From Synechococcus sp. CS-1331 (lineage in GTDB: Bacteria; Cyanobacteriota; Cyanobacteriia; PCC-6307; Cyanobiaceae): a stretch of 64,000 nt of DNA. Positions 1 to 64,000 of this stretch are shown piece by piece. The DNA is taken from positions 93,374-157,373 of the forward strand of contig JAHLYQ010000012.1 in the NCBI GenBank assembly GCA_025127975.1, read 5' to 3'. A program made the translations under genes and the position numbers. The notes below the pieces were generated by a model. It saw only the letters and a list, made by a program, of their open reading frames with translations. It was not told where the DNA came from and did no database searches. Each line of letters opens with the position of its first letter. Position 1 is the stretch's first letter.

Positions 1-569
1 TGCCTACGCCCTACAGCCCGGATCAAGAGCTAAGCGCCTTCCTTGAGGGCGGCCCTGCTCCCTTCTATGCCGGATTCGGCAGCATGATTAGCCGCGATCC
101 AGAAGCGTTGGCAGCTGCGGTGGTGGAAGCAGCGCAGCTTGCTGGCGTTCGTCTGATCCTCTCGCCCGGTTGGGGCCGGGTGGTGCCCCGAGCGGCCCTG
201 CCGGCTGATGTGTTTCTACTGGAGGAGTGTCCGCACAGCTGGCTGTTTCCCAGGGTGCAGGCCGCGATTCATCACGGCGGTGCCGGCACCACCGCCACCA
301 CGCTGCGCCACGGCATCCCCTCGACGGTGGTGGCGTTCTTTGCGGATCAGCCCGCCTGGGGACGCACGCTGGAGCAGCTCGGGGTCAGCCCGGCCACACA
401 TCGGTTGAGCAGTCTCAGCGCCGAGGCCCTGGCTGCCAGCATCCGAGCCCTGGCAGGCGAACCACGCTTCCGCCAGCGAGCCCGGGAGTTGCAGCAGCTG
501 CTGGCCCGCGAGGACGGGCTGGCCTGCACCGCCAGTGCGATCGAGGCCCGCCTTGCCGGCATGCGGTAA
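1..569 (+). CDS. Glycosyltransferase family 1-like protein, 5' partial
   Basis: The reading frame is open from the window edge, so the N-terminus is missing; 188 residues are visible. The C-terminal half carries the nucleotide-sugar binding signature of UDP-glycosyltransferases (HHGGAGTT followed about 14 residues later by VVAFFADQPAWG). This resembles sterol/lipid glucosyltransferases and the glycopeptide GT-B group. The family transfers a sugar from an NDP donor to a lipid or small-molecule acceptor; the acceptor cannot be read here. The gene ends in TAA, directly followed by a decayed kinase-like stretch. Confidence 0.85.
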   Translation, partial: PTPYSPDQELSAFLEGGPAPFYAGFGSMISRDPEALAAAVVEAAQLAGVRLILSPGWGRVVPRAALPADVFLLEECPHSWLFPRVQAAIHHGGAGTTATTLRHGIPSTVVAFFADQPAWGRTLEQLGVSPATHRLSSLSAEALAASIRALAGEPRFRQRARELQQLLAREDGLACTASAIEARLAGMR

Positions 570-575
570 TCCACA

Positions 576-800
576 GCACCTGCATTCGCCCCCCTGTACG
601 GGCCCAACACGATCTTCCACTCCGCCGAGCTGTTGAGGCGGATAGATTGCCAGTTGCTGCCCCAGCCATGGCGGCAACTGGGCTGCGGCAACTACGCGGC
701 GGTATTGCACCATCCTCACCAGCCTTCACTGGCGGCAAAGGTGTACGGCCCCGAGCGCCCAGGCCTGGAGCAGGAGGCTTTGGGCACAGGCCTGAGCTGG
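576..800 (+). pseudogene. Remnant of a serine/threonine-kinase-like N-terminus
   Basis: In the same frame as the upstream glycosyltransferase there is a stretch without a convincing start. It reads like the N-terminal lobe of a small kinase-like protein: LLPQPWRQLGCGNYAAVL resembles a glycine-rich loop, and LAAKVYGPERPGLEQEA resembles the conserved lysine strand and helix C. The homology-like reading fades after about 800. No catalytic HRD or DFG motif follows. I infer a truncated kinase gene whose rest was replaced by the regulator/nucleotidyltransferase pair downstream. Confidence 0.45.
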
Positions 801-934
801 AGCGTGGAGCACGCCCACGATCGCTCCACCGTGAACACCGCTGGCCCTGCGGCGGGCCTGCCCAACAGCCGCCGGCTGCTCCGCCAACCAGAAGCCGCGC
901 AGGGGCAGACAGGCCGGAGGGCTCTATATTTGCT

Positions 935-944
935 ATTCGCGAAT
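935..944. promoter_or_regulatory. Possible operator of the regulator/nucleotidyltransferase pair
   Basis: ATTCGCGAAT is a perfect 10-bp palindrome lying 21 bases before the GTG chosen as start of the regulator gene. Autoregulatory toxin-antitoxin operons usually carry such a site. It is short, so chance is possible. Confidence 0.35.
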
Positions 945-965
945 GCCGAATGGTCTGGTGCGACC

Positions 966-1511
966 GTGTCCCGCTCACCCTCCAATCCCCAGCTCGTGCT
1001 GCGCCCGCAGGATCTGGTGGTGCTGCTGCGCCTGGCTCTGGAGCAAGGCCCGGCGCCCACCTATGCGGCCCTCGGCGCCGAACTGGGCCTGACGGCCTCG
1101 GAAGCCCATGCGGCGGTGGAGCGTGCCGTGGCCGCCAGACTGGCGATCAAAGATGGGGCTGGCAAGCCCTCAGTTGTTCGCGCCGCCCTGAAAGCTTTCG
1201 TGCAGCACGGGGCTCGCTACTGCTTCCCCGCCACCCAGGGCGCGCTCAGCCGAGGGGTTCCCACCGGCTACGCTGCCTCCCCCCTCAACGAGCAGATCCG
1301 GCCGGGCAGCGACCCACCACCTGTGTGGCCGTGGAAGAAGGGAACGGCCCGTGGCTTCGCCTTCCACCCGCTCTATCCCAGCGTCCCCGAGGCGGCAGAG
1401 CGCAACCCGGCTCTTGGGGAGCTGCTGGCCCTGTTCGACGCGGTGCGTGGCGGCAGCGCCCGTGAACAGGCCCTGGCGCTGGCCCTGCTGGAGGAGCGGT
1501 TGCAGCCATGA
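966..1511 (+). CDS. Helix-turn-helix regulator, putative antitoxin of a nucleotidyltransferase pair
   Basis: This 181-residue protein starts at GTG 966; the frame is open further upstream, but that part belongs to the kinase remnant. Residues 15-60 read as a winged helix (LVVLLRLALEQGPAPTYAAL, then LGLTASEAHAAVERAV). A conserved-looking C-terminal part follows with PPPVWP and FHPLYPSVPEAAERNP. The stop overlaps the next start by four bases (ATGA), indicating translational coupling. Regulators of this kind sit next to AbiEii-type nucleotidyltransferases, so I infer an antitoxin/repressor. The function has not been shown from sequence alone. Confidence 0.7.
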   Translation: MSRSPSNPQLVLRPQDLVVLLRLALEQGPAPTYAALGAELGLTASEAHAAVERAVAARLAIKDGAGKPSVVRAALKAFVQHGARYCFPATQGALSRGVPTGYAASPLNEQIRPGSDPPPVWPWKKGTARGFAFHPLYPSVPEAAERNPALGELLALFDAVRGGSAREQALALALLEERLQP

Positions 1512-2218
1512 ATCCCAACGATCCCAACGTCTTCCTGCTGGAGCGAGTAGCTGAGCAATTGGGCGAGGCGCTGCTCGAGCAACTGGTGTTTGTCGGCGGC
1601 GCCGTGGCGGGTGTGCTGATCACGGATCCGGCGATGCCGGAGATCCGGCCCACCCAGGATGTGGATGTGATCTGCAGCGTGATTGCCAGGTCTGACTACC
1701 ACCAGCTGGGGAGGCAACTGCGGCAGCGGGGTTTTCAGGAGGACAGCCGGCCAGGGGCTCCGCTATGTCGCTGGTGCATCGACGACCTCCTTCTCGACTT
1801 GATGCCAGCCCAGGGCGAGATCCTGGGCTTCTCCAATAGTTGGTATCCCCTAGCCCTTGAGACCGCCCAGCCGCAGGGGCTGCCGAGCGGGCGCTCGATT
1901 CGGATCGTGACCGCACCAGTTTTTATAGCCACCAAGCTGGAGGCCTTCCGCGGACGCGGCAAGGGCGATTTTCTTTTCAGTCACGATCTGGAAGACCTGA
2001 TGGCGGTTGTGGACGGCCGTGCCTCGCTGCTGGAGGAATGCAGGCTCAGCCCGCCTAAGTTGCGAAATGATCTCGCGGCACAATTCCACGAGTTGTTGAA
2101 CACCTCCGCCTTTCTGGAAGCACTGCCAGCGTTCCTGCCGCCGGATCAGGCCAGCCAGCAGCGACTCCCTGATCTGCTGAAGGTGCTTCGGGCGATCACC
2201 GCTCTGGCTGAGCCTTGA
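1508..2218 (+). CDS. AbiEii-type nucleotidyltransferase, putative toxin
   Basis: A 236-residue protein with the minimal nucleotidyltransferase signature: the GG loop (VGGAVAGVL, about residue 28), the DxD pair in TQDVDVI (about residue 50), and a third acidic residue in LLLDLMP (about residue 95). KLEAFRGRGKGDF and HDLEDLMAVVDGR are typical of the AbiEii/MenA-like family. These enzymes transfer nucleotides to RNA or protein targets and act as toxins in type IV-like systems. The gene is coupled to the regulator by an ATGA overlap. Its last 23 bases overlap the convergent DUF296 gene. Confidence 0.75.
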   Translation: MNPNDPNVFLLERVAEQLGEALLEQLVFVGGAVAGVLITDPAMPEIRPTQDVDVICSVIARSDYHQLGRQLRQRGFQEDSRPGAPLCRWCIDDLLLDLMPAQGEILGFSNSWYPLALETAQPQGLPSGRSIRIVTAPVFIATKLEAFRGRGKGDFLFSHDLEDLMAVVDGRASLLEECRLSPPKLRNDLAAQFHELLNTSAFLEALPAFLPPDQASQQRLPDLLKVLRAITALAEP

Positions 2219-2600
2219 TAGCCAGCTCGGCGTAGCCGGTCGCGGGATCGCGCTCTCGCCGGAACTGCCACTCCTGCAGCAGACCGATCACCAGCTCGGC
2301 GGTGGTGCGCACCAGCGAGCCAGGGCAGAGGTGCCCGCCGAATACGGCACCTTTGCTGTCGGCCACAGCGATGTGGAGGTGGGCGCCATCGGCAGAAAGG
2401 GTGCCGGAGAGGCTCAGGATCTCCAGGTCGCCGCGAATGGTTGTGGCCGCCGCCGCTCCCGCGAAGCGCAGCTCGGCCACCGAGAGGCTGCCGATAGCGC
2501 TGATCACACAGCCGGCCTGCTCCTCCTGCTCGCCCATCCAGGATTCCAGCGCCTGACGCAGGTCATCGCCCGGCTGCAACCGCAGCGGCACCACCTTCAT
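2196..2600 (-). CDS. PPC/DUF296-domain protein
   Basis: This 134-residue protein consists almost entirely of one PPC (DUF296) domain, with SAIGSLSVAELRFAG, LEILSLSGTLS, HLHIAVADSKG and GGHLCPGSLVRTTAEL. In plants the domain is coupled to AT-hook DNA binding; the bacterial proteins are small trimers of unknown function. The ATG at 2600 overlaps the stop of the upstream GNAT gene by four bases, so the two are probably one transcript. The 3' end overlaps the convergent nucleotidyltransferase gene. Confidence 0.8.
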   Translation of the reverse strand: MKVVPLRLQPGDDLRQALESWMGEQEEQAGCVISAIGSLSVAELRFAGAAAATTIRGDLEILSLSGTLSADGAHLHIAVADSKGAVFGGHLCPGSLVRTTAELVIGLLQEWQFRRERDPATGYAELAIKAQPER

Positions 2601-3112
2601 GGAGCAGGACCCTCCACCAGCCCCTGGATCATCACCAAGGCATCGACGTAACCCAACTGCCTGTGGCGAAACGCTCCCGGCAGAGTACCGATGACCCGAA
2701 AGCCGTTGCGCTGCCAGCAACGGATGCCGGCACTGTTGGTGCTCACCACCAGGTTGAACTGCATCGCCCGGAATCCAAGCCGCCGGGCCGCCCGTAGCGA
2801 GTGCTGGCAGAGGCGGCTGCCAATCCCCTGGCGGCGGCAGTGCTCTGCAACTACATAGCCGGCATTGGCCACATGGGCACCCAGCTCGAGGGAATTGGGC
2901 CTGAGGTAATAGGTGCCCACGAGGGCCCCTGCCCCATCCACGCCGATCATCACCGCCTGGTTCTGTGCCACCCATGCCAGCTGGGCTTCTGCCTCGCTGA
3001 TGGCCGGGTCGTGGGGAAAGGTTTCACCAGCGCGGAACACCGGCTCCAGCAGCGCCCACAACGCTGGCCAGTCGGCCGGCACATAGGGGCGGATCTGCAG
3101 GAGGGATGCCAC
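2597..3112 (-). CDS. GNAT-family N-acetyltransferase
   Basis: A 171-residue single-domain GNAT protein. Motif A for acetyl-CoA binding is seen as YVVAEHCRRQGIGSRL (about residues 87-102; the Q/RxxGxG/A pattern). The late FNLVVSTNSAGIRCWQRNGF matches motif B (N followed by a hydrophobic strand). LVGTYYLRP is the usual central strand. The substrate is unknown; small GNATs acetylate amino acids, antibiotics or protein N-termini. The gene is cotranscribed with the DUF296 gene by a four-base overlap. Confidence 0.85.
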   Translation of the reverse strand: MASLLQIRPYVPADWPALWALLEPVFRAGETFPHDPAISEAEAQLAWVAQNQAVMIGVDGAGALVGTYYLRPNSLELGAHVANAGYVVAEHCRRQGIGSRLCQHSLRAARRLGFRAMQFNLVVSTNSAGIRCWQRNGFRVIGTLPGAFRHRQLGYVDALVMIQGLVEGPAP

Positions 3113-3331
3113 TTGGGGCCAGCTGGACGAAGATTCCGCCGCATCCTGGCGTCAGCTGGAAAGCCCCATTTATGAACTCCCATTGCCCCCGGTGAATACC
3201 GCTGTCGATCACCTGATTGGACAACGAGCAAACGACAGGGCAGCTGCGCCCGACCTCCTCGGGAAGGCACCTCTGCTGAGCAGGCAAATGCCCGGGGCCA
3301 ACGCTCCGGGTTTTGTTGTCTGTGCGGGCGA

Positions 3332-4702
3332 TCAACTTGAGAGCGCTGCCACCCCTGCCAGCACTGCACCGATGGCCGCCGCTGCACCGATCACCTGCAG
3401 CACGCTCCAGCTCAGCCGCAGCTGGGCAAACAGAGCCACCGCCACCACCAGCGCCGCCCAGGGATTGAAGGCGCCGGCGGGCCAGAGCACCGGGCCGGCG
3501 AAGAACAGCGCCAGGCTGGCGATCACCCCCACCACCACGGCCGTGATGGCGCTCAGCGGCGCGCCGAAACGCAGGTCGCCTCGGGTGGCTTCCACCAGCG
3601 GTGCGCCGGCCAGGATGAAGCCGAAGGAAGGCAGGAAGGTGAACCAAACCGTCACCAGCACAGCTATCAGGGCGAGCGGCCAGGGGCCAGAGCCAGAAGC
3701 CAGCGACTGATTCCAGCCGCCCATGAAGCCCACGAAGGCCACAACCATGATCAGTGGACCCGGTGTGGTTTCGCCTAGGGCCATGCCATCGAGCATCTGG
3801 CTGGCCGAGAGCCAGTTGAACTGCTCCACCGCCCCTTGTGCCACGTAGGGCAGCACGGCATATGCCCCACCGAAGCTGAGCAGCGCCACCCGCGTGAAAA
3901 AGCGGGCCATCAGCGCCAGGATGCCGTTCCAGCCGCCAAAGCTCGCCAGAGCAGCCAGGGGCGCAAGCGTTGCCAGGGCCCATAGCAGCAGCGTCACCGC
4001 CAGCCGCCGCTTTGAAAAGCGTGCATGGTCCGGCGAAGCGGAGTCATCGTCATGAAGAGCGCCAGGCCGATCCTGCTGGGAGTCGCTCGATCCGGCTCCG
4101 TGGGGCTTGCTCGCCACCAGCAGGTTGGGCCGCCAACGGGCGGCGCCAAGGCCGATCAGGCCAGCGGTGATCACCACCACGGGATAGGGAAACTTGAACG
4201 CCGCCAGAGCCAAGAAACCGGCAATTGCCAGGGCCACCAGCAGGGGCGTGTGCAAGGTGCGGCGGCCGATGCGCCAGGCGGCCATCAGCACGATGGCCAG
4301 CACCGCCGGTTTGAGCACGGCGAACACCGAGGCCAGCAGGGGCAGCTGACCCCAGAGCGCATAGACGCTGGCAAGGGCCGTGAGCACAAACACCGAGGGG
4401 ATAATGAACAGCCCCCCGGCGATCAGGCCACCGGGCACGCCGTGCATCAACCAGCCCAGGTAGGTGGCCAGCTGCATGGCCTCCGGCCCCGGCAGCAGCA
4501 TGCAGTAATTGAGGGCGTGCAGGTAGCGCCGTTCCGAGAGCCAGCGGCGCCGGTCCACCAGCTCGCGATGCAGCAGGGCGATCTGCCCGGCCGGCCCCCC
4601 GAAGCTCACCAGCCCCAGCTGCAGCCAGAAGCGCGAGGCCTCGGCGAGGCTCACATGGCTGACAGTTCCAGTGGTCACGGGCTTGGGCAATGCGGGCACC
4701 AT
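3332..4702 (-). CDS. chrA: Chromate transporter ChrA
   Basis: A 456-residue long-chain ChrA protein with two homologous halves. Each half has the family pattern: LVSFGGPAGQIALL and LPGPEAMQLATYLGW in the N-half, LLSFGGAYAVLPYVAQG and LGETTPGPLIMVVAFVG in the C-half. ChrA exports chromate, a sulfate analogue that enters by sulfate permeases. I chose ATG 4702; a TTG at 4711 would add three residues and overlap the upstream gene. It sits at the end of an apparent sbpA-amidotransferase-chrA operon, which fits its substrate. Confidence 0.9.
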   Translation of the reverse strand: MVPALPKPVTTGTVSHVSLAEASRFWLQLGLVSFGGPAGQIALLHRELVDRRRWLSERRYLHALNYCMLLPGPEAMQLATYLGWLMHGVPGGLIAGGLFIIPSVFVLTALASVYALWGQLPLLASVFAVLKPAVLAIVLMAAWRIGRRTLHTPLLVALAIAGFLALAAFKFPYPVVVITAGLIGLGAARWRPNLLVASKPHGAGSSDSQQDRPGALHDDDSASPDHARFSKRRLAVTLLLWALATLAPLAALASFGGWNGILALMARFFTRVALLSFGGAYAVLPYVAQGAVEQFNWLSASQMLDGMALGETTPGPLIMVVAFVGFMGGWNQSLASGSGPWPLALIAVLVTVWFTFLPSFGFILAGAPLVEATRGDLRFGAPLSAITAVVVGVIASLALFFAGPVLWPAGAFNPWAALVVAVALFAQLRLSWSVLQVIGAAAAIGAVLAGVAALSS

Positions 4703-4707
4703 GAAGA

Positions 4708-5565
4708 TCAACTCGCAGAAGTCTGGGCAGTGGCGGCTGGTTGCGAGCTTGCCGAGATGGGGACTGGCCTGACCCCATGGCGACTGCGCTGGATCACCTC
4801 ACCAGCCTGGAGCAGCAGCGATTCACCGGCCTGAAAGGGCTGCCAGTGCTCGTCGGTGGTGAGCGGCTCAGTGCTGAGGATGGTCACCACATCGTTGGAC
4901 GTGGTGAGCGCCGAGAAATCCACCTGCAGCGGCGGATCCGCCAGCGTGGCCTTGCAGAACGGCGCCCGGCGGGTGAGCCAGTGCAGCCGGCTGGTGGCGG
5001 TGACAAACAGCCACTGGCCGTTGCTGATCAGGGCATTGAAGGTGCCCCGCTCGGCCAGTTGGGCAGCGCAGTGGTGCAGTTGCTCAAACACCGCAGCCGC
5101 GTTGCTGGAATCGACCCCGCTGTGATCGAGCTGCTCCAGGATCCAGCAAAACGCTGCTTCGCTGTCGGTGCTGCCGAAGGGCCGGTAGCGATCGCCCAAG
5201 GGAATGGCGCCTTGGAGGTCGCCGTTGTGGGCAAATACCCAGGTCTGAGCGCCCCAGCTGCGAGAGAAGGGATGGCAGTTCTCCAGCGCCACCACACCGC
5301 GGGTGGCCTTGCGGATGTGGGCGATGCTCACCAAGGCCTTGGGGGAACGCTCCGCCAGCTGGTCCGCCAGGGCCGAGAAGGCCGCCGGGGCTTCTTCCCT
5401 CAAAAGGGTGAGGCTGGGGCGATCCGGGTGGCCATCGGGGGTGAAGCTGGCCAGGCCCCAGCCATCGGCATGCTCGCCACTGGCGCCACCACGCCGGCTG
5501 AGCCCCCGGAAGGAGAAGCCCATGTCGGTGGGGGTATTGGCGTTGAGGGCGAGCAGCTCACACAT
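4708..5565 (-). CDS. Class II glutamine amidotransferase (YafJ-like)
   Basis: A 285-residue Ntn-type amidotransferase. The mature catalytic cysteine is residue 2 (MCELLALN), which fixes the start at ATG 5565. GEHADGWGLASF, HIRKATRGVV, NCHPFSR and FAHNGDLQGA are the usual glutaminase motifs. Stand-alone YafJ-type proteins have no attached synthase domain, and their acceptor is unknown. The gene starts 22 bases after sbpA stops, and its stop lies just before the chrA start, so the three genes look cotranscribed. Confidence 0.88.
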   Translation of the reverse strand: MCELLALNANTPTDMGFSFRGLSRRGGASGEHADGWGLASFTPDGHPDRPSLTLLREEAPAAFSALADQLAERSPKALVSIAHIRKATRGVVALENCHPFSRSWGAQTWVFAHNGDLQGAIPLGDRYRPFGSTDSEAAFCWILEQLDHSGVDSSNAAAVFEQLHHCAAQLAERGTFNALISNGQWLFVTATSRLHWLTRRAPFCKATLADPPLQVDFSALTTSNDVVTILSTEPLTTDEHWQPFQAGESLLLQAGEVIQRSRHGVRPVPISASSQPAATAQTSAS

Positions 5566-5587
5566 GGAAGACTCCGGGAGTGCAGGA

Positions 5588-6628
5588 TCAGCGGGAGTTG
5601 GCGAATAGGCGATCCCAGATGCCGCCGTTGCCAAAGAATTCCTTGTTGACCTGGCTCCAGCCGCCAAAGTCTTTCACCGAAAAGAACGTCTTCACCGGCG
5701 CAAAGCGATCCTTCACCCGCGCCCAAACCGTGGGGCTGGTGGGCCGGAAACCCTCCTCGGCAAAAACCTGCTGCGCCTCATCGGTAAACAGATAGGCAGC
5801 CAGGGCCTCGGCAGCCTCGCGGGTGCCCTTGCGGTCCACATTTTTGTCGACCACCGCCACGGGGCCTTCGATGCGGATGTTCAGCTCCGGCACCACGAAG
5901 GGATCCTTGAGATCGCCGATGCGGGTGGCGAGGATCGCTTCGTTTTCGTAGTTGAGCAGCACGTCGCCCTGGTCGCGCTTGAGGAACACATCTGAGGCTT
6001 CGCGCGCATCCTTGGGCAGGTTGTCGACGTTCTTGTAGACGCTGGTGACATAGGCCTCAGCCTGCTGGGGCGTGCCGCCGGCCTGGGTAATGGAACCCCA
6101 AAGACCCAGGAAATTCCAGCGGGCCCCGCCGGAGGTTTTGGGATTGGCGGTCACCACCGTGACGCCGGGCTTCACCAGGTCCTTCCAGGTGGTGATCTGC
6201 TTGGGATTGCCGGCTCTGGTGAGGAACGCCACAGCCGAGTTGGTGACGATGCCGTTGTTGGGCAGCTCCTGCTCCCAACCGGGCTGAATCAACCCCGACT
6301 CCTCCAGCTTGAGCACGTCGGCGGAGAGGGCCAGGGTGACCACATCGGCGTCGAGCCCGTCGATCACCGTCCGGGTCTGGGTGCCCGAGCCGCCGTAGCT
6401 GGTCTTGATCTCCAGCTCCTGGCCGGTTTTCTGCTTCCACTGCTCCACGAAGGTGGGCAGGATCCGGTCGTAGGCCCCTTTGGTGACGGCGTAGCTCACC
6501 AGCAGCAGCCGCTGGCGTTCACCCGAGCTGCCGCCCTGGGGTGTTGCCGATGGACCGCCGCAACCGGCCAGGAACACGAGCGAGCCCGTGGTGAAGAGGG
6601 CCGCCAGGCACCGCGATTGGATAGTCAC
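5588..6628 (-). CDS. sbpA: Sulfate ABC transporter substrate-binding lipoprotein
   Basis: A 346-residue sulfate/thiosulfate-binding protein of the Sbp/CysP family. It starts at GTG 6628 with a lipoprotein signal ending in LVFLAGCGG (lipobox Cys at about 23). The binding core shows LLLVSYAVTKGAYD, SYGGSGTQTRTVIDGLDADVV and VVTANPKTSGGARWNFLGLWG, all typical of sulfate-binding proteins. It would deliver sulfate to CysTWA, encoded 3-7 kb away. Two copies of the shared 22-bp motif lie in its leader. A second, non-lipoprotein binding protein is encoded directly upstream. Confidence 0.93.
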   Translation of the reverse strand: MTIQSRCLAALFTTGSLVFLAGCGGPSATPQGGSSGERQRLLLVSYAVTKGAYDRILPTFVEQWKQKTGQELEIKTSYGGSGTQTRTVIDGLDADVVTLALSADVLKLEESGLIQPGWEQELPNNGIVTNSAVAFLTRAGNPKQITTWKDLVKPGVTVVTANPKTSGGARWNFLGLWGSITQAGGTPQQAEAYVTSVYKNVDNLPKDAREASDVFLKRDQGDVLLNYENEAILATRIGDLKDPFVVPELNIRIEGPVAVVDKNVDRKGTREAAEALAAYLFTDEAQQVFAEEGFRPTSPTVWARVKDRFAPVKTFFSVKDFGGWSQVNKEFFGNGGIWDRLFANSR

Positions 6629-6650
6629 GTAAACCGGTAGGGAATATGCA
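6629..6650 (-). promoter_or_regulatory. Weaker copy of the sulfate-block motif
   Basis: Read on the minus strand, this segment directly before the sbpA GTG contains ATTCCCTACCGG. It resembles the copy at 10578 in the first half, but only about 13 of 22 positions agree. It is listed because the second binding-protein gene has a similar sequence at the same position relative to its own GTG. Confidence 0.3.
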
Positions 6651-6662
6651 GATACAATACCG

Positions 6663-6684
6663 CGGTTTGCCCATCGGGAATTAG
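6663..6684 (-). promoter_or_regulatory. Sulfate-block motif upstream of sbpA
   Basis: The plus strand reads CGGTTTGCCCATCGG then GAATTAG. It matches the site at 8450 in 19 of 22 positions. Its core TTGCCCATCGGGAA is an imperfect palindrome (TTsCCsATsGGsAA). On the minus strand a TATTGTATCT stretch that could serve as a -10 follows within about 15 bases. Confidence 0.5.
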
Positions 6685-6766
6685 GCGAGAAAAAGCCGCG
6701 GCCGGCTGGCGCGGGGCTGGAGGGGTGTTCGTGTGTGGATGCTGAGTGGAGGGGGGGGGGCTGCGC

Positions 6767-7828
6767 TCAGCGGGAGGCACGGAAGATCTGGTCCCAGATC
6801 GCCCCATCACGGAAGAATTTGCCAGTCACGGCCGGCCAGCCACCGAAGGCCTCGATCGTGTGGGTCTTCACCACGGGAAACTTGCCGCGGGCGTAGGCCT
6901 TGCCCTCGGGCGTGGCAGGGCGGAAGCCGTTATCCGCAAATACCTTCTGGGCAGCCGGGGTAAAGAGAAACTTGGTGAAGGCCTCGGCCACCTTGCGGCT
7001 GCCATTGCGATCCACGTTCTTGTCAACCACAGCAACCGGCTGGGAAGTGAGCACGTTGGGGCTGAAGGTCTTGTAGCCAGCGGTCCACTCGCCCTTGCGT
7101 TTGGCCAGAATCGCCTCGGTTTCCCAGTTGAGCAGTACGTCACCCTGGTTCCGCTTGATGAAGAAGTCGGAGGCCTCGCGGGCATCCTTGGGCAGCACCT
7201 CGACGTTCTTGTAGACGTCGCGGATGAATTGCCGGGCTTGAGCTTCCGAGCCTCCGGCCTGGGTCACAGCGCCCCAAAGGGCGACGAAGTTCCAGCGGGC
7301 ACCACCGGAGGTCTTGGGGTTGGCGGTGACCACGTCCACATTCGGCTTGGCGAGGTCTTTCCAGCTGTTGATCTTCTTGGGATTGCCGGGTCGCACAAAG
7401 GCCACAACCGTGGAGTGGATGGGCGTGGCTTTGTTGGGAAGACGGCTTTCCCAGCCTTTCTTAATTAGCCCGGCCTGCTCGATCCGGGACACGTCGGCGG
7501 CCATGGCCAGATTGACGATGTCGGCATTCAGGCCATCGATCACGGCTCGGGTCTGGGAACCGGAGCCGCCATAGCTGCCCTTGAAGGTGACGGTCTGGCC
7601 GGTTTTCTTTTTCCAGTCGTCGGCGAACAGCCGGAAGATCTGGTCGTAGGCGTTTTTGGTAACCGCGTAGGAGACCAGGGTGAGGGTTTGGGGTTTGGCC
7701 GGCTGCTGGGCCTGCGCCAACGGAGCATTAAGTGTGTTGGCAGCAGTCACAGCCAGAGGTAGGCAGGCGATGCCGGTAAGCAACAGCTGGCGGCGACTGG
7801 GCCGAGCAGAAAAGAGCGTCAAATTCAC
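6767..7828 (-). CDS. Sulfate ABC transporter substrate-binding protein, second copy
   Basis: A 353-residue paralogue of the neighbouring sbpA product, with the same signatures (LTLVSYAVTKNAYDQIF, SYGGSGSQTRAVIDGLNADIV, VVTANPKTSGGARWNFVALWG). The N-terminus differs: a PSRRQLLLTG stretch resembling a Tat motif precedes a hydrophobic segment, and ALAQA-type cleavage is expected near residue 38 (PLAQAQQ), with no lipobox. It starts at GTG 7828. A candidate regulatory motif abuts the start codon, which is odd, and leaves a downstream start possible. Both proteins could feed the single CysTWA transporter. Confidence 0.9.
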   Translation of the reverse strand: MNLTLFSARPSRRQLLLTGIACLPLAVTAANTLNAPLAQAQQPAKPQTLTLVSYAVTKNAYDQIFRLFADDWKKKTGQTVTFKGSYGGSGSQTRAVIDGLNADIVNLAMAADVSRIEQAGLIKKGWESRLPNKATPIHSTVVAFVRPGNPKKINSWKDLAKPNVDVVTANPKTSGGARWNFVALWGAVTQAGGSEAQARQFIRDVYKNVEVLPKDAREASDFFIKRNQGDVLLNWETEAILAKRKGEWTAGYKTFSPNVLTSQPVAVVDKNVDRNGSRKVAEAFTKFLFTPAAQKVFADNGFRPATPEGKAYARGKFPVVKTHTIEAFGGWPAVTGKFFRDGAIWDQIFRASR

Positions 7829-7849
7829 GGTAAGTCGATCGGGAACTAG
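7828..7849 (-). promoter_or_regulatory. Sulfate-block motif at the second binding-protein gene
   Basis: The plus strand reads CGGTAAGTCGATCGGGAA then CTAG, 17 of 22 positions matching the sbpA site. It touches the GTG start codon, so it would act in the leader rather than the core promoter unless the start is misassigned. Confidence 0.4.
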
Positions 7850-7907
7850 AGAAAATTACGTTGCGAAGGCTTGTGGCGTTGTGGCTCAAGGCACACGCCC
7901 AGTCAGC

Positions 7908-7929
7908 GCAATTCCCGACCTGCAAACCG
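7908..7929 (+). promoter_or_regulatory. Sulfate-block motif upstream of the Rrf2 gene
   Basis: GCAATTCCCGACC followed by TGCAAACCG matches the minus-strand form of the sbpA site at 17 of 22 positions. It lies 41 bases before the ATG of the Rrf2 gene in the divergent intergenic region. Confidence 0.45.
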
Positions 7930-7969
7930 TTGTTTACCTGGCAGAATGGGACAAGTTCCAAAGCCAGCC

Positions 7970-8401
7970 ATGGTTTTCAGTGCCAAGACGGAGTACGGAC
8001 TGGTTGCGCTGATCGATCTGGCCGCCGTCTATGCAACTGGCGAGCGCCAGCAGACCGGTGAGATCAGCAGGCGGCATGGCATGCCCGAGCGCTACCTGGA
8101 GCAGATGCTGACCTCCCTGCGCAAAGGGGGCTTCCTTATCAGCGTGCGTGGGCCGAAGGGCGGCCACCAGCTGACCCGTTCGCCAGAGCTGATTACTGTC
8201 TCCGAGGTGGAGGACTGCCTGGAAGGAGACGCCCGAGCCGAGCGCCAGGGCGATCGGAGCAATGCTGAGTTCCGCGTTCTCGATGGGCTGGCCCAGCGGG
8301 CGCACCAGGCCCGAACGGCAGTGCTGAAGGGCACCACGCTGGCCCATCTGCTGCTGGAGCGGGACAGCCTGCGGCAGCCCACGCCGATGTTCTACATCTG
8401 A
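7970..8401 (+). CDS. Rrf2-family transcriptional regulator
   Basis: A 143-residue protein beginning FSAKTEYGLVALIDLA, the hallmark N-terminal helix of Rrf2 proteins. A winged helix follows (ERYLEQMLTSLRKGGFLISVRGPKGGHQL) and then the EVEDCLEG segment. I see only one cysteine, so the three-Cys [Fe-S] site of IscR/NsrR is absent. This fits the CymR-like subgroup that controls cysteine and sulfur genes in other phyla. I chose ATG 7970 because the longer frame is unlike the family. Its place in the sulfate block and the shared motif upstream suggest it regulates that block. Confidence 0.82.
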   Translation: MVFSAKTEYGLVALIDLAAVYATGERQQTGEISRRHGMPERYLEQMLTSLRKGGFLISVRGPKGGHQLTRSPELITVSEVEDCLEGDARAERQGDRSNAEFRVLDGLAQRAHQARTAVLKGTTLAHLLLERDSLRQPTPMFYI

Positions 8402-8449
8402 AGACCCAGGTCGAGACGCACGCGAATCAACCTGTGTGCCCGAAAACAC

Positions 8450-8471
8450 CGGTATGCCCATCGGAAATAAG
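8450..8471 (+). promoter_or_regulatory. Sulfate-block motif upstream of the Crp-type gene
   Basis: CGGTATGCCCATCGG followed by AAATAAG, 19 of 22 positions identical to the sbpA site. A CATACT that could be a -10 follows immediately, so a bound protein would cover the -35 region. Confidence 0.5.
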
Positions 8472-8589
8472 ACATACTCCTGAGCAGTTGCTCTCCGGCT
8501 ATGGCCTGCTGTCTGCGAATGCCTTGCTCTCCTCTGAATTCACACCTCCGTGGCCCAAGTCATTACCCGCCCCATCGCTCGCCGACGCC

Positions 8590-9144
8590 ATGACTTCATC
8601 TCTGCTCAAGCGCCCTTTGCAACTCACGCTCCACCCTCAGGACGTGCTTCCAGAAGGCATGAGTTGGCGGCTGCATGAGGGCTACGTGCGCTCGGCCACC
8701 TGGGATCTGGAAGGGGAGAGCATCACCCTTGGCCTCTGGGCCCCGGGTGATCTGATCACTTCGGAAGATCCCGTGCTCAATCCGCTGGAACTGCAGTGCC
8801 TCACCACCGTGGTGGTGGAGCACATTGAGCTTGATGCAAGCGAGCAGCTCCAGCATCTGCTGCGTGAGCGGCAAATGCTGGCGGAACTGCTAACCATTCA
8901 GCGGATTCGCTCCGGGGACCTGCGCCTGTTGACCTTGCTCAGCTGGATCGGTCAGGCCCACGGGCAGGTAAACAGCCACGGCTGCCGCCTGTCGCTCAGT
9001 GAGCTCAACCTCACCCACCGCTCCCTGGCGGACATCTGCGGGCTGACCCGGGTCACGGTGACCAAGCTGCTGAGCCGTCTTCGCGCGGAAGGGCGTCTGG
9101 TGGCGATTGGCGACAGCGATCTCTTGATCCCCAGCCAGCCATGA
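8590..9144 (+). CDS. Crp/Fnr-family regulator, CysR-like by context
   Basis: A 184-residue protein. The N-terminal part is a short cyclic-nucleotide-binding-like barrel ([23 protein letters not shown]). The C-terminal half is the Crp helix-turn-helix ([32 protein letters not shown]). A longer frame upstream would include the regulatory motif, so I chose ATG 8590. In unicellular cyanobacteria a Crp-type protein, CysR, is encoded within the sulfate permease cluster and is needed for its sulfur response. Context suggests the same role here, but orthology is inferred. Confidence 0.8.
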
Positions 9145-9190
9145 GCCACCCCATCTCTCCTTGGTGCCTGCAATGGGGCCGCGACGGAGA

Positions 9191-9520
9191 ACTGGCCAGG
9201 CAGGGCCCCACCGCATCCAGGGCATCGGGGCGGGCTTTGTGCCGGGCAATCTGGATCTATCACTGATTGACCGGGTCGAGACTGTGAGCGATGCCGATGC
9301 CATCGCCATGGCCCAGCGGTTGATGAAAGAGGAAGGCATTCTGGCCGGCATCTCCTGCGGAGCGGCGGCAACGGTGGCTTTGCGTCTAGCTCGTGATGAG
9401 CGATTCCAGGGGAAGTTGATTGTGGTGGTGCTGCCGGATTCCGGCGAGCGCTATCTCAGCACCGCTCTCTTTGAAAACGTGTTTGATGCCCAGGGCCTAC
9501 CGATTGGTGCCAGGCCCTGA
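9191..9520 (+). pseudogene. cysK: 3' fragment of cysteine synthase (cysK)
   Basis: About 109 residues match only the C-terminal third of O-acetylserine (thiol)-lyase: [57 protein letters not shown] and [13 protein letters not shown]. The PLP lysine and the substrate-loop region, which make up the first two thirds of this ~320-residue enzyme, are missing. The sequence before TGQAGPHR is unrelated to cysK. The fragment cannot be catalytic and marks a deletion next to the Crp-type gene. Confidence 0.85.
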
Positions 9521-9523
9521 GCT

Positions 9524-10531
9524 TCAGATCACAAAGTCCGGCACGAAGGTGCGGGAATCGCGGCTGGTGATGTGCAGGGCATCGCCGGCCTGGAGCTCGC
9601 GGTAATCAATCCTCTCGCGGGGCAGCTGGGCCACCACCACCTCACCGCTGGCAAGGGTGAGTTCGGCTTGGATGTCACGGCCCAGATGGGTGAGACGGCG
9701 CAGCACCGCCGGCACGCTGCCCTCTTGGGGCTGGCGATGTAGCTCCAGGTCGTGGGGCCGAATGAACAGATCGCCCGGCTGCTCCCGATGGGGTGCTAAG
9801 GCCACATGGGAAGGCAGCACATTCACCGCCCCCACGAAACTCATCACAAACGGACTGGCCGGTTGGTCGTAGATCTCGGCGGGGGTGCCTATCTGCTCAA
9901 CGCGCCCCTGGTTCATCACCACGATCTTGTCGGCCACCTCCATGGCTTCTTCCTGGTCGTGGGTGACGATCACGGTGGTGACATGCATCTCGTCGTGGAG
10001 ATTGCGCAGCCAGGCCCGTAGTTCCTTGCGCACCTTGGCATCCAGAGCGCTGAAGGGCTCATCGAGCAGCAGCACCCGTGGCTGCACAGCCAGGGCCCGG
10101 GCCAGGGCCACCCGCTGGCGCTGGCCGCCGGAGAGCTGGGAGGGGTAGCGGTTGCCAAAGCCCTGCAGCTGCACCAGCTCCAGCAGCTCATCGACCCGCC
10201 GGCGGATCGCCTCGTGCTTCCAGCCGCGCAGCTCCAAACCAAAGCCGACGTTTTGGCGCACGGTGCGGTGCTTGAACAGGGCGAAGTGCTGGAACACAAA
10301 GCCCACCTGGCGCTCCTGCACCGAGCGAGTGGTGGCCTCCTCGCCGGTGATCCAGACCCGCCCGGCGTCAGCCTCCTCCAGGCCGGCGATCAGCCGCAGC
10401 AGGGTGCTTTTGCCGGAACCGGATGGTCCGAGCAGGGCCACCAGGGAGCCGGTTTCGACATCAAGGCTGACGTTGTCGACCGCCCGGAAGGAGCCGAATT
10501 CCTTGCAAACACCAGCAACGCGGATGCCCAT
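9524..10531 (-). CDS. cysA: Sulfate/thiosulfate ABC transporter ATP-binding protein
   Basis: A 335-residue ABC ATPase. Walker A is [16 protein letters not shown] (about 34-49), the signature is [15 protein letters not shown] (about 134), Walker B is [13 protein letters not shown] (about 154), and the switch histidine lies in [15 protein letters not shown]-terminal TOBE-like part with FIRPHDLEL follows, as in CysA/PotA types. It powers import through CysT and CysW. It is transcribed away from cysT; the shared 120-bp region contains one copy of the sulfate-block motif. Its 3' end is three bases from the cysK fragment. Confidence 0.93.
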
Positions 10532-10577
10532 GTCAGGGGAGGAAGCGGAACGATGGCAGCAACCCTACAGCAAACAT

Positions 10578-10599
10578 CTATTTCCCCACCGGCAAACCG
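10578..10599 (+). promoter_or_regulatory. Sulfate-block motif between cysA and cysT
   Basis: CTATTTCCCCACC followed by GGCAAACCG matches the minus-strand sbpA site at 18 of 22 positions. An additional inverted pair, ACCGTT and AACGGT separated by 13 bases, overlaps its right end (10597-10621). The site lies 54 bases before the cysT start. Confidence 0.48.
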
Positions 10600-10652
10600 T
10601 TGAATAAATCGCCAAACGGTGATACGGTCCGCCCACTTCCGGTTATTCCTCC

Positions 10653-11522
10653 ATGGCTCCTGCGCTCTCGGCCCGACGCCGGGGATTCACCTGGCCTAGC
10701 TGGCTGCAGCTGAGCTGGTCCTGGCGGATCACCTGGTTGTATCTGGCCTTGGTGCTGTTTCTGCCCCTCGGCGCCCTGGCCCTCAAGGCCGCCGCGGTGG
10801 GCCCATCCCAGTTCTGGCAGCTGGCCACCAGCCCTGAGGCTCTGGCCACTTACCGAATCAGCTTCGGATTGGCGTTTGTGGCCGCTTTGCTCAATGGTGT
10901 GTTTGGCCTCGTGATCGCTTGGGCGCTGGTGCGCTGCTCCTTTCCTGGGCGGCGGCTGCTGGATTCGCTGATCGATCTGCCCTTTGCCCTGCCCACGGCG
11001 GTGGCGGGCCTAGCCCTGGCCGCGATCTACAGCACCAACGGCTGGCTGGGTGCACCGCTTGCGGCCCTTTTCGGCATCAAAGTTTCATTTACCTGGCTGG
11101 GGGTCGCCATCGCCATGGTGTTTATCTCTCTGCCCTTTGTAGTTCGCAGCGTGGAGCCGGTGCTCGAGGCCCTAGAGCACGATCAGGAAGAAGCCGCCTG
11201 GTGCCTCGGCGCCACTCCGCGTCAGACCTTGACCAAGGTGGTGCTGCCCCAGTTGATGCCAGCGATCTTGGCGGGCGTAGCCCAGGGCTACAGCCGGGCC
11301 GTAGGCGAATACGGCTCGGTGGTGATGATCTCCTCCAACGTGCCGTTCCGCGACCTGATTACCCCCACCCTGATCATCCAGAAGCTGGAGGAATACGACT
11401 TCGCCTCCGCGACGGTGATCGGCATGGTGATGCTGATGTTTTCACTACTGAGCCTTTTGGTAATCAACGGGCTGCAGGTGTGGGGACGCAACTGGGAAGC
11501 CAATCCGGCTCAGGGCGCCTGA
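10653..11522 (+). CDS. cysT: Sulfate ABC transporter permease CysT
   Basis: A 289-residue inner-membrane permease with about six hydrophobic segments. It carries the EAA loop contacting CysA (EEAAWCLGATPRQTLTKVVLPQL, about residues 178-200). LIDLPFALPTAVAGLAL and GAVxEYGSVVMISSN-like segments are typical of the CysT/CysU family. It pairs with CysW to form the sulfate channel. It starts at ATG 10653. cysW follows after 64 bases. Confidence 0.93.
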   Translation: MAPALSARRRGFTWPSWLQLSWSWRITWLYLALVLFLPLGALALKAAAVGPSQFWQLATSPEALATYRISFGLAFVAALLNGVFGLVIAWALVRCSFPGRRLLDSLIDLPFALPTAVAGLALAAIYSTNGWLGAPLAALFGIKVSFTWLGVAIAMVFISLPFVVRSVEPVLEALEHDQEEAAWCLGATPRQTLTKVVLPQLMPAILAGVAQGYSRAVGEYGSVVMISSNVPFRDLITPTLIIQKLEEYDFASATVIGMVMLMFSLLSLLVINGLQVWGRNWEANPAQGA

Positions 11523-11586
11523 ATTGAGATTTAGCTGAATTCAATGCGCCACATCAACACCACTCCTCTTCTTTTCGAAAATATCC

Positions 11587-12447
11587 ATGCGTTCATTGCT
11601 GCGCTCCTTCTCAAAAGCCCTGCCCCGCCCATCGGCGGCGGTGCTGATTCCCCTGATCGCTTGCCTATATGTGGGTGTGATTATTGTGCTGCCAGCCTTA
11701 GAAGTAGTGTCAGGAGCTTTTGCTAAGGGGCTGAAGCCTTTTATTGAGAACTTTCAATCGGAGGAGTTGCGCTCGGCCGTGCTGCTAACCCTGCGCTGCA
11801 CTTTGATTGCAGTGCCGGCCAACACCATCTTTGGTCTAGCGGCTGCCACCGCCATTGCCAGGCGTCAGTTTCCGGGCAAAGCGCTGCTGTTGAGCGTGAT
11901 CGACCTGCCCTTCTCAATCTCGCCCGTGGTGGTGGGCTTGATGCTGGTGCTGCTCTACAGCCCCACCAACGGCCTCTTTGGGGGAATCGTGAGCAGCCTC
12001 GGCTGGCAGATCATCTTTTCCTGGCCAGGCATGGCATTGGCAACGGTCATCGTCACCTTCCCCTTCATGGCCCGCGAAGTGATTCCGTTGCTGGAGGAGG
12101 AGGGCTGGGATCAGGAGGAAGCTGCCCGCACCCTTGGTGCCAGCGACTGGCAAGTGTTTTGGAAAGTCACCCTGCCCTCGGTGCGCTGGGCCGTGGTTTA
12201 TGGCCTGATCCTCACTACCGCCCGTGCGCTCGGTGAATTCGGCGCCGTAGCCGTAGTTAGCGGCAACATCGCCGGCCAAACCCAAACCCTGCCGCTTTTT
12301 ATTGAAGACGCCTACAAGCAATACGACACCGAACTGGCCTACGGCGCTGCCCTAATCCTGGGGGGAGTTGGTCTGGTGTCGCTGCTGCTGAAGCTGGTTG
12401 TTGAACAGCTGATGGGTGGAGTGAAGGAGAGCAAGCCGATCAACTGA
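11587..12447 (+). CDS. cysW: Sulfate ABC transporter permease CysW
   Basis: A 286-residue permease paralogous to CysT. The EAA loop reads EEAARTLGASDWQVFWKVTLPSV (about 178-200), and VIDLPFSISPVVVGLMLVLL and TTARALGEFGAVAVVSGNI are CysW-type. It would form the second half of the membrane channel of the sulfate importer. It is cotranscribed with cysT. Confidence 0.93.
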   Translation: MRSLLRSFSKALPRPSAAVLIPLIACLYVGVIIVLPALEVVSGAFAKGLKPFIENFQSEELRSAVLLTLRCTLIAVPANTIFGLAAATAIARRQFPGKALLLSVIDLPFSISPVVVGLMLVLLYSPTNGLFGGIVSSLGWQIIFSWPGMALATVIVTFPFMAREVIPLLEEEGWDQEEAARTLGASDWQVFWKVTLPSVRWAVVYGLILTTARALGEFGAVAVVSGNIAGQTQTLPLFIEDAYKQYDTELAYGAALILGGVGLVSLLLKLVVEQLMGGVKESKPIN

Positions 12448-12526
12448 GGGTTGCTGAGGGCCGATGCCCTGCAGAGATGGCAAGACCAACACCCCAATAG
12501 GAGCTCCCTTCTCCATGCTCCTCTGT

Positions 12527-12976
12527 TCAGTCCAGCCCGCCCAGCCGGATCAGGGCCCCCACCACCACGAAGGCAATCGCCAGGGCGGTGATGCCGCGGA
12601 TGTGCCAGGCCAGGCCGCTCAGGTTGTCGTCTCTGAGGTTGGGGATCAGCCGCAACCGGGCGTGCAGGGCTAGGGCGGCGGTGCCGGCCAGCAGCAACAG
12701 CTTGACGCCCACCAACATGCCGATCGGGTTGGCCGGGCTGAACAGGCCCTGGAAGCCGGGGAGATATATCCAGCCCATCCACAGACCGGTAAGTACCTGA
12801 ATGGCCAGGGCCGTGAGCCCCAGCGGCTCGAAGACCTCCTCGAAGGCGCGCACCTGGGCCGCGCTCTGTGCTCGCAAGGCCCTGGGCAGCACCCCCAGAT
12901 CCAGCACCAGATGGCCGCCGGTCCACACCGTGGCGGCCAGGGCATGAACAATCACCAGCAGCGAAAAAACAGACAC
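12527..12976 (-). CDS. CopD-like small membrane protein
   Basis: A 149-residue protein with about four transmembrane segments (VFSLLVIVHALAATVWTGGH, LGLTALAIQVLTGLWMGWIY, GMLVGVKLLLLAGTAALALH, and ITALAIAFVVVGALIRLG). The HALAATVWTGGHL opening matches the copper-resistance D (CopD) domain, in which histidines face the membrane. I chose GTG 12976. Copper or heme-related function is inferred from the family only. It converges on cysW. Confidence 0.72.
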   Translation of the reverse strand: MSVFSLLVIVHALAATVWTGGHLVLDLGVLPRALRAQSAAQVRAFEEVFEPLGLTALAIQVLTGLWMGWIYLPGFQGLFSPANPIGMLVGVKLLLLAGTAALALHARLRLIPNLRDDNLSGLAWHIRGITALAIAFVVVGALIRLGGLD

Positions 12977-13029
12977 GGCAGCAGCTTTGCAGGTGCCTCC
13001 ACGATGGGTGCAATGTGCCGGGACTGACC

Positions 13030-13228
13030 ATGAAGGTGATCGTGGATCTGTGCGTGGTGCCGATCGGGGTGGGCGTGGCAGCCGGTGTTCCAGGCCATCG
13101 AGGCCTGCCACCAGGCGGTTCACGCCATGGGCTGCCCTCGCGTCTATACTACCGTCAAAATCAATACCCGCACCGACAAGGAGCAGACCCTGGAGGACAA
13201 GGTGGCCAGCGTGCAGGCCCTGCTCTGA
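13030..13228 (+). pseudogene. MTH1187/YkoF-family thiamine-binding protein, internally deleted
   Basis: The first 15 codons read MKVIVDLCVVPIGVG, the standard N-terminus of the ~100-residue MTH1187 (DUF77) family. After about 13080 the matching reading moves to another frame: VFQAIEACHQAVHAMGCPRV, then KINTRTDKEQTLEDKVAS and a TGA at 13228. The middle third of the domain is absent and the two parts are out of frame. The gene is dead by an internal deletion of roughly 100 bases. Confidence 0.8.
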
Positions 13229-13367
13229 TGCCAAGCCAGCGGTACCAGCAGGGCAGTGACGCCATGAAGCAGGCGCAACAGGGAGGGTTGATAAGGACGG
13301 GGCATGGCGCGCGAGGTGAATCAGGACTCGGCTGGAGTTGGGTCTCGAGGGCAGGGCTTCCCGGGCA

Positions 13368-14276
13368 TCAGCCCTGCTCCCAGCGGAAGCCCTGGTCTTC
13401 CCAGGCTTTCGGATCCTCGATCGGCTCGAGGTGAGTGAACACATGCGTGCGGGTCAAGGTGGCCGCCACCTTGTGCTCCAACTGATCGCAGAGGTCGTGG
13501 CCTGCCTGCACGCTCCAATGACCAGGCACGAGCACGTGGAAGGACACGAAGCGACGGGAACCAGCCACGCGGGTGCGCAGCGCATGGAATTGGATCTCGT
13601 CTGTTTCACAGCTGGCCAGCAGATCTTCGAGAACCTGTTGCTCGGGATCTGACAGGGAGCGATCCAGCAGGCCGGAGGCGGTTTCGTGAAACAACTTCCA
13701 GCCAGTGACGACGATGTTCAGCGCCACGGCGATCGCAATCAGGGGGTCGAGAATCGTCAGGCCGGTGAGCTTCACCAGGCCGATGCCCAGAACCACACCG
13801 ATGGAGGTCCAGACGTCGGTGAGCAGATGGTGGGCATCGGCGCGCAGGGTGATCGAATCAAAGCGCCGCGAGGCTTTCAACAGCACCCAGGCCACCAGAC
13901 CATTCAACGCTGTTGCCAGCAGGGAAATGACCAGGCCGATGCCCAGCTGCTCCAGCGGTTGGGGCTGCTGCAGGCGGCCGATGGCGGTATGCAAGATGGC
14001 GAGAGCTGCCACCACGATCAGCACACTTTCCAGGCCGCTCGAGAAGTATTCGGCCTTGAAGTGGCCGTAGGGGTGGCTGCGATCGGCAGGTTTGGCCGCC
14101 AGGGTGAGCGCCCAGATCGCGCCAAGGGCTGCGACAAGGTTCACGCCCGACTCCATGGCATCGGAGAGCAGGCCCACCGACCCGGTCAGGCGCCAGGCCA
14201 GCGTTTTCAGCACGATCGTCGCGACCGCTGCTGCCGTCGACAGCAGCATGTAGGCGCGAGGCGAGGCGAGGACCAT
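13368..14276 (-). CDS. Cation diffusion facilitator transporter
   Basis: A 302-residue CDF protein with about six transmembrane segments and a cytoplasmic C-terminal domain. The metal-site motifs are GLLSDAMESGVNL on TM2 and LRADAHHLLTDVWTS on TM5, giving the paired acidic/His positions. HPYGHFKAEY is the conserved loop between TM2 and TM3. CDF proteins export Zn, Mn, Co or Fe against protons. The SDAME variant of TM2 instead of HxxxD leaves the metal uncertain. Confidence 0.88.
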   Translation of the reverse strand: MVLASPRAYMLLSTAAAVATIVLKTLAWRLTGSVGLLSDAMESGVNLVAALGAIWALTLAAKPADRSHPYGHFKAEYFSSGLESVLIVVAALAILHTAIGRLQQPQPLEQLGIGLVISLLATALNGLVAWVLLKASRRFDSITLRADAHHLLTDVWTSIGVVLGIGLVKLTGLTILDPLIAIAVALNIVVTGWKLFHETASGLLDRSLSDPEQQVLEDLLASCETDEIQFHALRTRVAGSRRFVSFHVLVPGHWSVQAGHDLCDQLEHKVAATLTRTHVFTHLEPIEDPKAWEDQGFRWEQG

Positions 14277-14411
14277 GGACGCGGGAAGTGCTCTCTCAGC
14301 GAAGCCAGTGTTGATGATGGCGGACCAGCCTTTGGCCTGCTCAGGCGCTAACAGGCCAAGGCAATAAGGAAGTCCCCTTTCCGGTGACAGAGCAAGGGGT
14401 GCATGGGTCGC

Positions 14412-14696
14412 TCAGGCCACCTCCGGCGCCCAGCCCTGCTGCCGCGTCATGTCATCAGTCCAACCCTGGCAGCAGCTGGTGAGGTGCTCGCCATGGGCGA
14501 TCAACCGCTGGTGCAGTTGGCAGGTGAGCAGCGGGATGCAGTTCACCCCGGCGTGGTGCCTAAACCAATGGCAGGTCATGCAGACCTTGCGGCTGCGGGT
14601 CTTGAGCAGCACCGCCTCATCGAGGTAGGGCCACTCCTCGATCGGGAGATCGAGCCGGGCCGCCAGGGCCGCTGGCCGCGGGAGAGGGATGCCCAT
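14412..14696 (-). CDS. Small cysteine-rich conserved protein of unknown function
   Basis: About 94 residues from the second start, ATG 14696; a longer form begins at 14729. It contains six cysteines in the pattern VCMTCHWFRHHAGVNC, LTCQLHQ and SCCQGWTDD, with adjacent histidines, suggesting a metal site. I recall similar short proteins in cyanobacteria and proteobacteria but no function. No operon partner is evident. Confidence 0.6.
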   Translation of the reverse strand: MGIPLPRPAALAARLDLPIEEWPYLDEAVLLKTRSRKVCMTCHWFRHHAGVNCIPLLTCQLHQRLIAHGEHLTSCCQGWTDDMTRQQGWAPEVA

Positions 14697-14774
14697 AAAC
14701 AACTCGCGTGGGTACGCCTGTACTAGCACGGTTGGCGTGGTACGGCCCCTCCCCTGGCGCTGGCCATACGTCGC

Positions 14775-15031
14775 TCAGGGGACGCTTAGCTCCTGGTAGT
14801 AGCCCTCTCTGATGACGGCAACCGCGCATTGGATATCGTTAGTGAACTGGCGAAGCCGGGGCCAGCTGGTCGTCGTAAGCACAAGAATTGCGATCCTGCG
14901 CCCGGTCAGATTTCGCTGATAGCAGAGGTTGGTGTCGGTAGTGATCAGCAGCTCGTAGGCCGTAGCCACGAGGTGATCATTAAGTGAACGCCGTAGGGGA
15001 ACGGTGTTCCCTGGTCAAACAGGATCCGCAC
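14775..15031 (-). pseudogene. DUF5615-like PIN-type toxin, frameshifted and deleted
   Basis: A GTG directly after the antitoxin stop opens with VRILFDQGTPFP, the N-terminus of this PIN-like toxin family. The frame is lost near 15002; restoring one base gives RRSLNDHLVATAYE and continues LLITTDTNLCYQRNLTGRR to the stop at 14775. The segment usually lying between ATAYE and LLITTD (about 20-25 residues) is also missing. The antitoxin gene upstream is intact, so this is a disarmed module. Confidence 0.72.
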
Positions 15032-15271
15032 TCAGGCCACGGCCGCAGCCGTACTCCGGGCGGCATGCTCCAGCACTAAGCGGGCTTGCTCCTGCGTCAC
15101 CCCAGGAAAGAGCTCAACAAAGTCCGTCACTGAGATCCCGTCTTCCAGGTTTTCGAACAAAGCCGCCACCGGGACCCTGGTGCCGAGGAAAACCCAGGCA
15201 CCACTCACGCGCCGGGGATCTTGCTCCACCGCGGTGCAGCCAGCCCAGCCGAGTGCGCTTTGATCGCTCAT
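15032..15271 (-). CDS. DUF433-family antitoxin
   Basis: A 79-residue protein starting at ATG 15271. The DUF433 core reads RRVSGAWVFLGTRVPVAAL, ENLEDGISVTDFVELFPGV and QEQARLVLEHAA, including a homeodomain-like helix-turn-helix. DUF433 proteins commonly pair with PIN-like DUF5615 toxins, whose broken gene follows immediately (TGA then GTG). Confidence 0.82.
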   Translation of the reverse strand: MSDQSALGWAGCTAVEQDPRRVSGAWVFLGTRVPVAALFENLEDGISVTDFVELFPGVTQEQARLVLEHAARSTAAAVA

Positions 15272-15360
15272 GCCCCCATCCTGGCCGACTCTTGAACGGT
15301 AGTTACCGCACAGCATGGCGTTGGCTGCAAAGCAGCTCTTTGGCCATCTCCTGCTGGTGT

Positions 15361-15414
15361 TGATTTGCCGAGCGCACCTATCGGTGCTGATTTGCCGAGC
15401 GCACCTATCGGTGC
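15361..15414. repeat. Perfect 27-bp tandem duplication
   Basis: Two identical 27-base units lie head to tail (15361-15387 and 15388-15414). Each contains GCACCTATCGGTGC, a small hairpin with 5-bp arms. The second unit overlaps the stop codon of the small minus-strand gene that follows. Confidence 0.9.
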
Positions 15415-15653
15415 GACACCAGAAACGTCTCGAACCAGTCCTGGTGACGCCGCTGGCAGATCCGGTAGGGAATCGAAGCGGCCTCGGCCGGCAACTTCAA
15501 TCGCTTGCGGAATGCCTTGGTGAAGCCCTCCAGAGCAGTGCGGGGCAGACTCCGATCGATAGCCATCCCCATCCAGTTGAGATCGACCTGCCGCCCTTGA
15601 TCCTGGCCCGCTGCTGCGCTGGTTGTTGCAGCGCTGAGGCTCAGGCTGGTCAA
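15405..15653 (-). CDS. Hypothetical small protein, possibly truncated
   Basis: Up to 82 residues, with only TTG available as start. The N-terminus (LLTSLSLSAATTSAAAG) could be the end of a signal peptide. The rest (RSLPRTALEGFTKAFRKRLK, then PYRICQRRHQDWFETFLVSHR) looks like a real protein but matches no family I recognise. It lies between two damaged toxin-antitoxin remnants and may itself have lost its start. Confidence 0.35.
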   Translation of the reverse strand: MTSLSLSAATTSAAAGQDQGRQVDLNWMGMAIDRSLPRTALEGFTKAFRKRLKLPAEAASIPYRICQRRHQDWFETFLVSHR

Positions 15654-15677
15654 CAGGAATGGGTTGCCCGGAATCTT

Positions 15678-15800
15678 TCAGTTTTGCCTGATCAGCGGCA
15701 GGATCCGTACGCGCGCACGGCGTTCATCTGCTCCCACCAGGGCTCCTTGCTCAATCTCGTCGGCGTAGGCCAGAAGCACTGAGAGCACCAGAGTGCCGAT
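15678..15800 (-). pseudogene. C-terminal remnant of a PIN-like toxin
   Basis: About 40 residues, from LVLSVLLAYADEIEQGALVG to DERRARVRILPL, resemble the last strands of PIN-like (DUF5615-type) toxins. The N-terminal catalytic part is absent. The reading ends where the convergent truncated transglutaminase gene begins, so the two fragments meet at a recombination junction near 15795. Confidence 0.4.
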
Positions 15801-16314
15801 CGCTTCCGGCAGCACATTCGCCGCGGTGCCCGCCGGCTGGGGGCAGGTGCAGGCGATCTGTGACTGGGTGCACGAGCACATCCGTTTCGACTACGACGCG
15901 GTGACCCCGGAGAAGAGCGCCGGCGACACCCTGCGCGATCGCGCGGCGGTGTGCCGCGATTTCGCCCACCTCGCCATCACCCTCTGCCGCTGCCTAAACA
16001 TCCCCGCCCGCTACTGCACCGGCTACCTCGGCTACACCGGCATCCCCGTAGGCGAGGTGCCCGTGGATTTCTCCGCCTGGTTTGAGGTGTTTCTTGAAAA
16101 CCGCTGGCACATATTTGATGCACGCCACAACATCCCGCGCTGCGGTCGGGTGCTGATTGCCCGCGGCCGCGATGCCGCCGATGTGCCCTTTCTGCGCTCC
16201 TTTGGGGAGCATGAGCTGGTGGGGTTTGCGGTCACCACTGAGATCGTTGCCGCAGTCCCTGAGCCAGGAGGTATTGCCAAAGAAGAGCCCGCCGCCAGCC
16301 AGCTGTTGGGCTGA
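15793..16314 (+). pseudogene. N-terminally truncated transglutaminase-like cysteine peptidase
   Basis: The 173 visible residues cover the catalytic core: GWGQVQAICDWVHEHIRFDY, then AVCRDFAHLAITLCRC with the nucleophilic Cys, FSAWFEVFLENRWHIFDARHN with His and Asp, and a normal C-terminus. The family normally has about 100 more N-terminal residues (beta-rich domain), which are missing here. The apparent GTG start lies exactly at the junction with a toxin remnant. All three catalytic residues remain, so residual activity cannot be excluded. Confidence 0.7.
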
Positions 16315-16585
16315 GTGGCCTTAGCTGAGCCGCTCTGTTGGCCGAGTCACCACCATGCGGCGGGCTTCTCTCACCAGTGAGGCAGTGCCAGCACCACCGG
16401 GGAAGGCCACCACCAGCACTGAAGCGATAGAGCCAGGAGAGCTGTGGGCAACAGCCTGTACGGATTGGCCCACCGGCCCCGGAGCGGAGGGGGCGGCGCT
16501 TGCTCAGCCCGCTTCCTTGCATAAGGCTTCGCTGATCTTGGGCTGGTGACCCAGCTGCCGCGCCCTAACACGATCACGCCTCTTA

Positions 16586-16603
16586 GGATGTACCAGTACA
16601 TCC
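16586..16603. promoter_or_regulatory. Palindromic operator of the vapBC pair
   Basis: GGATGTAC and GTACATCC are perfect 8-bp inverted arms separated by CA. The site ends nine bases before the vapB ATG. AbrB-type antitoxins bind such sites to repress their own operon. Confidence 0.65.
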
Positions 16604-16612
16604 TGGCTGGCC

Positions 16613-16849
16613 ATGACAACGACGCGGCTCTTCCGCAACGGCAACTCCCAGGCCGTGCGCATCCCAGCCGAGCTCGCCTACGAGCGCAGCGATCTGGAGC
16701 TTGAGATCGAGCGCTGCGGGGATGAACTGCGCATCCGCCCGGCCGCTCGCCCCATTACCGGTGCACTGGAGTCGCTTGCCGCCTTCTCGGCCTCGTTTCT
16801 CGCGGAGGGCCGCGAGCAGGACGAGCAGCAGGAGCGGGAGTCGCTGTGA
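16613..16849 (+). CDS. vapB: VapB-type AbrB-fold antitoxin
   Basis: A 78-residue protein with the SpoVT/AbrB DNA-binding fold: TTRLFRNGNSQAVRIPAEL followed by LELEIERCGDELRIRP. The C-terminal tail (FLAEGREQDEQQERES) is acidic and presumably flexible, as in VapB proteins that wrap the toxin. Its stop overlaps the vapC GTG by four bases. A strong palindrome precedes the ATG. Confidence 0.88.
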   Translation: MTTTRLFRNGNSQAVRIPAELAYERSDLELEIERCGDELRIRPAARPITGALESLAAFSASFLAEGREQDEQQERESL

Positions 16850-17256
16850 GCATCAGGCCCCACTACCTGCTTGATACCAACATCTGCATCTACCTGATGA
16901 AGCACCAGCCCCCGCAGGTGGCGGAGCGCTTCTCCTCCTGCAGGGTTGGAGAGGTGTTGATCTCGGCGATCACCGCTGCAGAGCTGGAGTACGGAGTGGT
17001 GGCCTCCGGCGCCGATGCTGATCGCAACAGCGCCGCCTTGGCGCGCTTTCTGCACGAGGTCCCCGTGGCGCCCTTTGATGGGGCGGCAGCCCGCGTCTAC
17101 GGCCCTGTACGCATGGCGAGTCGGGAGCGGCGCCGTGATGCCCTCGACAAATTGATCGCAGCGCACGCCCTGGCGCTCGACGTCACCCTCGTAACCAACA
17201 ACCCCCGTGACTTCGCCTCCTACCCGGGCCTAAGGCTCGAGAACTGGGTGGACTGA
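16846..17256 (+). CDS. vapC: VapC-type PIN-domain ribonuclease toxin
   Basis: A 136-residue PIN toxin. The acidic active-site residues are present: LLDTNICIYLMK (first Asp), ITAAELEYGV (Glu), RDALDKLIAAHAL (Asp), and VTNNPRDF near the end. This is the VapC/StbB layout that cleaves tRNA or other RNA in a Mg-dependent manner. The start is GTG, overlapping the vapB stop. It appears intact. Confidence 0.9.
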   Translation: MSIRPHYLLDTNICIYLMKHQPPQVAERFSSCRVGEVLISAITAAELEYGVVASGADADRNSAALARFLHEVPVAPFDGAAARVYGPVRMASRERRRDALDKLIAAHALALDVTLVTNNPRDFASYPGLRLENWVD

Positions 17257-17284
17257 TCTGAGGGCTTGTCGAATCAGGGCACAT

Positions 17285-17524
17285 CTAGGAATGCCACCAG
17301 CAGCATGCCCCAGTGGCTGCCGTGTCCCTTTTCTGCGCTCTGTCAAAGGCCTCCAGATCCCCTTCCCAGGCCAGGCGCCCGCGGAAAGCGCGAATTTCTG
17401 CCTGCTGCTGCAGCTTGACCAGGGTGCGCAGCCCTAACTGCACGGCTTCCCACTTGCTTCTGACACCGCTGGCCTGCATCGCCTGCTTCATCAGGGCGTC
17501 GTCCATAAAGATGTTGGTGCGCAT
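17285..17524 (-). CDS. Orphan VapB-type (DUF2191) antitoxin
   Basis: Starting at ATG 17524 the 79-residue protein reads MRTNIFMDDALMKQAMQASG, a ribbon-helix-helix fold, followed by REAVQLGLRTLV-like and IRAFRGRLAWEGDLEAF, the usual toxin-wrapping tail of DUF2191 antitoxins. The last dozen residues (ATGACCWWHS) are atypical. Only an 11-codon open stretch beginning MLLVAF follows where the VapC gene should start, so the toxin has been lost. Confidence 0.72.
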   Translation of the reverse strand: MRTNIFMDDALMKQAMQASGVRSKWEAVQLGLRTLVKLQQQAEIRAFRGRLAWEGDLEAFDRAQKRDTAATGACCWWHS

Positions 17525-17742
17525 GCCGGCCCTAGAGGGGATGTGTAGAGATAGGCCTGTGATACAGATCTGGGCTGGGGTTCCTGGTCTCCACGACCCT
17601 GCCGGCGGAGGCCTCAGGCACTCAACGGCCAGGGATGCCCGAAGCGGGCATGCACCGGTTGGCCAAGACGAACAGGCGGGAAACCGCCATGGCATAGGCC
17701 CTTCACATGCCGTTACAATTCGCGAAACAATCTGAAACATCC

Positions 17743-17886
17743 ATGGCTGACTCCTCTTCCCGCTTTGGCTTTGTCGCCTTCGCCGAAACCTGGAACGGCC
17801 GCCTGGCCATGCTCGGCTTTGTGATCGGCCTGGGCACCGAGCTGCTCACCGGCCAGGGCATCCTTTCCCAAATCGGGCTCGGTTGA
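17743..17886 (+). CDS. High-light-inducible protein (one-helix CAB-like)
   Basis: A 47-residue single-helix protein; FVAFAETWNGRLAMLGFVIG carries the ExxNxRxAM chlorophyll-binding signature, and LLTGQGILSQIGLG is the usual Hli tail. Hli proteins bind chlorophyll and carotenoid and protect photosystem II. It is nearly identical to the protein at 54068-54211. The promoter region has GTTACAAT, one half of the RpaB-bound HLR1 element, followed by GAAACAAT and GAAACATC at helical spacing. Confidence 0.92.
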   Translation: MADSSSRFGFVAFAETWNGRLAMLGFVIGLGTELLTGQGILSQIGLG

Positions 17887-17891
17887 TCGCC

Positions 17892-17984
17892 ATGGGCACC
17901 GACTCATACACCACCATCACCCTGCTTCTGTTTGGTGTCTGGCTGATCAGTGCCCTGGTGCTGCAGCCCAATATCGCCGACTGA
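17892..17984 (+). CDS. 30-residue single-helix membrane protein next to hli
   Basis: MGTDSYTTIT is followed by LLLFGVWLISALVL, one transmembrane helix, and a short polar end. It begins five bases after the hli stop. The counterpart at 53945-54064 also begins MGTDYT and also follows an hli gene, which supports it being real. I do not recognise a named family; a photosystem- or Hli-associated subunit is an inference from position. Confidence 0.65.
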   Translation: MGTDSYTTITLLLFGVWLISALVLQPNIAD

Positions 17985-18030
17985 CGCCAGCGCTTCCGCT
18001 TCGTTTCACACCGCCACCCAGGACATAGCC

Positions 18031-18267
18031 ATGACCAACACCCCCGCCAACGAAAAGTTGCTCAATAACAAAGCCGAACAGCTCACCCTCGTGGAGCAGC
18101 TCAAGCGAGCTGAACTGTTTAACGGCCGTGCCGCCATGCTTGGCATCGTGATCGGCATCGTGGTGGAAGGCCTCACCGGCTTTGGCATCGCCCACCAGAT
18201 CGGCCTCGGCGCCTTGGTGGATGGCTACGCCGCCTGCCGCACCCAGTTCCTTCCCTTCTGCTTCTGA
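18031..18267 (+). CDS. High-light-inducible protein, longer type
   Basis: A 78-residue Hli protein with KRAELFNGRAAMLGIVIGIV (the ExxNxRxAM signature) and GLTGFGIAHQIGLGAL. The C-terminal tail YAACRTQFLPFCF is unusual for the family and cysteine-containing. The N-terminal 30 residues are polar, as in HliA/B-type proteins. It is probably cotranscribed with the two small genes upstream; a hairpin lies after it. Confidence 0.88.
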   Translation: MTNTPANEKLLNNKAEQLTLVEQLKRAELFNGRAAMLGIVIGIVVEGLTGFGIAHQIGLGALVDGYAACRTQFLPFCF

Positions 18268-18293
18268 GCCCCTGCGCGGTTCTCGCACCCACT

Positions 18294-18314
18294 GCCCCCG
18301 GCTTTTCCGGGGGC
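18294..18314 (+). terminator. Strong hairpin after the hli cluster
   Basis: GCCCCCGG and CCGGGGGC form a perfect 8-bp stem around CTTTT. There is no clear U tract, so termination efficiency is uncertain. Confidence 0.5.
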
Positions 18315-18316
18315 TA

Positions 18317-18496
18317 CTAGCTGGAGGGCGTCCTGCGGGCCGACTCGATCAGCAGATTCTGGAGTAGTTCCTTGCTGCTGATCAGCAGGTGGGCCAGCCA
18401 GGTGCCCGTCAATCGGGGTTCAGCGACCCGATCGCCCCTGCAGCGGCTGATGGCCTGCTCGATCTCGGCCAGCTCACTAGCAATGTTGCGCACCAT
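18317..18496 (-). CDS. Small conserved-looking hypothetical protein
   Basis: From ATG 18496 the protein has 59 residues: MVRNIASELAEIEQAISRCR, then a helix-rich LTGTWLAHLLISSKELLQNLL. A longer frame begins at 18571 but overlaps a VapC remnant on the other strand. I recognise no family. Confidence 0.4.
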   Translation of the reverse strand: MVRNIASELAEIEQAISRCRGDRVAEPRLTGTWLAHLLISSKELLQNLLIESARRTPSS

Positions 18497-18560
18497 CGCC
18501 CCGGTGCTCTCGCGGGGGCTGGGCCGGAGAGGGAATTGCATCAGCTCCACTCTGCCCCGG

Positions 18561-18720
18561 CTTCCCACCATCGGGGGTGCGCTGATCTACGCCCTTGATG
18601 GCGCTGAGCAGCTGGAGGGGTACGCCGCTGCCGATTGGGTGATCAGCGATTTGGTGCGCATGGAGTGCCTGGTTGGACCACTGTGCACGGCCGATCAAAT
18701 GCCCCTGCTGGCATTCGCAG
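18561..18720 (+). pseudogene. VapC-type toxin fragment
   Basis: The stretch reads GALIYALDGAEQLEGYAAAD then WVISDLVRMECLVGPL, which matches the first acidic strand and the conserved Glu helix of a VapC subgroup. The intervening residues are shortened, no start codon fits, and the C-terminal half is missing. It is a decayed toxin without an antitoxin. Confidence 0.5.
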
Positions 18721-18783
18721 CTTCACTTGCATTCGGAGCTGATGGAGCAGTTGCAGGAATTGGCTGTGACAGATAGCCCTATG

Positions 18784-18804
18784 GTGGCTACCATTGATAA
18801 CCAC
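18784..18804. promoter_or_regulatory. Imperfect palindromic operator of the second vapBC pair
   Basis: A 21-bp near-palindrome runs from GTGGCTACCA to GATAACCAC; 17 of 21 positions are symmetric. It ends 16 bases before the TTG chosen as the vapB start and overlaps a more distal in-frame TTG at 18794. This argues for the downstream start. Confidence 0.5.
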
Positions 18805-18820
18805 CACGGAGCTGCTGCTG

Positions 18821-19069
18821 TTGGATACCGCGCGTCTGTTTCAGTCGGGCCGCAGTCAGGCTGTCCGTCTGCCCAAGGATTACCGCTTCTCCGGCCGTGA
18901 AGTGGTGGTGAAGCACTTTGGCAATGGCGTGCTGCTGCTGCCCATAGACGATCCATGGCAGACCATGGAGGCAGGACTTGCTGCCTTTGAGCCGGGATTC
19001 GAGTTGGAGCGGGACCAGCCAAATCAGCAAACGCGACCAGCCATCCAGCCAGGTGCAATCCAGCCATGA
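18821..19069 (+). CDS. vapB: VapB-type AbrB-fold antitoxin, second pair
   Basis: From TTG 18821 (GGAG 10 bases upstream) the 82-residue protein opens LDTARLFQSGRSQAVRLPKD, the standard N-terminus of this VapB subgroup, and continues VVVKHFGNGVLLLP and DPWQTMEAGLAAFEPGFELE. The acidic-polar C-terminus would wrap VapC. Its stop overlaps the vapC ATG (ATGA). The more distal TTG at 18794 would place the start inside the operator. Confidence 0.82.
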   Translation: MDTARLFQSGRSQAVRLPKDYRFSGREVVVKHFGNGVLLLPIDDPWQTMEAGLAAFEPGFELERDQPNQQTRPAIQPGAIQP

Positions 19070-19482
19070 TCTTGCTGGACACCAACATCTGCATCTATAT
19101 CATCAATGCCAAGCCAACTGCAGTGCTGCAGCGCTTTCGGCAGTACCGCATCGGTGAGATCGGTGTGTGCAGTGTTGTGGCTGCAGAGCTGGCCTATGGG
19201 GTGGCAAAGAGTGGCTCTATCCGCAATCGCCAGGCGTTGGAAATGTTTCTGGCACCGCTCACGATCCTTCCGTTTGATGAAACTGCCGTCTGGGCCTACG
19301 GCGAGCTGCGAGCGGAGCTGGAGCGCAAAGGCACAACGATCGGTTCACTAGACACCCTGATTGCAGCCCACGCGCTGAGTCAAGGCGCTCTATTGGTTAC
19401 CAACAACACCGATGAATTTACTCGGGTGCCAGGCCTGCAGCTTGACAACTGGGTGAAGGCACCATCACCCGGCGACTCCTGA
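19066..19482 (+). CDS. vapC: VapC-type PIN-domain toxin, second pair
   Basis: A 138-residue PIN ribonuclease of the same subgroup as the protein at 16846 but clearly diverged. It has ILLDTNICIYIIN, VVAAELAYGVAKSG, SLDTLIAAHAL and VTNNTDEFTRVPGL, so all acidic positions are present. It appears intact and coupled to vapB. Confidence 0.9.
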   Translation: MILLDTNICIYIINAKPTAVLQRFRQYRIGEIGVCSVVAAELAYGVAKSGSIRNRQALEMFLAPLTILPFDETAVWAYGELRAELERKGTTIGSLDTLIAAHALSQGALLVTNNTDEFTRVPGLQLDNWVKAPSPGDS

Positions 19483-19568
19483 TGGTCAGCAGCAGTCACC
19501 GCATCCGTCGCGCTTCACCCATCACTCATTGAGTAACTTGCGGAGATGAGCCGACCTTCGTAGCAGCC

Positions 19569-21191
19569 ATGCCAGACGAGACCATGCCCGGCGGAAGGCC
19601 ATCCCATGTAGTCGTCGTCGGAGCCGGGTGGGCAGGTTGGGGCGCAGCCAAGGCACTCTGTGAAGCCGGTATTCGTGTCACCCTGATTGATGGGATGCCC
19701 GATCCAACAGGCAGTCAACCAATCACGACCAAAAGCGGCAAACCTTTCGAGGCAGGCACCAGAGGTTTTTGGAAAGACTATCCCAACATCAATGCCCTAA
19801 CCGATGAACTCGGCGCTGGCGATATCTTCACTGACTTCACAACCAGTGCCTTCTGGTCGCCCGATGGATTAGAAGCAACAGCGCCTGTCTTTGGAGAGGC
19901 GCCCCAATGGCCAAGTCCCCTTGGCCAGATGGTGGCGACAATCACCAACTTCACACGACTACCTATTCAAGACCGGCTGAGCATTGCAGGGCTTCTCTTT
20001 GCAATGCTTGACCTCTATAGAAGCGACAAGATTTTCCAGCAGTACGACGATCTCGATGCGCAATCACTCTTTGTCAAGCTCGGCATCAGCGATCGACTCA
20101 TCAATGAGTTCTTGCGCCCCACCTTGCTGGTTGGCTTGTTCAAGCCGCCCGAAGAGCTTTCGGCCGCGGTCACCATGGAGCTCCTCTATTACTACGCCCA
20201 AGCCCACCAAGACTCATTTGATGTCTGTTGGATCAAGTCGAAAAGCATCGCCGAACATCTGTTTGCGCCCCTGAGTCGAAGGCTGATTTCCCGCCATCAT
20301 CTGCAGGTCCTTGGGGGAACCTTGGTGAGACGGGTGAATTTGTCGCCCGACTCGCAGCGCGTCAGCTCGGTTGAGCTTATGAACGTGGCAACCAAATCAG
20401 TTCAGGTGATTGAGGATGTGGATGCTGTGGTCATGGCCGTTGATGCAAAAGGGCTCAAGTCTCTGATGGCTCACTCTCCAGAACTCAGCAATGCAGCGCC
20501 AGAGCTTGTTAGCGCTGCTTCGCTTGGTTCCATCGATGTCGTGTCAGCACGTCTATGGCTGGATCGGTATGTTCCAATCGTTTACCCAGCCAACGTGTTC
20601 TCCCGCTTCGAATCACTGAAGGGCTCTGGGGGCACTTTTTTCATGCTGGATCAGCTGCACAAGGATGCTCAACAGGCTCTCTGGGGTGATGAGCAGCCCC
20701 AGGGCTCGGTGGTCGCCTGCGACTTTTACAACGCATCGGCTATAGCAGCGATGAGTGATCAAGAGATCATCGATCTGCTCACGCGCGAGCTGCTTCCCAT
20801 CGCTCATCCAGAATTCACCAATGCAAGGGTGGTTGATTCCGAAGTGCGGCGCTATCCAGGCTCGGTGTCACTCTTTTCTCCGGGCAGTTTCAGAAAACGG
20901 CCGCCCTTGGAAACCTCAGTGGAGTCGATCGTCTGCGCTGGCGACTGGGTGCGGATGGGCGACAAAGAACATGGAGCCAAGGGTCTGTGTCAGGAACGAG
21001 CCTATGTGTGCGGGCTGGAGGCAGGGAACTCCCTGATCAGAAGCAAGATTGTCAACGGTGCCGGTCACTCGCATCCCGTTCTCCCTATTCCCGCAGACGA
21101 GCCACAGGTCGTTCTAGGCCGTGCTCTCAACAAGCTCGTCATGGATGCAATCGAACCCCTTGGTCTGAAACTGCCGTGGTTCAAGTCCTAA
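19569..21191 (+). CDS. FAD-dependent amine-oxidase/carotenoid-desaturase-like protein
   Basis: A 540-residue flavoprotein. The Rossmann motif VVVVGAGWAGWGAAKALCEAG (GxGxxG) lies at about residues 14-34, with the acidic end LIDG. Towards the C-terminus, VCAGDWVRMGDKEHGAKGLCQERAYVCGLEAG is the second FAD-binding motif. The layout resembles zeta-carotene desaturase and related FAD enzymes. The substrate is not evident. An ATG at 19584 is an alternative start. It is lower in GC than the flanking genes and stands alone. Confidence 0.78.
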   Translation: MPDETMPGGRPSHVVVVGAGWAGWGAAKALCEAGIRVTLIDGMPDPTGSQPITTKSGKPFEAGTRGFWKDYPNINALTDELGAGDIFTDFTTSAFWSPDGLEATAPVFGEAPQWPSPLGQMVATITNFTRLPIQDRLSIAGLLFAMLDLYRSDKIFQQYDDLDAQSLFVKLGISDRLINEFLRPTLLVGLFKPPEELSAAVTMELLYYYAQAHQDSFDVCWIKSKSIAEHLFAPLSRRLISRHHLQVLGGTLVRRVNLSPDSQRVSSVELMNVATKSVQVIEDVDAVVMAVDAKGLKSLMAHSPELSNAAPELVSAASLGSIDVVSARLWLDRYVPIVYPANVFSRFESLKGSGGTFFMLDQLHKDAQQALWGDEQPQGSVVACDFYNASAIAAMSDQEIIDLLTRELLPIAHPEFTNARVVDSEVRRYPGSVSLFSPGSFRKRPPLETSVESIVCAGDWVRMGDKEHGAKGLCQERAYVCGLEAGNSLIRSKIVNGAGHSHPVLPIPADEPQVVLGRALNKLVMDAIEPLGLKLPWFKS

Positions 21192-21244
21192 CGAGTGCCG
21201 GACTCCCTCGCGCTGCACGCAACTCTTGCAGTTATTCGGTTCTT

Positions 21245-21691
21245 CTATTGCGGAACTCTGCGCCGCTCATAGGCTGCAGTGATTGAATTCGAATCAGTTT
21301 GCACAAATACAAACTCACTTCCACCTTTTGTTGCGTAGATGTCGTAGCGAGAGACGATTTTCCGATCATCTTCGAAAGTAACAGTCCCCGAACAATTTGC
21401 TTCCACTGTATATGTACCCTTGTAGTTCCCACGAATAATGATTCCATTGAGGTTTTCTGTATAGATCCCCGACATGCCGCCCTTGCCATCATAGTACTCG
21501 CGACCGGCCTGAGCAAAAGGCTGATTTTTATCGGCCGATTTTCCCAGGATAAACCCATCCTGGGCATACAGATAGGCTCCTTTCATTGTTGCCAGAGAGC
21601 ATTGATCACCAGCAGAGGCTGGCGAAGCAACTGCCGAGACCCCAGAAGTCATTAGGGCAAAAAGAATGAATATTTATTTGAGTTTGTCCAT
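21245..21691 (-). pseudogene. Secreted protein with a stop codon inside its signal peptide
   Basis: Reading from ATG 21691 gives MDKLK, a TAA at 21674-21676, then IFILFALMTSGVSAVASPASA in the same frame and about 120 further residues to the stop at 21245. Without the TAA this would be a standard Sec signal peptide. The mature part contains GDQCSLATMKGAYLYAQDGF and GNYKGTYTVEANCSGTVTFE, a beta-rich secreted family I know only as hypothetical. An internal ATG at 21652 would remove most of the hydrophobic core, so export looks lost. Confidence 0.65.
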
Positions 21692-21799
21692 GAAACAATG
21701 GAAAAATTGTATGATTAATACTAACAGTTGCTGGAGGCTAAATGGTTGAACATCAACGCCATTCGCGTGACAATAGCACTTTTATCGCAGGTCAGGTTG

Positions 21800-21893
21800 A
21801 TGGACGGCAAGCAGCTCGGCTTCTAGGATTACGAGCTTACTACGACCAAGAAGCAGACCAAACGGGAGAAGTTACTGGCTGAGATGGAGGTGG
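21800..21893 (+). pseudogene. IS5-type transposase N-terminal remnant
   Basis: The first codons read MDGKQLGF, a TAG, then DYELTTTKKQTKREKLLAEM. This is the N-terminus of IS5-group transposases, which normally continue to EAVVPW. Here the homology ends after AEME and is joined to the Rossmann motif of an unrelated oxidoreductase. No terminal repeat was seen. Confidence 0.7.
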
Positions 21894-23244
21894 TGGTGGG
21901 CAGCAGGCTGGGGGGGATCTGCGCCGCCGCCATGGCTTCCAGCGCCAAGGCTTTGCCTTCGAATCCGGGCCCTCCCTCTGGAGCGGGCTGGGGAGCTGGC
22001 CCAGCAGCAATCCGCTGGCCCAGGTGCTGCGGGCGATCGGGGAGGAGGTGCCGGTGCACCGCTACCACGAGTGGGGCCTGCTGCAGGTCCTGCAGCCCTT
22101 CTGCGCCACCGCCCGCTCCCTGCCGCTGCTGGCCCTGCGGCCTGGCCTGGGTACGGCGGCCGTCCTCGGCAGCCAGGGTCTGGGGCTGCTCGCCCAGGCG
22201 GGCAGGCTGGCCCAGCTAGGGGGTGCCTTCGGACCGCTCGCCCGTCGCCACCTGCGCGATCCCTTCCTGCTCCACTGGGTGGAACTGCTCTGCTTTCTGA
22301 TCTCCGGGCTGGGGATGGAGCAGACCAGCGCCGCGGCGATGGCCACCATATTTTGCGAGTGGTTCGAACCCGATGCCGCTCTGGACTACCCTATCGGCGC
22401 CAGCCCCGCGGTGATGGAGGCCCTGGTGCGGGGCTTGGAGCGCCACGGCGGCCGGCTTCAGTGCCGCTCCCCGGTGGCGGAGATCCTGGTGGAAGGTGGC
22501 AGGGCCTGCGGGGTACGGTTCACCGCGGGCGAACGCATCGCTGCCCGGTTGGGCGTGATTGCCAACCTCAGCCCCTGGGATCTGCCGGCCCTGCTCCCAG
22601 AGGGCTCCGTTTCCGAGCGCTGGAGGCGGCAGCGTCAGGCCACCCCTGCCTGTGGCAGCTTCCTGCACTGGCACCTGGGCCTGCGCGGCGACGACCTGGC
22701 TGAGCTGCCGATCCATCACGTCTGGGTGGGCGACTGGCAGCGGGGCATCGGCGCCGAGCGCAACATGGTGGTGTTGTCGATGCCGTCGCTGCTGGATCCC
22801 TCCCTGGCGCCCCCGGGGCATCAGGTGCTGCATGGCTACACCCCCGCCAACGAACCCTGGGAGCTCTGGAGGGAATTGGAGCGGGGCAGTGCCGATTACG
22901 AACGCCTCAAGCAGGAGCGCTGCGCGATGTTCCACCAGGTGTTCGATGGCGTTCTGCCCGATTGGCGCGAGCGGGTGGTGATCGAGCTGCAGGGCACCCC
23001 CCTCACCCACCACCACTTCCTGCGGCTGCACCAGGGCAGCTACGGCCCGGCCTAGCCCGCCGATCAGGGGCCGTTTACCGCCGGCGGCACGCCTGTGCAG
23101 GGGCTGGTGCTCTGCGGCGCCGGAGTGTTCCCCGGCATCGGCGTGCCGCCGGTGGCCGTGAGCGGCGCCATGGCGGTCCACCACTTCGTGGACGCCCGTC
23201 GCCAGCGGCGGCTACTCCAGGAGGTGGGCATCCTGGCGGCCTGA
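21894..23244 (+). pseudogene. Phytoene-desaturase-like FAD oxidoreductase, broken
   Basis: The N-terminal Rossmann motif is reduced to VVGSRLGGICAAA. Then a deletion of about 25 residues changes frame, and HGFQRQGFAFESGPSLWSGL continues as a CrtI-like protein (GASPAVMEALVRGLERHGG, SFLHWHLGLRG, LTHHHFLRLHQGSYGPA). A TAG at 23053-23055 interrupts it, and the C-terminal FAD motif follows in frame (VQGLVLCGAGVFPGIGVPP) up to 23244. There are two independent lesions plus a transposase remnant fused to the front. Confidence 0.82.
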
Positions 23245-23670
23245 GCCGGCACTGGCCGGGCGCAGGGGCTGCTCCCATGCTTCCTCTGGGCAGATCAGAT
23301 CCCAGCAGCTGCCGATTGGCTCGGGCAAAGAAAAGAGCACCAGCTGCCGAGCTGCTGTGGTTGCCGAGCCGGCCCTGGGGTGCTTGGTGCTGCTTAAGCG
23401 GAGCAGGGTGGAGGTGGCTTGCATCGCAGAAAGGAGAAAAAACGCCCCCTATCGCGCCCACTAAGCCGCAGGGTCAAGGCCGTCCAGGTGGCACCGAAAG
23501 GTGCACTCAGTAATTCCCACCGGGCGCTTGCCTTGACCCTGCTGGCATTAGCAGCGGTGGCGTAGACACAGGACGGGCCCCAAACGGGAAAGGCCAGGAG
23601 CAAGCTCTCCTTACGGAACTACCCATTCGGCTGCCGGCCATCGCGAACCAGAGGCGCCGCTTTAAATAGC
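23245..23670. other. Non-coding stretch between the oxidoreductase pseudogene and the fit locus
   Basis: I see no open frame with protein-like composition on either strand and no known element. The only structured part is the palindrome that follows at 23671. Confidence 0.5.
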
Positions 23671-23684
23671 ATTGCAATTGCAAT
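23671..23684. promoter_or_regulatory. Palindromic operator of the FitAB-type pair
   Basis: ATTGCAATTGCAAT is a perfect 14-bp palindrome lying 18 bases before the antitoxin ATG. FitA-type antitoxins bind an inverted repeat in this position. Confidence 0.55.
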
Positions 23685-23702
23685 AGACGCTGTGATGTCG
23701 CC

Positions 23703-23903
23703 ATGGCTGATCTGTTCGTGCGCGGCGTCGATGACGCCCTGGTCCAGGCGCTCAAGAAGCGCGCTGGTGCCCTGCCAGCTGCGCTGCTGAGCCCACCGCG
23801 GCGCAACCTGGCGGAATTACTGGCGGCCATGCCGGATGTCGGTGTGGACGCCGATTTCCAGCGCCTGAACGATCAAGCAAGGGCCCGTGATGTTTTTGAT
23901 TGA
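23703..23903 (+). CDS. FitA-type ribbon-helix-helix antitoxin, shortened
   Basis: A 66-residue protein. MADLFVRGVDDALVQALKKR is the DNA-binding N-terminus of FitA. The next segment, usually a GRSAEAEHREIL-type helix that completes the ribbon-helix-helix fold, is missing. The toxin-binding tail resumes at RRNLAELLAAMPDVGVDADF. The deletion is in frame, so a protein is made, but DNA binding is doubtful. The end overlaps the toxin start. Confidence 0.7.
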   Translation: MADLFVRGVDDALVQALKKRAGALPAALLSPPRRNLAELLAAMPDVGVDADFQRLNDQARARDVFD

Positions 23904-24316
23904 CACCAACGTGATCAGCGAAGCCCGCAAGGGGCGCCGCGCTAATGAGGGTGTGCAGGACTTTTGGGCTGCTGCAGCCCGAGAGAACACCCCGCTTTTT
24001 CTGGCGGCGGTCACCATCGGTGAGCTGCGCCGCGGGGTGGAGTTGATTCGCCATCGTGGGGATCAACCGCAAGCTCAACTGCTGGAGCAGTGGCTGGCTG
24101 AAGTTTTGCAGACCTACGGCGATCGGGTCCTGTGACCTTGATGGCGATGCAGCCCAGATTTGGGGGCGACTGCGGGTCCCCAAACCCCACAACGCAATCG
24201 ACAAGCAGATCGCCGCCATAGCCCTGCTGCACGACCTCACCGTGGTGACGAGAAACATTGATGAGCTCGCTGGCTGCGGAGTGCGGCTACTGAATCCGTT
24301 TCTGCCCCCGCCGTGA
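23890..24316 (+). pseudogene. FitB-type PIN toxin with a frameshift
   Basis: From ATG 23890: MFLIDTNVISEARKGRR, LAAVTIGELRRGVELI, and QWLAEVLQTYGDRVL, then TGA at 24133-24135. The rest of the PIN domain lies in the next frame: LDGDAAQIWGRLRVPKPHN, IDKQIAAIALLHDLTVVTRN and a proper end at 24316. A +1 shift near 24130 separates the first two acidic residues from the last ones, so the toxin is inactive. Confidence 0.8.
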
Positions 24317-24518
24317 TGCACAGCCTCAGCTTGATGGTTTCCCGACTCTCAACCCTCCATCCGCAGCAACACTGCACCGCCCAGCACCACCAGCGTGCCG
24401 GTGCAACCCCATCCCTAACCCCACAGTTGTAATGATAAGCGGGGCTAACAACTGTCTTGAACCCGGGGAGCCAGGCGATCCAGCAAGGGGCATCCACAAT
24501 GGATACGCCTCCCTCTCA

Positions 24519-24797
24519 ATGCCTCTCATGCCAGATCACGACGAACGGAAGCTCAGCGTTCGCGAAATGATCAACGCCCACCTGTTCCCGGTACTGGCCT
24601 TGGCCGCCACGGCAAGCGCAATCTCGATTGCCATGTCGCTTGCCCCCGTCGCTGAGCAAGCCACAAGGTGGAACAAGTGCTACGACGCTGGGCTGGCATG
24701 GCTGGAGCGCAGCAGTCCCAACATCAAGGGCGGTGATCGAAAGGCCATTGCGGCCAACTTCTGCAATGGAGGGCTACCCAACAGACCTGCTCGGTAG
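24519..24797 (+). CDS. Hypothetical protein with one hydrophobic segment
   Basis: About 92 residues from ATG 24519 (ATG 24528 is equally possible). After a polar start (DHDERKLSVREMINAH), LFPVLALAATASAISIAMSL is a membrane segment or uncleaved signal. The outside part has two cysteines and WNKCYDAGLAWLERSSP. I recall similar short proteins only in cyanobacteria; the function is unknown. Confidence 0.5.
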   Translation: MPLMPDHDERKLSVREMINAHLFPVLALAATASAISIAMSLAPVAEQATRWNKCYDAGLAWLERSSPNIKGGDRKAIAANFCNGGLPNRPAR

Positions 24798-25283
24798 AGA
24801 AATTCCCACCACTATCCGCGCATTGTCTAAGGCGCCAAACCTTGTTAAATATAGCCGGCGCTAGAACATAAAAACTGGCAGCCGACTGGATAGATTGCGG
24901 CCATGCGCTGATACTCCTACCTCGCAGCGATCCCTTTACAAAATAACAAGTAGAGCGTTAACAAGGCAACCAACCGCAATCCAACAGCCGACCTGTCGCG
25001 ATACACGTTCTCGGCAGGCTTTAAAACTCTTGGATTCGGCGACTCTATGATTCAAGCCAGGAGAAACAACAAGATTGTGCTTCAGACAGCAATGCATCAT
25101 GCTGCGCGAGACGCAAAAGCCGAATTTCAATTGGAAAGACGGACACATTTAATAATGCTTGTAATTTGACAACTCGCTGAAAGAATCTGCCTTCCATGGG
25201 GAAAATTGCTGACGCCGACAGGTCTTCATTGAAGTTGCTAATAAAATCGAAACATCAGCGCTAATACAAACACTGGGGTTGCT
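24798..25283. other. Gene-poor stretch
   Basis: This 486-base stretch is AT-richer than its surroundings. I find no convincing frame, repeat or RNA-like structure apart from the AT-rich promoter region just before 25284. Confidence 0.45.
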
Positions 25284-26090
25284 ATGCATCGAATCCTGTA
25301 CACCCTTCTGGCACTTACCACCACCCTGTTCCCTGCTGTATCTATGGCTCAGAGCCAGCCATCTCCCGCAGCAGCAAACCGCCACCAGGCCCGAGATGGC
25401 GTGATCAGACTTTATGGCGCCTGCGGCCCGCAAAATGCCTTGCGGAATGTGGCTGATGCATGGGAGCGGAGCAACGACCTGAAGGTCAGAATCACTTGCG
25501 GACCAGAACCATCCTGGTCCAGACAAGCACAGGTCGATGCGGACATCATCTGGGGAACATCAGAACAATCAATGACTGCATTTCTGCAGTCATTTCCCAG
25601 CTTCCCATCAAAAAACGTTGAGCCAATCTATCTGCGACCTGCCATCATCGCCGTCAAGACTGGAAACCCCCGCCACATTCAAAAGTTTGAGGATTTGCTC
25701 CAGCCAGGCATTCGCATCGTCGTCACCGAAGGATCTGGCATTGCCAATACCTCTGGCACGGGCATCTGGGAAGACATAGCCGGGCGACTGGGGAAGCTGG
25801 AAGATGTCAAGCGCTTTCGCAGCAATATCGTGGCTTTTTCCACAGGTTCCGGCGCCAGCTTCCAGGCATTCAAGGAGCTTGATGCCGACGCCTGGATCAC
25901 TTGGCCTGAATGGGCCGTTGACAATCCCAAGGTGCTCCAGGCAGTTCCCATCTCGGGTAATCGAATTATCTGGAGAGATCTGAATATAGCTCTTTCAACC
26001 TCTGCGGATCCACAAGCCGCATCCTTCCTTCGATTCCTAGTCTCCGATGAGGCGCAAAAGCTGATGCGTAGCGCCGGCTATATCCGCTAG
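25284..26090 (+). CDS. AcfC-like periplasmic substrate-binding protein
   Basis: A 268-residue protein with a Sec signal peptide (MHRILYTLLALTTTLFPAVS, cleavage near MAQSQ). The mature part resembles the AcfC group of type II binding proteins: IRLYGACGPQNALRNVADAW, ADIIWGTSEQSM, VEPIYLRPAIIAVKTGNPRH, TSGTGIWEDIAGRLG, and DAWITWPEWAVDNPKVLQAV. The fold is that of molybdate/sulfate-type binding proteins. No permease or ATPase gene is adjacent, so the ligand is unknown. Confidence 0.75.
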   Translation: MHRILYTLLALTTTLFPAVSMAQSQPSPAAANRHQARDGVIRLYGACGPQNALRNVADAWERSNDLKVRITCGPEPSWSRQAQVDADIIWGTSEQSMTAFLQSFPSFPSKNVEPIYLRPAIIAVKTGNPRHIQKFEDLLQPGIRIVVTEGSGIANTSGTGIWEDIAGRLGKLEDVKRFRSNIVAFSTGSGASFQAFKELDADAWITWPEWAVDNPKVLQAVPISGNRIIWRDLNIALSTSADPQAASFLRFLVSDEAQKLMRSAGYIR

Positions 26091-26093
26091 GCC

Positions 26094-26900
26094 ACCTCAG
26101 AAATGTTCAGTGGCTTCACGCCTGTCATCAGCAATGCCGCCAAGATCAACAAAGCCCCCATCAGGGTGTGCACGCTGAGCGCTTCGCCAAGCAGCAGATA
26201 GGCACTCCCCAGTGACACAAATATCGCGCCATTACCCCACAGCGCCACCGTGATCGCACCAAGCTAGCGGTAACTCATGAAAAGCAAAAGTTCACCGCCT
26301 AGATTAATACAAGCTGTGTAAACCAGAAGCAGGTCAAACAACCACCACCAGCGCATATAGAGAAACTGCTCTGGACCATAAAAAACAAGTGTGATCGTCC
26401 CAAAGACCAACGCTGCCATAAGATTTGTCAGTCCAATCGTCAGGCCTGCACCTCACCCCTTATCCACCACGATTCGAATCAGAACCCCGGAAGCAGAAAA
26501 GGCCACTCCAGGGCGTAGCAGATGGTAACGAAAGATCAATGTTACGGCTTATCAGCAATCCCAAAGGCAGCAACGCGAAACTGAACCCAAATCGCTTGGG
26601 CAGAGGTTCTCGGAGGAGAGCTGTGCCAGTAGCGCAGTGACGGGGAGAATCAACGTGACCAGCAACGTCTGGCTAATCACGGTAAATCTTTGAAGCGCCA
26701 GGAAATAACAGATTGGTCCAATCAGGCTACCTAGGGCCGCATGCAAACACAAAAGGCTTCGATCGCGGAGCACAAGTTGTGGCAATTGACGCTTCAGGCA
26801 CCCCGATGCAGCAGCAGCAAAACCAATCCCGTGGCCAGATTGGCAAAGCAAAAGACGTTGCCAAAGCTGATTGGCTCCTCTCCTCCTGCCGTCAGGACAC
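26094..26900 (-). pseudogene. Decayed EamA/DMT-family transporter
   Basis: On the minus strand the C-terminal part reads LGAITVALWGNGAIFVSLGS and ALSVHTLMGALLILAALLMTG, preceded by a TAG (near 26263) and FMSYR. Further upstream, GSLIGPICYFLALQRFTVIS and TLLVTLILPVTALLAQLSSE lie in a different frame. These are typical EamA membrane repeats. At least one stop and two frame changes separate the parts, and no intact start is present. Confidence 0.72.
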
Positions 26901-27029
26901 TGGCATCACAGCCGCGCTACAGCACGTAACCCAAGAGAGCGAGAGGCGCAAGTCTGGATGGAATCGTTCACTGGATTCCAATGAAACCACATATTAGTTT
27001 CATACCGTTCGGGTTGGCCAGGGTACCCG

Positions 27030-27166
27030 TACTGGATTCAGTGCGGTGCTCCAGTCGCTCAGCGAGCCACACATTGATGATCGATTGTCGTGTCACGCCA
27101 AGAGGGGTGGCTCACCATCAAGTGCGCTGAGCACGGCGTCACCAACATCGAAGCGACGATCGAATA
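27030..27166 (-). pseudogene. BrnA-type antitoxin remnant
   Basis: One frame reads FDRRFDVGDAVLSALDGEPP; after a frame change LGVTRQSIINVWLAERLEHR follows. The latter matches the C-terminal ribbon-helix-helix of BrnA antitoxins, whose middle part is missing. No BrnT toxin is visible nearby. Confidence 0.5.
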
Positions 27167-27305
27167 CACAACTGTTCATAGAGCTGTACCTCTTCTGGAG
27201 ATGAGCGACGGATAGAAAAGGGACCGATGACCTGCTAGCGCGAAAAACAAGCCTCGGCCACTCCTATTTTTCAAAGTTCCTAAGGCTACCGCCCTAAAAG
27301 GATCC

Positions 27306-27701
27306 TCAGTAATTCTTCTTGTGCTGCTTGGCTTCCATGCTGGCTTCGAGGCAGTTCAAGGCAACAAAGCTCAGGCCAATGTCCGCCTTGGCATCACAAT
27401 CTAAGCCTTTGCCACTTCCTTTTGGGGGGTCAATGTTTACCAGCGCGTGTCCAGAGTCCTTAGGGTCTTCGGAGAAACGTATGGCTGCATTGCCGCTGGG
27501 ACACTCCACATATGGCGTACTTTTTAGTAGGTCTATTGAGGCAATGATGATCTTGCTGGTGATGCCATCATCCATACAAACAGCACGCGTAAGCTGCTGA
27601 CGGTTATATGCGGTCATGAGATTGACTTGTTGCGCATGGGCGCTCATTCCGGCGCCGGCGATCAAGGAAACCGCAAGCAATCCCAGATTCGAGAATTTCA
27701 A
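27306..27701 (-). CDS. Secreted hypothetical protein
   Basis: A 131-residue protein with a clear Sec signal peptide (MKFSNLGLLAVSLIAGAGMS, cleavage after AHA). The mature part contains four cysteines (AVCMDDG, YVECPSG, GLDCDAK, LNCLEAS), compatible with two disulfides. The KQHKKNY end is basic. I do not recognise the family. It diverges from the rhodanese gene. Confidence 0.6.
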   Translation of the reverse strand: MKFSNLGLLAVSLIAGAGMSAHAQQVNLMTAYNRQQLTRAVCMDDGITSKIIIASIDLLKSTPYVECPSGNAAIRFSEDPKDSGHALVNIDPPKGSGKGLDCDAKADIGLSFVALNCLEASMEAKQHKKNY

Positions 27702-27826
27702 TTTCTAAAACGACTGAATCAATCAACCTACCATCGCAAGCTAAAAATTGGGCGCGCCAGGGCCCCATTTGGGCATTTCTGCCCTTTATGCGGCTATAGT
27801 CATATAAGTGAGAGCAGTATCAAGCC

Positions 27827-28354
27827 ATGGCCCAAGCAACCAGCCAGCGCATCACCGTTCACGACCTGGCCCAGCAGTTGGCTGAGCAGCGGGTGAAGGT
27901 GGTCGACGTGCGCGAACCAATGGAATACGCCGGTGGCCATATCGCCGGCAGCCTGAACGTGCCCCTCTCGCGCATCACCCAGGCCAACCTGCCCCAGGGC
28001 CCCCTGGTGCTGGTGTGCCAGAGCGGCAACCGCAGCACCAAGGCCCTGACCCAGCTTCTGCAGCAGGGCTATCCCCACCCCGTGGTCGACCTGGAAGGCG
28101 GCGTTCCGGCCTGGCAGCAGGCCGGGCTGCCGGTGCGCAAGCTCCAAAACGCCCCCCTGCCGCTGATGCGTCAGGTGCAGATCGCCGCCGGGTCCCTGGT
28201 GCTGCTTGGGCTAGTTCTCAGCCATGCCCTTGCCCCGGCCTGGATCCTGCTCAGCTGGTTCGTGGGGGCAGGGCTGGTATTTGCCGGTGTAAGCGGCTTC
28301 TGCGGCATGGCCAGGCTCCTGGCGGTGATGCCATGGAACCGGGTGAGGGCCTAG
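27827..28354 (+). CDS. Rhodanese-like protein with membrane anchor (YgaP-like)
   Basis: A 175-residue protein. Residues 8-105 form a rhodanese domain with the active loop LVCQSGNRSTKAL (Cys at about 64) and VVDVREPMEYAGGHIAGSLN. Residues 120-165 hold two transmembrane helices of the DUF2892 type, as in YgaP. Such proteins carry persulfide sulfur at the membrane. It belongs with the sulfur-handling genes elsewhere in the window. Confidence 0.88.
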   Translation: MAQATSQRITVHDLAQQLAEQRVKVVDVREPMEYAGGHIAGSLNVPLSRITQANLPQGPLVLVCQSGNRSTKALTQLLQQGYPHPVVDLEGGVPAWQQAGLPVRKLQNAPLPLMRQVQIAAGSLVLLGLVLSHALAPAWILLSWFVGAGLVFAGVSGFCGMARLLAVMPWNRVRA

Positions 28355-28541
28355 GGAAAGAACTAGCCGACCTGCCCATCCACCAACCCTTTCCCTTGCC
28401 CCCATGGCTGAGCAGAACGAACGCAATTTCCAGTTCAGGCTTCGCAGCAGCCATCGAGCACCATAGTACCAAACCAGCAACCTGGTGGTGGAATTCCTCG
28501 CCGATGGCGGCCTATGGGAGCCCCAGCAACTCAGCATCACC

Positions 28542-28856
28542 ATGCCGGGCTTTCGGCTCTATCTGATTTCACTGTTGCTCTGTCAGCACTTCTACCTGGT
28601 GGCCAATGCCAATGAGAGGCAGATCCCCCTGCAGCAGGTGGATGCAGACTTTGAGGTGACAACCAGCAGCGATTGGATCGTGAGCTCCGTGGTGGGCGAT
28701 TTCCGAATTCGCATCGAGCAGCTGGCTCCAGGCGAGTCTGCCCAGCCCAGCACCGACTCCATCGCTTTTCTGGAGGAGCGGATGAAGCTCTGCCCCATAT
28801 CCCGCAATCTGCCCGACAACGTAATAAAGAACATTCACCTCTCCGCGCTCGCCTGA
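28542..28856 (+). CDS. Secreted hypothetical protein upstream of gor
   Basis: About 104 residues from ATG 28542 with a signal-like N-terminus (LYLISLLLCQHFYLVANANE). The mature part has VTTSSDWIVSSVVGDFRIRI and LEERMKLCPISRNLPDN, with no family I recognise. It ends three bases before gor and is probably cotranscribed with it. The start could lie up to 19 codons upstream. Confidence 0.5.
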   Translation: MPGFRLYLISLLLCQHFYLVANANERQIPLQQVDADFEVTTSSDWIVSSVVGDFRIRIEQLAPGESAQPSTDSIAFLEERMKLCPISRNLPDNVIKNIHLSALA

Positions 28857-28859
28857 TCC

Positions 28860-30224
28860 ATGCAAGTCCCTTTTGACCTGATCGTGCTCGGCGCCGGCTC
28901 CGGCGGCCTAGCTGCAGCCAAACGCGCCGCGCTCCACGGTGCGCGGGTGGCGATCGTGGAGGGTGACCGGGTGGGCGGCACCTGCGTAATCCGCGGCTGT
29001 GTGCCGAAGAAATTGCTCGTGTACGGCTCGGCCTACAGGCACCTGCTGGCCGACGCACCTAGCTACGGCTGGAAAATCAAGGCGGTGCAACCTGATAGCG
29101 CCACCCTCCTGGCCAACGTGCGGGCTGAGGTGGATCGGCTCAACACACTGCACATCGGCTTGCTGGAGAAGGCCGGCGTGGAGCTGCTGCGGGGCTGGGG
29201 ACGCTTCAGCGGACCCACGAGCCTGGTGGTGACGGCGGCCGATGGCAGCGAGCAGGAGCTCCACGCCAAGCGGATTCTGATTGCTGTGGGCGGCCGGCCC
29301 CATCGCCCCGAGATCCCCGGCGCCGAATTGGCCTGGCTCAGCGACGATCTATTTGGACTGGAGCGCTTCCCCGAGCGGGTGGTGGTGGTGGGTGCGGGCT
29401 TCATCGCCTGCGAATTCGCCGGCATCCTCAATGGTTTGGGCGTGCAGGTGACCCAGCTGGTGCGCGGCGATCACCTGCTGCGCGGCTTCGACCGCGAAGC
29501 CAGCGAAGCGGTGCGCGCCGGTATGGAGGCAGAGGGCGTCGAGATCCGCTTCGCCCACTCCCCAGCGGCGATCACCGGCCAGTGCACCCCCGGCGAACTC
29601 AGCGTCACCACCCAGAGCGGCGAGTCGATCGCCTGCGGTGGCGTGCTGCTGGCCACCGGCCGCAGGCCTTTCCTGCATGGGCTCAACCTGGAGGCTGCCG
29701 GCGTGGCCGTGGAGGGCTACCGCATTCCTGTAGATGGCGACCAGTGCACCAACGTGGCCGGCATCTATGCGGTGGGAGATGTCACAGACCGCATCAACCT
29801 GACCCCAGTTGCGGTGGATGAGGGCCGCGCCTTTGCCGACACGGTATACGGCCACAGGCCACGCCAGGTAGACCACAGCCTGGTGGCCAGCGCAGTATTT
29901 GCCCAGCCGGAGTTGGCAAGCGTGGGGCTTACCGAAGAACAGGCAATCGAGCGCTGCGGCATTGATGGAATCAAGCTGCACCGGGCCCACTTCCGCCCGA
30001 TGAGTCAGGCCCTGCCGGCCAGAGGTCCCAAGGTGTTGCTCAAGCTGATAGTGGAGAGCGCCAGCAACAAGGTGCTTGGCTGCCACATGGTGGGCGAACA
30101 CGCCGCTGAAATTATCCAGATGGCAGCGATCGCCATTGGCATGGGAGCCACCAAGGCCGACTTCGACCGCACCATGGCCCTGCATCCCTCAGTGGCAGAG
30201 GAATTCGTGACAATGTCTAATTAA
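28860..30224 (+). CDS. gor: Glutathione-disulfide reductase
   Basis: A 454-residue flavoprotein disulfide reductase. FAD motif VLGAGSGGLAAAKRAA (about 10), redox site GTCVIRGCVPKKL (Cys pair at about 42 and 47), NADPH motif VVVVGAGFIACEFAGIL (about 172), FAD motif 2 GIYAVGDVTDRINLTPVA (about 300), and C-terminal HPSVAEEFVTM with the catalytic His-Glu. It reduces GSSG with NADPH in the cytoplasm. The redox loop IRG replaces the more common NVG, as in cyanobacterial enzymes. Confidence 0.93.
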   Translation: MQVPFDLIVLGAGSGGLAAAKRAALHGARVAIVEGDRVGGTCVIRGCVPKKLLVYGSAYRHLLADAPSYGWKIKAVQPDSATLLANVRAEVDRLNTLHIGLLEKAGVELLRGWGRFSGPTSLVVTAADGSEQELHAKRILIAVGGRPHRPEIPGAELAWLSDDLFGLERFPERVVVVGAGFIACEFAGILNGLGVQVTQLVRGDHLLRGFDREASEAVRAGMEAEGVEIRFAHSPAAITGQCTPGELSVTTQSGESIACGGVLLATGRRPFLHGLNLEAAGVAVEGYRIPVDGDQCTNVAGIYAVGDVTDRINLTPVAVDEGRAFADTVYGHRPRQVDHSLVASAVFAQPELASVGLTEEQAIERCGIDGIKLHRAHFRPMSQALPARGPKVLLKLIVESASNKVLGCHMVGEHAAEIIQMAAIAIGMGATKADFDRTMALHPSVAEEFVTMSN

Positions 30225-30288
30225 GCTGCCCAATTAAAGGTGTCAAATTGAGCGTGTCTTTTCTAGCTGGGCTGGCCCTTATGGGGCT

Positions 30289-31665
30289 TCAGATCAGGCG
30301 TGAGCCGCGGGCCTGCTGCCGCTGAAGCGGATCCAGCACTGCAGCAATACTGCGCAGGAGCCAGCGGCCTTCGGGGGTCACAGAAGCCGTACCAATCCCC
30401 TTGGATTCCCTCAGCTTGACCAAGCCATCGCGGGCCAGGGCCTGGAGGTCTAGCCATTCCTGGGGATAGCGATGTAAGGGGAGATCAACCTGGAATTGAC
30501 ACATCACCTGCTTGATCAATGAGCGGCGCTCAAGTAGATCGGGATCATCCACCACCAGGCCCCGCTCCGTAGGCAGGCAACCCGACCCTAGGGCTTGAGA
30601 GTAGGCCTTGAGGTCGCGATGATTCTGTGAAAAAAGGCCTGGAAACTGACTGATTGCTGTAGGGCCTACCCCCAGCAGATCCAGGTCACCACCTGTTGTG
30701 TAGCCCTGAAAATTGCGATGCAACGTTCCTGCTCGGGCTGCCTCCGCCAAGCTGTCGCCATGAAGGGCGTAATGATCCAGGCCAATCGCTTCATAGCCAT
30801 TGGCGCAAAACTGGTCTCTGGCTACCTGAAGCATGGCAAGTCGCTCCCGGGGGCTGGGCAGATCAGCCGCTTCTATTTTGCGTTGGAGCGGTAACTGCTC
30901 CGGTAAATAGGCAAAGGAAAACATCGAAATCCGATCGGGCCCCAGCTTGCAAACCAGATCCAACGTGGCCTGGAATCTGCTGATTGTCTGCAGGGGCAAA
31001 CCACAAATCAGATCTACGTTTATGCTGTCAAAATCAGCCTCCCGCAACCAGGCCATGACCCGACATAACTGGTCAACTGGCACCACCCGATTGACCGCCT
31101 TCTGAACTTCTGGATCTGCATCCTGGATGCCAAAGCTGATGCGGTTAAAGCCCAGCCTATGCAACTCCATGGCCTGATCACGACAGACGAACTCGGGGTT
31201 CAGTTCGATCGATGCCTCCAGCTGGGGCGCGAGATCAAAGTGCTGCTCAATCAACCCCCACAACGTCGCCATTTCCGCGTCATTGAGGTAATTGGGAGTG
31301 CCCCCGCCTAGGTGCAACTGGGCCAGTGCTCGGCGCTGGGGCATGGCGTCAGTCACCAGCTGGAGCTCCTGGGCAAGTGCCGCCAGATAGGGAGCAACCA
31401 CCTTCGAACCCAGTTGGGTGATGACCCGATTGCAGCCGCAATACCAGCAAGCGTGGCGACAGAAGGGCACATGCACATATAGCGACAGGGGCTCGCTACA
31501 GGGCTCTGCCAACTGTGCTTTTAGCTGAGCGTTGCCCACCGCTGAACTGAAGGCTCCAGCTGTGGGATAGCTGGTGTAGCGAGGAACGGGTTTGTCGTAC
31601 TTGAGCAATAACTCAATCGGCGTAAGCCGCGTTGACTTCGTGGTGTCAGGAGCGGGGGGCAACAT
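30289..31665 (-). CDS. hemN: Oxygen-independent coproporphyrinogen III oxidase
   Basis: A radical SAM enzyme of about 458 residues. The [4Fe-4S] cysteines are in PFCRHACWYCGCNRV (CxxxCxxC), and LHLGGGTPNYL and NRISFGIQDADPEVQKAVNR are the usual SAM and substrate motifs. LLKYDKPVPRYTSYPTA is the HemN N-terminus. It makes protoporphyrinogen IX without O2, so it is useful when oxygen is low. I chose ATG 31665; a TTG at 31677 would run through a palindrome. It is last in the leftward acsF-ho operon. Confidence 0.93.
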   Translation of the reverse strand: MLPPAPDTTKSTRLTPIELLLKYDKPVPRYTSYPTAGAFSSAVGNAQLKAQLAEPCSEPLSLYVHVPFCRHACWYCGCNRVITQLGSKVVAPYLAALAQELQLVTDAMPQRRALAQLHLGGGTPNYLNDAEMATLWGLIEQHFDLAPQLEASIELNPEFVCRDQAMELHRLGFNRISFGIQDADPEVQKAVNRVVPVDQLCRVMAWLREADFDSINVDLICGLPLQTISRFQATLDLVCKLGPDRISMFSFAYLPEQLPLQRKIEAADLPSPRERLAMLQVARDQFCANGYEAIGLDHYALHGDSLAEAARAGTLHRNFQGYTTGGDLDLLGVGPTAISQFPGLFSQNHRDLKAYSQALGSGCLPTERGLVVDDPDLLERRSLIKQVMCQFQVDLPLHRYPQEWLDLQALARDGLVKLRESKGIGTASVTPEGRWLLRSIAAVLDPLQRQQARGSRLI

Positions 31666-31677
31666 TTGTAAATACAA
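31666..31677. promoter_or_regulatory. Short palindrome directly before hemN
   Basis: TTGTAAATACAA has perfect 5-bp arms around AA and touches the ATG. It may be an operator or a leader hairpin; at this length chance is possible. Confidence 0.3.
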
Positions 31678-31710
31678 GCCAGGATGGGAAGGGCGCAGCA
31701 GCCCCAGGAT

Positions 31711-32403
31711 TCAGGGTTGGGGCAAATCGGCCAGTTCCGCCAACAGGCGCTGAGTAGCAGCGAAAGCCAATTCGGCTTCACTCAACAATTCCTCCTCTTC
31801 AGCTGTCGAAAGATCGAGCTGCTCAAAAGCGTCGTGCAGGGATTGCTTGAGTTCAGCGGTGGAACGATCAAAACACCAGAAGTCCAGACCAGGCAGCTGA
31901 TGGCGCTCCAGAATGGCGTTGGCATGGGCGGCCAGCTGTTGCCCGCCCGAGAGGTCGCCGCCGTAGCGCACATAGACATGGGCCATCAGGCGATGGGGGG
32001 CCTGCTGGGCCAGAACCCGCAGCTGCTCCAGCCAGATGGCTGCCGCCGCCGAAGGAGGCGTGGCTGGCAGCGTCGCCAGCTGGGCACAATCGTGGGCCAA
32101 AACTGCGGTTCTGGCCAGGTGCGGCCAAGGCGCAGCGCTGGCCCCGAGGGCCGCAGCCGCCTCAGGCAGCTGTTGCTCTAAAAATGCATAGGGCGCCCCC
32201 AGGGCCCGAACCAAAGCCGCCAACTGCAAGGGGCTGACCTGGCCATCGAGCAAGGCTTTGGCAAATGGCATGCCCTCGGCTTGGTGATGGGCACGACCGA
32301 TGCGGGCATGGAGCTTGCGCACCCGCGGACCGAAGCCCTCACGGAGAGCAGCATCGGCCTGGTCGGCGTGGTCTGAGATGGGCTCGGCCTGGGGGGTGTG
32401 CAT
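31711..32403 (-). CDS. Heme oxygenase
   Basis: A 230-residue biliverdin-producing heme oxygenase. The proximal-His helix is RKLHARIGRAHHQAEGMPF, and the distal helix has YVRYGGDLSGGQQLAAHA with the flexible glycines. It opens heme to biliverdin IX-alpha, CO and iron for phycobilin synthesis. Association with acsF and hemN matches the second, low-oxygen heme oxygenase (HO2) of other cyanobacteria, but which paralogue this is cannot be proven here. Confidence 0.9.
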   Translation of the reverse strand: MHTPQAEPISDHADQADAALREGFGPRVRKLHARIGRAHHQAEGMPFAKALLDGQVSPLQLAALVRALGAPYAFLEQQLPEAAAALGASAAPWPHLARTAVLAHDCAQLATLPATPPSAAAAIWLEQLRVLAQQAPHRLMAHVYVRYGGDLSGGQQLAAHANAILERHQLPGLDFWCFDRSTAELKQSLHDAFEQLDLSTAEEEELLSEAELAFAATQRLLAELADLPQP

Positions 32404-32427
32404 GGCGGGAGTTGCATTTGAATAACG

Positions 32428-33192
32428 CTAACATAGTTTCGTTGTAGCGCTCTTGCTTGTGGCCTTGGCCATCGGAGCAGAGGCCGCAGCAGAAACAATC
32501 AGGCGGCTCGCTGTTTTGGCGTCGTAGCCGACCGTTTCAAGGCAGGACTGGAACAACTCAAAGAAGCTGGCCACCAGGTCGAGCGGATCCATCCCGATGG
32601 CACGCATGTCGGGGGCAACGGCCTGCAGGATTGCAGTGGTGACGGGCAGAACCTTGCGGCAGATGGAGCTCATGGCCGGCTCCAGTTCAGGAAAGCGGGA
32701 TTTCAGCCAAGACTCGGCGTAATTCAGGTGCTCCGCCTCATCCTTGAGAACACGGGCAGTAATGGGGCGTGCATAGGCATCGGCCACCGGCAGGTAGTGG
32801 CGATAGGCGGCCACGGCGAAACACTCCACCACCAACCCCTGGATCACCAGGCAACCCGCCAGGTCACCAGAGCGATCGCACTCCAGGAACAAATCATGTA
32901 GGGGGTCGAAAAGCTGTTTGGCCAGCACCAGATCCGGCTTGATGCCGAGATGGTGGCTACAGCCAATGAACTCACGGGCATGGCGCCCCTCCATGGCAGC
33001 GAGGCGCAGCAGCTCAGGCCCGTCTGCTGGGATGGCCTTGGCCAGCAGCCGGAAATGTCGATCGGCCAAACCTTCACCAATCACAACCACACCATTGATG
33101 CGGCTGTAGGCATCGAGATAGGCAGGAGAAGTGATATCTGCAATGGCGATGCTGGTAGTCATGGGCATGGTGATTGTCATGGCGATTGTCAT
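32428..33192 (-). CDS. Aldehyde-deformylating-oxygenase-like di-iron protein
   Basis: The ferritin-like fold of cyanobacterial ADO is recognisable: AYSRINGVVVIGEGLAD, LAAMEGRHAREF, LVIQGLVVECFAVAAY and VLKDEAEHLNYAESW. Compared with the ADO sequence I remember, all six metal ligands (four Glu, two His) are kept. Other parts diverge, and the C-terminus has an extra SAPMAKATSKSATTK tail. I chose ATG 33192, overlapping the desaturase stop as ATGA; an ATG at 33162 also fits. Canonical ADO makes alkanes from fatty aldehydes; this operon setting suggests a paralogue with another role. Confidence 0.82.
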   Translation of the reverse strand: MTIAMTITMPMTTSIAIADITSPAYLDAYSRINGVVVIGEGLADRHFRLLAKAIPADGPELLRLAAMEGRHAREFIGCSHHLGIKPDLVLAKQLFDPLHDLFLECDRSGDLAGCLVIQGLVVECFAVAAYRHYLPVADAYARPITARVLKDEAEHLNYAESWLKSRFPELEPAMSSICRKVLPVTTAILQAVAPDMRAIGMDPLDLVASFFELFQSCLETVGYDAKTASRLIVSAAASAPMAKATSKSATTKLC

Positions 33193-34073
33193 GGCGATGG
33201 AGAGTGGAGGGGGGCAGCCAGGCGAATTCGACGGGCCAGACCAAGCCGGCCCAGCATCTGGATGTGCCACCAGGTGAAATCGAGCTCCCACCAGCGAAAG
33301 CCCATGCGGGCACTACTGGGGTAGGCGTGATGGTTGTTATGCCAGCCCTCACCGAAGGTGAGCAGGGCCACCCACCAGTTATTGCGGGAGCTATCACCGC
33401 TCCTATGGCTCACGTAGCCCCACCGATGGGTGGCTGAGTTGACCAGCCAAGTTGCGTGATAGACAAACACCAGGCGGAGGGGTATGCCCCAGAGCACAAG
33501 GGCCCAACCACCGGCTCCGCTCGCCTGACCCAGTCCATAGAGAGCCGCCGCCAGGGGCAACTGCAGCAGCAGAAAGTTGCGGTTCAACCAGCGGTGGTAG
33601 GGGATCTGTTGCAGGTCGGGGGTGAGTTGGCGCACGTACTGCTTGGCTGGCACGGTGTGCAGCATCCAGGCGAAGTGGCTCCACCAGAAGCCGAGATGAC
33701 TGTTGTGGTGGTCAGCTGGATCGTCGGAGTGCAGGTGGTGATGGCGATGCAAGCCCACCCAGTCGATCGGACCGTGCTGGCAGCTGAGGGCACCGCAGGT
33801 AGCGATAACCAACTCCAACCACCTGGGCACCTGAAAAGCTCTGTGGGCCAACAGACGGTGATAACCCAGGGTCACCCCCACACAGGCGGTGAGCCAGTAC
33901 AACCCCAATAGGACCAGCAGTGCTGTTGGGCTCCAGAAGCGTGGCAAAAGAGCGACCAACGCCAGCGCATGGATCGCCACCATGAACAACACCGTTCCGG
34001 CGCTGAATGGCAAGCGTCCAGGCACCACCTTCACTCCCTGCTTAAGGGCGGGCAGGGAGATGGCCGCCCTCAC
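33189..34073 (-). CDS. Acyl-lipid/acyl-CoA delta-9-type fatty acid desaturase
   Basis: A 294-residue membrane desaturase with the three histidine boxes HRLLAHR (about 75), HRHHH (about 111) and HNNHH (about 247), and two pairs of hydrophobic segments. It inserts a double bond into acyl chains using O2 and ferredoxin. The GTG start overlaps the acsF stop by four bases. Desaturases in acsF-ho-hemN clusters are thought to act when oxygen is limiting; that link is inference. Confidence 0.9.
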   Translation of the reverse strand: MRAAISLPALKQGVKVVPGRLPFSAGTVLFMVAIHALALVALLPRFWSPTALLVLLGLYWLTACVGVTLGYHRLLAHRAFQVPRWLELVIATCGALSCQHGPIDWVGLHRHHHLHSDDPADHHNSHLGFWWSHFAWMLHTVPAKQYVRQLTPDLQQIPYHRWLNRNFLLLQLPLAAALYGLGQASGAGGWALVLWGIPLRLVFVYHATWLVNSATHRWGYVSHRSGDSSRNNWWVALLTFGEGWHNNHHAYPSSARMGFRWWELDFTWWHIQMLGRLGLARRIRLAAPLHSPSP

Positions 34074-35095
34074 GCGATTGCCCCAGAAGATGGCACCATC
34101 GGCTGGCTGAACTGGCGCAACAGCAAGCCTGCAAAGCGGGCCTTCAGGCCGAGAGACTTCAGCAACCGTGCAGGGCTAGCGGGCTCCTCCGCGCTGGATT
34201 TGATAGCCCGGAACACCTCCACCAGCTGATCGCGCAGCTCGAAATAGGCGCGGCCCTCCAGATCGAACACCACCGGAAAAGCACGGCGGGCTGTGCGGTT
34301 GGTGTTGCGCATCACCTCTTCATCGAAGCCACTGGGATCCATGCCCAGCAGCTTGTAGAAGTTGCCCCGCTCACACACCGTCAGGCTGTGGGTGAGAAAC
34401 ACACTCCACAGGAAGATGCGACTCAGCAGCCGGCCGCGCAGTCCCTGCCGCAACCCCGGCCAGCAGCGCAAAAGCATATTGAAGATGTCGCCGTGGCGGT
34501 TCTCGTCCTGACACCAGGGCTCAAAGAAATCAAACAGGGGGGCGAAGGCGTTCTCAGGGTGGGCCTTGAGGTGCCGGTCGATGAGGATGTAGCGCCAGTA
34601 GCCGATCTTCTCCGATAGATACACCGAATAGAGCACCCAGCTCAGCGGAAACCAGGTGACTGGCCGCTTGACGCTCAAGGCCGGCAGATCGATCTCAATG
34701 CCCTCGGCAACCAGGGCCCGGTTGAGAAAGCCAGCGTGGCGGGCCTCATCGCGGGCCATCAAATTGAAGAGGCGGCTCAAGTCGAGGCGGCCTGCCTTCT
34801 GAAGCTGGCGCGAGAGCTCCTTGAACAACAGGAAGCCGGAAAACTCCGACACGCAGCTGCGCACCAGGTAGCTCTCGTAGGCGTCTTTCTCCTCGCAATT
34901 GAGACCACGCAGCCGATCGAGAGGAACCTTGCGATCGAAGTGATGGCGGTTGTAATCAGCTTCCATTTCGTTGAGCATCGCCTCGAAGACGGCGCCCTGC
35001 ACCCGGAGATCGGTTTTGGCGGCCTTCTCAATTTCGGTTGTGTAGAAACGCGGGGTGAGCAGGTCTTCGCGCAGGTGGGGTGCGGTGCTGGTCAT
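34070..35095 (-). CDS. acsF: Mg-protoporphyrin IX monomethyl ester oxidative cyclase
   Basis: A 341-residue di-iron cyclase starting at ATG 35095. The ferritin-like ligands appear as NLMARDEARHAGFLN and WCQDENRHGDIFNML (two ExxH motifs), with EMEADYNRHHF near the N-terminus. It forms ring E of chlorophyll with O2. It overlaps the hemerythrin-like gene and the desaturase gene by four bases each. Its place with ho and hemN resembles the low-oxygen AcsF (ChlA-II) loci. Confidence 0.92.
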   Translation of the reverse strand: MTSTAPHLREDLLTPRFYTTEIEKAAKTDLRVQGAVFEAMLNEMEADYNRHHFDRKVPLDRLRGLNCEEKDAYESYLVRSCVSEFSGFLLFKELSRQLQKAGRLDLSRLFNLMARDEARHAGFLNRALVAEGIEIDLPALSVKRPVTWFPLSWVLYSVYLSEKIGYWRYILIDRHLKAHPENAFAPLFDFFEPWCQDENRHGDIFNMLLRCWPGLRQGLRGRLLSRIFLWSVFLTHSLTVCERGNFYKLLGMDPSGFDEEVMRNTNRTARRAFPVVFDLEGRAYFELRDQLVEVFRAIKSSAEEPASPARLLKSLGLKARFAGLLLRQFSQPMVPSSGAIA

Positions 35096-35604
35096 CGTTT
35101 GGTGGGGGTGACGAGGGTGGCGGCGCGGGCATAGGCGATGGCATCGGCACCGCGACGATGGCCGTGGAACCACTGCTGGAGATCCATCAACCAGGGGAGG
35201 CGGGTGCTCCTCAGTTTTTCGACGACCGCCCAGCGGGCAGTGGCCGCAGCGATGGCCTCGCCGTGGGCAGCCCGATGGCCTGGGCAAAGGCAGCCGCACT
35301 GGCCGAGCCAGCGCTCCTCTAGCCGCAAGTGCAGGCGCACCCCCCGCAACAACAGCTCGCAGTCGCGGCAATCCGCCAGCAGCTCCATGGCGCTGCGCTC
35401 CCCATCGGCCAGACAGTGGCGATCCACCAGATCGGCGAGCAGGGCCTCGAGGCGGTCATGCTGGCGCTCCAACAGGACCTCCCGCTGGGGCCAAGGCCCC
35501 AGCCACACCGACTGGGGCGAGGTGGCGGGCGGCGCGGGACAAGTGGGCGCGAGGGAAGCGGTCAAAACAAAAAAGACGATATCCAGAGCACAGCATAACG
35601 TCAT
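35092..35604 (-). CDS. Hemerythrin-like protein heading the acsF operon
   Basis: Up to 170 residues; the first ~30 are unusual and a later non-ATG start is possible. The core has the spaced ligands of a hemerythrin four-helix bundle: RQHDRLEALL, RLHLRLEERWL (HxxxE), CPGHRAAHGEAI (HxxxH) and QWFHGHRRGAD near the end. Hemerythrins bind O2 or NO at a di-iron site. Four-base coupling to acsF suggests an oxygen-sensing or oxygen/iron-delivery part in this module. The family assignment rests on ligand spacing only. Confidence 0.65.
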   Translation of the reverse strand: MTLCCALDIVFFVLTASLAPTCPAPPATSPQSVWLGPWPQREVLLERQHDRLEALLADLVDRHCLADGERSAMELLADCRDCELLLRGVRLHLRLEERWLGQCGCLCPGHRAAHGEAIAAATARWAVVEKLRSTRLPWLMDLQQWFHGHRRGADAIAYARAATLVTPTKR

Positions 35605-35726
35605 CGTGATACACGGTGGATGGCGTAGCTGGATTTCGCGGTGATCCGCTAGCGAGAGGATGGGTTAGGCTTGTGGCTGGCCATCCCCCGGCCACCTACC
35701 TCGCCGATCCACCGCCGATCCACCGA

Positions 35727-36032
35727 ATGGAAGCCCTGGCCGAATACTTCAAGGTGTTCTCCGAGCCAAACCGGCTGGCGGTTCTCGAAGCCCTGCGGGG
35801 CGGCCCCCTCAACGTCACGGCAGTTGTGGAGGCCACGGGGCTCAGCCAGGCCCTGGTGTCGAAGCACCTCAAACTGCTCACCATCGCCGGAGTGGTGCAG
35901 CGCCGGCCCGAGGGCTCTCTGGTGTTTTACGAGGTGATCGACAAAGCAGTGTTCAAGCTTCTGGGGCAAACCGAGAAGCTGCTGCTGGCCACCCGACGCC
36001 ACCAGCTCGACGCCCTCGCCGCCATCCTCTGA
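35727..36032 (+). CDS. ArsR-family transcriptional regulator, divergent from the acsF operon
   Basis: A 101-residue winged-helix protein from ATG 35727: LAEYFKVFSEPNRLAVLEAL, TAVVEATGLSQALVSKHLKL (recognition helix) and VVQRRPEGSLVFYEVID. I see no cysteines at all, so it lacks the usual metal-thiolate sensing sites. Its start is about 120 bases from the divergent hemerythrin-acsF operon, which it may control. Its stop overlaps the next ATG by one base. Confidence 0.85.
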   Translation: MEALAEYFKVFSEPNRLAVLEALRGGPLNVTAVVEATGLSQALVSKHLKLLTIAGVVQRRPEGSLVFYEVIDKAVFKLLGQTEKLLLATRRHQLDALAAIL

Positions 36033-36697
36033 TGGCCGGCGGCGAGGGGTCTCCGCAATCGCTGGAGGAGCTGAACAGCGCCCTGGCCGCTGGCCAGCGC
36101 CAATTTCCCGGCTTGCGGTTGCGGGATCTCGACGGGGTGGATCTGGACCTATCCAACTGCGATCTGCGCGCGAGCTGCTTCAAGGAGGCCCGCTTCGGCC
36201 GGGCGCGCTTCCACCGGTCCCAGCTCGAGGGCTGCCGCTTCCAGCAGGCCTTGCTGTGGGGGGCCGACCTCTCGGAAGCCCAGGCCCAGCGCTCCTTCTG
36301 GCATGAGGCCGACCTCTCCGGCTCGCGGCTCCAGGGCATTGACTTCAACTCAGCCTTCATGCACCGCTGCTGCCTGCGCGGTGTGCTGGCCGCCGGCAGC
36401 CACTGGCACCAGGCCCGTTTGGTGGAGGCAGACTTCCGCAGCGGGCTTGACCAGCTCACCGATCTGGGCGGCGCCGATTTCCAAGGCGCCGATCTCAGCT
36501 TTGCCCTGCTGCAGGGGGCCCAGCTGCACGGCGCCGATCTGCGTGGTGCCTGCCTCTATGGCGCGGATCTGCGCCAGGCGGATCTGCAGCAGGCCGACTT
36601 AAGGGGGTGTGATCTGCGGGATTGCAACATGGAGGGCAGCCGTCTGGAGGGTGCCCAGCTGGAAGGGGCCCTGTCCAGACGCGATTCGTGCTCCTGA
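36032..36697 (+). CDS. Pentapeptide-repeat protein
   Basis: A 221-residue protein that is mostly A(D/N)LxX repeats forming a right-handed beta-helix, clearest near [20 protein letters not shown] and [20 protein letters not shown]. The repeats start around residue 30. Pentapeptide proteins are frequent in cyanobacteria and mostly of unknown function. It is translationally coupled to the ArsR gene (TGATG), which is an uncommon pairing. Confidence 0.9.
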
Positions 36698-36701
36698 CGG
36701 C

Positions 36702-37385
36702 ATGGACAGCGCCCCGCCAGGCCATCCCGACGTCGCCCAGCTGCGCCTCGAGTATCGCCAGGCTGGGCTGAGGCGCAGCGATCTCCACCTCGATCCGTTC
36801 GAGCAGTTCAGGCGCTGGTTTCAGCAGGCCCTCCAGGCGGAGCTGCTGGAACCCAACGCCATGGTGCTGGGCACAACCGATGGCCTCCGCCCCAGCAGCC
36901 GCACCGTGTTGCTGAAGGCCTTCGACCAGCGGGGCTTTGTTTTTTTCACCAACTACGGCAGCCGCAAGTCCAGGGAGATCGCGGCCCAGCCCCATGTGAG
37001 CCTGCTTTTCCCCTGGTATGGGCTGGAGCGCCAGGTAGCAGTGCTGGGACCCGCCGAACCCATCTCCACGGCCGAATCCATCGCCTATTTCGTCTCGCGG
37101 CCCTTCGGCAGCCGCCTGGGCGCCTGGGTGTCACAGCAGAGTTCAGTGATCAGCTCCCGCTCGATGCTGGAGCTGCAGTGGGAAGAACTGAAGCGCCGCT
37201 TTGCCGGCAAGGAGGTGCCCCTACCGGCCGGCTGGGGAGGATTTCGAGTGCAGCCGCAGGAGATGGAGTTCTGGCAGGGCCGGGAAAATCGCCTGCACGA
37301 TCGCTTCCGCTATCGCCTGGCCAACTCAGAGGCAGACAAGGGTGACGTCGCCGCCAGCTGGATCATCGAGCGGATAGCGCCCTGA
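36702..37385 (+). CDS. pdxH: Pyridoxamine 5'-phosphate oxidase
   Basis: A 227-residue FMN enzyme making pyridoxal 5'-phosphate. Recognisable parts are [89 protein letters not shown] and a typical IERIAP end. It starts at ATG 36702, four bases after the pentapeptide gene. Confidence 0.93.
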
Positions 37386-37435
37386 GCCGCACGCCGACCG
37401 CAGGCATGCCATCTGCGTGATGCAATGCTATTGAG

Positions 37436-39286
37436 ATGAATTCACAACAAGAGCGGCTGCGGCGCACCCAGGGCAGCCCTCCCGTCAGGGTGGCTTTGCT
37501 GGGAATGCCCAACACGGGCAAATCCACCCTCTACAACCAACTCACCGGCGGGCATGCCCAAATCGGGAATTGGCCAGGCCTCACGGTGGATCTACTGCAG
37601 GGGCCGATGGCTCCCAACCGCAATGGTCGCAGCTACGCACTGGTGGATCTGCCCGGGATCCACGACCTGAGCGGAAGCAGCGAAGACGAGGCGGTGGCGC
37701 AGCGATTTCTACGTCTCACCCCACCCGACCTACTCCTGGTGGTGATCAACGCCAGCCAGATCAGCACTCAACTGCGGCTGTTGCTGCAGCTACAGCAGCT
37801 GGGCCTGCCCCTGATGGCGGTCCTCAACATGAGCGACGAGGCCCAGCGATTCGGGATCTGGATCGATCACAAGGGCCTCGGCGAAGCCCTCGGTCTGCCG
37901 GTGCTGGCCATTTGTGCCAAAAGTAACCACGGCATTCAGCAGCTCGTCGATCAGCTGCACCGGCTGGGCGAAGGCACTTCCCGTTCGGCCCCCACGGCCA
38001 ACCTCGAGCCGCTGCTGAACGAGACGTATCTGGAAGACCTGGTACAGCGCTACGTACAACGACCGGCGCGATGGCGCAACCGCCGCACCCGACTGGCATA
38101 CCGGATCCTGATGCATCCACTGGGGGGAGTGCTGCTGTTTTTAGCCATGGTGCTGCTGGGATTTCAGCTGCTCTATGCGGTGACAGCACCGCTACAAGAG
38201 TTGGTGAGGGTTCTGGTGGATTGGATCCAGAGAGCCCTGCTTGAGCCAACCCTGGGCTGGCTAGGTACACCGGAAATGCTCCGTAACTTTCTACTCGATG
38301 GCATCTGGGTGGGGGTGGGCACGGTGGCCACTTTTCTGCCGCTGATCTTTGTTTTCTATGGGCTGATAGGCCTGATCGAGGATTCCGGTTACCTGCCGAG
38401 GGCAGCATTTTTGATGGATGGCCTAATGCGACCGCTAGGGCTGGACGGGCGCGTCTTTGTGCTGCAGGTAATGGGCTTCGGTTGCAACGTGCCCTCGATC
38501 ATGGGCACCCGAGTGATTCGCGATCGGAGCATGCGGCTGCTTGCCATGCTCTGCATCCCGTTTGCACTCTGCCAGGCCCGACTCACGGTTTATATCTTTC
38601 TGGCCGGCGTGTTCTTCCCTAGGCCCTGGTGGGCCCCTGGGTTGGTGCTCTTCAGCTTCTATCTCCTGAGCTTCGTGGCCACCCTGGTCACAGGGCTGAT
38701 CTTCAAGCGGGTGTATCCCAGCAACGAAGCCTTCGTATTGGAACTGCCTCCTTACCGCTCTCCCAGCCTCACCACCGTGCTGCAGCGCGGCTGGAACTCG
38801 ATGGCGTATTCCCTGCGCAATACCCGCCTGCTCATCATCATCGGCTCCGCAGCCATTTGGCTACTTACCCATCTCCCGGCTGTAGCCAGTAACGCCTCAG
38901 GCCAAACCCTCGCCGATGCCATTGGGCACCTGTTTGAACCCCTGCTGGGGCCGATCGGGTTGAATCCCGAACTCACAGTGTCACTGTTCTTTGGCTTCAT
39001 CGCCAAGGAGATCCTGATTGGCGCCATGGCCGTCGTTTACAGCACCAGTGAATCGAACCTGGCAGGAGTAATTCAATCGGCCATCACTCCCCTGCAGTCC
39101 CTGAGCTTCATGACGTTCGTGCTGCTATATACCCCCTGCATAGGCACCGTGGCTGCCCAGCTGCAGGAATCGAAAAGCCGCCGATTTGCTCTCCTCTCTA
39201 TGGGTTGGTCGCTGATGCTGGCCTGGCTTCTGGCCTTTTTGGTGTACCAAGGAGGACTATTAATCCTGCTGCTGGTTGCCGGCTAA
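37436..39286 (+). CDS. feoB: Ferrous iron transporter FeoB
   Basis: A 616-residue protein. The N-terminal G domain has GMPNTGKST (G1), DLPGIHDLSG (G3) and NMSDEAQ (G4). A membrane domain from about residue 225 follows with the two GATE regions (VMGFGCNVPSIMGTRVIRD and FGFIAKEILIGAM). It imports Fe(II). It lies downstream of pdxH on the same strand and converges with feoA, sharing three stop-codon bases. Confidence 0.93.
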   Translation: MNSQQERLRRTQGSPPVRVALLGMPNTGKSTLYNQLTGGHAQIGNWPGLTVDLLQGPMAPNRNGRSYALVDLPGIHDLSGSSEDEAVAQRFLRLTPPDLLLVVINASQISTQLRLLLQLQQLGLPLMAVLNMSDEAQRFGIWIDHKGLGEALGLPVLAICAKSNHGIQQLVDQLHRLGEGTSRSAPTANLEPLLNETYLEDLVQRYVQRPARWRNRRTRLAYRILMHPLGGVLLFLAMVLLGFQLLYAVTAPLQELVRVLVDWIQRALLEPTLGWLGTPEMLRNFLLDGIWVGVGTVATFLPLIFVFYGLIGLIEDSGYLPRAAFLMDGLMRPLGLDGRVFVLQVMGFGCNVPSIMGTRVIRDRSMRLLAMLCIPFALCQARLTVYIFLAGVFFPRPWWAPGLVLFSFYLLSFVATLVTGLIFKRVYPSNEAFVLELPPYRSPSLTTVLQRGWNSMAYSLRNTRLLIIIGSAAIWLLTHLPAVASNASGQTLADAIGHLFEPLLGPIGLNPELTVSLFFGFIAKEILIGAMAVVYSTSESNLAGVIQSAITPLQSLSFMTFVLLYTPCIGTVAAQLQESKSRRFALLSMGWSLMLAWLLAFLVYQGGLLILLLVAG

Positions 39287-39519
39287 ACCAGCGACACCTC
39301 TATCTGAGCAGCTAGTTCGTGGCGCATCATGAATTCCAGGATGCCACTGGCCAAATGTAAGATTCCGGCTGGTTTTGCCTGACGCAGTACCTCTACGACG
39401 GCACCGGGCCGAATTCCCATAGCCCGCAAGCGACATTGCAGGGCTGGATGGCTGGGCAGCGACTCGACACGAGCACAAGATCCCTGCCGAACGGAGCTGA
39501 GCGGAATGCCAGAGACCAT
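39283..39519 (-). CDS. feoA: FeoA-like SH3-fold protein
   Basis: A 78-residue FeoA domain: LSSVRQGSCARVESLP, LQCRLRAMGIRPGAVVEVLR and LEFMMRHELAAQIEV. FeoA supports FeoB by binding near its cytoplasmic side. Normally feoA precedes feoB in one operon; here it is on the other strand and the two stops interlock (TAA/TAG over 39283-39286). Its upstream region is AT-rich and could hold its own promoter. Confidence 0.85.
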   Translation of the reverse strand: MVSGIPLSSVRQGSCARVESLPSHPALQCRLRAMGIRPGAVVEVLRQAKPAGILHLASGILEFMMRHELAAQIEVSLV

Positions 39520-39601
39520 GGAATAGTTTAATAATTTGGATGCGGTTAAATGTAATCATTATAAAGCAAAGATGGGTGCGTCCCCAGCTCAAGCACCAAG
39601 C

Positions 39602-40096
39602 TCAGACACCGTGCAGGCCCGCCACCGCGGCAGCGCCTGCCACCAGAACCACCTCCCCGCCCGCCTCGAGGGGCACCTCAATCGCCAAAGGCAACTCACT
39701 TCGTGGGCGGGGCTGCAAACCCGCCAGATCAAACTGGGCCGAAGCGGCCGGCAACACTAAATCGCCCGCAGGTACCAACTCCTCGCTGCGGTTGAGCAGG
39801 AGCCAACCGCCCCCGACGCCGTCTTTGAGCTGCAACGGCCGGCCGTGATCTAACTGGTGAGCCCCGGAGCGATCAGTGAGCCTCAGGCGCAGACCGCTGG
39901 GATAGGCCGAATCGGCCTGCTCTAGCAGGGTGAGAGACCAGGGATGGCCATCACGGTCCTGCAGCATCCAACGCTGGGGCTCCTGCGCCTGGGCACCCGC
40001 CGGCGCCAGCAGCAACGCTCCAAGCAGCATGGCAAGCAAGACAAGCCAAAGCCCCTGCCGCCCTGGCCAGCGCGGAAGCTGAGTAGAAACACCCAT
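39602..40096 (-). CDS. DUF3122-like secreted protein
   Basis: From ATG 40096 the protein has 164 residues with a signal peptide (GLWLVLLAMLLGALLLAPAG, cleavage after AQA). The mature part has MLQDRDGHPWSLTLLEQADS and LKDGVGGGWLLLNRSEELVP, like the cyanobacterial DUF3122 family of unknown function. A longer frame extends to 40189. Confidence 0.7.
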   Translation of the reverse strand: MGVSTQLPRWPGRQGLWLVLLAMLLGALLLAPAGAQAQEPQRWMLQDRDGHPWSLTLLEQADSAYPSGLRLRLTDRSGAHQLDHGRPLQLKDGVGGGWLLLNRSEELVPAGDLVLPAASAQFDLAGLQPRPRSELPLAIEVPLEAGGEVVLVAGAAAVAGLHGV

Positions 40097-40313
40097 CGTC
40101 AAAGCCTCAAGAGTCAACGCCTTCACGTTAGCGTTATAGGCAGATGGAAGAACCATCCTTCCTCTGCTCAAACAGTTGTTTCTGCACACACAGTGGAAAA
40201 AACGCAGTTGGGTCGGGCTGCCTGTTGTTTTATGAAGTCAGATGCCGACTTGCGTAGCGGCCAAGATCCCCTGACCAATCCGGGCAAGATTTGGCTGACT
40301 GGTACTTCGGAGT

Positions 40314-42395
40314 TTGGATCCAGTGGACACCGTTAGCAGTCAACTCCCAAATGCAAAGCGTGAGCAGGAAGCAATCCTGCGCCTGGCTCCCTACGTGGTG
40401 GGCCGCGCTCGGCGGGGTGTGGTGGGCCGTAGCACCTATGCCCGAAGCCTGCGGGCAGCCATCGCAGCGGCCAGCAGCAACCCAGAAAGGCAGACGGTGT
40501 TGATCAGCGGCGAACCAGGCCTTGAAAAGGACAACATTGCAGCCCTGGTGCACTTCGGCTCCCGGGGGCGGCGCTCACTGCTGATCCGGATCGACGCGAG
40601 CCTCTTACCCGCAGATGGGGGAGAGCTATTTCAAGCCTCGATCTGGGGGCCTGCCCTACTGAGCTGCCTGGGAAAGGGCACTCTCCTGATCGATCGCCTC
40701 GATGCAGCGCGGCCCGAACTCAGGCCCTTACTGGTGGCCTTGGCAGTCAACGGCAACTGGCCAGGTGGCACCGCACCCATTGGCGCCAGGGTGATCTTCA
40801 CAGCGGAAAGTCCGGTGCCGGAGCTCGATGGGCTGGTCCAGCGCATCCGGGTGCCCCCTTTGCGGGTGCGGCGCCAAGACCTGGGTGACTGGATCCGCTA
40901 TGACGTGCGCCAAATCAGCCGCAAACTCGGCTGGGCCAGGCCACCAGAGGTCCCTGAAGTTGTGGTGAAGCGGCTGCAGGGCCATGACTTTGCCAACAAC
41001 CTCCGCGAGCTCGATGTGATCGTTGAGCGGGCCCTGCAGCAGGCGAGTAGCCAGGAAGCCATCGGCGAGCCGGCGGTGCTGCCAGAGGACGTCTTCTGGA
41101 CTAGCTCCCTGCCCAGCCTTCACCGCTTCGAAATCTGGCGCTGGAAGCCCCAGCTGAGGAATTTGATGCGGGCGCCATGGCTCTGGAATGGCCTTTTGTT
41201 TGGCTTGATGAGCTGGCTTTTTGTGGCGGTCAATCTGGCCCTGTGGCTGGGGCCACAGGAGCGGAACCACAACGGAGTGCTGAATCTGTTCTGGGCCTGG
41301 TGGTGGCCGTTGATCCTGCTGGGATTTCCCTTGGTAGGACGCCTGTGGTGCTCTTTTTGCCCCTTCATGGTGTGGGGCGAAATTGGGCAACGGCTCGCCA
41401 CCGCATTGGGCTGGAAGCCCAGGCCATGGCCCCGGGGCAATACCGACCGCTGGGCTTCCCCGACCCTGGCTGCTGGCTTTGCCGGCATCCTGCTCTGGGA
41501 GGAGCTGGGCAACCTGGAAAATACTGCCTGGCTGAGCAGTTGCCTGCTGCTTGCGATTACAGCCGGAGCAGTAGTTGGGTCGTTGCTTTTTGAGAAGCGC
41601 TTCTGGTGCCGTTATCTCTGCCCCGTCGGCGGCATGAACGGCTTGATGGCAAAGCTCTCGGTGCTGGAATTGCGGGCAGAGGCCGGCACCTGCAGCGGTA
41701 GCTGCAACAGCTTCGCCTGCTTCAAGGGCGGACCGGCCGAAGCGGAGGGGCTTTCCAGCGCGGGCTGCCCCCTTGGCACCCATCCAGCCCACCTCAATGA
41801 CAACCGCAATTGCGTGCTGTGCCTTACCTGCGCCCAGGCATGCCCCCATCGATCAGTTCAACTGCGCCTGCGGCCCCCCGCTGCAGATCTGCAGCGCCGG
41901 ATGACAGCTCCAGATGGGGAAAAACTACTTTTGCTCGTGCTGTTTGGGGGGGTGATGCTGCACCACTGGGAGCCCTGGCTGGGCTGGCTGCAATGGGCAC
42001 CGCAAAGCCTCCAAGAGGGGCCCCTGCTACCGCGAATGGGGATTGGCCTGATCGCCCTGGGGGCACCGCTGCTGGTCGCAAGCTGGTGGCCCAAACCCTG
42101 GCTGTATGGCTTTTTGCCCCTGGTGTGGGCACTGCTGCTGGCCCGCCACCTACCTATGGGAATGGGGGAAGCGGGCCGCTTACTGCCGGTGGGCCTTTGG
42201 CCTTGGCTCGGGGAGCGGGCCGGCGACCTGCCGAGCTGGAGCGCCGATCCCCATGTGATCGCCTATTGCCAAAGCGCAGTGCTGCTGCTTGGCACGGTTT
42301 GGAGTTTGGTCATCCTGCGCCGGCTGCTAGGCCGGCAGCAGGAGCTAGTTCTGGCCTCCGGGCTGGCCCTGTCAACGGCCATTTTGGGCCGTTGA
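40314..42395 (+). CDS. Degenerate sigma-54-activator AAA+ domain fused to a membrane polyferredoxin
   Basis: A 693-residue fusion. Residues ~35-270 align with the AAA+ domain of NtrC-type activators (GRSTYARSLRAAI, LISGEPGLEKDNIAALVH, GTLLIDRLDAARPELRPLL, NNLRELDVIVERAL). The Walker A glycine before lysine is Glu, Walker B ends LLIDR, and no GAFTGA loop is seen. From ~285 a NapH/CcoG-like part follows with several membrane helices, LWCSFCPF, FWCRYLCPVGG, CSGSCNSFACF and the ferredoxin motif NCVLCLTCAQACPHRS. As far as I know cyanobacteria lack sigma-54, so transcription activation is unlikely. A membrane electron-transfer role is inferred. Confidence 0.82.
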   Translation: MDPVDTVSSQLPNAKREQEAILRLAPYVVGRARRGVVGRSTYARSLRAAIAAASSNPERQTVLISGEPGLEKDNIAALVHFGSRGRRSLLIRIDASLLPADGGELFQASIWGPALLSCLGKGTLLIDRLDAARPELRPLLVALAVNGNWPGGTAPIGARVIFTAESPVPELDGLVQRIRVPPLRVRRQDLGDWIRYDVRQISRKLGWARPPEVPEVVVKRLQGHDFANNLRELDVIVERALQQASSQEAIGEPAVLPEDVFWTSSLPSLHRFEIWRWKPQLRNLMRAPWLWNGLLFGLMSWLFVAVNLALWLGPQERNHNGVLNLFWAWWWPLILLGFPLVGRLWCSFCPFMVWGEIGQRLATALGWKPRPWPRGNTDRWASPTLAAGFAGILLWEELGNLENTAWLSSCLLLAITAGAVVGSLLFEKRFWCRYLCPVGGMNGLMAKLSVLELRAEAGTCSGSCNSFACFKGGPAEAEGLSSAGCPLGTHPAHLNDNRNCVLCLTCAQACPHRSVQLRLRPPAADLQRRMTAPDGEKLLLLVLFGGVMLHHWEPWLGWLQWAPQSLQEGPLLPRMGIGLIALGAPLLVASWWPKPWLYGFLPLVWALLLARHLPMGMGEAGRLLPVGLWPWLGERAGDLPSWSADPHVIAYCQSAVLLLGTVWSLVILRRLLGRQQELVLASGLALSTAILGR

Positions 42396-42519
42396 CTGAT
42401 CGCCGCCTAGGAAATTCTTCAGGCCGCACTGCCTGCCTCTGTAAAGAATCATTCCGGCGGGGCGAACTGAACTACCTATCCGACTATGCATTGGCAAATA
42501 TTGCGGTGGTTGCATTGTC

Positions 42520-43296
42520 TTGACTCAAGAATCTGGCATTAAACCAATACGGATCCTGATCGCTGATGACGAGGCGAACATCCGGCGCATTCTTGAGACA
42601 CGGCTGCGCATGGCGGGATTTGAAGTGGCCGCAGCAGTAGACGGCAATCAAGCCCTTGAGCTATTTCGCAGCTTTGAGCCAGATGCGTTGGTTCTAGACG
42701 TGATGATGCCAGGCCTAGATGGCTTCACGGTGACGGAGCGAGTCCGGGCCCAATCGGAGGTGCCAATCATCCTGCTGACTTCTCTGGGTGATGTGGATGA
42801 CCGCATCACAGGCCTAAAACTCGGAGCCGATGACTATATTCTAAAACCCTTCAGCCCAAAAGAGCTTGAGCTGCGAATCCACTGCGTCATGCGCCGGAAT
42901 GCCCCATCCCGTCGCGGTGGGCAAGGCGACAACCCAGGCGATAGCATAAACGGAGCAGGCTGTAGTTGGGTTATTGTTGGCAATCTCAGGGTGGATTTAA
43001 CTCGGCGTAAAGCATACCGAGACGAAGAGCGCATCCGCTTAACAGGTATGGAATTTAGCCTGCTAGAATTACTGATTAACCAGGCGGGTGAGTCGGTCAG
43101 TCGGCTAGATATTCTCGAGCAGGTCTGGGGTTATCGGCCTACCCGTTCCAACGACAGCCGGGTGGTGGACGTGCACATCTCCCGGCTGCGGGCAAAACTG
43201 GAAGTGGACGTGGAAAATCCGGAGCTGATTCTTACGGCACGGGGCAAGGGCTACATGTTTCAACGTATTATTCAAGGAGACAGGGTAAAAATATAA
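42520..43296 (+). CDS. OmpR-family response regulator, RpaB-like
   Basis: A 258-residue regulator. The receiver has IRILIADDEANIRRILETRL, phospho-Asp in ALVLDVMMPGLDG, and KPFSPKELELRI. The C-terminal winged helix reads RIRLTGMEFSLLELLINQAG and RVVDVHISRLRAKLE. It is close to RpaB, the essential high-light regulator that binds HLR1 sites, but the receiver is diverged and the linker is longer, so I take it as an RpaB paralogue. The start is TTG. No histidine kinase gene is adjacent. Confidence 0.85.
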   Translation: MTQESGIKPIRILIADDEANIRRILETRLRMAGFEVAAAVDGNQALELFRSFEPDALVLDVMMPGLDGFTVTERVRAQSEVPIILLTSLGDVDDRITGLKLGADDYILKPFSPKELELRIHCVMRRNAPSRRGGQGDNPGDSINGAGCSWVIVGNLRVDLTRRKAYRDEERIRLTGMEFSLLELLINQAGESVSRLDILEQVWGYRPTRSNDSRVVDVHISRLRAKLEVDVENPELILTARGKGYMFQRIIQGDRVKI

Positions 43297-43350
43297 AGTC
43301 ACCATATAAAGCCACCACAGGGTCATTGGGCTTGCAGGGAGAGCAACAGA

Positions 43351-43566
43351 TTAGTTGTATTCACCGGGGATATCCTGCTTGGTAACAGTGACGCGGCCGA
43401 CCTTTTTACCAGATAGCCGCAACAGTTCATCGCCGGAGAACTCAAAGCCCAGGGAGGCGCCGATCTGGGCGACATCGTCGGCCGTGGCTGCGGCGAGCAC
43501 CGCTTCACGCAGGGATGCTTTGTTTTGCATGACGCCCAGAAAGGCCTTCAGCTGGTCGAGGGACAT
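43351..43566 (-). CDS. Nif11-like leader-peptide-domain protein
   Basis: A 71-residue protein opening SLDQLKAFLGVMQNKASLRE, the Nif11 domain, with the helical AATADDVAQIGASLGFEFS following. Nif11 domains serve as leader sequences of lanthipeptide-type precursors in picocyanobacteria, or occur as stand-alone proteins. Here the C-terminal part is short and lacks a Gly-Gly cleavage site and cysteines, so it is not an obvious precursor. Confidence 0.75.
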   Translation of the reverse strand: MSLDQLKAFLGVMQNKASLREAVLAAATADDVAQIGASLGFEFSGDELLRLSGKKVGRVTVTKQDIPGEYN

Positions 43567-43628
43567 GGTTCGCGCTCCAGAGCCGCCGTTGGCCCCATTC
43601 TGGGGTGAGGTTCCGCTTAGCTACCGGC

Positions 43629-44711
43629 ATGACATCCTTCAGCGCCACCCCCGAGGCGAGGCGGCTCGAGGCCCTGCAGGAGGAGTTCGAGCGAGATGCC
43701 AGCTGCAATCAGGTGTTCCTGGTGCTCACCGTGGGGGCCACGCTGATTGCAACCCTGGGCCTGCTGGCCAACAGCCCCGGTGTGGTGATCGGCGCCATGG
43801 TGGTGGCCCCCTGGATCATGCCCCTCCAGGCGATAGCCTTCGAGATCGCCCAGGGGCGCCTGGCCATGGTTGGTCGGGCCCTGCGCACCCTGCTGGTAGG
43901 GGTGGCGATCTGCGTGCTGCTGGCGATGGCGGTGGGCCATCTGGTGGCATTTCCCAACTTCGGCAGCGAGGTGATGAACCGCACCAGCCCGAACCTGCTG
44001 GATCTGGGGATCGCCCTGGTGGCTGGGGCGGTGGCCATGTTTGCCAAGTTGAGGAAGGGTGCCCTCTCGGCCCTGGCCGGGCTGGCGATCGCCGTCGCCC
44101 TGGTGCCGCCGATCTGCGTGATGGGGATCCTGCTCGCCTCCGCCTATTGGGGCCAGGCCTATGGGGCCCTGCTGCTCTTCACCACCAACCTGCTCGGAAT
44201 CCTGGTGGGTGCAATGGCAACTCTGGCGGCCCTTGAGCCGGTTTACCGCAGCCGCCTTTTGCGCAGCAAATTAGGGCTCACCAGCCTGGGGCTCACCAGC
44301 CTGCTAGTGATTCCGCTCGGCAGCAGTTTTGTGCAGTTGCTGGGCCGAGCCAACAGGGAAAACAAGGCAGTTCAGTTGGAGAGTCTGATTGAACAGAGAC
44401 TGCGCAGCAGCACGATCACCCTGGGCAGCGATCCGGACATTGATCTGGTGGGCCTATCGATCGACTGGCAAAAGAACCCTCCTCTGATCAAGGCCCGGGT
44501 GCGGGTGACAGATCCGGAGCTGCCCAGTGCCCGCCAGGTAGCAGAGGTGCAGACCTTCATCAATACGGACCAGGCACCCCTGCGCTTCCGCTTGGTGGTG
44601 CAGCGCACCGCCGTAGACCTGATCGGCCCCCCCACAGCCCCCAATCCTGCCGATCTGGAGGTGCTACCGCCGCCGCCCCTGCCGCCCTTACCGCAGCCAG
44701 AACTGGACTAA
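43629..44711 (+). CDS. DUF389-family membrane protein
   Basis: A 360-residue protein from ATG 43629. The N-terminal half has about six transmembrane helices with GLLANSPGVVIGAMVVAPWI, IALVAGAVAMFAKLRKGALS and LAIAVALVPPICVMGILLAS, the DUF389 hallmark. The C-terminal ~130 residues are soluble, ending in a proline-rich PPPPLPPLPQPELD tail. The family is of unknown function, probably transport-related. Confidence 0.85.
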   Translation: MTSFSATPEARRLEALQEEFERDASCNQVFLVLTVGATLIATLGLLANSPGVVIGAMVVAPWIMPLQAIAFEIAQGRLAMVGRALRTLLVGVAICVLLAMAVGHLVAFPNFGSEVMNRTSPNLLDLGIALVAGAVAMFAKLRKGALSALAGLAIAVALVPPICVMGILLASAYWGQAYGALLLFTTNLLGILVGAMATLAALEPVYRSRLLRSKLGLTSLGLTSLLVIPLGSSFVQLLGRANRENKAVQLESLIEQRLRSSTITLGSDPDIDLVGLSIDWQKNPPLIKARVRVTDPELPSARQVAEVQTFINTDQAPLRFRLVVQRTAVDLIGPPTAPNPADLEVLPPPPLPPLPQPELD

Positions 44712-44748
44712 TTTGAGATCGATATCGTTCTGCCTGAGGGATGGTCCC

Positions 44749-44979
44749 ATGCCCAAACCAACCCAGACCCTGCAACAGGTGAGCTGGGAGCTCCCCCAGT
44801 CGCTTGTGGAGTGCATCGCAGCCCAGGCCGCAGTTGAGGGAACCAAGCCGGAAGCGCTTGCCGCCAGGATCCTTTCGGCCTGCTTAGACCAAGAGGGGAT
44901 GGCTTCGGCAGGCCGTTGCTCCCTGCGCACCGGCCTGCGCAGTGAGGGGCCCATGCCCTTGCCGATTCAACAGAACTAA
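44749..44979 (+). CDS. Small hypothetical protein
   Basis: A 76-residue protein from ATG 44749. QVSWELPQSLVECIAAQAAV and GTKPEALAARILSACLDQ suggest a ribbon-helix-helix-like or short helical fold, followed by a disordered basic tail. A regulator is possible but I do not recognise the family. Confidence 0.5.
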   Translation: MPKPTQTLQQVSWELPQSLVECIAAQAAVEGTKPEALAARILSACLDQEGMASAGRCSLRTGLRSEGPMPLPIQQN

Positions 44980-44998
44980 ATCGCCCCGGGACGCCCTT

Positions 44999-45640
44999 TT
45001 GATCGAAACCAGTTCCTCCCAGGTGAGTTCCCAGCCCCCCGAGCAGCAGCGCCAAGCCCTGTTGGGCCTGCTACGCAGGCAACCCCGCGGCTCGGCCAAA
45101 GCAGAGAGCCCCCTGGTGGAAAAGCTGATCCTGGAGCTGGAACGCTCCAGGCCAGCCGATCTGGCCGACCCGGCGGCCCTAGCCCAACTGGAGGGAGTAT
45201 GGGAACTGCGCTGGAGTAGCAGCAGCCAGCCCTATCTGGCCGTGACCCCCTGGCTGGAAAACCTCCAACTCCTGGCGCCCTCCCAGGGGCGCGGCATGAA
45301 CCTGCTGCGGCTGAGCGGCCCCCTGGCTTCCCTGGCGAGCATTGTTGTGGAGGCGGGCGTTTCTGTGGACAGCCCTGCTTGCATGCCTGGCCCACCGCTG
45401 CAGCGGGTGCGGGTGCAGTTTCGGCGCGGGGGGTGGCTGGGGCCATCCATCGGCAGCAGCCGTCTCCAGCTGCTACGCAGTGTGCAGCAACCCTTTCCTG
45501 CCTGGCTTGATATCACCGTGCTCGATGGGGAGCTGAGGGTGTGTCGCGGCAATGCCGGCACCCTATTTGCCCTGCTGCGTCGCCCAGACCTAAACCTGCA
45601 GGAGCTACTGGGCGACCAGGTGCCAGAGCTGGCGAACTAG
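44999..45640 (+). CDS. PAP/fibrillin-family protein
   Basis: About 213 residues from TTG 44999; no ATG fits well. The plastid-lipid-associated domain shows LEGVWELRWSSSSQPYLAV, RVRVQFRRGGWLGP, and an end with LDITVLDGELRVCRGNAGT. Fibrillins bind thylakoid lipids and quinones. It lies just after the small gene at 44749 and may be cotranscribed with it. Confidence 0.78.
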   Translation: MIETSSSQVSSQPPEQQRQALLGLLRRQPRGSAKAESPLVEKLILELERSRPADLADPAALAQLEGVWELRWSSSSQPYLAVTPWLENLQLLAPSQGRGMNLLRLSGPLASLASIVVEAGVSVDSPACMPGPPLQRVRVQFRRGGWLGPSIGSSRLQLLRSVQQPFPAWLDITVLDGELRVCRGNAGTLFALLRRPDLNLQELLGDQVPELAN

Positions 45641-45699
45641 GCAGAGAAGCGGCAGAGTAATAAAGCAAAAGAGGAATAAAACGAAGAGCCTTAAAATAT

Positions 45700-45705
45700 T
45701 ATAAT
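45700..45705 (+). promoter_or_regulatory. Probable -10 element of the Nif11-kinase pair
   Basis: A perfect TATAAT lies 42 bases before the ATG at 45748 in an AT-rich stretch. No clear -35 is visible, which is common in cyanobacteria. Confidence 0.5.
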
Positions 45706-45747
45706 AGGCCAGCCATTATCCCCATCCTTTCTCGCCCAACCTCAACA

Positions 45748-46035
45748 ATGACTCCAGTTTCAAAAGCAAGCTTCCTGGCCATTATTCACGCAGACAGCCA
45801 GCTCCAAAAAGCCCTATTAGAGCCCAGTTTCTGTGAAATAGCCATAAAAATCGCCCGGGCTGCCGGGATGGGTGTTAACGGCCCAGATCTGCTCTCTGCG
45901 CAGGCTGAATGCGGCCAGGTTTCGAATGATTTGTTGCCAGATTCCGAGCCCATATTGATTGATTTTGATGGCGATGGGGTGCCAGATGCCATCCAGCGTG
46001 GCGATCGATTTTCCCTGCTCGGCTCTGATGATTGA
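45748..46035 (+). CDS. Nif11-like protein with a calcium-binding-type loop
   Basis: A 95-residue protein. Residues 6-50 resemble a Nif11 domain (ASFLAIIHADSQLQKALLEP). The C-terminus ends with LIDFDGDGVPDAIQRGD, a DxDxDGxxD loop as in dockerins and EF-hand-like repeats. The combination is unusual. The stop lies eight bases inside the following kinase gene, so the two are coupled. Confidence 0.62.
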   Translation: MTPVSKASFLAIIHADSQLQKALLEPSFCEIAIKIARAAGMGVNGPDLLSAQAECGQVSNDLLPDSEPILIDFDGDGVPDAIQRGDRFSLLGSDD

Positions 46036-47602
46036 GCCTGGTCCAACTGACCTAGAGCAAACCATTGACCCTCCAGTAGGGGATCCGATGGTCCGGCAAC
46101 TGCTGCGTCCGGAGGCCTATGGACACCCGGTTGCAGCTGGAGGCCCCCAACTGCTTGAAACCCACCTCTCCTGGGTGCTGTTGAGCGGGCCCTATGCCTA
46201 CAAGCTCAAAAAGCCGGTGGCCTTCGGCTTTGTTGATTTCTCCACAGCTGAACTGCGCGAGCAGGCCTGCAGGGACGAGCTGCGCCTCAACCGCCGCCTC
46301 TCGCCGGAGCGCTACCTGGATGTAGTGCCGGTCTACGGCCCCCTGGAAGTGGCCAGTTTCATCCCGCCCGCCACCTCCCCGGCAGTAGTGCTCGCCTGGG
46401 CAGTGCGGATGGTGCAGTTCGATCAGGAGCAGCTGCTGCCGGCCGCCCTTGCTGCGGGCCAGGTGGGGGAAGGGGCGATCAGGGAGCTGGCTGAACGCTT
46501 GGCCCGTTTCCATCGGGACGCCGCAACCGCCGGCCCGGAGACGCCTTGGGGCCAGAGCGATGCGGTGCTGCAACCGGTGCTCGACAACCTCACCGCCCTG
46601 GCCGATTGCCCTGGGGCCCAGGCCCATCTGGGCCCTTTGACAGCCTGGGTGCGGCAGCAGGCAGGGGCCCTGCAGCCCTGGTTTAGCCAGCGGCAACGGG
46701 GGGGCCATATCCGCGAGTGCCACGGTGATCTACACCTGGGCAACATGCTGCTGGGCGCTTCCGGCATCGAGGTGTTCGACGCCCTGGAATTCAGCGAGAC
46801 CCTGCGCTGGATCGATCCGATCAGTGAGCTGGCCTTCCTGGTGATGGATCTGGCGGTGAGGGGCCGGGCAGATCTTGGAACCCTGCTGCTCAACAGTTGG
46901 GTGGAGGCCAGCGGCGATGGAGAGGGCCTGCGCGGCTGGGCCTGGTACGGCGTCTATCGAGCCCTGGTGCGCGCCAAGGTGAGCTGGCTGCGGCTGAAGC
47001 AAAGCGGCCTGGCAGCGGCCGAGAGCAGCCGCATCCAAACCGAGCTGGCCAGCTATCTGGGCCTGGCAATGGACTGGATCCAACGCCAGAGCCAGCCCCT
47101 GGTGCTGATGCACGGTCTGGCAGGCAGCGGCAAGTCGAGCGTGGCGGTGGCACTCAGCCAGCAGCTCGGGGCGGTGGTGTTTCGCTCAGACGTGGAGAGG
47201 AAACGGCTGTTCGGACTCTGGGGCGTCAGGCCCACCCGGCAACTGGAGGGGGAGCTCTACGGCCCAGCAGCCAGCAGACATCTTTATGCAACCACCCTGC
47301 CGGCCCTGGTGGAGGCGGCGAGCGCCGGGGGCCTGGCCGTGATTGTGGATGCCTGCTTCCTCAGGCGCAGCGAGCGCCAGCTCATGGTCGCCCTTGCCGG
47401 CAAGCTCGGCATCCCGGTTCAGATCGTGGTTTGCACTGCGCCGGAGCCGCTGCTGCGCCAAAGACTGCTCGAGCGAGCCGCCGCCGGCAGCGATCCCTCC
47501 GATGCCACCGTTGAAGTTCTGCAGAGCCAACACCAGTGGCTCGAGCCGCTCGACCCAGATGAAAAGGGCCTGGTGATGGCTGCTGAGGAGTTAGTACCCT
47601 AA
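46028..47602 (+). CDS. APH-like kinase fused to a P-loop kinase domain
   Basis: A 524-residue two-domain protein. The N-terminal part (to ~340) is an aminoglycoside-phosphotransferase-type kinase with IRECHGDLHLGNMLL (catalytic HGDxHxxN) and a later Asp in FDALEFSETLRW. The C-terminal part has the P-loop LMHGLAGSGKSSVAVAL (about 360) and FRSDVERKRLFGL, like small nucleotide/shikimate-type kinases. Such bifunctional proteins are widespread; their substrate is unknown. The ATG at 46028 overlaps the Nif11-like gene. Confidence 0.82.
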   Translation: MIEPGPTDLEQTIDPPVGDPMVRQLLRPEAYGHPVAAGGPQLLETHLSWVLLSGPYAYKLKKPVAFGFVDFSTAELREQACRDELRLNRRLSPERYLDVVPVYGPLEVASFIPPATSPAVVLAWAVRMVQFDQEQLLPAALAAGQVGEGAIRELAERLARFHRDAATAGPETPWGQSDAVLQPVLDNLTALADCPGAQAHLGPLTAWVRQQAGALQPWFSQRQRGGHIRECHGDLHLGNMLLGASGIEVFDALEFSETLRWIDPISELAFLVMDLAVRGRADLGTLLLNSWVEASGDGEGLRGWAWYGVYRALVRAKVSWLRLKQSGLAAAESSRIQTELASYLGLAMDWIQRQSQPLVLMHGLAGSGKSSVAVALSQQLGAVVFRSDVERKRLFGLWGVRPTRQLEGELYGPAASRHLYATTLPALVEAASAGGLAVIVDACFLRRSERQLMVALAGKLGIPVQIVVCTAPEPLLRQRLLERAAAGSDPSDATVEVLQSQHQWLEPLDPDEKGLVMAAEELVP

Positions 47603-47923
47603 GATATTATTTTGGAAATCTTAGTTATATTCTAGGGTGCAACTCGAGTAGCCCTTTGAGGTTATGTCCATCGATTGCCCTTCGAGTGCTTCGAGTGCAC
47701 CGCAGTCCCTGCCCGATTGCGCAGAAGAGGAACGGGATGGCCACCCCTTTTGGAGTTTAGGTTACTGCAGCTAGCAACAGCCGCAGGGTTGGCCATCGGG
47801 CGAGCTTACTGCAGATGCTTGATACCCTGTTGATGCACCACAAATAGGGGACGTCTAGCTAAAGCAGCCAAATCTTGCCAATTCTGACAAGCCTTGCCAA
47901 TCCAACTCGCGTGCCACTTGGGA
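47603..47923. other. Intergenic stretch with one possible 36-codon frame
   Basis: Apart from the short frame at 47664-47774, I see nothing coding in these 321 bases. An AT-rich segment follows the kinase stop. Confidence 0.4.
47664..47774 (+). CDS. Possible 36-residue cysteine-containing peptide
   Basis: ATG 47664 opens MSIDCPSSASSAPQSLPDCA and ends HPFWSLGYCS. It has three cysteines, many serines and no hydrophobic segment. There is no clear ribosome binding site, and nothing identifies it beyond being an open frame in an otherwise empty region. Confidence 0.25.
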   Translation: MSIDCPSSASSAPQSLPDCAEEERDGHPFWSLGYCS

Positions 47924-48280
47924 TTAGAGGCCAACCTTCACCTTCACTGGCTCTTGTGGATCTACATCAAGAACCATCGGTTTAGCCTGATCTACCTTGA
48001 TCTGAACTGGATTGGGGTTACTTACCTCTACTTTAACTGGTGCCCTGTTGCTGACACTGAGGGCAATTGGAGCTTGCTCAGTCACCTTCACGTCAAAGCT
48101 TCGAGAGGACTCAATTTGTAGCGGATCCACTTTGCCGCTCAGACGTAGCGGCTCAGCGAAGCTCAGCACCAAGTGCAACTGAATCGGTTGTTTGGTGCTG
48201 CGTAAAAGCAAACCAAAGAGCATGGCTCCAAGCACTAGAAGAGTGAACGGCCAGCGCAGTTTTAGCCAGTTGGGTTCCAT
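47924..48280 (-). CDS. Membrane-anchored hypothetical protein
   Basis: From ATG 48280 the protein has 118 residues: a short cytoplasmic start, one helix (PFTLLVLGAMLFGLLL), and a beta-type periplasmic part of alternating short strands (SFDVKVTEQAPIALSV, APVKVEVSNPNPVQIKVDQ). The repeated xPVxVxV pattern points to a small beta-sandwich. The family is not recognised. Confidence 0.55.
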   Translation of the reverse strand: MEPNWLKLRWPFTLLVLGAMLFGLLLRSTKQPIQLHLVLSFAEPLRLSGKVDPLQIESSRSFDVKVTEQAPIALSVSNRAPVKVEVSNPNPVQIKVDQAKPMVLDVDPQEPVKVKVGL

Positions 48281-48328
48281 GGAGTCTGACGCACATGATC
48301 GATTCAAGCGCTTAGCTGAGCGCCCTGC

Positions 48329-48424
48329 TCAAGTCAGTATCCGAATCCAGACCGGACAAATTAGAGCCACCGTCACCATTGCCAGTGCCAGCACCGCGAG
48401 GCTCTGAAGCTGCTCAGGGTTCAT
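48329..48424 (-). CDS. 31-residue single-helix protein
   Basis: MNPEQLQSLAVLALAMVTVA continues LICPVWIRILT and stops. It forms one transmembrane helix after a short polar start, like the small subunits of photosynthetic complexes. It lies between two genes on the minus strand. No named homologue comes to mind. Confidence 0.45.
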   Translation of the reverse strand: MNPEQLQSLAVLALAMVTVALICPVWIRILT

Positions 48425-48510
48425 GGGTTCAGCTGGTAGCCCGCATGCTGAGCCAGACCAGCCTGAAGCCTGGCAATACCAGGATGGCATCAGACACCTA
48501 GGCTCGTCTG

Positions 48511-49464
48511 ATGGGTCAGGCGATTCGCGACGTTGATCTGCTGGCCTTTGAGCGGGGCAGCCACCAGGCCCAGGCCGCGGTGGTGGATGGGGTGAGGCGC
48601 AGCCTGGAAACGGGCTTTGTGTACACCAGCAGCGATCTCTCGCCCGACCTGCTGGACACGGCCTATGGCCTGCTGGCTGAATTCTTCGCCCTCTCCCCGG
48701 CGAGCAAGCAGGGCTGCGTGGCACCCGGCAGCGGCGGCCAAACGGGCTACACCGGCCTGCTGGTGGAGACGGCCGCCAGCAGCAGCCAGGCCGATTGGAA
48801 GGAAATGCTGAATTGGGGCCTGCCCCTGCCTGCCAATCACCCCCTGCGGCGCCGCTACCCCCTGCTCTACCCAGAGCAGGTGCTGCCTGAGCATCTAGTA
48901 CCGGGGATCAGCGCCGTTCTCGAAACCTTTCACAACGCCATCGCCGATCTGCAGCGCCGCTTCCTGCGGATCATTGCCCTGGGCCTGGGCTGCGCAGACA
49001 CCTTCTTTGACGAGATGACCAGCGATGCCCCCACCCTCACCCGGGCGATCCGCTACCCACCCATGACCGAGGCACCGGATGGTGGCCACATCTGGGCCGA
49101 AGCCCACGGTGACATCAACCTAATTACTGCTCTGCCCCGGGCAAGCGGGCCGGGCCTGCAGGTGCAGGTGGAGGGCAAGTGGCTCGATGCCCTGCCGCCG
49201 GAAGGAAGGGTGATCCTGAACACCGGCATCATGCTGGAGCGGCTCAGCAATGGCCTGATCCCGGTGGGCTGGCACCGGGTGGTGGCCCAGGCGGGCAGCC
49301 AACAGGAGCGCCTAAGCGTGGTGCAGTTCTGCCATGCCCGGCCCTGGACAAGCCTGGCCCCCCTGGCAAGCTGCTGCACCCCCGACAACCCCCAGCGCTA
49401 TTGCGGCATCAGCGCCGCCGCCGCCCTCGAAGACGTGCTTTACCAGATCAAGTTGCTGGGCTGA
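48511..49464 (+). CDS. Isopenicillin-N-synthase-like 2OG-Fe(II) oxygenase
   Basis: A 317-residue dioxygenase. The iron triad is in AEAHGDINLITAL (HxD) and GWHRVVAQ (His), and the 2-oxoglutarate arginine in QERLSVVQF (RxS). The N-terminal half (LETGFVYTSSDLS, FALSPASKQGCVAPG) is as in IPNS-type plant and bacterial oxygenases. The substrate is unknown. Its last 16 codons and 16 following bases are repeated 0.75 kb downstream, bracketing a toxin-antitoxin cassette. Confidence 0.88.
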   Translation: MGQAIRDVDLLAFERGSHQAQAAVVDGVRRSLETGFVYTSSDLSPDLLDTAYGLLAEFFALSPASKQGCVAPGSGGQTGYTGLLVETAASSSQADWKEMLNWGLPLPANHPLRRRYPLLYPEQVLPEHLVPGISAVLETFHNAIADLQRRFLRIIALGLGCADTFFDEMTSDAPTLTRAIRYPPMTEAPDGGHIWAEAHGDINLITALPRASGPGLQVQVEGKWLDALPPEGRVILNTGIMLERLSNGLIPVGWHRVVAQAGSQQERLSVVQFCHARPWTSLAPLASCCTPDNPQRYCGISAAAALEDVLYQIKLLG

Positions 49465-49483
49465 GGCAGCAACAGATCAGCGG
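49419..49483 (+). repeat. Direct repeat copy 1 (3' end of the oxygenase gene)
   Basis: This 65-bp segment covers the final codons (ALEDVLYQIKLLG) and bases just after the stop. It agrees with 50171-50235 at 64 of 65 positions, in the same orientation. Confidence 0.95.
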
Positions 49484-49761
49484 TAGACCTCCCGCCGATG
49501 GCCAATTCGGACCACCTGCACCACAAGCACCCGATCAAACACCTCATAAACGATGCGGTAATCCCCCACACGCACCATGTAGACCCCGGTTTCTCCCTGA
49601 AGAGCAACGCAGTTGGGAGGCCGGGGATTCTCGGCCAGCAGATCAATGGCTGCGCGAATGCGTTGCTGATCGCGCCGTTGCAAGTCCGCCAGGGAGCGCA
49701 CAGCACGGCGGGCCAGGCGGACCTCATAGCGCCGCCGTGGCTGATCAGAACCCGAGTTCAA
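49477..49761 (-). CDS. RelE/ParE-family toxin
   Basis: A 94-residue toxin: YEVRLARRAVRSLADLQRRD, then IDLLAENPRPPNCVALQGET, and the typical end GVYMVRVGDYRIVYEVFDRV followed by RIGHRREVY. RelE-type toxins cleave mRNA on the ribosome. Its start overlaps the antitoxin stop by four bases. The 3' end runs into direct repeat copy 1. Confidence 0.88.
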   Translation of the reverse strand: MNSGSDQPRRRYEVRLARRAVRSLADLQRRDQQRIRAAIDLLAENPRPPNCVALQGETGVYMVRVGDYRIVYEVFDRVLVVQVVRIGHRREVYR

Positions 49762-50009
49762 ACCAGGCCAAGGTCAACCTTGACCTGCTCCCACGGCACG
49801 CTGTCATCGTCTTCGCGCGCCTGGGCCAGGGCTACGCGGTCACTGGCATCATCAGCTGCCGCCACCAGACGCTCAAACGCCGCATGCTCCAGCAGCACCG
49901 CCACCGGCCGGCCATGTCGGGTGAGCACGATGGGCTCCCCGCTGCGCTGCGTGGATTCGATCACCTCCGCGAGGTTCTCACGGGCATGACTCACTGCGAT
50001 TTCTCCCAT
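49758..50009 (-). CDS. Phd/YefM-family antitoxin
   Basis: An 83-residue antitoxin from ATG 50009: MGEIAVSHARENLAEVIEST, EPIVLTRHGRPVAVLLEHAA, then an acidic toxin-binding tail (AREDDDSVPWEQVK). The frame is open to a TTG at 50039, but that would lie inside the palindromic operator, so I use the ATG. Confidence 0.87.
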   Translation of the reverse strand: MGEIAVSHARENLAEVIESTQRSGEPIVLTRHGRPVAVLLEHAAFERLVAAADDASDRVALAQAREDDDSVPWEQVKVDLGLV

Positions 50010-50023
50010 GCTTCCCCAGTTTC

Positions 50024-50038
50024 TGTACAAATCGTACA
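50024..50038. promoter_or_regulatory. Palindromic operator of the RelE/YefM-type pair
   Basis: TGTAC and GTACA flank AAATC, a typical Phd/YefM operator (YefM sites carry a TGTACA core). It lies 14 bases upstream of the antitoxin ATG. Confidence 0.65.
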
Positions 50039-50170
50039 ACCAGGTGGCGGAGAGCCTGGGGCCTCCAGCTCTCTACGCTGCCTTCGTCTGATAACGGCAT
50101 CCGGCCTGCGCTCGAACCTCGACTTCGCCGGCGCCCTGCACCTTGCCAGTTGCCGCTCCTGTGAAGTGAT

Positions 50171-50235
50171 CGCCGCCCTCGAAGACGTGCTCTACCAGAT
50201 CAAGTTGCTGGGCTGAGGCAGCAACAGATCAGCGG
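50171..50235 (+). repeat. Direct repeat copy 2 downstream of the cassette
   Basis: This matches 49419-49483 at 64 of 65 positions. Upstream of it HLASCRSCEVI resembles the oxygenase's own LASCCTPDN segment, so a slightly longer, decayed copy of the gene tail is present. It overlaps the last bases of the exosortase-associated gene. Confidence 0.93.
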
Positions 50236-50897
50236 GGCCACTGGGTGTGGCTTTCGAGGGCCGCGAGGAGGGTATTGGAGTTAGAGCCCCCAGCCAGCCC
50301 TTGGAGCGAATTTGTGGTGACGAGCAGGCAGGAGAAGGAGGGCCTGGGGAGAGGGGGTAGGCGACCCCGCAGGAGGGTTCGCAAGAAATCCAGGTGCGGG
50401 GCCCCGCTGGTGCCGCCGAGCCCGGCAGCCGTGGAGGCCAAGGCTCCGGTGCGGGTCAGACAGGTTTGATAACTGGTTTGGCCCTGGATACGGCCCCTGC
50501 CAATCTGCTGCTTGGCTTGGGAGGGTGTCTGCTGCTGAGCCTGCTGCAGATGGAGCTCGGGAATGGTTGTGGTGATGGCTGCCGGATCCAGGGCAGCCTC
50601 CTGCCAAGAGGCAAGTGGGGTGAGAAGCAACCAATCCCTTCCATTGGCAAAGCGTTTGCTCGGGCCGATGGCAACATTGCGCTGCAGCAAGCTGGTGTGC
50701 TGGGAGGCGGGTCCAAGCGAAGCGGCAGCAGCTTGCCAGGGCGGTGGCAGGAGTGCAGAAGCGGGTGGCTGGGGAAGGGGCGGTGACTGGGGAAAAACCA
50801 CCAGGTGAAGGGTGGCCAGGCCGACGCCTGCAGCTAGGGCTGCCAACCAAAACCGCTGCTGAGCGCGATCGAGCTGGGCAGGGTTGATATTGCTCAT
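50229..50897 (-). CDS. Cyanoexosortase-associated membrane protein
   Basis: A 222-residue protein with one N-terminal helix (FWLAALAAGVGLATLHLVVF) and a long extracytoplasmic domain rich in Gln, Pro and Ser. Near the end, RPSFSCLLVTTNSL is a conserved-looking strand. Genes of this size directly follow cyanoexosortase in other cyanobacteria. The start overlaps the exosortase stop by four bases. The 3' end falls in direct repeat copy 2, so its last residues may be altered. Confidence 0.65.
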   Translation of the reverse strand: MSNINPAQLDRAQQRFWLAALAAGVGLATLHLVVFPQSPPLPQPPASALLPPPWQAAAASLGPASQHTSLLQRNVAIGPSKRFANGRDWLLLTPLASWQEAALDPAAITTTIPELHLQQAQQQTPSQAKQQIGRGRIQGQTSYQTCLTRTGALASTAAGLGGTSGAPHLDFLRTLLRGRLPPLPRPSFSCLLVTTNSLQGLAGGSNSNTLLAALESHTQWPR

Positions 50898-51748
50898 GCG
50901 GCTAACTCTTGATCAAGCAACCTGTAATAAATCCAGCCGGCAATGGTGGCCGCAATCAAGGAAAAAATGAGACCCCCGTGGCCGTGGAAGAAATCAAAAG
51001 CTGCCATGCCGCTGCGATTTTCCCAGGTGGTGAAGTAGGCCAAAAGGGCAATGCGAACCGTATTGATGGCATAGGCCGAAACGATGGCAGCGCCTAATGC
51101 AGCGAGGATGTGCCCACGATGCTTCAGCGGAAAAATGAGCTGGAAGATAATTACCATGCTGATCGAAAAGATCAACTGTTCGTTGCCATTGCAGTTTGTC
51201 TGAACTATCACCCCAGCAGTGCCAATCGAGATCTCCTTACCACTTAAGCCAGTCTGAAAGCCGAGCCCGTAGAGAAAGGCCCAGGTGAGCAGGGCTGTGA
51301 GCCTATTTTGGATGGGGGATGACAAAACCGCAAATGCACCGCCAATAGGAAGTAGCAGGGAAATAAGCAGGGGGGCCGCAAAGAGTTGCCATTGCTGGAG
51401 TGGCCGACTTAGCAAGGCCAGGGCGCAGATAGATCCAGGCAAGAGCAGATACTTGATGTAACCTGCCTGGAAACTGATCAGGGCTGGCGATAGAGTTAAA
51501 AGCAGGGCGATTAAGATTGCTCCAGCAAAGAAGCTTAAACGGCTTGGTTTTGGCCAGAGGTTAGTGAGTTGATCCTCTAAGGAGATGGCGATACAAAGCC
51601 AAAGCAACAGCTGAAAGATCTGCAGACCAAGGTCCTGCTCGCTAAGCCAAAGTATGCTGGCATTCCAGCAAAACATCAAAGCAGCCAGCAGCAGGAAGAG
51701 GGCCCTGCGATTGTATAGTTTAGATAGCCAATGACGCGGCTCAAACAT
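50894..51748 (-). CDS. Cyanoexosortase
   Basis: A 284-residue membrane protein with about eight helices. The exosortase catalytic residues are in place: Cys186 in IVQTNCNGNEQL, Arg232 in YAINTVRIALLAY and His255 in FDFFHGHGGLIFS. Exosortases cleave and anchor PEP-CTERM-type proteins at the cell surface. The neighbours fit the cyanoexosortase A system, but I found no PEP-CTERM target protein in this window. Confidence 0.88.
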   Translation of the reverse strand: MFEPRHWLSKLYNRRALFLLLAALMFCWNASILWLSEQDLGLQIFQLLLWLCIAISLEDQLTNLWPKPSRLSFFAGAILIALLLTLSPALISFQAGYIKYLLLPGSICALALLSRPLQQWQLFAAPLLISLLLPIGGAFAVLSSPIQNRLTALLTWAFLYGLGFQTGLSGKEISIGTAGVIVQTNCNGNEQLIFSISMVIIFQLIFPLKHRGHILAALGAAIVSAYAINTVRIALLAYFTTWENRSGMAAFDFFHGHGGLIFSLIAATIAGWIYYRLLDQELAA

Positions 51749-51777
51749 GGCAACTGGCGCGCGGGCTCAATATATAA

Positions 51778-52488
51778 CTAGAGTTTGTGAAGGCCATAAA
51801 ATCCCCAGGCGTAGGCAATTGCCATCAAGCTGATACGAAGGGCATTGCGTCCGAGGTTCCAGGCGGCAGCAGAAGTCTGCCGGTTTAGGTCAACACGAAA
51901 CTGCTCACTACGAGCTCCCACCGAAGAGAGCAGCTCCTTTCGTCTGGCCGGTGCATCTAGCTCAGCTTTAAAGAAAGCAGGAGGCAAGCTAGCTTGGAAC
52001 TTCGTCCATTCAGCCTCAATTACCGCATATGGGGCACTTTTTATTCTTGCTTCAACTGCCTTTATTTGCTCCTGGGCCTGGCTACTGGTTGCTGCGCCCT
52101 TGGCCGTAATCAGCTCCATGCCCTTGGCAAAAAGAATGGCCTGCCAGCCAGTCAGCAGCAGCAAACTGATGGTGCCGGCCAGGGCCAGACGGCGGATCCC
52201 CAGCTCTGATTTCTTAAGAGCGATCAGCCGTAGACCCTTAGGGTTGGAAGAATCCTGATCGTGTGCCTGGATCTTCAGATAAATTGAAAAACGCAGAAGA
52301 CCTTCGCCCACAAGCGCCAGGCTGGCCGAGCTGACGATGGTGTTGGATATGCCAAGGCCCCAATCTGGTGAACCTAGATTGAGGGGCAGGAAGTTGAAAG
52401 CAACGGCAAGAACAAATACCGCCACCAACACCCGGCCGATGCGCCGGATCAGCCTGATCCCACCAAGAGGCAATCGAATTTGATTCAC
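51778..52488 (-). CDS. HpsJ-like protein, exosortase-associated
   Basis: A 236-residue protein with three or four helices (IGRVLVAVFVLAVAFNFLPL, NTIVSSASLALVGEGLLRFS, LALAGTISLLLLTGWQAILF) and a C-terminal one (ALRISLMAIAYAWGFYGLH) after an extracytoplasmic coil. This is the layout of HpsJ, which in filamentous strains belongs to hormogonium polysaccharide secretion and often neighbours cyanoexosortase A. It ends 29 bases before the exosortase start region. Confidence 0.7.
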   Translation of the reverse strand: MNQIRLPLGGIRLIRRIGRVLVAVFVLAVAFNFLPLNLGSPDWGLGISNTIVSSASLALVGEGLLRFSIYLKIQAHDQDSSNPKGLRLIALKKSELGIRRLALAGTISLLLLTGWQAILFAKGMELITAKGAATSSQAQEQIKAVEARIKSAPYAVIEAEWTKFQASLPPAFFKAELDAPARRKELLSSVGARSEQFRVDLNRQTSAAAWNLGRNALRISLMAIAYAWGFYGLHKL

Positions 52489-52643
52489 AAATACAGTCGT
52501 CAGATCAAGGGAGGGGGGTGGCAGCCTGAGCTGCAGTGCAGGGCAATTAAGTTTGCTAGCAATAGTTCGAAGCTAAGCCGGAGGAAGCAAAATTGTCTAA
52601 AGTATGTGAGAAAATTAACAGACTCCTAGCTAATTAAGCGGGT

Positions 52644-52829
52644 TCACAGGGCAGAGCTAGCGATGCCCATGGCTTGGGCGCCGTAGTGGCGGGTCATGTC
52701 TGCTTGGAGGTGCCAGGCGGAGAGAAGGGTCTTGGCGACGCGGCGCAGTTCGGCCACGTCATCGCAGGAGTCGATCGCCCTTGAGTGGGATTCCAGGCTG
52801 AACTGACGGCTAAGGGTGAGGTCGGCCAT
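52644..52829 (-). CDS. Small conserved cyanobacterial protein
   Basis: From ATG 52829, 61 residues: LTLSRQFSLESHSRAIDSCD and LRRVAKTLLSAWHLQADMTR. It is helical and soluble. I recall similar 55-65-residue proteins in many cyanobacteria, without a function. Confidence 0.68.
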   Translation of the reverse strand: MADLTLSRQFSLESHSRAIDSCDDVAELRRVAKTLLSAWHLQADMTRHYGAQAMGIASSAL

Positions 52830-52931
52830 GGGTGAACTGCGGAAGCAATAAAACTTTACGATGCCCGACCGGGGGCTGGCGGGCGGGTTGCCGAACGGAG
52901 GCGCCAGACTGAATAGCCCATCCACCCAGCC

Positions 52932-53228
52932 ATGACACCTACCCGTGAGCAGATCCTTGCCGCCTCAGCCGGTTGGGTAGCGGTGGTGCTGAACCTGGTG
53001 CCTGGCCTGGGCAGCGGCTATCTCTATCAACGGCGCTGGAGGGCTTACTGGATCACCTCAGGCCTCGCGACCGCCTGGTTTGTGGCCGGAGCAGCATTGG
53101 GCCAGCAAGCCGAAGCAGTCGCTGAAGCTCAGAACCAGATTGTGGGCCTGGCCGGTCTGCTGGCGCTGGCAGCGGTCACGGCCACCGAGGCAGGCCTGGC
53201 AGTGAAAAAGGCGCGCCAGTCCAGCTGA
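52932..53228 (+). CDS. Small membrane protein of unknown function
   Basis: A 98-residue protein with helices AGWVAVVLNLVPGLGSGYLY, YWITSGLATAWFVAGAALG and VGLAGLLALAAVTATEAGLA. The NLVPGLGSGYLYQRRW segment is typical of a cyanobacterial hypothetical family. It diverges from the small gene at 52644. Confidence 0.7.
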   Translation: MTPTREQILAASAGWVAVVLNLVPGLGSGYLYQRRWRAYWITSGLATAWFVAGAALGQQAEAVAEAQNQIVGLAGLLALAAVTATEAGLAVKKARQSS

Positions 53229-53705
53229 TCTGGTGCGGCCTTAGCCCTTTGGCTTGGTGTCGTACTCAACAAGGGGGCATTTGGCAGATCATTCCAGGCG
53301 ACTTGATCGTTCGATCCTTGGACAATCTGGTGGCTCACCTGGAAGAGGCCTGAGGGGAGTTTCGTCCGCTGTCGCTGACAGATGCTGCAAAACAGCCTCC
53401 ACTTGGGGAGAGTGCGGGTCTGCGGGGCGATTGCCTGCTTTTGAGACCCACCATGCCTAAGAGACCATTCAACAGCCATCGGCTGGGCAAGCCTGAACAA
53501 GGCTTTGTAGTTGGTGAACAGCAAGACTGCCAGCCGGCGGACAGGCATTACCGCCAACTCGAGCAGAATTACCATCACTCACCTCAATACGCTGCCATGG
53601 TGCAGCGATACGCGGTTTTGAGGCACTCAATCGAAGTTTGCCAACAACCCGAACTGGTGGGGTCAAAGCCAGACCAATCATCGAGCACTCAGGAGACCAG
53701 CTGGG
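53229..53705. other. Stretch without a convincing gene
   Basis: Frames of 95 codons (+) and 149 codons (-) exist, but their composition is not protein-like and I can name no homologue. I make no gene call here. Confidence 0.45.
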
Positions 53706-53927
53706 TCAACTGGGCTTGTCAGCTTTGATCCAGAGCTTGAAAAGGCGTAGGCCTCCTGCGCCCCAAAGCAAGGTCCAAATCACAAAAGTTGTAGTTGTTC
53801 CGAGCTGGCCACTCTCGAGGGTATAGAGGCCAGCCCGGATAAAACCAGCATCAATCAGAGAACCAAGAATTCCCCAGCCGAGCACCCAGGTAATCAAAAA
53901 GCCGAATGCTTGAAGATTACCCGCCAT
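53706..53927 (-). CDS. Small two-helix membrane protein downstream of the second hli cassette
   Basis: A 73-residue protein with AFGFLITWVLGWGILGSLID and TTTTFVIWTLLWGAGGLRLF. It follows the hli gene and its 39-residue partner on the same strand, so they may share a transcript. The function is unknown. Confidence 0.62.
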   Translation of the reverse strand: MAGNLQAFGFLITWVLGWGILGSLIDAGFIRAGLYTLESGQLGTTTTFVIWTLLWGAGGLRLFKLWIKADKPS

Positions 53928-53944
53928 GAACTAATGGGAAGAGG

Positions 53945-54064
53945 TTATCGGTTGCTGGGTGAGGAAAGGTCAGTGGGGCGACTGAAAACGAAGGCAGTCA
54001 TGCCGGTTAGCAGCACAACAAGACCAATCACGGCCGAAATGGCAAGGGTGTAGTCGGTGCCCAT
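53945..54064 (-). CDS. 39-residue single-helix protein next to the second hli gene
   Basis: MGTDYTLAISAVIGLVVLLT forms one helix and RPTDLSSPSNR is the polar tail. It starts three bases after the hli stop. The protein after the first hli gene (17892) also begins MGTD and has one helix, so this is a conserved two-gene arrangement. Confidence 0.65.
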   Translation of the reverse strand: MGTDYTLAISAVIGLVVLLTGMTAFVFSRPTDLSSPSNR

Positions 54065-54067
54065 GGA

Positions 54068-54211
54068 TCAACCGAGGCCGATTTGACTGAGGATGCCCTG
54101 GCCGGTCAGCAGTTCGGTGCCAAGCCCGATCACAAAGCCAAGCATGGCCAAACGGCCATTCCAGGTTTCAGCGAAGGCGACAAAACCGAAGCGGGGAGTA
54201 GTTTCCGCCAT
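54068..54211 (-). CDS. High-light-inducible protein, second copy
   Basis: A 47-residue Hli protein. From RFGFVAFAETWNGRLAMLGF to the end it is identical to the protein at 17743; only residues 3-6 differ. Its leader also resembles that of the first copy (CGAAACAA, then AACA before the ATG). This points to a recent duplication or ongoing gene conversion. Confidence 0.92.
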   Translation of the reverse strand: MAETTPRFGFVAFAETWNGRLAMLGFVIGLGTELLTGQGILSQIGLG

Positions 54212-54298
54212 TGGTGTTGCGGTTTGTTTCGACAACCATAACACATTGTGAAGAGCTTCTTGCCGGTCCGCTCTCCTGGACACCGGTCCAAAATGGGA

Positions 54299-54742
54299 AT
54301 GGCCTGTGAGGGGTTGGTGGCACTGGTGGCAATGGGCAGCTCGATCGTGCTGGCAGCAGATGCCCCGGAGAGCCTGGCCCAGTTCTATGGCGCCCTGCTG
54401 GCGGTACAGCCGCGGCCTGGGCTGGCTGGGAACCACTGGCTGGTGCCCTGGCCTGCGGGCGGTTGGCTTGAGCTCTACGCCCCAGGCCGAAATCGGCCCC
54501 AACCCCGCCAGCAGGGGAGGTTGGCCCTCTGTCTAAAACGCGAATGCGATGGCACCGGGCCACTGGCAAGCCTCGAAGCCTGGATTGCTTCAAGCCTGGG
54601 CTTGGGCGCCACCCTGCTGGCGCCAGCACGACTGGAACCCTTTGGCGCTGAGGCTTGGTTGCTGGACCCGGAGGGCAATCGGCTGCTGTTGTTGGTGGCA
54701 GCACCGATTGGCAAGGGCCAGCCAATTGGAGGTTCAGCATGA
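54299..54742 (+). CDS. VOC/glyoxalase-fold protein
   Basis: About 147 residues from ATG 54299 (54248 and 54293 are alternatives). The betaalphabetabetabeta units of a vicinal-oxygen-chelate fold are suggested by SSIVLAADAPESLAQFYGAL and LEPFGAEAWLLDPEGNRLLL. The metal ligands are not all evident. Its stop overlaps the pirin ATG by four bases (ATGA). Confidence 0.65.
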   Translation: MACEGLVALVAMGSSIVLAADAPESLAQFYGALLAVQPRPGLAGNHWLVPWPAGGWLELYAPGRNRPQPRQQGRLALCLKRECDGTGPLASLEAWIASSLGLGATLLAPARLEPFGAEAWLLDPEGNRLLLLVAAPIGKGQPIGGSA

Positions 54743-55461
54743 GCAAATCACTTGCCCCCAATGCCATGAGCGGCCGGGTGTTCCGGCCCGCCGCCGAGCG
54801 TTTCCACAGCCAGCTCGACTGGCTCGACAGCTGGCACTCCTTTTCTTTCTCAAGCCACTACGACCCGGCCTGGCTGGGGTTTGGGCCCCTGCGGGTGATC
54901 AACGACGACACCATTGCCGCCGGGCGCGGCTTTGGGATGCATCCCCACAGCGACATGGAGATCATCACCGTGCTGGTGGAAGGCCAACTCAACCATCGCG
55001 ACTCGCTGGGCCATGCCGAGGTGCTGCGGGCCGGTGAGGTGCAGTGCATGAGCGCCGGCAGCGGGGTGAGGCACAGCGAAGTAAATGGTGGCAGCGTTCC
55101 CTGCCGGTTGTTGCAGATCTGGATCGAGCCCAGCAGCACTGGCATCGCCCCGGCCTACGAGCAAAAGCCCTACCCAATTGGCAAGGCCTGGACTGGCCTG
55201 CTCGATCCACTCAGGGCGGATGGTGCCATGGCGATTCACCGGCCGGTGCGGCTATGGAGGGCCCAGCCAGAAGCTGGCGACACGCTGGGCCTGGCGATCG
55301 CTGCCGGCAGCCAGGGCTGGATTCAGTTGATCAACGGTTCGGGACTGGCCGATCGCCAGGCGCTGCAGCGGGGCGATGGTCTCGGCTTCGGCGCCGGAAC
55401 CCTGGAAGCCTTCAGGGCAGGATCCAGCGGAGCCGACCTACTGCTGTTTGAGCTGGGCTGA
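54739..55461 (+). CDS. Pirin-family protein
   Basis: A 240-residue bicupin. The N-terminal cupin has the pirin metal site GMHPHSDMEIITVL and HAEVLRAGEVQCMSAGSGVRHSE (His, His, His, Glu), preceded by HSFSFSSHYDPAWLGFG. Pirins show quercetinase activity or act as redox cofactors. The start at ATG 54739 is coupled to the VOC gene. Confidence 0.9.
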   Translation: MSKSLAPNAMSGRVFRPAAERFHSQLDWLDSWHSFSFSSHYDPAWLGFGPLRVINDDTIAAGRGFGMHPHSDMEIITVLVEGQLNHRDSLGHAEVLRAGEVQCMSAGSGVRHSEVNGGSVPCRLLQIWIEPSSTGIAPAYEQKPYPIGKAWTGLLDPLRADGAMAIHRPVRLWRAQPEAGDTLGLAIAAGSQGWIQLINGSGLADRQALQRGDGLGFGAGTLEAFRAGSSGADLLLFELG

Positions 55462-55509
55462 TACTTGGTTTCTGATAAGCCCAGAACTGCGCCAGAATCG
55501 CCATAGGCC

Positions 55510-55755
55510 ATGAAGGATTTCTTGCCTGTCAATTCCTTGCCGCTAGATAAAGCCGATCCAGCCAATCAAGCCAAGGCGCTAGGTGCTAATTCCCCCCGGC
55601 TGGGATCTGGCCTGTTGCTCCCCTGGCCCCGCTGCTGCCCCTGGCTACTGATCCTGGCCGGGGTAGCCCTTGGCTTTGTGCTGGGCTTCAGCCCTTGGCT
55701 GTTCTTGCTGATCGGTGTCTTCTGCCTGCTGAGCGGCCTGATTGGCAAGGCCTGA
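55510..55755 (+). CDS. Small hypothetical protein with two helices
   Basis: An 81-residue protein: a polar start ([20 protein letters not shown]), then [20 protein letters not shown] and [17 protein letters not shown]. Its last 110 bases overlap the 3' end of the convergent TauE gene. The hydrophobic reading looks more protein-like here than the TauE tail does. Confidence 0.55.
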
Positions 55756-56514
55756 GTGGCGGCGAAAGGATTCCCCGGCGGTGAGCAGGGCCGATCCCAC
55801 CAGCAGCGCCGCAAAGCCCCGCCGCAGTTGGCGGTCGGGAAGTTTTGGTGCCAGCCTCTGGCCTATCAGGGCACCCATGAAGCCCCCAATCAACAGGGGG
55901 AACAGCAGCGGCAGGCCCGCGGCGGGCCAGCTGCCCAGGGCTGCCATGGCCACAAGACTGTTGAGGGCGATCAGCAGCAGGCTGGTGCCGCTGGCCAGCT
56001 GCATGGGCAGGCCAGCCAGGAGCACCAGGGCAGGCACGATCGCAAAGCCCCCGCCCACGCCGGCAATACCCGTAAGCAGGCCAATCAGTACCCCCTGGCC
56101 GCCGAGAAACAGGCCACCGAGCTTCACAACTGGTTTGTGGATGGAGACGGGCCGGGTGAGCAGCGAGGCGGCCAGCAGCGCCGCAATGGTGAACACCCCT
56201 AGCTGCACTGGTTCGCTCAGATGACCTGCCTTGACAAAACTGCCGCCGATCCAGCTGCCGGCCAGGGCAGGCAAGCCGAGGATCAGGGCCGGTTTGGCAG
56301 CTACCTGGCCACGCCGCAGGTAAGGGCCCAGGTTGCCCAGGGCCATCAGGGTGACCACCAGCAACGAAAGGGGTACGGCCTCCCGCACCGACAGGGCTGC
56401 GCCGCTGATCAACAGGGGCATCAGCAGGATCGAGCCGCCGGCACCGAGTACGGCGAGCAGAAAACCGATCAGGACCCCACCCGCACCCAGCAGCAACACC
56501 AGCGAGACGATCAC
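55645..56514 (-). CDS. TauE/SafE-family anion exporter
   Basis: A 289-residue membrane protein with about eight helices and the duplicated family pattern ([20 protein letters not shown] and [20 protein letters not shown]). TauE/SafE proteins export sulfite or other sulfonate-derived anions. From about residue 255 the sequence ([20 protein letters not shown]) is polar, Gln-rich and overlaps an opposite gene, suggesting the original stop was lost. It belongs to a sulfur block with the persulfide dioxygenase upstream. Confidence 0.85.
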
Positions 56515-56554
56515 CTGGCCACCTTGGTCCAGGTCATGGGCACAGATGGGGCCT

Positions 56555-57676
56555 TCATGCTGCGGCTACTCCCTCCAGCGGGTAGCCGGCAGATGCCCAC
56601 TTACTCAGCCCGCCGCGCAAATTGGCCACGCGTAAGTGGCCCGCCTTGAGCAGTTGCTGGGTGGCCAGGGCCGAACGACTGCCGGAATGGCACACCAGCA
56701 CCAGCGGGCGATCGAGGGGGATTTCGCCGGAGCGGGCCTCCAACTCGGGCAGGGGGATCAGCAGGCTGCCGGCCAGCCGACCATCGGGGCCCTGGTATTC
56801 CTCGGCGGAGCGCACATCCAGGAGGGTGACCTCCCCGCCATGGGCGACCACCCAGGCTGGATCGAGCTCGGGCAGGCCGGCATAACTGAGCTCCACATGA
56901 GCCCAGGAGGGCGCCGCCTGGGTTGAACGGGGCTTGCCGGAGCGCATGTTGCCGGGCAGGGCCTCGGCAATTCTGTGGGGGTGGGGAAGCTTCATGTTCT
57001 GCATGTAGCCGACAAAATCGCGCTCGGTGGCTGCAGCGCCGAGCCGGGGATTGAAGGCGAGCTCCTCGGCAACTGTGGTGATGTTGCGGCCGGAGTAGTC
57101 GTGGCCCGGATAGAGCAGGCATGCCCCAGGCAGGGAATAGATCTGCTCGGTGATCGATGTCCAAAGCGTGTGGGCATCGCCCTGCTGGAAGTCACAGCGG
57201 CCACAGCCCCGCACCAACAGGGCGTCCCCGGTGAAGGCCATTGACAGATCGTCCAGCACGAAGGTGAGGCAGCCGTTGGTGTGCCCAGGCGTACTGCGAA
57301 CTTCCAGGTGGCGGGCACCGAAGTTCAACCAATCGCCGTGGTGCAGGGGCAGGCTGACGTTGACGGCGCCGGCGGCGGCGGCCAGGGCGATGGCGCAGCC
57401 GGTGGCCTCGTGCATCAGCCAGCTGCCGGTGACGTGGTCGGCGTGGGCATGGGTGTCAATCGAGGCCACCAGTTCGATACCCAGCTCGCGGATCAAGGAG
57501 AGGTCGCGGCCGTGCTGCTCGAAGACCGAATCAATCAGCACCCCTGCCCGGCTGGCAACATCGGCGAGCAAGTAGGTGAAGGTGCCTGTCTCACCATCGA
57601 GCAGCTGGCGAAACAGAAGCGGGCCGCCCCCCGCGGCGGCGGCCAAGCAAAAGTGAGACGCGGCGGCGGACTGCAT
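56555..57676 (-). CDS. Persulfide dioxygenase-rhodanese fusion (ETHE1-like)
   Basis: A 373-residue protein. The N-terminal metallo-beta-lactamase domain has SIDTHAHADHVTGSW, RSTPGHTNGCLTF and FTGDALLVRGCGRCDFQ, as in ETHE1/PDO, which oxidises glutathione persulfide to sulfite. From about residue 265 a rhodanese domain follows with the active loop LVCHSGSRSALATQ (Cys at about 338). The sulfite produced could leave through the adjacent TauE protein. It diverges from an ArsR-type regulator. Confidence 0.9.
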   Translation of the reverse strand: MQSAAASHFCLAAAAGGGPLLFRQLLDGETGTFTYLLADVASRAGVLIDSVFEQHGRDLSLIRELGIELVASIDTHAHADHVTGSWLMHEATGCAIALAAAAGAVNVSLPLHHGDWLNFGARHLEVRSTPGHTNGCLTFVLDDLSMAFTGDALLVRGCGRCDFQQGDAHTLWTSITEQIYSLPGACLLYPGHDYSGRNITTVAEELAFNPRLGAAATERDFVGYMQNMKLPHPHRIAEALPGNMRSGKPRSTQAAPSWAHVELSYAGLPELDPAWVVAHGGEVTLLDVRSAEEYQGPDGRLAGSLLIPLPELEARSGEIPLDRPLVLVCHSGSRSALATQQLLKAGHLRVANLRGGLSKWASAGYPLEGVAAA

Positions 57677-57695
57677 GGCAACCGATTACTAATTG

Positions 57696-57707
57696 CTATG
57701 AGCATAG
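57696..57707. promoter_or_regulatory. Palindrome in the persulfide dioxygenase/ArsR intergenic region
   Basis: CTATG and CATAG flank AG. It lies 20 bases upstream of the dioxygenase start. The similar strings CGCATAAAGGGT and CGTCATAAGGGT occur between it and the arsR start and could be further regulator contacts. Confidence 0.4.
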
Positions 57708-57738
57708 ACGCATAAAGGGTATAAATACGGCCCCCTTG

Positions 57739-57766
57739 GCCTGGCCGAATCCCGCCTCGGCCAGGC
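57739..57766. promoter_or_regulatory. Perfect 10-bp-stem hairpin before the arsR gene
   Basis: GCCTGGCCGA and TCGGCCAGGC flank an 8-base loop. It lies 30 bases before the arsR ATG. It could be an attenuator, a terminator for leftward readthrough, or a large operator. Confidence 0.45.
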
Positions 57767-57796
57767 AGAATGCTTTTAACGTCATAAGGGTTTTTG

Positions 57797-58144
57797 ATGG
57801 GCCACACCACGCCCGGCTCCCCACCAACCCCTGAGCTTCTCGATGAGCTCAGCCAGTTCTTCCGTCTGCTGAGCGAGCCGGCCAGGCTGCAGCTGTTGTG
57901 CCAGCTGGAGCACCAGGGGCCCATGGATGTGGCAGCCCTGATCGAGGCCACCGGCTTCAGTCAGTCCCACATCAGCCGCCAGCTGGGGCAGCTGCAGCGT
58001 GCCGGCCTGGTGCGGAACCAGCGGGAAGGGGTGCGGCTCACCTACGCAGTCGCAGATCCGCTGGTGCCCCAACTGTGCAATCTGGTACAGACGAGCCTCA
58101 GGCAACGCCTGGAGCAACAGCTGCAGCTGTTGCAGTCCGCTTGA
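57797..58144 (+). CDS. ArsR-family regulator, possibly sulfide/persulfide-responsive
   Basis: A 115-residue winged-helix protein: LSQFFRLLSEPARLQLLCQL, ALIEATGFSQSHISRQLGQL (recognition helix), and VRNQREGVRLTYAVADPLVP. It contains two cysteines (LLCQL and QLCNL), about 53 residues apart, comparable to the pair that forms the polysulfide link in SqrR/BigR. Together with the divergent persulfide dioxygenase this suggests a persulfide sensor, which is inference. Confidence 0.83.
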   Translation: MGHTTPGSPPTPELLDELSQFFRLLSEPARLQLLCQLEHQGPMDVAALIEATGFSQSHISRQLGQLQRAGLVRNQREGVRLTYAVADPLVPQLCNLVQTSLRQRLEQQLQLLQSA

Positions 58145-58159
58145 TCCAGCCATTCCGCC

Positions 58160-58321
58160 ATGCCCCACCACGCCGATCGAGCCAGCAAACTCTGCGCCGT
58201 CTGCGGGCGGCGTTTTGAATGGCGCAAAAAGTGGAAAGACGTCTGGCAGGAGGTGCGCTACTGCTCGGAACGCTGCCGCCGCCGGCGCAGTGTCAGCGAC
58301 CAGCAGCAATCGGCTTGCTGA
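58160..58321 (+). CDS. DUF2256 zinc-ribbon protein
   Basis: A 53-residue protein with the DUF2256 pattern LCAVCGRRFEWRKKWKDVWQ then YCSERCRRRR, four cysteines for one zinc. Such genes often neighbour photolyase/cryptochrome genes, which is not the case here. It starts 15 bases after arsR and overlaps the convergent methyltransferase by 29 bases. Confidence 0.88.
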   Translation: MPHHADRASKLCAVCGRRFEWRKKWKDVWQEVRYCSERCRRRRSVSDQQQSAC

Positions 58322-59147
58322 AGCTAAGAATCCTGTAGCGCAGCCAGCCCCAGCGGCTCAGCTGCTCGATCCGGGCCGTATCGCGCACCGCACTCGCCGC
58401 ACCCATGGCATCAAACAGTTCCCGCACCACCGCATAGGTGGGCAGGGTGTGGGCGGTGATGTCTGAATCGTTGCGGAGCTCAAGGCCGTGGAGCCTGGCT
58501 TGAGAGGCATAGCGGCGTTGATCCCAGCGGCAATCGATCGGTCCGTAGGTGCCATTGCTAAACGGCGCCCCCCGCAGGCTCTGCAGCACCCGCAGCAGGA
58601 TTGCCAGCGGACGGCAGGGCACAAAATCACTCAGCACCAGGCGCCCCCCCGGCCGCAGCACCCGCTGGACTTCCTGCAAAAAGGCATGACGGCCTGGGAA
58701 GTTAAAGATGCACTCCACCGCCAGCACCAGGTCCACACTGGCTGGAGCCAGGGGCAGGGCACAGGCGTCAGCCACTATCCAGTCAATCGTGTTTGCCGCT
58801 CGCGGCTGCACAAGCTGGCGAGCCCGCTCGATCTGGCGGCCATCGAGATTGAGGCCCGTAAGGGCAAGGCCATCCCAGTTCTGGTTGAGGCTGGCAATGG
58901 TTCCGCCGAAGCCGCAACCCACATCCAGCACGCTCTGGCCGGCCTGGAGATGGGCCTGATCCAGGAGCAAATGGGTCAGGGCTTCGGCGGCCTGGGGAAA
59001 TTCCTGCCGGGCACGCTGGGCGCAGGTGTGGGGATCTTGCCAGTATCCCCAGTGCACATGGTTGCCGAAGCAGCGCTCAAGCTGGGCATCGCCAGCCTCC
59101 AGTCGCCGCAGCACCTGGTCGAAATAGGGGAGGGCAGGCGCTGGCAT
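58293..59147 (-). CDS. SAM-dependent methyltransferase
   Basis: A 284-residue class I methyltransferase from ATG 59147. Motif I is SVLDVGCGFGGTIASL (about 82), motif II has WIVADACALPLAPAS, and post-motif LRPGGRLVLSDFVPC is as in gamma-tocopherol/sterol-type (Methyltransf_11) enzymes. FGNHVHWGYWQDPHT near the N-terminus is seen in tocopherol and small-molecule C-methyltransferases. The exact substrate is not readable. Confidence 0.83.
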   Translation of the reverse strand: MPAPALPYFDQVLRRLEAGDAQLERCFGNHVHWGYWQDPHTCAQRARQEFPQAAEALTHLLLDQAHLQAGQSVLDVGCGFGGTIASLNQNWDGLALTGLNLDGRQIERARQLVQPRAANTIDWIVADACALPLAPASVDLVLAVECIFNFPGRHAFLQEVQRVLRPGGRLVLSDFVPCRPLAILLRVLQSLRGAPFSNGTYGPIDCRWDQRRYASQARLHGLELRNDSDITAHTLPTYAVVRELFDAMGAASAVRDTARIEQLSRWGWLRYRILSFSKPIAAGR

Positions 59148-59191
59148 GGCGAGGCCATCAAGGGGATCTACCAAATCAATGATCACCCAAA

Positions 59192-60532
59192 TCAATGATC
59201 TACCAATTTCCAGAACCCCCATTTAGTGCCAAACAGCTCGACCAGGCGCAACACGAAGGCGTCATGGTCTCGATGGCCCTGCCAGTCGTCGATGCGGCAA
59301 GCCAATTGGTCGCAGCTGCGCAGATGGTCTGCCGCATGCCGATAACGCCTGGCGTTGCCAGTCCATAGGGCAAAGAAGACCATCGGCCGCAGCAGCAGCG
59401 TCGCCGCCAGGGGGAATTTGGGGCTGAGGCGATTAGCTGCGGCCGTGTGGATTTCAAAGGCATCCCCATCCCACTCCTGCCCATGGGCGAGCACATGGCT
59501 TGCGGCTCTGGCCAAAGCAGGCCACTCCACCAGAAAGTGCAGGCCCAGCAAGCTGACTGGATGGCCTTCTGCCTGCTGCAGGGCGCGCTCCTCCGCTTCT
59601 GCGTCTTCAAAGGCAGCGAGACGCTTTAAGTAGTCGCGCAGGTGGGGAATGGAAAGGCTTTTACTGAACCACTGCCAGCGCAGCTGCTGGGCTTCGCTGG
59701 TGCGCTTGAGGGCATCGAGCACGGCAATGCGGCAGTCAAGCCAATCGATCTGGGGCCAGCCGTCCGTGTCTTCTGTCGCTCCATCGAGGATCTCCAGGGC
59801 CTGCTCGGCCCGCCCGGAGGCCAGCAGGTGCCTGGCCACGCTGGCGGCAGTTTCCCGCCAGCGCAGGTCTTCCGCACTGAACTGGCCCAGATAACCATCC
59901 ACATCCCCCCTGGCAACAGCGATCTGCAGCAGGTAGGTGCTGCCATCGGCGGCGCCATGCTGGCGGATGTAGCTACCCAGCAACTTCAATCCCCAATCCC
60001 CAAGGGCGTCCCTAAGGGCTGGCACCAGCCCGTCAAACTGCCCATGGGTGTTCTCCGCCAGCAGTTCGCCAGCCTGCTCGGCCAGGGTTTCAGGCCCCAG
60101 CTGGGCAGCCTGGCAAATCGGGCCCCAGCCCTCGGCGGCGCGCCCAAAGAGGGCCAGCAGGGCACCGCTGTTGTCAAAACAGCGGCCCAGCACCCCCTCT
60201 GACAATTCGAGCAAGCGCAGCAAAAGCTCGCAGGCCTGGCTGGGATCAGCGTCTGCAATTGGGCCGGAGATGGCCTGCAGCTGGGCTTCGAGATCGCTGA
60301 TCAACGCCTTGCGCTTGGCCGCATCCAGAAAAGTGCTGGAGCGGTCGATCGCTGCCAGCCGTTTGCGCACTTCCTGGGCGGCGCTGCCCACCCCTTCCGC
60401 CGCGGCCAGGGCGAGGCGCAACCGTCGCTGAATCACGGCATTACCTGCACTCACTTCGATCAGCAGCTCTGCCAACACCTCTGGGCCTAGGGCTGCGAGG
60501 TTCTGGGGGTTGAGGGTGCGCTTACTGGCCAT
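59192..60532 (-). CDS. DUF6880-like helical-repeat protein
   Basis: A 446-residue soluble protein from ATG 60532. It begins SKRTLNPQNLAALGPEVLAE then LAELLIEVSAGNAVIQRRLR, typical of a family (DUF6880) seen in proteobacteria and cyanobacteria. The rest is alpha-helical TPR-like units (HLLASGRAEQALEILDGATE and AAFEDAEAEERALQQAEGHP). The function is unknown. It lies directly upstream of the methyltransferase. Confidence 0.7.
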   Translation of the reverse strand: MASKRTLNPQNLAALGPEVLAELLIEVSAGNAVIQRRLRLALAAAEGVGSAAQEVRKRLAAIDRSSTFLDAAKRKALISDLEAQLQAISGPIADADPSQACELLLRLLELSEGVLGRCFDNSGALLALFGRAAEGWGPICQAAQLGPETLAEQAGELLAENTHGQFDGLVPALRDALGDWGLKLLGSYIRQHGAADGSTYLLQIAVARGDVDGYLGQFSAEDLRWRETAASVARHLLASGRAEQALEILDGATEDTDGWPQIDWLDCRIAVLDALKRTSEAQQLRWQWFSKSLSIPHLRDYLKRLAAFEDAEAEERALQQAEGHPVSLLGLHFLVEWPALARAASHVLAHGQEWDGDAFEIHTAAANRLSPKFPLAATLLLRPMVFFALWTGNARRYRHAADHLRSCDQLACRIDDWQGHRDHDAFVLRLVELFGTKWGFWKLVDH

Positions 60533-60572
60533 CAGCTGGCTCCCCAAATATGGGTTTTCTAGGAGGCAAGGG

Positions 60573-60746
60573 CTAGATGCGGCAGCCCAGCCGGATTCCT
60601 CCTTGATCGAGGAGTCGCCCCAGCCTCTGTGCGGCTGCTTGCTCCGCCCTGGGGAAGCGGCCCTGTTCAGCCAGCACCCAGTCAATTTCATTCTGGGTAA
60701 TTACTCCAGAACTGAGAACCTCGAGGAAAAGCTCGCCTGGCGCCAT
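60573..60746 (-). CDS. Small conserved cyanobacterial protein
   Basis: A 57-residue protein from ATG 60746: MAPGELFLEVLSSGVITQNE, IDWVLAEQGRFPRAEQAAAQ and RLGRLLDQGGIRLGC. I recall similar short proteins in picocyanobacteria, without a function. The frame extends further upstream, but the TTACATAGTGC region looks like a leader. Confidence 0.68.
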   Translation of the reverse strand: MAPGELFLEVLSSGVITQNEIDWVLAEQGRFPRAEQAAAQRLGRLLDQGGIRLGCRI

Positions 60747-60929
60747 GACACGTGTAACGAAGTTGTTACATAGTGCACCCCTGGTGCCCCGGTTGCAAGT
60801 CGTCATCTGGAGCACTCCGCCCGAGAGTCGCTGGAGCAACTGCCCCGGAATGGATGCGGCCCTGGCTTCACGTTTCTTAATCCAGCCTGCCAAAATCTCA
60901 TAAACACCCCACCTCTCCCCCAACTCTTC

Positions 60930-61562
60930 ATGACCACTTCCCTCCTGCTTGAGCTGTTCGGTGGCTTCGCAGGCGCATGCTTCGCGCTCTGGCTGGCAAC
61001 CCAGAGCCTCCCCTCCCCAAATTTCTTCTTACTTGCCCCATTACAGCGGCTCAAGCCCGTCCTGCTGGCCTACCTGCAGAGGCCAGGGCTGGTTGCTTCG
61101 GCTGGGCTGCTACTGCTGCGCCTGAGCATCGGCGTGATGATGATTCACCACGGCCAGGAGAAATTGGCCGATCCCCAGCAGTTCGCAGATACCTACGTTG
61201 CGTCCCTGCACCTGCCCTTCCCCCTCTTCTTTGCCTACGCTGCTGGCTTTTCAGAACTGATCGGCAGCTGGCTTGTGATCTTCGGGCTGTTCACCCCCCT
61301 GGGCGCCCTAGCCCTAACCGGCACCATGGCCACGGCGGCCTATCAACACATCCTCACCGCCGGCCTCAACATTTATGTTCTCGAGTTAGTTGTGCTCTAT
61401 CTCGGCGGCAGCCTGGCTCTGTTGCTCAATGGTCCTGGCCGTTTCTCCTTTGACGCCGGCATGGCTGGGGAGATGTTTTCCGAACTCGAGCCCAGCACCC
61501 CAGCCCAAGAAACAGGCAACCAAGCAGGAAATGAAACCGGGTTGGGTTGGGCCCGCTGGTAG
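60930..61562 (+). CDS. DoxX-family membrane protein
   Basis: A 210-residue protein with about five helices. The DoxX core is LLLRLSIGVMMIHHGQEKLA, FFAYAAGFSELIGSWLVIFG and LTGTMATAAYQHILTAG. DoxX proteins are linked to redox stress (with SodA and rhodanese partners in mycobacteria) and to quinone/thiosulfate oxidation in archaea. An extra N-terminal helix (residues 4-25) and a polar C-terminal tail are present. Confidence 0.85.
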   Translation: MTTSLLLELFGGFAGACFALWLATQSLPSPNFFLLAPLQRLKPVLLAYLQRPGLVASAGLLLLRLSIGVMMIHHGQEKLADPQQFADTYVASLHLPFPLFFAYAAGFSELIGSWLVIFGLFTPLGALALTGTMATAAYQHILTAGLNIYVLELVVLYLGGSLALLLNGPGRFSFDAGMAGEMFSELEPSTPAQETGNQAGNETGLGWARW

Positions 61563-61665
61563 TTTGCCGGCCCCTGTACAAATCAACGCTTAGGCTCCCA
61601 AATAGCAGTAAGACCCTGGTGACTGATGGCAAATTCAATCAGCTGCAACGTTCCGCTGGCAAGCC

Positions 61666-63849
61666 ATGAACCGCTCAGCGCTAAAGCGTCGCAAGCTGCT
61701 GCAGCTGCTGGGGATCGGGGCAGGCGGTAGCGCCGCCGCCCTGGTCTCCCCCTTGCTTGGGGCCCATGCCAGTGGCAGTGCAGGGAAGGCTGCCCTGCCT
61801 TTTGTGCCAGTACGGCCCCCCCTGCCCCTGCCAGGCGATGGCCTCAGCGCCGCCGAACAGAGGCAGGTATATCGGGAACTCAGCGTCGAGGACAAGCTGC
61901 TGGTTCCCGAGGGCTACCGGGCTGACCTGATCGCCATTTGGGGGGATCGTCTCGCCGCGGGGCGTTTCGGCTTCAATAACGATTACCTGGCCTTGCTGCC
62001 TCTGACCAGCACCCGGGCCCTGCTGAGCGTCAACTTCGAATACATCAGCCCGCTCAGCTGGGCGGCAGGCTACGGCGAAGCAGTGGGCACGCCCCTGCCC
62101 CTGGAGCCCCTGCAGCAGGCCCTGGCCAGCCGCGGCGGCAGCATCGATGCTGCCAACTTGGCGGCGGATGATCCGCTGCTCCCGCTGATCGAGGCCGTGG
62201 CCCGAGCCGCCATGGCCGATCTGGGCATCGGCGTGATCGAGCTCGAGCGGGGCAGCGAAGGCTGGCGGCAGCTCCGCGGCAGCCGCTTTGAGCGCCGCAT
62301 CGATGGGCTCAGCGGGCTCAGCCAGCCTGGTCAGGCCCTGCGCTGCAGCGGCCCGGCGGCGGCGGTGTTTAGGCACAGCCAGCCGCTCGGCTACAGCGAT
62401 GGCCTGGGCGAGCGAATCCTCGGCACCTTCGCCAACTGCGGCGGCGGCACCACCCCCTGGGGCACGGTGCTGAGCGCCGAGGAAAACTTCCAATCCCAGG
62501 TGCCCGAAGCCGTATTTGCCGATGGGTCGGCGAGCGCTCCAGCAGCGCGACCGTTCCGCTGGGATGGCTCCCGCCTCGATGGGCTCGGCAATCCCTTCGG
62601 CCTGGCCGGCAACAAATACGGCTGGATGGTGGAATTCGATCCCCGTCAGCCCCATCGGGCCGCGGTCAAGCACAGCCTGCTGGGCCGCTTTCGCCACGAA
62701 GCCGTCGCCGTTGTGGCGCGGCCGGGGGAGCCACTGGTGGTTTATTCCGGCTGCGATCGCCACGGCGGCCACCTTTACCGATTCGTAAGCGCAGGTTTGG
62801 TGCGCGACCCAGGCGACCCTGCCAATTCAAAGCTTTTTGAAACTGGACGGCTGGAGGCGGCCCGCCTTGAAGCCGATGGCAGCGGCCGCTGGATCGCGCT
62901 GGAGGCCTCCACTCCCGTGCAGCCGCAACCCCCCAGCGACTTCGAGCGCTTTGGCTGGCAGCAACCAACCGTGCTGCCCCACAGCGACCGCCAGCGCAGC
63001 GGCAGTGAAGCGCTCGCCAGCGATGCCGAGCTGCAGGCCTATTGCAAGCGCTACCAGAAGCTGGCCGATCTCTACCCCAGCCGCGGCCAGGACGCAGCCG
63101 CGCGGCTACGCCAGCAGGGGGCGATCCTGATCGATGCCCACCTGGCTGCCAATGCGGCGGGCGCCAGCGGCTGCCCCCGGCCCGAAGACACCGATATCGA
63201 TCCGATCAATGGTGACCTGCTGATCGCCTTCACGGCGGCGGGCCGCGATGACGGCGGCAGCAGCGATCCGGCGATCTTCACCGGTCCCAAGGGCCAGCCC
63301 CTCTGGCCCCACGGCTGGGTGATGCGACTCAGCGATAACGACACCGGCCGGGGGGCCCGTTTCCGCTGGCGCATGGTGGCCCTGGCGGGCGTGCCTTGGG
63401 AGGGGGGTCTGGGCTTCAGCAACCCAGACAACCTGGCCTTTGACCCGGCCGGCAACCTCTGGCTGGTGACCGATCGCCCCGGCGCCGCCAGTCTCGATGT
63501 GTTCGGCAACAACAGCTGCTGGCTGCTGCCCCGCGCTGGCGCGGGGGCCGGCCAGGCCCTCTGCTTTGCGATCGGGCCGATGGAGTGTGAGCTGTGCGGG
63601 CCCTGCTTCGATGCGGGGGGCCACACGTTGTTTCTGGCGGTGCAGCACCCCGGCGAGGGCCAGGGAGTGCGCCAGGGCAGGGCGCTGGAAGCCCAGGCCC
63701 ACAGCCTGGTGGACCGCAGCGGTCAGCGCTTCGAGCAGCTGCGCTGGGTGCCGATCGGCTCCAACTGGCCCTCGGGCGTGCCGGCCAGGCCACCGAGGCC
63801 GGGGGTTGTCGCCATCCGACGTCTCGACGGCAAACCCCTGCTCAGTTGA
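61666..63849 (+). CDS. phoX: PhoX-family alkaline phosphatase/DUF839 protein
   Basis: A 727-residue exported protein. The N-terminus LKRRKLLQLLGIGAGGSAAA is a twin-arginine signal. The PhoX/DUF839 beta-propeller is seen in RFGFNNDYLALLPL, NCGGGTTPWGTVLSAEENF, KYGWMVEFDPRQPHRAAVKH, FSNPDNLAFDPAGNLWLVTD and a cysteine-containing CELCGPCFDAGGHTLFLAVQ. PhoX is a Ca/Fe-dependent phosphomonoesterase induced by phosphate starvation. I see no clear Pho box upstream. Confidence 0.88.
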   Translation: MNRSALKRRKLLQLLGIGAGGSAAALVSPLLGAHASGSAGKAALPFVPVRPPLPLPGDGLSAAEQRQVYRELSVEDKLLVPEGYRADLIAIWGDRLAAGRFGFNNDYLALLPLTSTRALLSVNFEYISPLSWAAGYGEAVGTPLPLEPLQQALASRGGSIDAANLAADDPLLPLIEAVARAAMADLGIGVIELERGSEGWRQLRGSRFERRIDGLSGLSQPGQALRCSGPAAAVFRHSQPLGYSDGLGERILGTFANCGGGTTPWGTVLSAEENFQSQVPEAVFADGSASAPAARPFRWDGSRLDGLGNPFGLAGNKYGWMVEFDPRQPHRAAVKHSLLGRFRHEAVAVVARPGEPLVVYSGCDRHGGHLYRFVSAGLVRDPGDPANSKLFETGRLEAARLEADGSGRWIALEASTPVQPQPPSDFERFGWQQPTVLPHSDRQRSGSEALASDAELQAYCKRYQKLADLYPSRGQDAAARLRQQGAILIDAHLAANAAGASGCPRPEDTDIDPINGDLLIAFTAAGRDDGGSSDPAIFTGPKGQPLWPHGWVMRLSDNDTGRGARFRWRMVALAGVPWEGGLGFSNPDNLAFDPAGNLWLVTDRPGAASLDVFGNNSCWLLPRAGAGAGQALCFAIGPMECELCGPCFDAGGHTLFLAVQHPGEGQGVRQGRALEAQAHSLVDRSGQRFEQLRWVPIGSNWPSGVPARPPRPGVVAIRRLDGKPLLS

Positions 63850-63862
63850 GGCTGCTGAGCTT

Positions 63863-64000
63863 AAGGGCACCTCGAAAAATACGATCAGCCCTTGCGTTGA
63901 GGCGGCAATAGCTTATAATTTGGATAGTTAATTGCATCCCTGGTATGGGCCAAAGAGGCTTCTGGGACGAGCAGCAGAGGGTTGACAAGCTCAAAACTAA
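63863..64000 (+). mobile_element. Left end of an IS5-type insertion sequence, cut by the window
   Basis: After PhoX the sequence changes to GGGCACCTCGAAAAATACG, a plausible terminal inverted repeat next to CTTAA. A TATAAT promoter (63914-63919) and the start of a transposase gene follow. The right end lies outside the window. Confidence 0.6.
63945..64000 (+). CDS. IS5-family transposase, 3' partial
   Basis: The first 18 codons read MGQRGFWDEQQRVDKLKT, the N-terminus of IS5-type (DDE) transposases. The rest is outside the window, so intactness cannot be judged. It differs from the transposase remnant at 21800. Confidence 0.75.
   Translation, partial: MGQRGFWDEQQRVDKLKT

Follow-up and report, generated by a model that had tools for sequence, protein, structure and literature searches.

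The sulfate-uptake block of Synechococcus sp. CS-1331 carries a recurring 22-base motif in its intergenic regions and encodes two regulators, one of the Rrf2 family and one of the Crp type. This raises the question of which of the two owns the motif and to which signal the block responds. For CysR of Synechococcus elongatus PCC 7942, which we take to be a Crp family member, Nicholson and Laudenbach 1995 is reportedly the reference. CysR is a sulfur regulator and, in the accessible part of PMC12016511, is given as the regulator of cyanobacterial sulfate uptake with no named DNA site; the main text of that article uses neither the term "motif" nor the term "binding site". The first-pass annotation of the locus knew of no description of a sulfur regulon with this motif, and among the matches listed from open-licence PMC articles no title or abstract describes a CymR-like regulator or the motif in cyanobacteria. 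The accessible parts of PMC10775510, PMC8066212 and PMC8049743 added nothing on either. A chloroplast cysT/cysA motif, TAAWATGATT, was set aside because it looks unrelated to the 22-mer, judged from the available part of PMC3773388. The window, the whole 64,000-nucleotide (64 kb) stretch analyzed, contains the following genes:

5588–6628, minus strand: sbp2, second sulfate-binding protein
6767–7828, minus strand: sbp1, sulfate-binding protein
7970–8401, plus strand: rrf2, CymR-like Rrf2-family regulator with C-terminus PMFYI, predicted binder
8590–9144, plus strand: Crp-type regulator, predicted to be an activator and resembling CysR in its position
9161–9520, plus strand: C-terminal remnant of cysK
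9524–10531, minus strand: cysA
10653–11522, plus strand: cysT
11587–12447, plus strand: cysW (326.7 bits, just below the CysW equivalog cut-off of 329.1)

Results and Discussion

The 22-base motif in the block is real. The five main sites that the first-pass annotation had placed at 6663, 7828, 7908, 8450 and 10578 were all found, the sites at 6663 and 8450 do share 19 of 22 positions, and the coordinates bear out their location before the genes for the sulfate-binding proteins, rrf2, the crp-type gene and cysA/cysT. A sixth, weaker site also exists, with its register at 6627–6648 (ACGTAAACCGGTAGGGAATATG) instead of 6629–6650. The candidate elements are:

6627–6648, plus strand: weaker candidate operator beside the sbp2 start, from the relatives-only matrix and aligned relatives
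6663–6684, plus strand: candidate operator upstream of sbp2, 22/22 to the consensus, counterparts aligned in relatives
7828–7849, plus strand: candidate sbp1 operator, −3 to +18 relative to the inferred transcription start
7880–7895, no strand assigned: a distinct palindrome, TGTGGCTCAAGGCACA, as candidate site of the Crp-type activator, centered at −41.5 from the inferred sbp1 start
7908–7929, minus strand: candidate rrf2 operator, 40 bp ahead of the ATG
8435–8450, plus strand: TGTGCCCGAAAACACC, half-conserved Crp-like site ahead of the crp-type gene
8450–8471, plus strand: candidate operator of the crp-type gene, immediately before the inferred −10 (8473–8478)
10578–10599, minus strand: candidate operator between the divergent cysA and cysT, from the consensus match and the genome pattern search

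Compared with CGGTTTGCCNATCGGGAATTAG, the main sites match at 22 (6663), 19 (8450), 19 (10578), 18 (7828) and 18 (7908) of 22 positions, while the best non-site position in the 64 kb window reaches 15. A matrix built from relatives only recovers all five in the window at 24–27 bits and gives the weak site, which has a counterpart in six of six aligned relatives, 16.9 bits; the next best place scores 13.3. The proposed CC-AT-GG dyad turned out to be only partial: the positions strongly fixed across 46 sites are CGGT (1–4), T12, GG (14–15) and AA (17–18).

When the whole genome was searched with CGGTTTGCCNRTCGGGAATTAG at up to three mismatches, four matches appeared, every one inside the sulfate block, and the reversed control gave none; the 7828 site escapes this search with more than three mismatches. 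A shorter core pattern matched nine times, five in the block and four elsewhere. With seven matches for the control, no further targets stand out, and we rejected a wider regulon in the source genome. Upstream of its complete cysK there is no good site (best 6.9), and the best motif score at the cysE locus is 4.5. In the matrix scan, matches of at least 15 bits concentrate upstream, with 74 in 46 kb of upstream windows versus 5 in the other 960 kb (61 regions, 1.006 Mb), a density that shows placement and not an independent rate, since some of the sites that went into the matrix had been discovered in the very regions scanned. A broad pattern search at up to two mismatches gave matches in 228 of 400 genomes; it was noisy, with control matches in many genomes, and mainly clustered matches were taken further.

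The promoter positions in the block are predicted from sequence, and a strict sigma-70 scan passed none. By these putative promoters, the sites of crp, rrf2, cysA and sbp1 overlap the −35/−10 elements or the start of transcription, while the cysT site lies at −57 to −36, which fits activation too. This proximity to −35/−10 elements could mean that the motif is a promoter element, or that a third, unlinked regulator binds it. We consider either highly improbable, because the position relative to the inferred −10 varies from −57..−36 to −3..+18, the motif is confined to the block in the source genome and it is co-located with rrf2 across the phylum.

That the motif serves one of the two encoded regulators in a sulfur regulon, as the first-pass annotation had suggested, is supported, and the evidence favors the Rrf2 protein, since sites persist where crp is missing. 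In the complete, crp-less genome G072, sbp, rrf2 and cysA/T all still have sites, and in crp-less G084 the cysA/T site is retained; in crp-less G068 no site scores 11 or more. The 22-mer is hence not tied to the crp gene. We also analyzed 22 loci, hand-picked as having rrf2 apart from crp, at a restricted position 36–49 bp before rrf2 in one orientation. There, 13 of the 22 score at least 8.3 bits and 18 at least 3.7; with shuffles in the same position, a score of 8.7 is reached in 0.03% of cases and one of 2 in 0.4%. Sixteen of these loci belong to genomes without a Crp match at 1e-15, and eight of them reach 8.3 and twelve 3.7. In G214, G232, G158 and G009 rrf2 is present and no site was found at the restricted position. 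Loci outside the 22 are mixed (L069 8.8, L121 8.8, L124 2.6, L088 5.1, L082 −3.7, L094 −9.0). In distant picocyanobacteria (Rrf2 about 50–55%), the site ahead of rrf2 is mostly unrecognized, and a motif variant stands ahead of crp in some.

The retention of this variant, together with the location of the crp-type gene inside the block, would suit a CysR-like Crp regulator that activates the block through the 22-mer. The same is true of G087, G236 and G268, which contain a Crp gene and motif sites and in which no tail-bearing, CymR-like Rrf2 was found; this counts against the Rrf2 reading, and the three are draft assemblies of 96, 86 and 85% completeness. Nevertheless, we rejected the Crp-type regulator as owner, and regard it as distinctly unlikely, because the motif persists in G072 and G084 and stands ahead of rrf2 in genomes without a Crp match and ahead of rrf2-cysK operons in other families. 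Moreover, a different, CRP-shaped palindrome occupies the same sbp1 promoter. This TGTGGC-N4-GCCACA element is present at 13 of the 23 crp-containing loci and at none of the three that have no crp, and since the remaining 10 of the 23 also lack it at this position, only the close relative G072 tells much among the crp-less three. It is probably, on weaker evidence, the Crp-type regulator's own site. We therefore judge it likely that the Rrf2 protein of 7970–8401, a CymR-like repressor with a proposed CysK/OAS (O-acetylserine) mode of action, has the 22-mer as its operator. As far as sequences can tell, the operators, their conservation and their tie to rrf2 and not to crp are in place.

The Rrf2 protein itself is a member of PF02082 (90.4 bits versus a gathering score of 30). 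CymR, NF047409, is the best of the specific models and matches over the full length, 1–143, but its 78 bits stay under the curated equivalog cut-off of 195; five relatives from other families score 101.5–106.8 with it, and the IscR models fall below the CymR model in nine of nine proteins scanned. CymR of Staphylococcus aureus and Listeria 3lwf end in MFYI and align over their full length, tail included. The best PDB match is 4cic, annotated as T. potens IscR and ending in MYYI, with 2y75 at ranks 3–5 (30% identity) of the structure search. A C-terminal Ile is found in 62 of 62 full-length picocyanobacterial orthologues and in none of seven tail-less paralogues, a count without L069 (rrf2 copy broken by stops) and L083 (cut at a contig end). 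The tree omits L167–L170, PF02082 matches without a tblastn match, and the weak L171 and L172.

The link to cysK is found outside the picocyanobacterial family. Among the 20 Rrf2 loci that score best there, which are not a random sample, all end in MYYI and 17 have cysK directly downstream, whereas the window has the remnant only. Full-length cysK adjoins crp in G069, G168, G192 and G230 (loci L110, L115, L116, L142). A variant of the motif marks the rrf2-cysK promoters in these other families: a search of 386 genomes for the operator frame CGGTTCTCCACTGGGGTTTG, at up to two mismatches, gave 39 places in 37 of them, with no control match. Of these places, 35 sit 42–422 bp upstream of an Rrf2 match, all in identical orientation; one further place immediately precedes cysK, and another lies ahead of rrf2 but is separated from it by a 328-codon frame. 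Judging by its relatives, the predicted repressor is common to many cyanobacteria and probably works with CysK; tail and rrf2-cysK linkage point this way.

Fe–S Rrf2 regulators such as IscR and NsrR carry a three-cysteine cluster motif. In both of our alignments, only the near-invariant C83 is conserved. An Rrf2 that binds the motif but senses another cue, for example redox or an Fe–S cluster, or that activates at some sites, would agree with this one Cys and with the cysT geometry, and IscR and NsrR sense Fe–S clusters or NO according to the available part of PMC5015018. We find this rather unlikely, given that the Cys is the only one conserved, and given the terminal Ile kept throughout the full-length orthologues and the rrf2-cysK linkage of other families.

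Proposed mechanism

For the CymR-like repressor, we infer DNA binding, repression, CysK docking and OAS as the signal. With plentiful cysteine, OAS would be low and the CysK active site would grip the Rrf2 tail MFYI, stabilizing Rrf2 on its five to six operators. Bound Rrf2 would switch off its own gene along with those for the two sulfate-binding proteins, cysA/TW and the Crp-type activator. Upon sulfur starvation, rising OAS would displace the tail and Rrf2 would leave the DNA, after which sbp1 could be driven by the Crp-type activator, acting from a site of its own at −41.5. Since only a remnant of cysK is present locally, the partner would have to come from the complete gene at another place in the genome.

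We regard the following history as somewhat probable. An old cyanobacterial, cysteine-sensing Rrf2 with a CysK-docking tail, which elsewhere guards rrf2-cysK through one operator, may have lost its cysK neighbor in picocyanobacteria, while the operator spread to all sulfate-uptake promoters, layered over the Crp-type activator; CysK from elsewhere in the genome would report the sulfur status to import. Now that candidates for the repressor, the activator site and the sensor (CysK via the tail) accompany a defined operator, cyanobacterial sulfur sensing becomes directly testable.

Comparison with known systems

By position, CysR would be the counterpart of the Crp-type partner, its gene also adjoining sulfate transport genes, and not the likely owner of the 22-mer. 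IscR, including 4cic with its MYYI end, shares the fold of the window protein, but here one Cys is conserved and IscR models score lower. Synechocystis Slr0846 is tabulated as an uncharacterized "IscR" in the accessible part of PMC7058544.

Our best reading is that cyanobacteria have a CymR-like repressor system made up of Rrf2 and CysK, which was apparently redeployed here on sulfate uptake. In Firmicutes, CysK is the OAS-sensing partner of CymR, as stated in the available parts of PMC3828012, PMC2940859, PMC2869319, PMC12895370 and PMC4961446. CymR:CysK of Bacillus subtilis and Staphylococcus aureus has in common with our system the Rrf2 fold (2y75), the MFYI end and sulfur/cysteine gene targets. 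The position of cysK beside the regulator in other cyanobacterial families resembles CAC2236-cysK of Clostridium acetobutylicum (PMC3828012, accessible part). A further likeness is that CysE of the source genome has no terminal Ile; in B. subtilis the CysE:CysK complex is absent or non-functional (PMC12895370, accessible part). The cyanobacterial operator reads CGGT-N7-T-N-GG-N-AA/TT. Unlike Firmicute CymR, the window protein stays under the CymR equivalog cut-off and has a cyanobacterial host, it is predicted to act on sulfate uptake and on the gene of a Crp-type activator, and nearby only a remnant of cysK is left. If the reading is true, the CymR:CysK principle extends from Firmicutes to a second phylum, in which the rewiring of its targets can be traced.

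Results and Discussion

All five copies of the 22-bp motif that the first-pass annotation had placed in the sulfate-uptake block were indeed found at its coordinates, scoring 18–22 of 22 against CGGTTTGCCNATCGGGAATTAG, with the rest of the 64 kb at 15 or below.

6663–6684, 22-mer site
7828–7849, 22-mer site
7908–7929, 22-mer site
8450–8471, 22-mer site
10578–10599, 22-mer site

In the whole genome (2.5 Mb, 47 contigs) we obtained, allowing up to three mismatches, four matches, all inside the sulfate block, and none with the reversed control. The weight matrix proposed as a check was built from relatives only (33 sites; the window genome and three near-identical genomes left out) and recovered all five sites with scores of 24.2–26.8, the next place in the window reaching 13.3. 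The weaker site claimed at 6629–6650 also exists (16.9), but the matrix shifts its register to 6627–6648. Equal density away from sulfur-gene upstream regions, which would have spoken against the motif, was not what we saw. We ran a 46-site matrix (threshold 15 bits) over 1.006 Mb of sequence, in 61 regions that surround rrf2 homologues. The windows upstream of rrf2, crp, sbp, cysA, cysT and cysW homologues total 46 kb and contained 74 matches, against 5 in the remaining 960 kb; because this matrix holds sites first found in the surveyed regions, these numbers show placement and not an independent rate, the independent test being the relatives-only matrix on the window. In promoter alignments of 7–11 sequences each, the operators are better conserved than their flanks. 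An inverted repeat, ACCGTT-N13-AACGGT (10596–10620), overlaps both the end of the operator and the inferred promoter of cysT, and several relatives retain it.

Two regulators are encoded in the block, an Rrf2 protein (Pfam 90 bits; nearest named records, at 99 and 94%, two MAGs of Synechococcus sp. UW140) and a Crp-type protein, and the motif had been assigned to one of the two. Three lines of sequence evidence favour Rrf2 as the predicted binder. The 22-mer precedes rrf2 by about 40 bp, in a single orientation, even where rrf2 stands away from crp: at this restricted position, 13 of 22 such loci score at least 8.3 and 18 at least 3.7, while in first-order Markov shuffles 0.03% reach 8.7 and 0.4% reach 2. 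No site was found at this position before rrf2 in genomes G214, G232, G158 and G009. Sixteen of the 22 loci belong to genomes without any Crp match at 1e-15, and among these 8 score at least 8.3 and 12 at least 3.7. The rrf2 loci outside the 22 are mixed (L069 and L121 8.8, L088 5.1, L124 2.6, L082 −3.7, L094 −9.0). Strong motif copies also occur on the downstream side of rrf2 at L096 9627–9648 (23.4 bits) and L095 2182–2203 (21.8 bits), in G205 and G240, both without a Crp match.

That the 22-mer belongs to the Crp-type regulator instead is unlikely in our view. In G072, a 100% complete single-contig genome with rrf2, sbp and cysATW, the search gave no close Crp (best 39–40%), yet sites remain at sbp, rrf2 and cysA/T; crp-less G084 likewise retains the cysA/T site, and crp-less G068 has no site scoring at least 11. 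The Crp reading draws on G087, G236 and G268, which carry crp and motif sites and whose only Rrf2 found over the cut-off is a paralogue lacking the C-terminal isoleucine tail, although in these drafts (96, 86 and 85% complete) gene loss and an assembly gap are indistinguishable. It also draws on a variant site before crp in some more distant picocyanobacteria, where the site before rrf2 is mostly unrecognised. As the Crp site, a separate element is the stronger candidate.

7880–7895, CRP-shaped palindrome TGTGGC-N4-GCCACA, conserved, centred at −41.5 from the inferred sbp1 start

The position −41.5 is the classical activator position. Of 29 loci, 15 have the palindrome (scoring 9–10 of 10) 71–76 bp ahead of rrf2: 13 of the 23 that carry crp, G182, where crp is a fragment, and G047, where crp is uncertain. 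All three crp-less loci lack it at this position, as does G150, whose Crp is only a distant one; since the same holds for the other 10 crp-carrying loci, only the close relative G072 is very informative among the crp-less loci.

The third line for Rrf2 is that the motif frame precedes rrf2-cysK operons outside the picocyanobacterial family. Of 339 genomes searched with a profile, 133 gave Rrf2 matches. Among loci from outside the family, the 20 best all encode proteins ending in MYYI, and 17 of them are directly followed by cysK. Common to their upstream regions is CAAACCCCAGTGGAGAACCG, with a TATAAT/TATACT box after it; in 16 of the 20 the spacing between ACCG and GTAT is constant. The other strand of CAAACCCCAGTGGAGAACCG, CGGTTCTCCACTGGGGTTTG, has the frame of the window motif (CGGT, T12, GG14-15), the main difference being TT for AA at positions 17–18. 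Within two mismatches, CGGTTCTCCACTGGGGTTTG occurs at 39 places in 37 of 386 genomes (reversed control 0). In 35 cases an Rrf2 match follows 42–422 bp downstream, every time with the site in the same orientation; of the remaining places, one immediately precedes cysK, one is separated from the rrf2 behind it by a frame of 328 codons, and two show no recognisable connection. A tree of Rrf2 sequences places the 62 from picocyanobacteria in one clade and the 20 others in a second, and the two join apart from 7 paralogues (supports 0.88, 0.90 and 0.81).

The Rrf2 tail points to CysK as a likely partner of the regulator. All 62 full-length picocyanobacterial orthologues end in isoleucine (61 as M-x-x-I), and none of the 7 paralogues does; in PDB alignments S. 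aureus CymR and Listeria 3lwf end in MFYI and 4cic in MYYI. Passages of PMC12895370 describe CysE as anchored in the CysK active site by its C-terminal isoleucine and note such motifs in CymR, and passages of PMC3828012 and PMC2940859 describe CysK as the O-acetylserine (OAS)-responsive partner that strengthens CymR on DNA. The CysE of the window genome ends in GITS, without isoleucine. Its complete cysK, with TSGNTG retained, is on another contig (C4), and the in-block cysK (9161–9520, with the crp-type gene and cysA on either side) is only the last third, a C-terminal remnant. In G069, G168, G192 and G230 a full-length cysK adjoins crp; in G195 (L109) the gene is also truncated. The Rrf2 structure model (mean pLDDT 89) comprises a winged helix-turn-helix and a long C-terminal helix, with the eight last residues outside any helix (last three, mean pLDDT 61) and 4cic and CymR 2y75 as best PDB matches.

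Counted from the transcription starts that the inferred −10 boxes imply, operator positions are −35 to −14 (crp), −46 to −25 (rrf2), −42 to −21 (cysA), −3 to +18 (sbp1) and −57 to −36 (cysT), mostly suggesting a repressor geometry. A strict sigma-70 scan gave no match, which fits activator-dependent promoters and makes these boxes guesses from conservation. For the circuit we infer DNA binding, repression and signal as follows: under cysteine-replete conditions Rrf2, held by CysK, would repress; OAS would release Rrf2, and the Crp-type protein would then activate.

Elsewhere in the window, the frame at 4708–5667, which we take to resemble a class II glutamine amidotransferase, is in many relatives a neighbour of rrf2 or of the sulfate block, including those that have lost other genes of the block. 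Two possible toxin-antitoxin-like pairs with PIN-type proteins (16846–17256 and 18794–19482) were seen by eye from the frames.

Conclusion

Among the titles and abstracts listed in searches of the open-access literature, none describes a CymR-like regulator or the 22-mer motif in cyanobacteria. Because the window Rrf2 scores 78 bits against the curated CymR equivalog cut-off of 195, we do not claim membership; its closest known system is CymR:CysK, the Rrf2-family cysteine repressor of Firmicutes and its partner.
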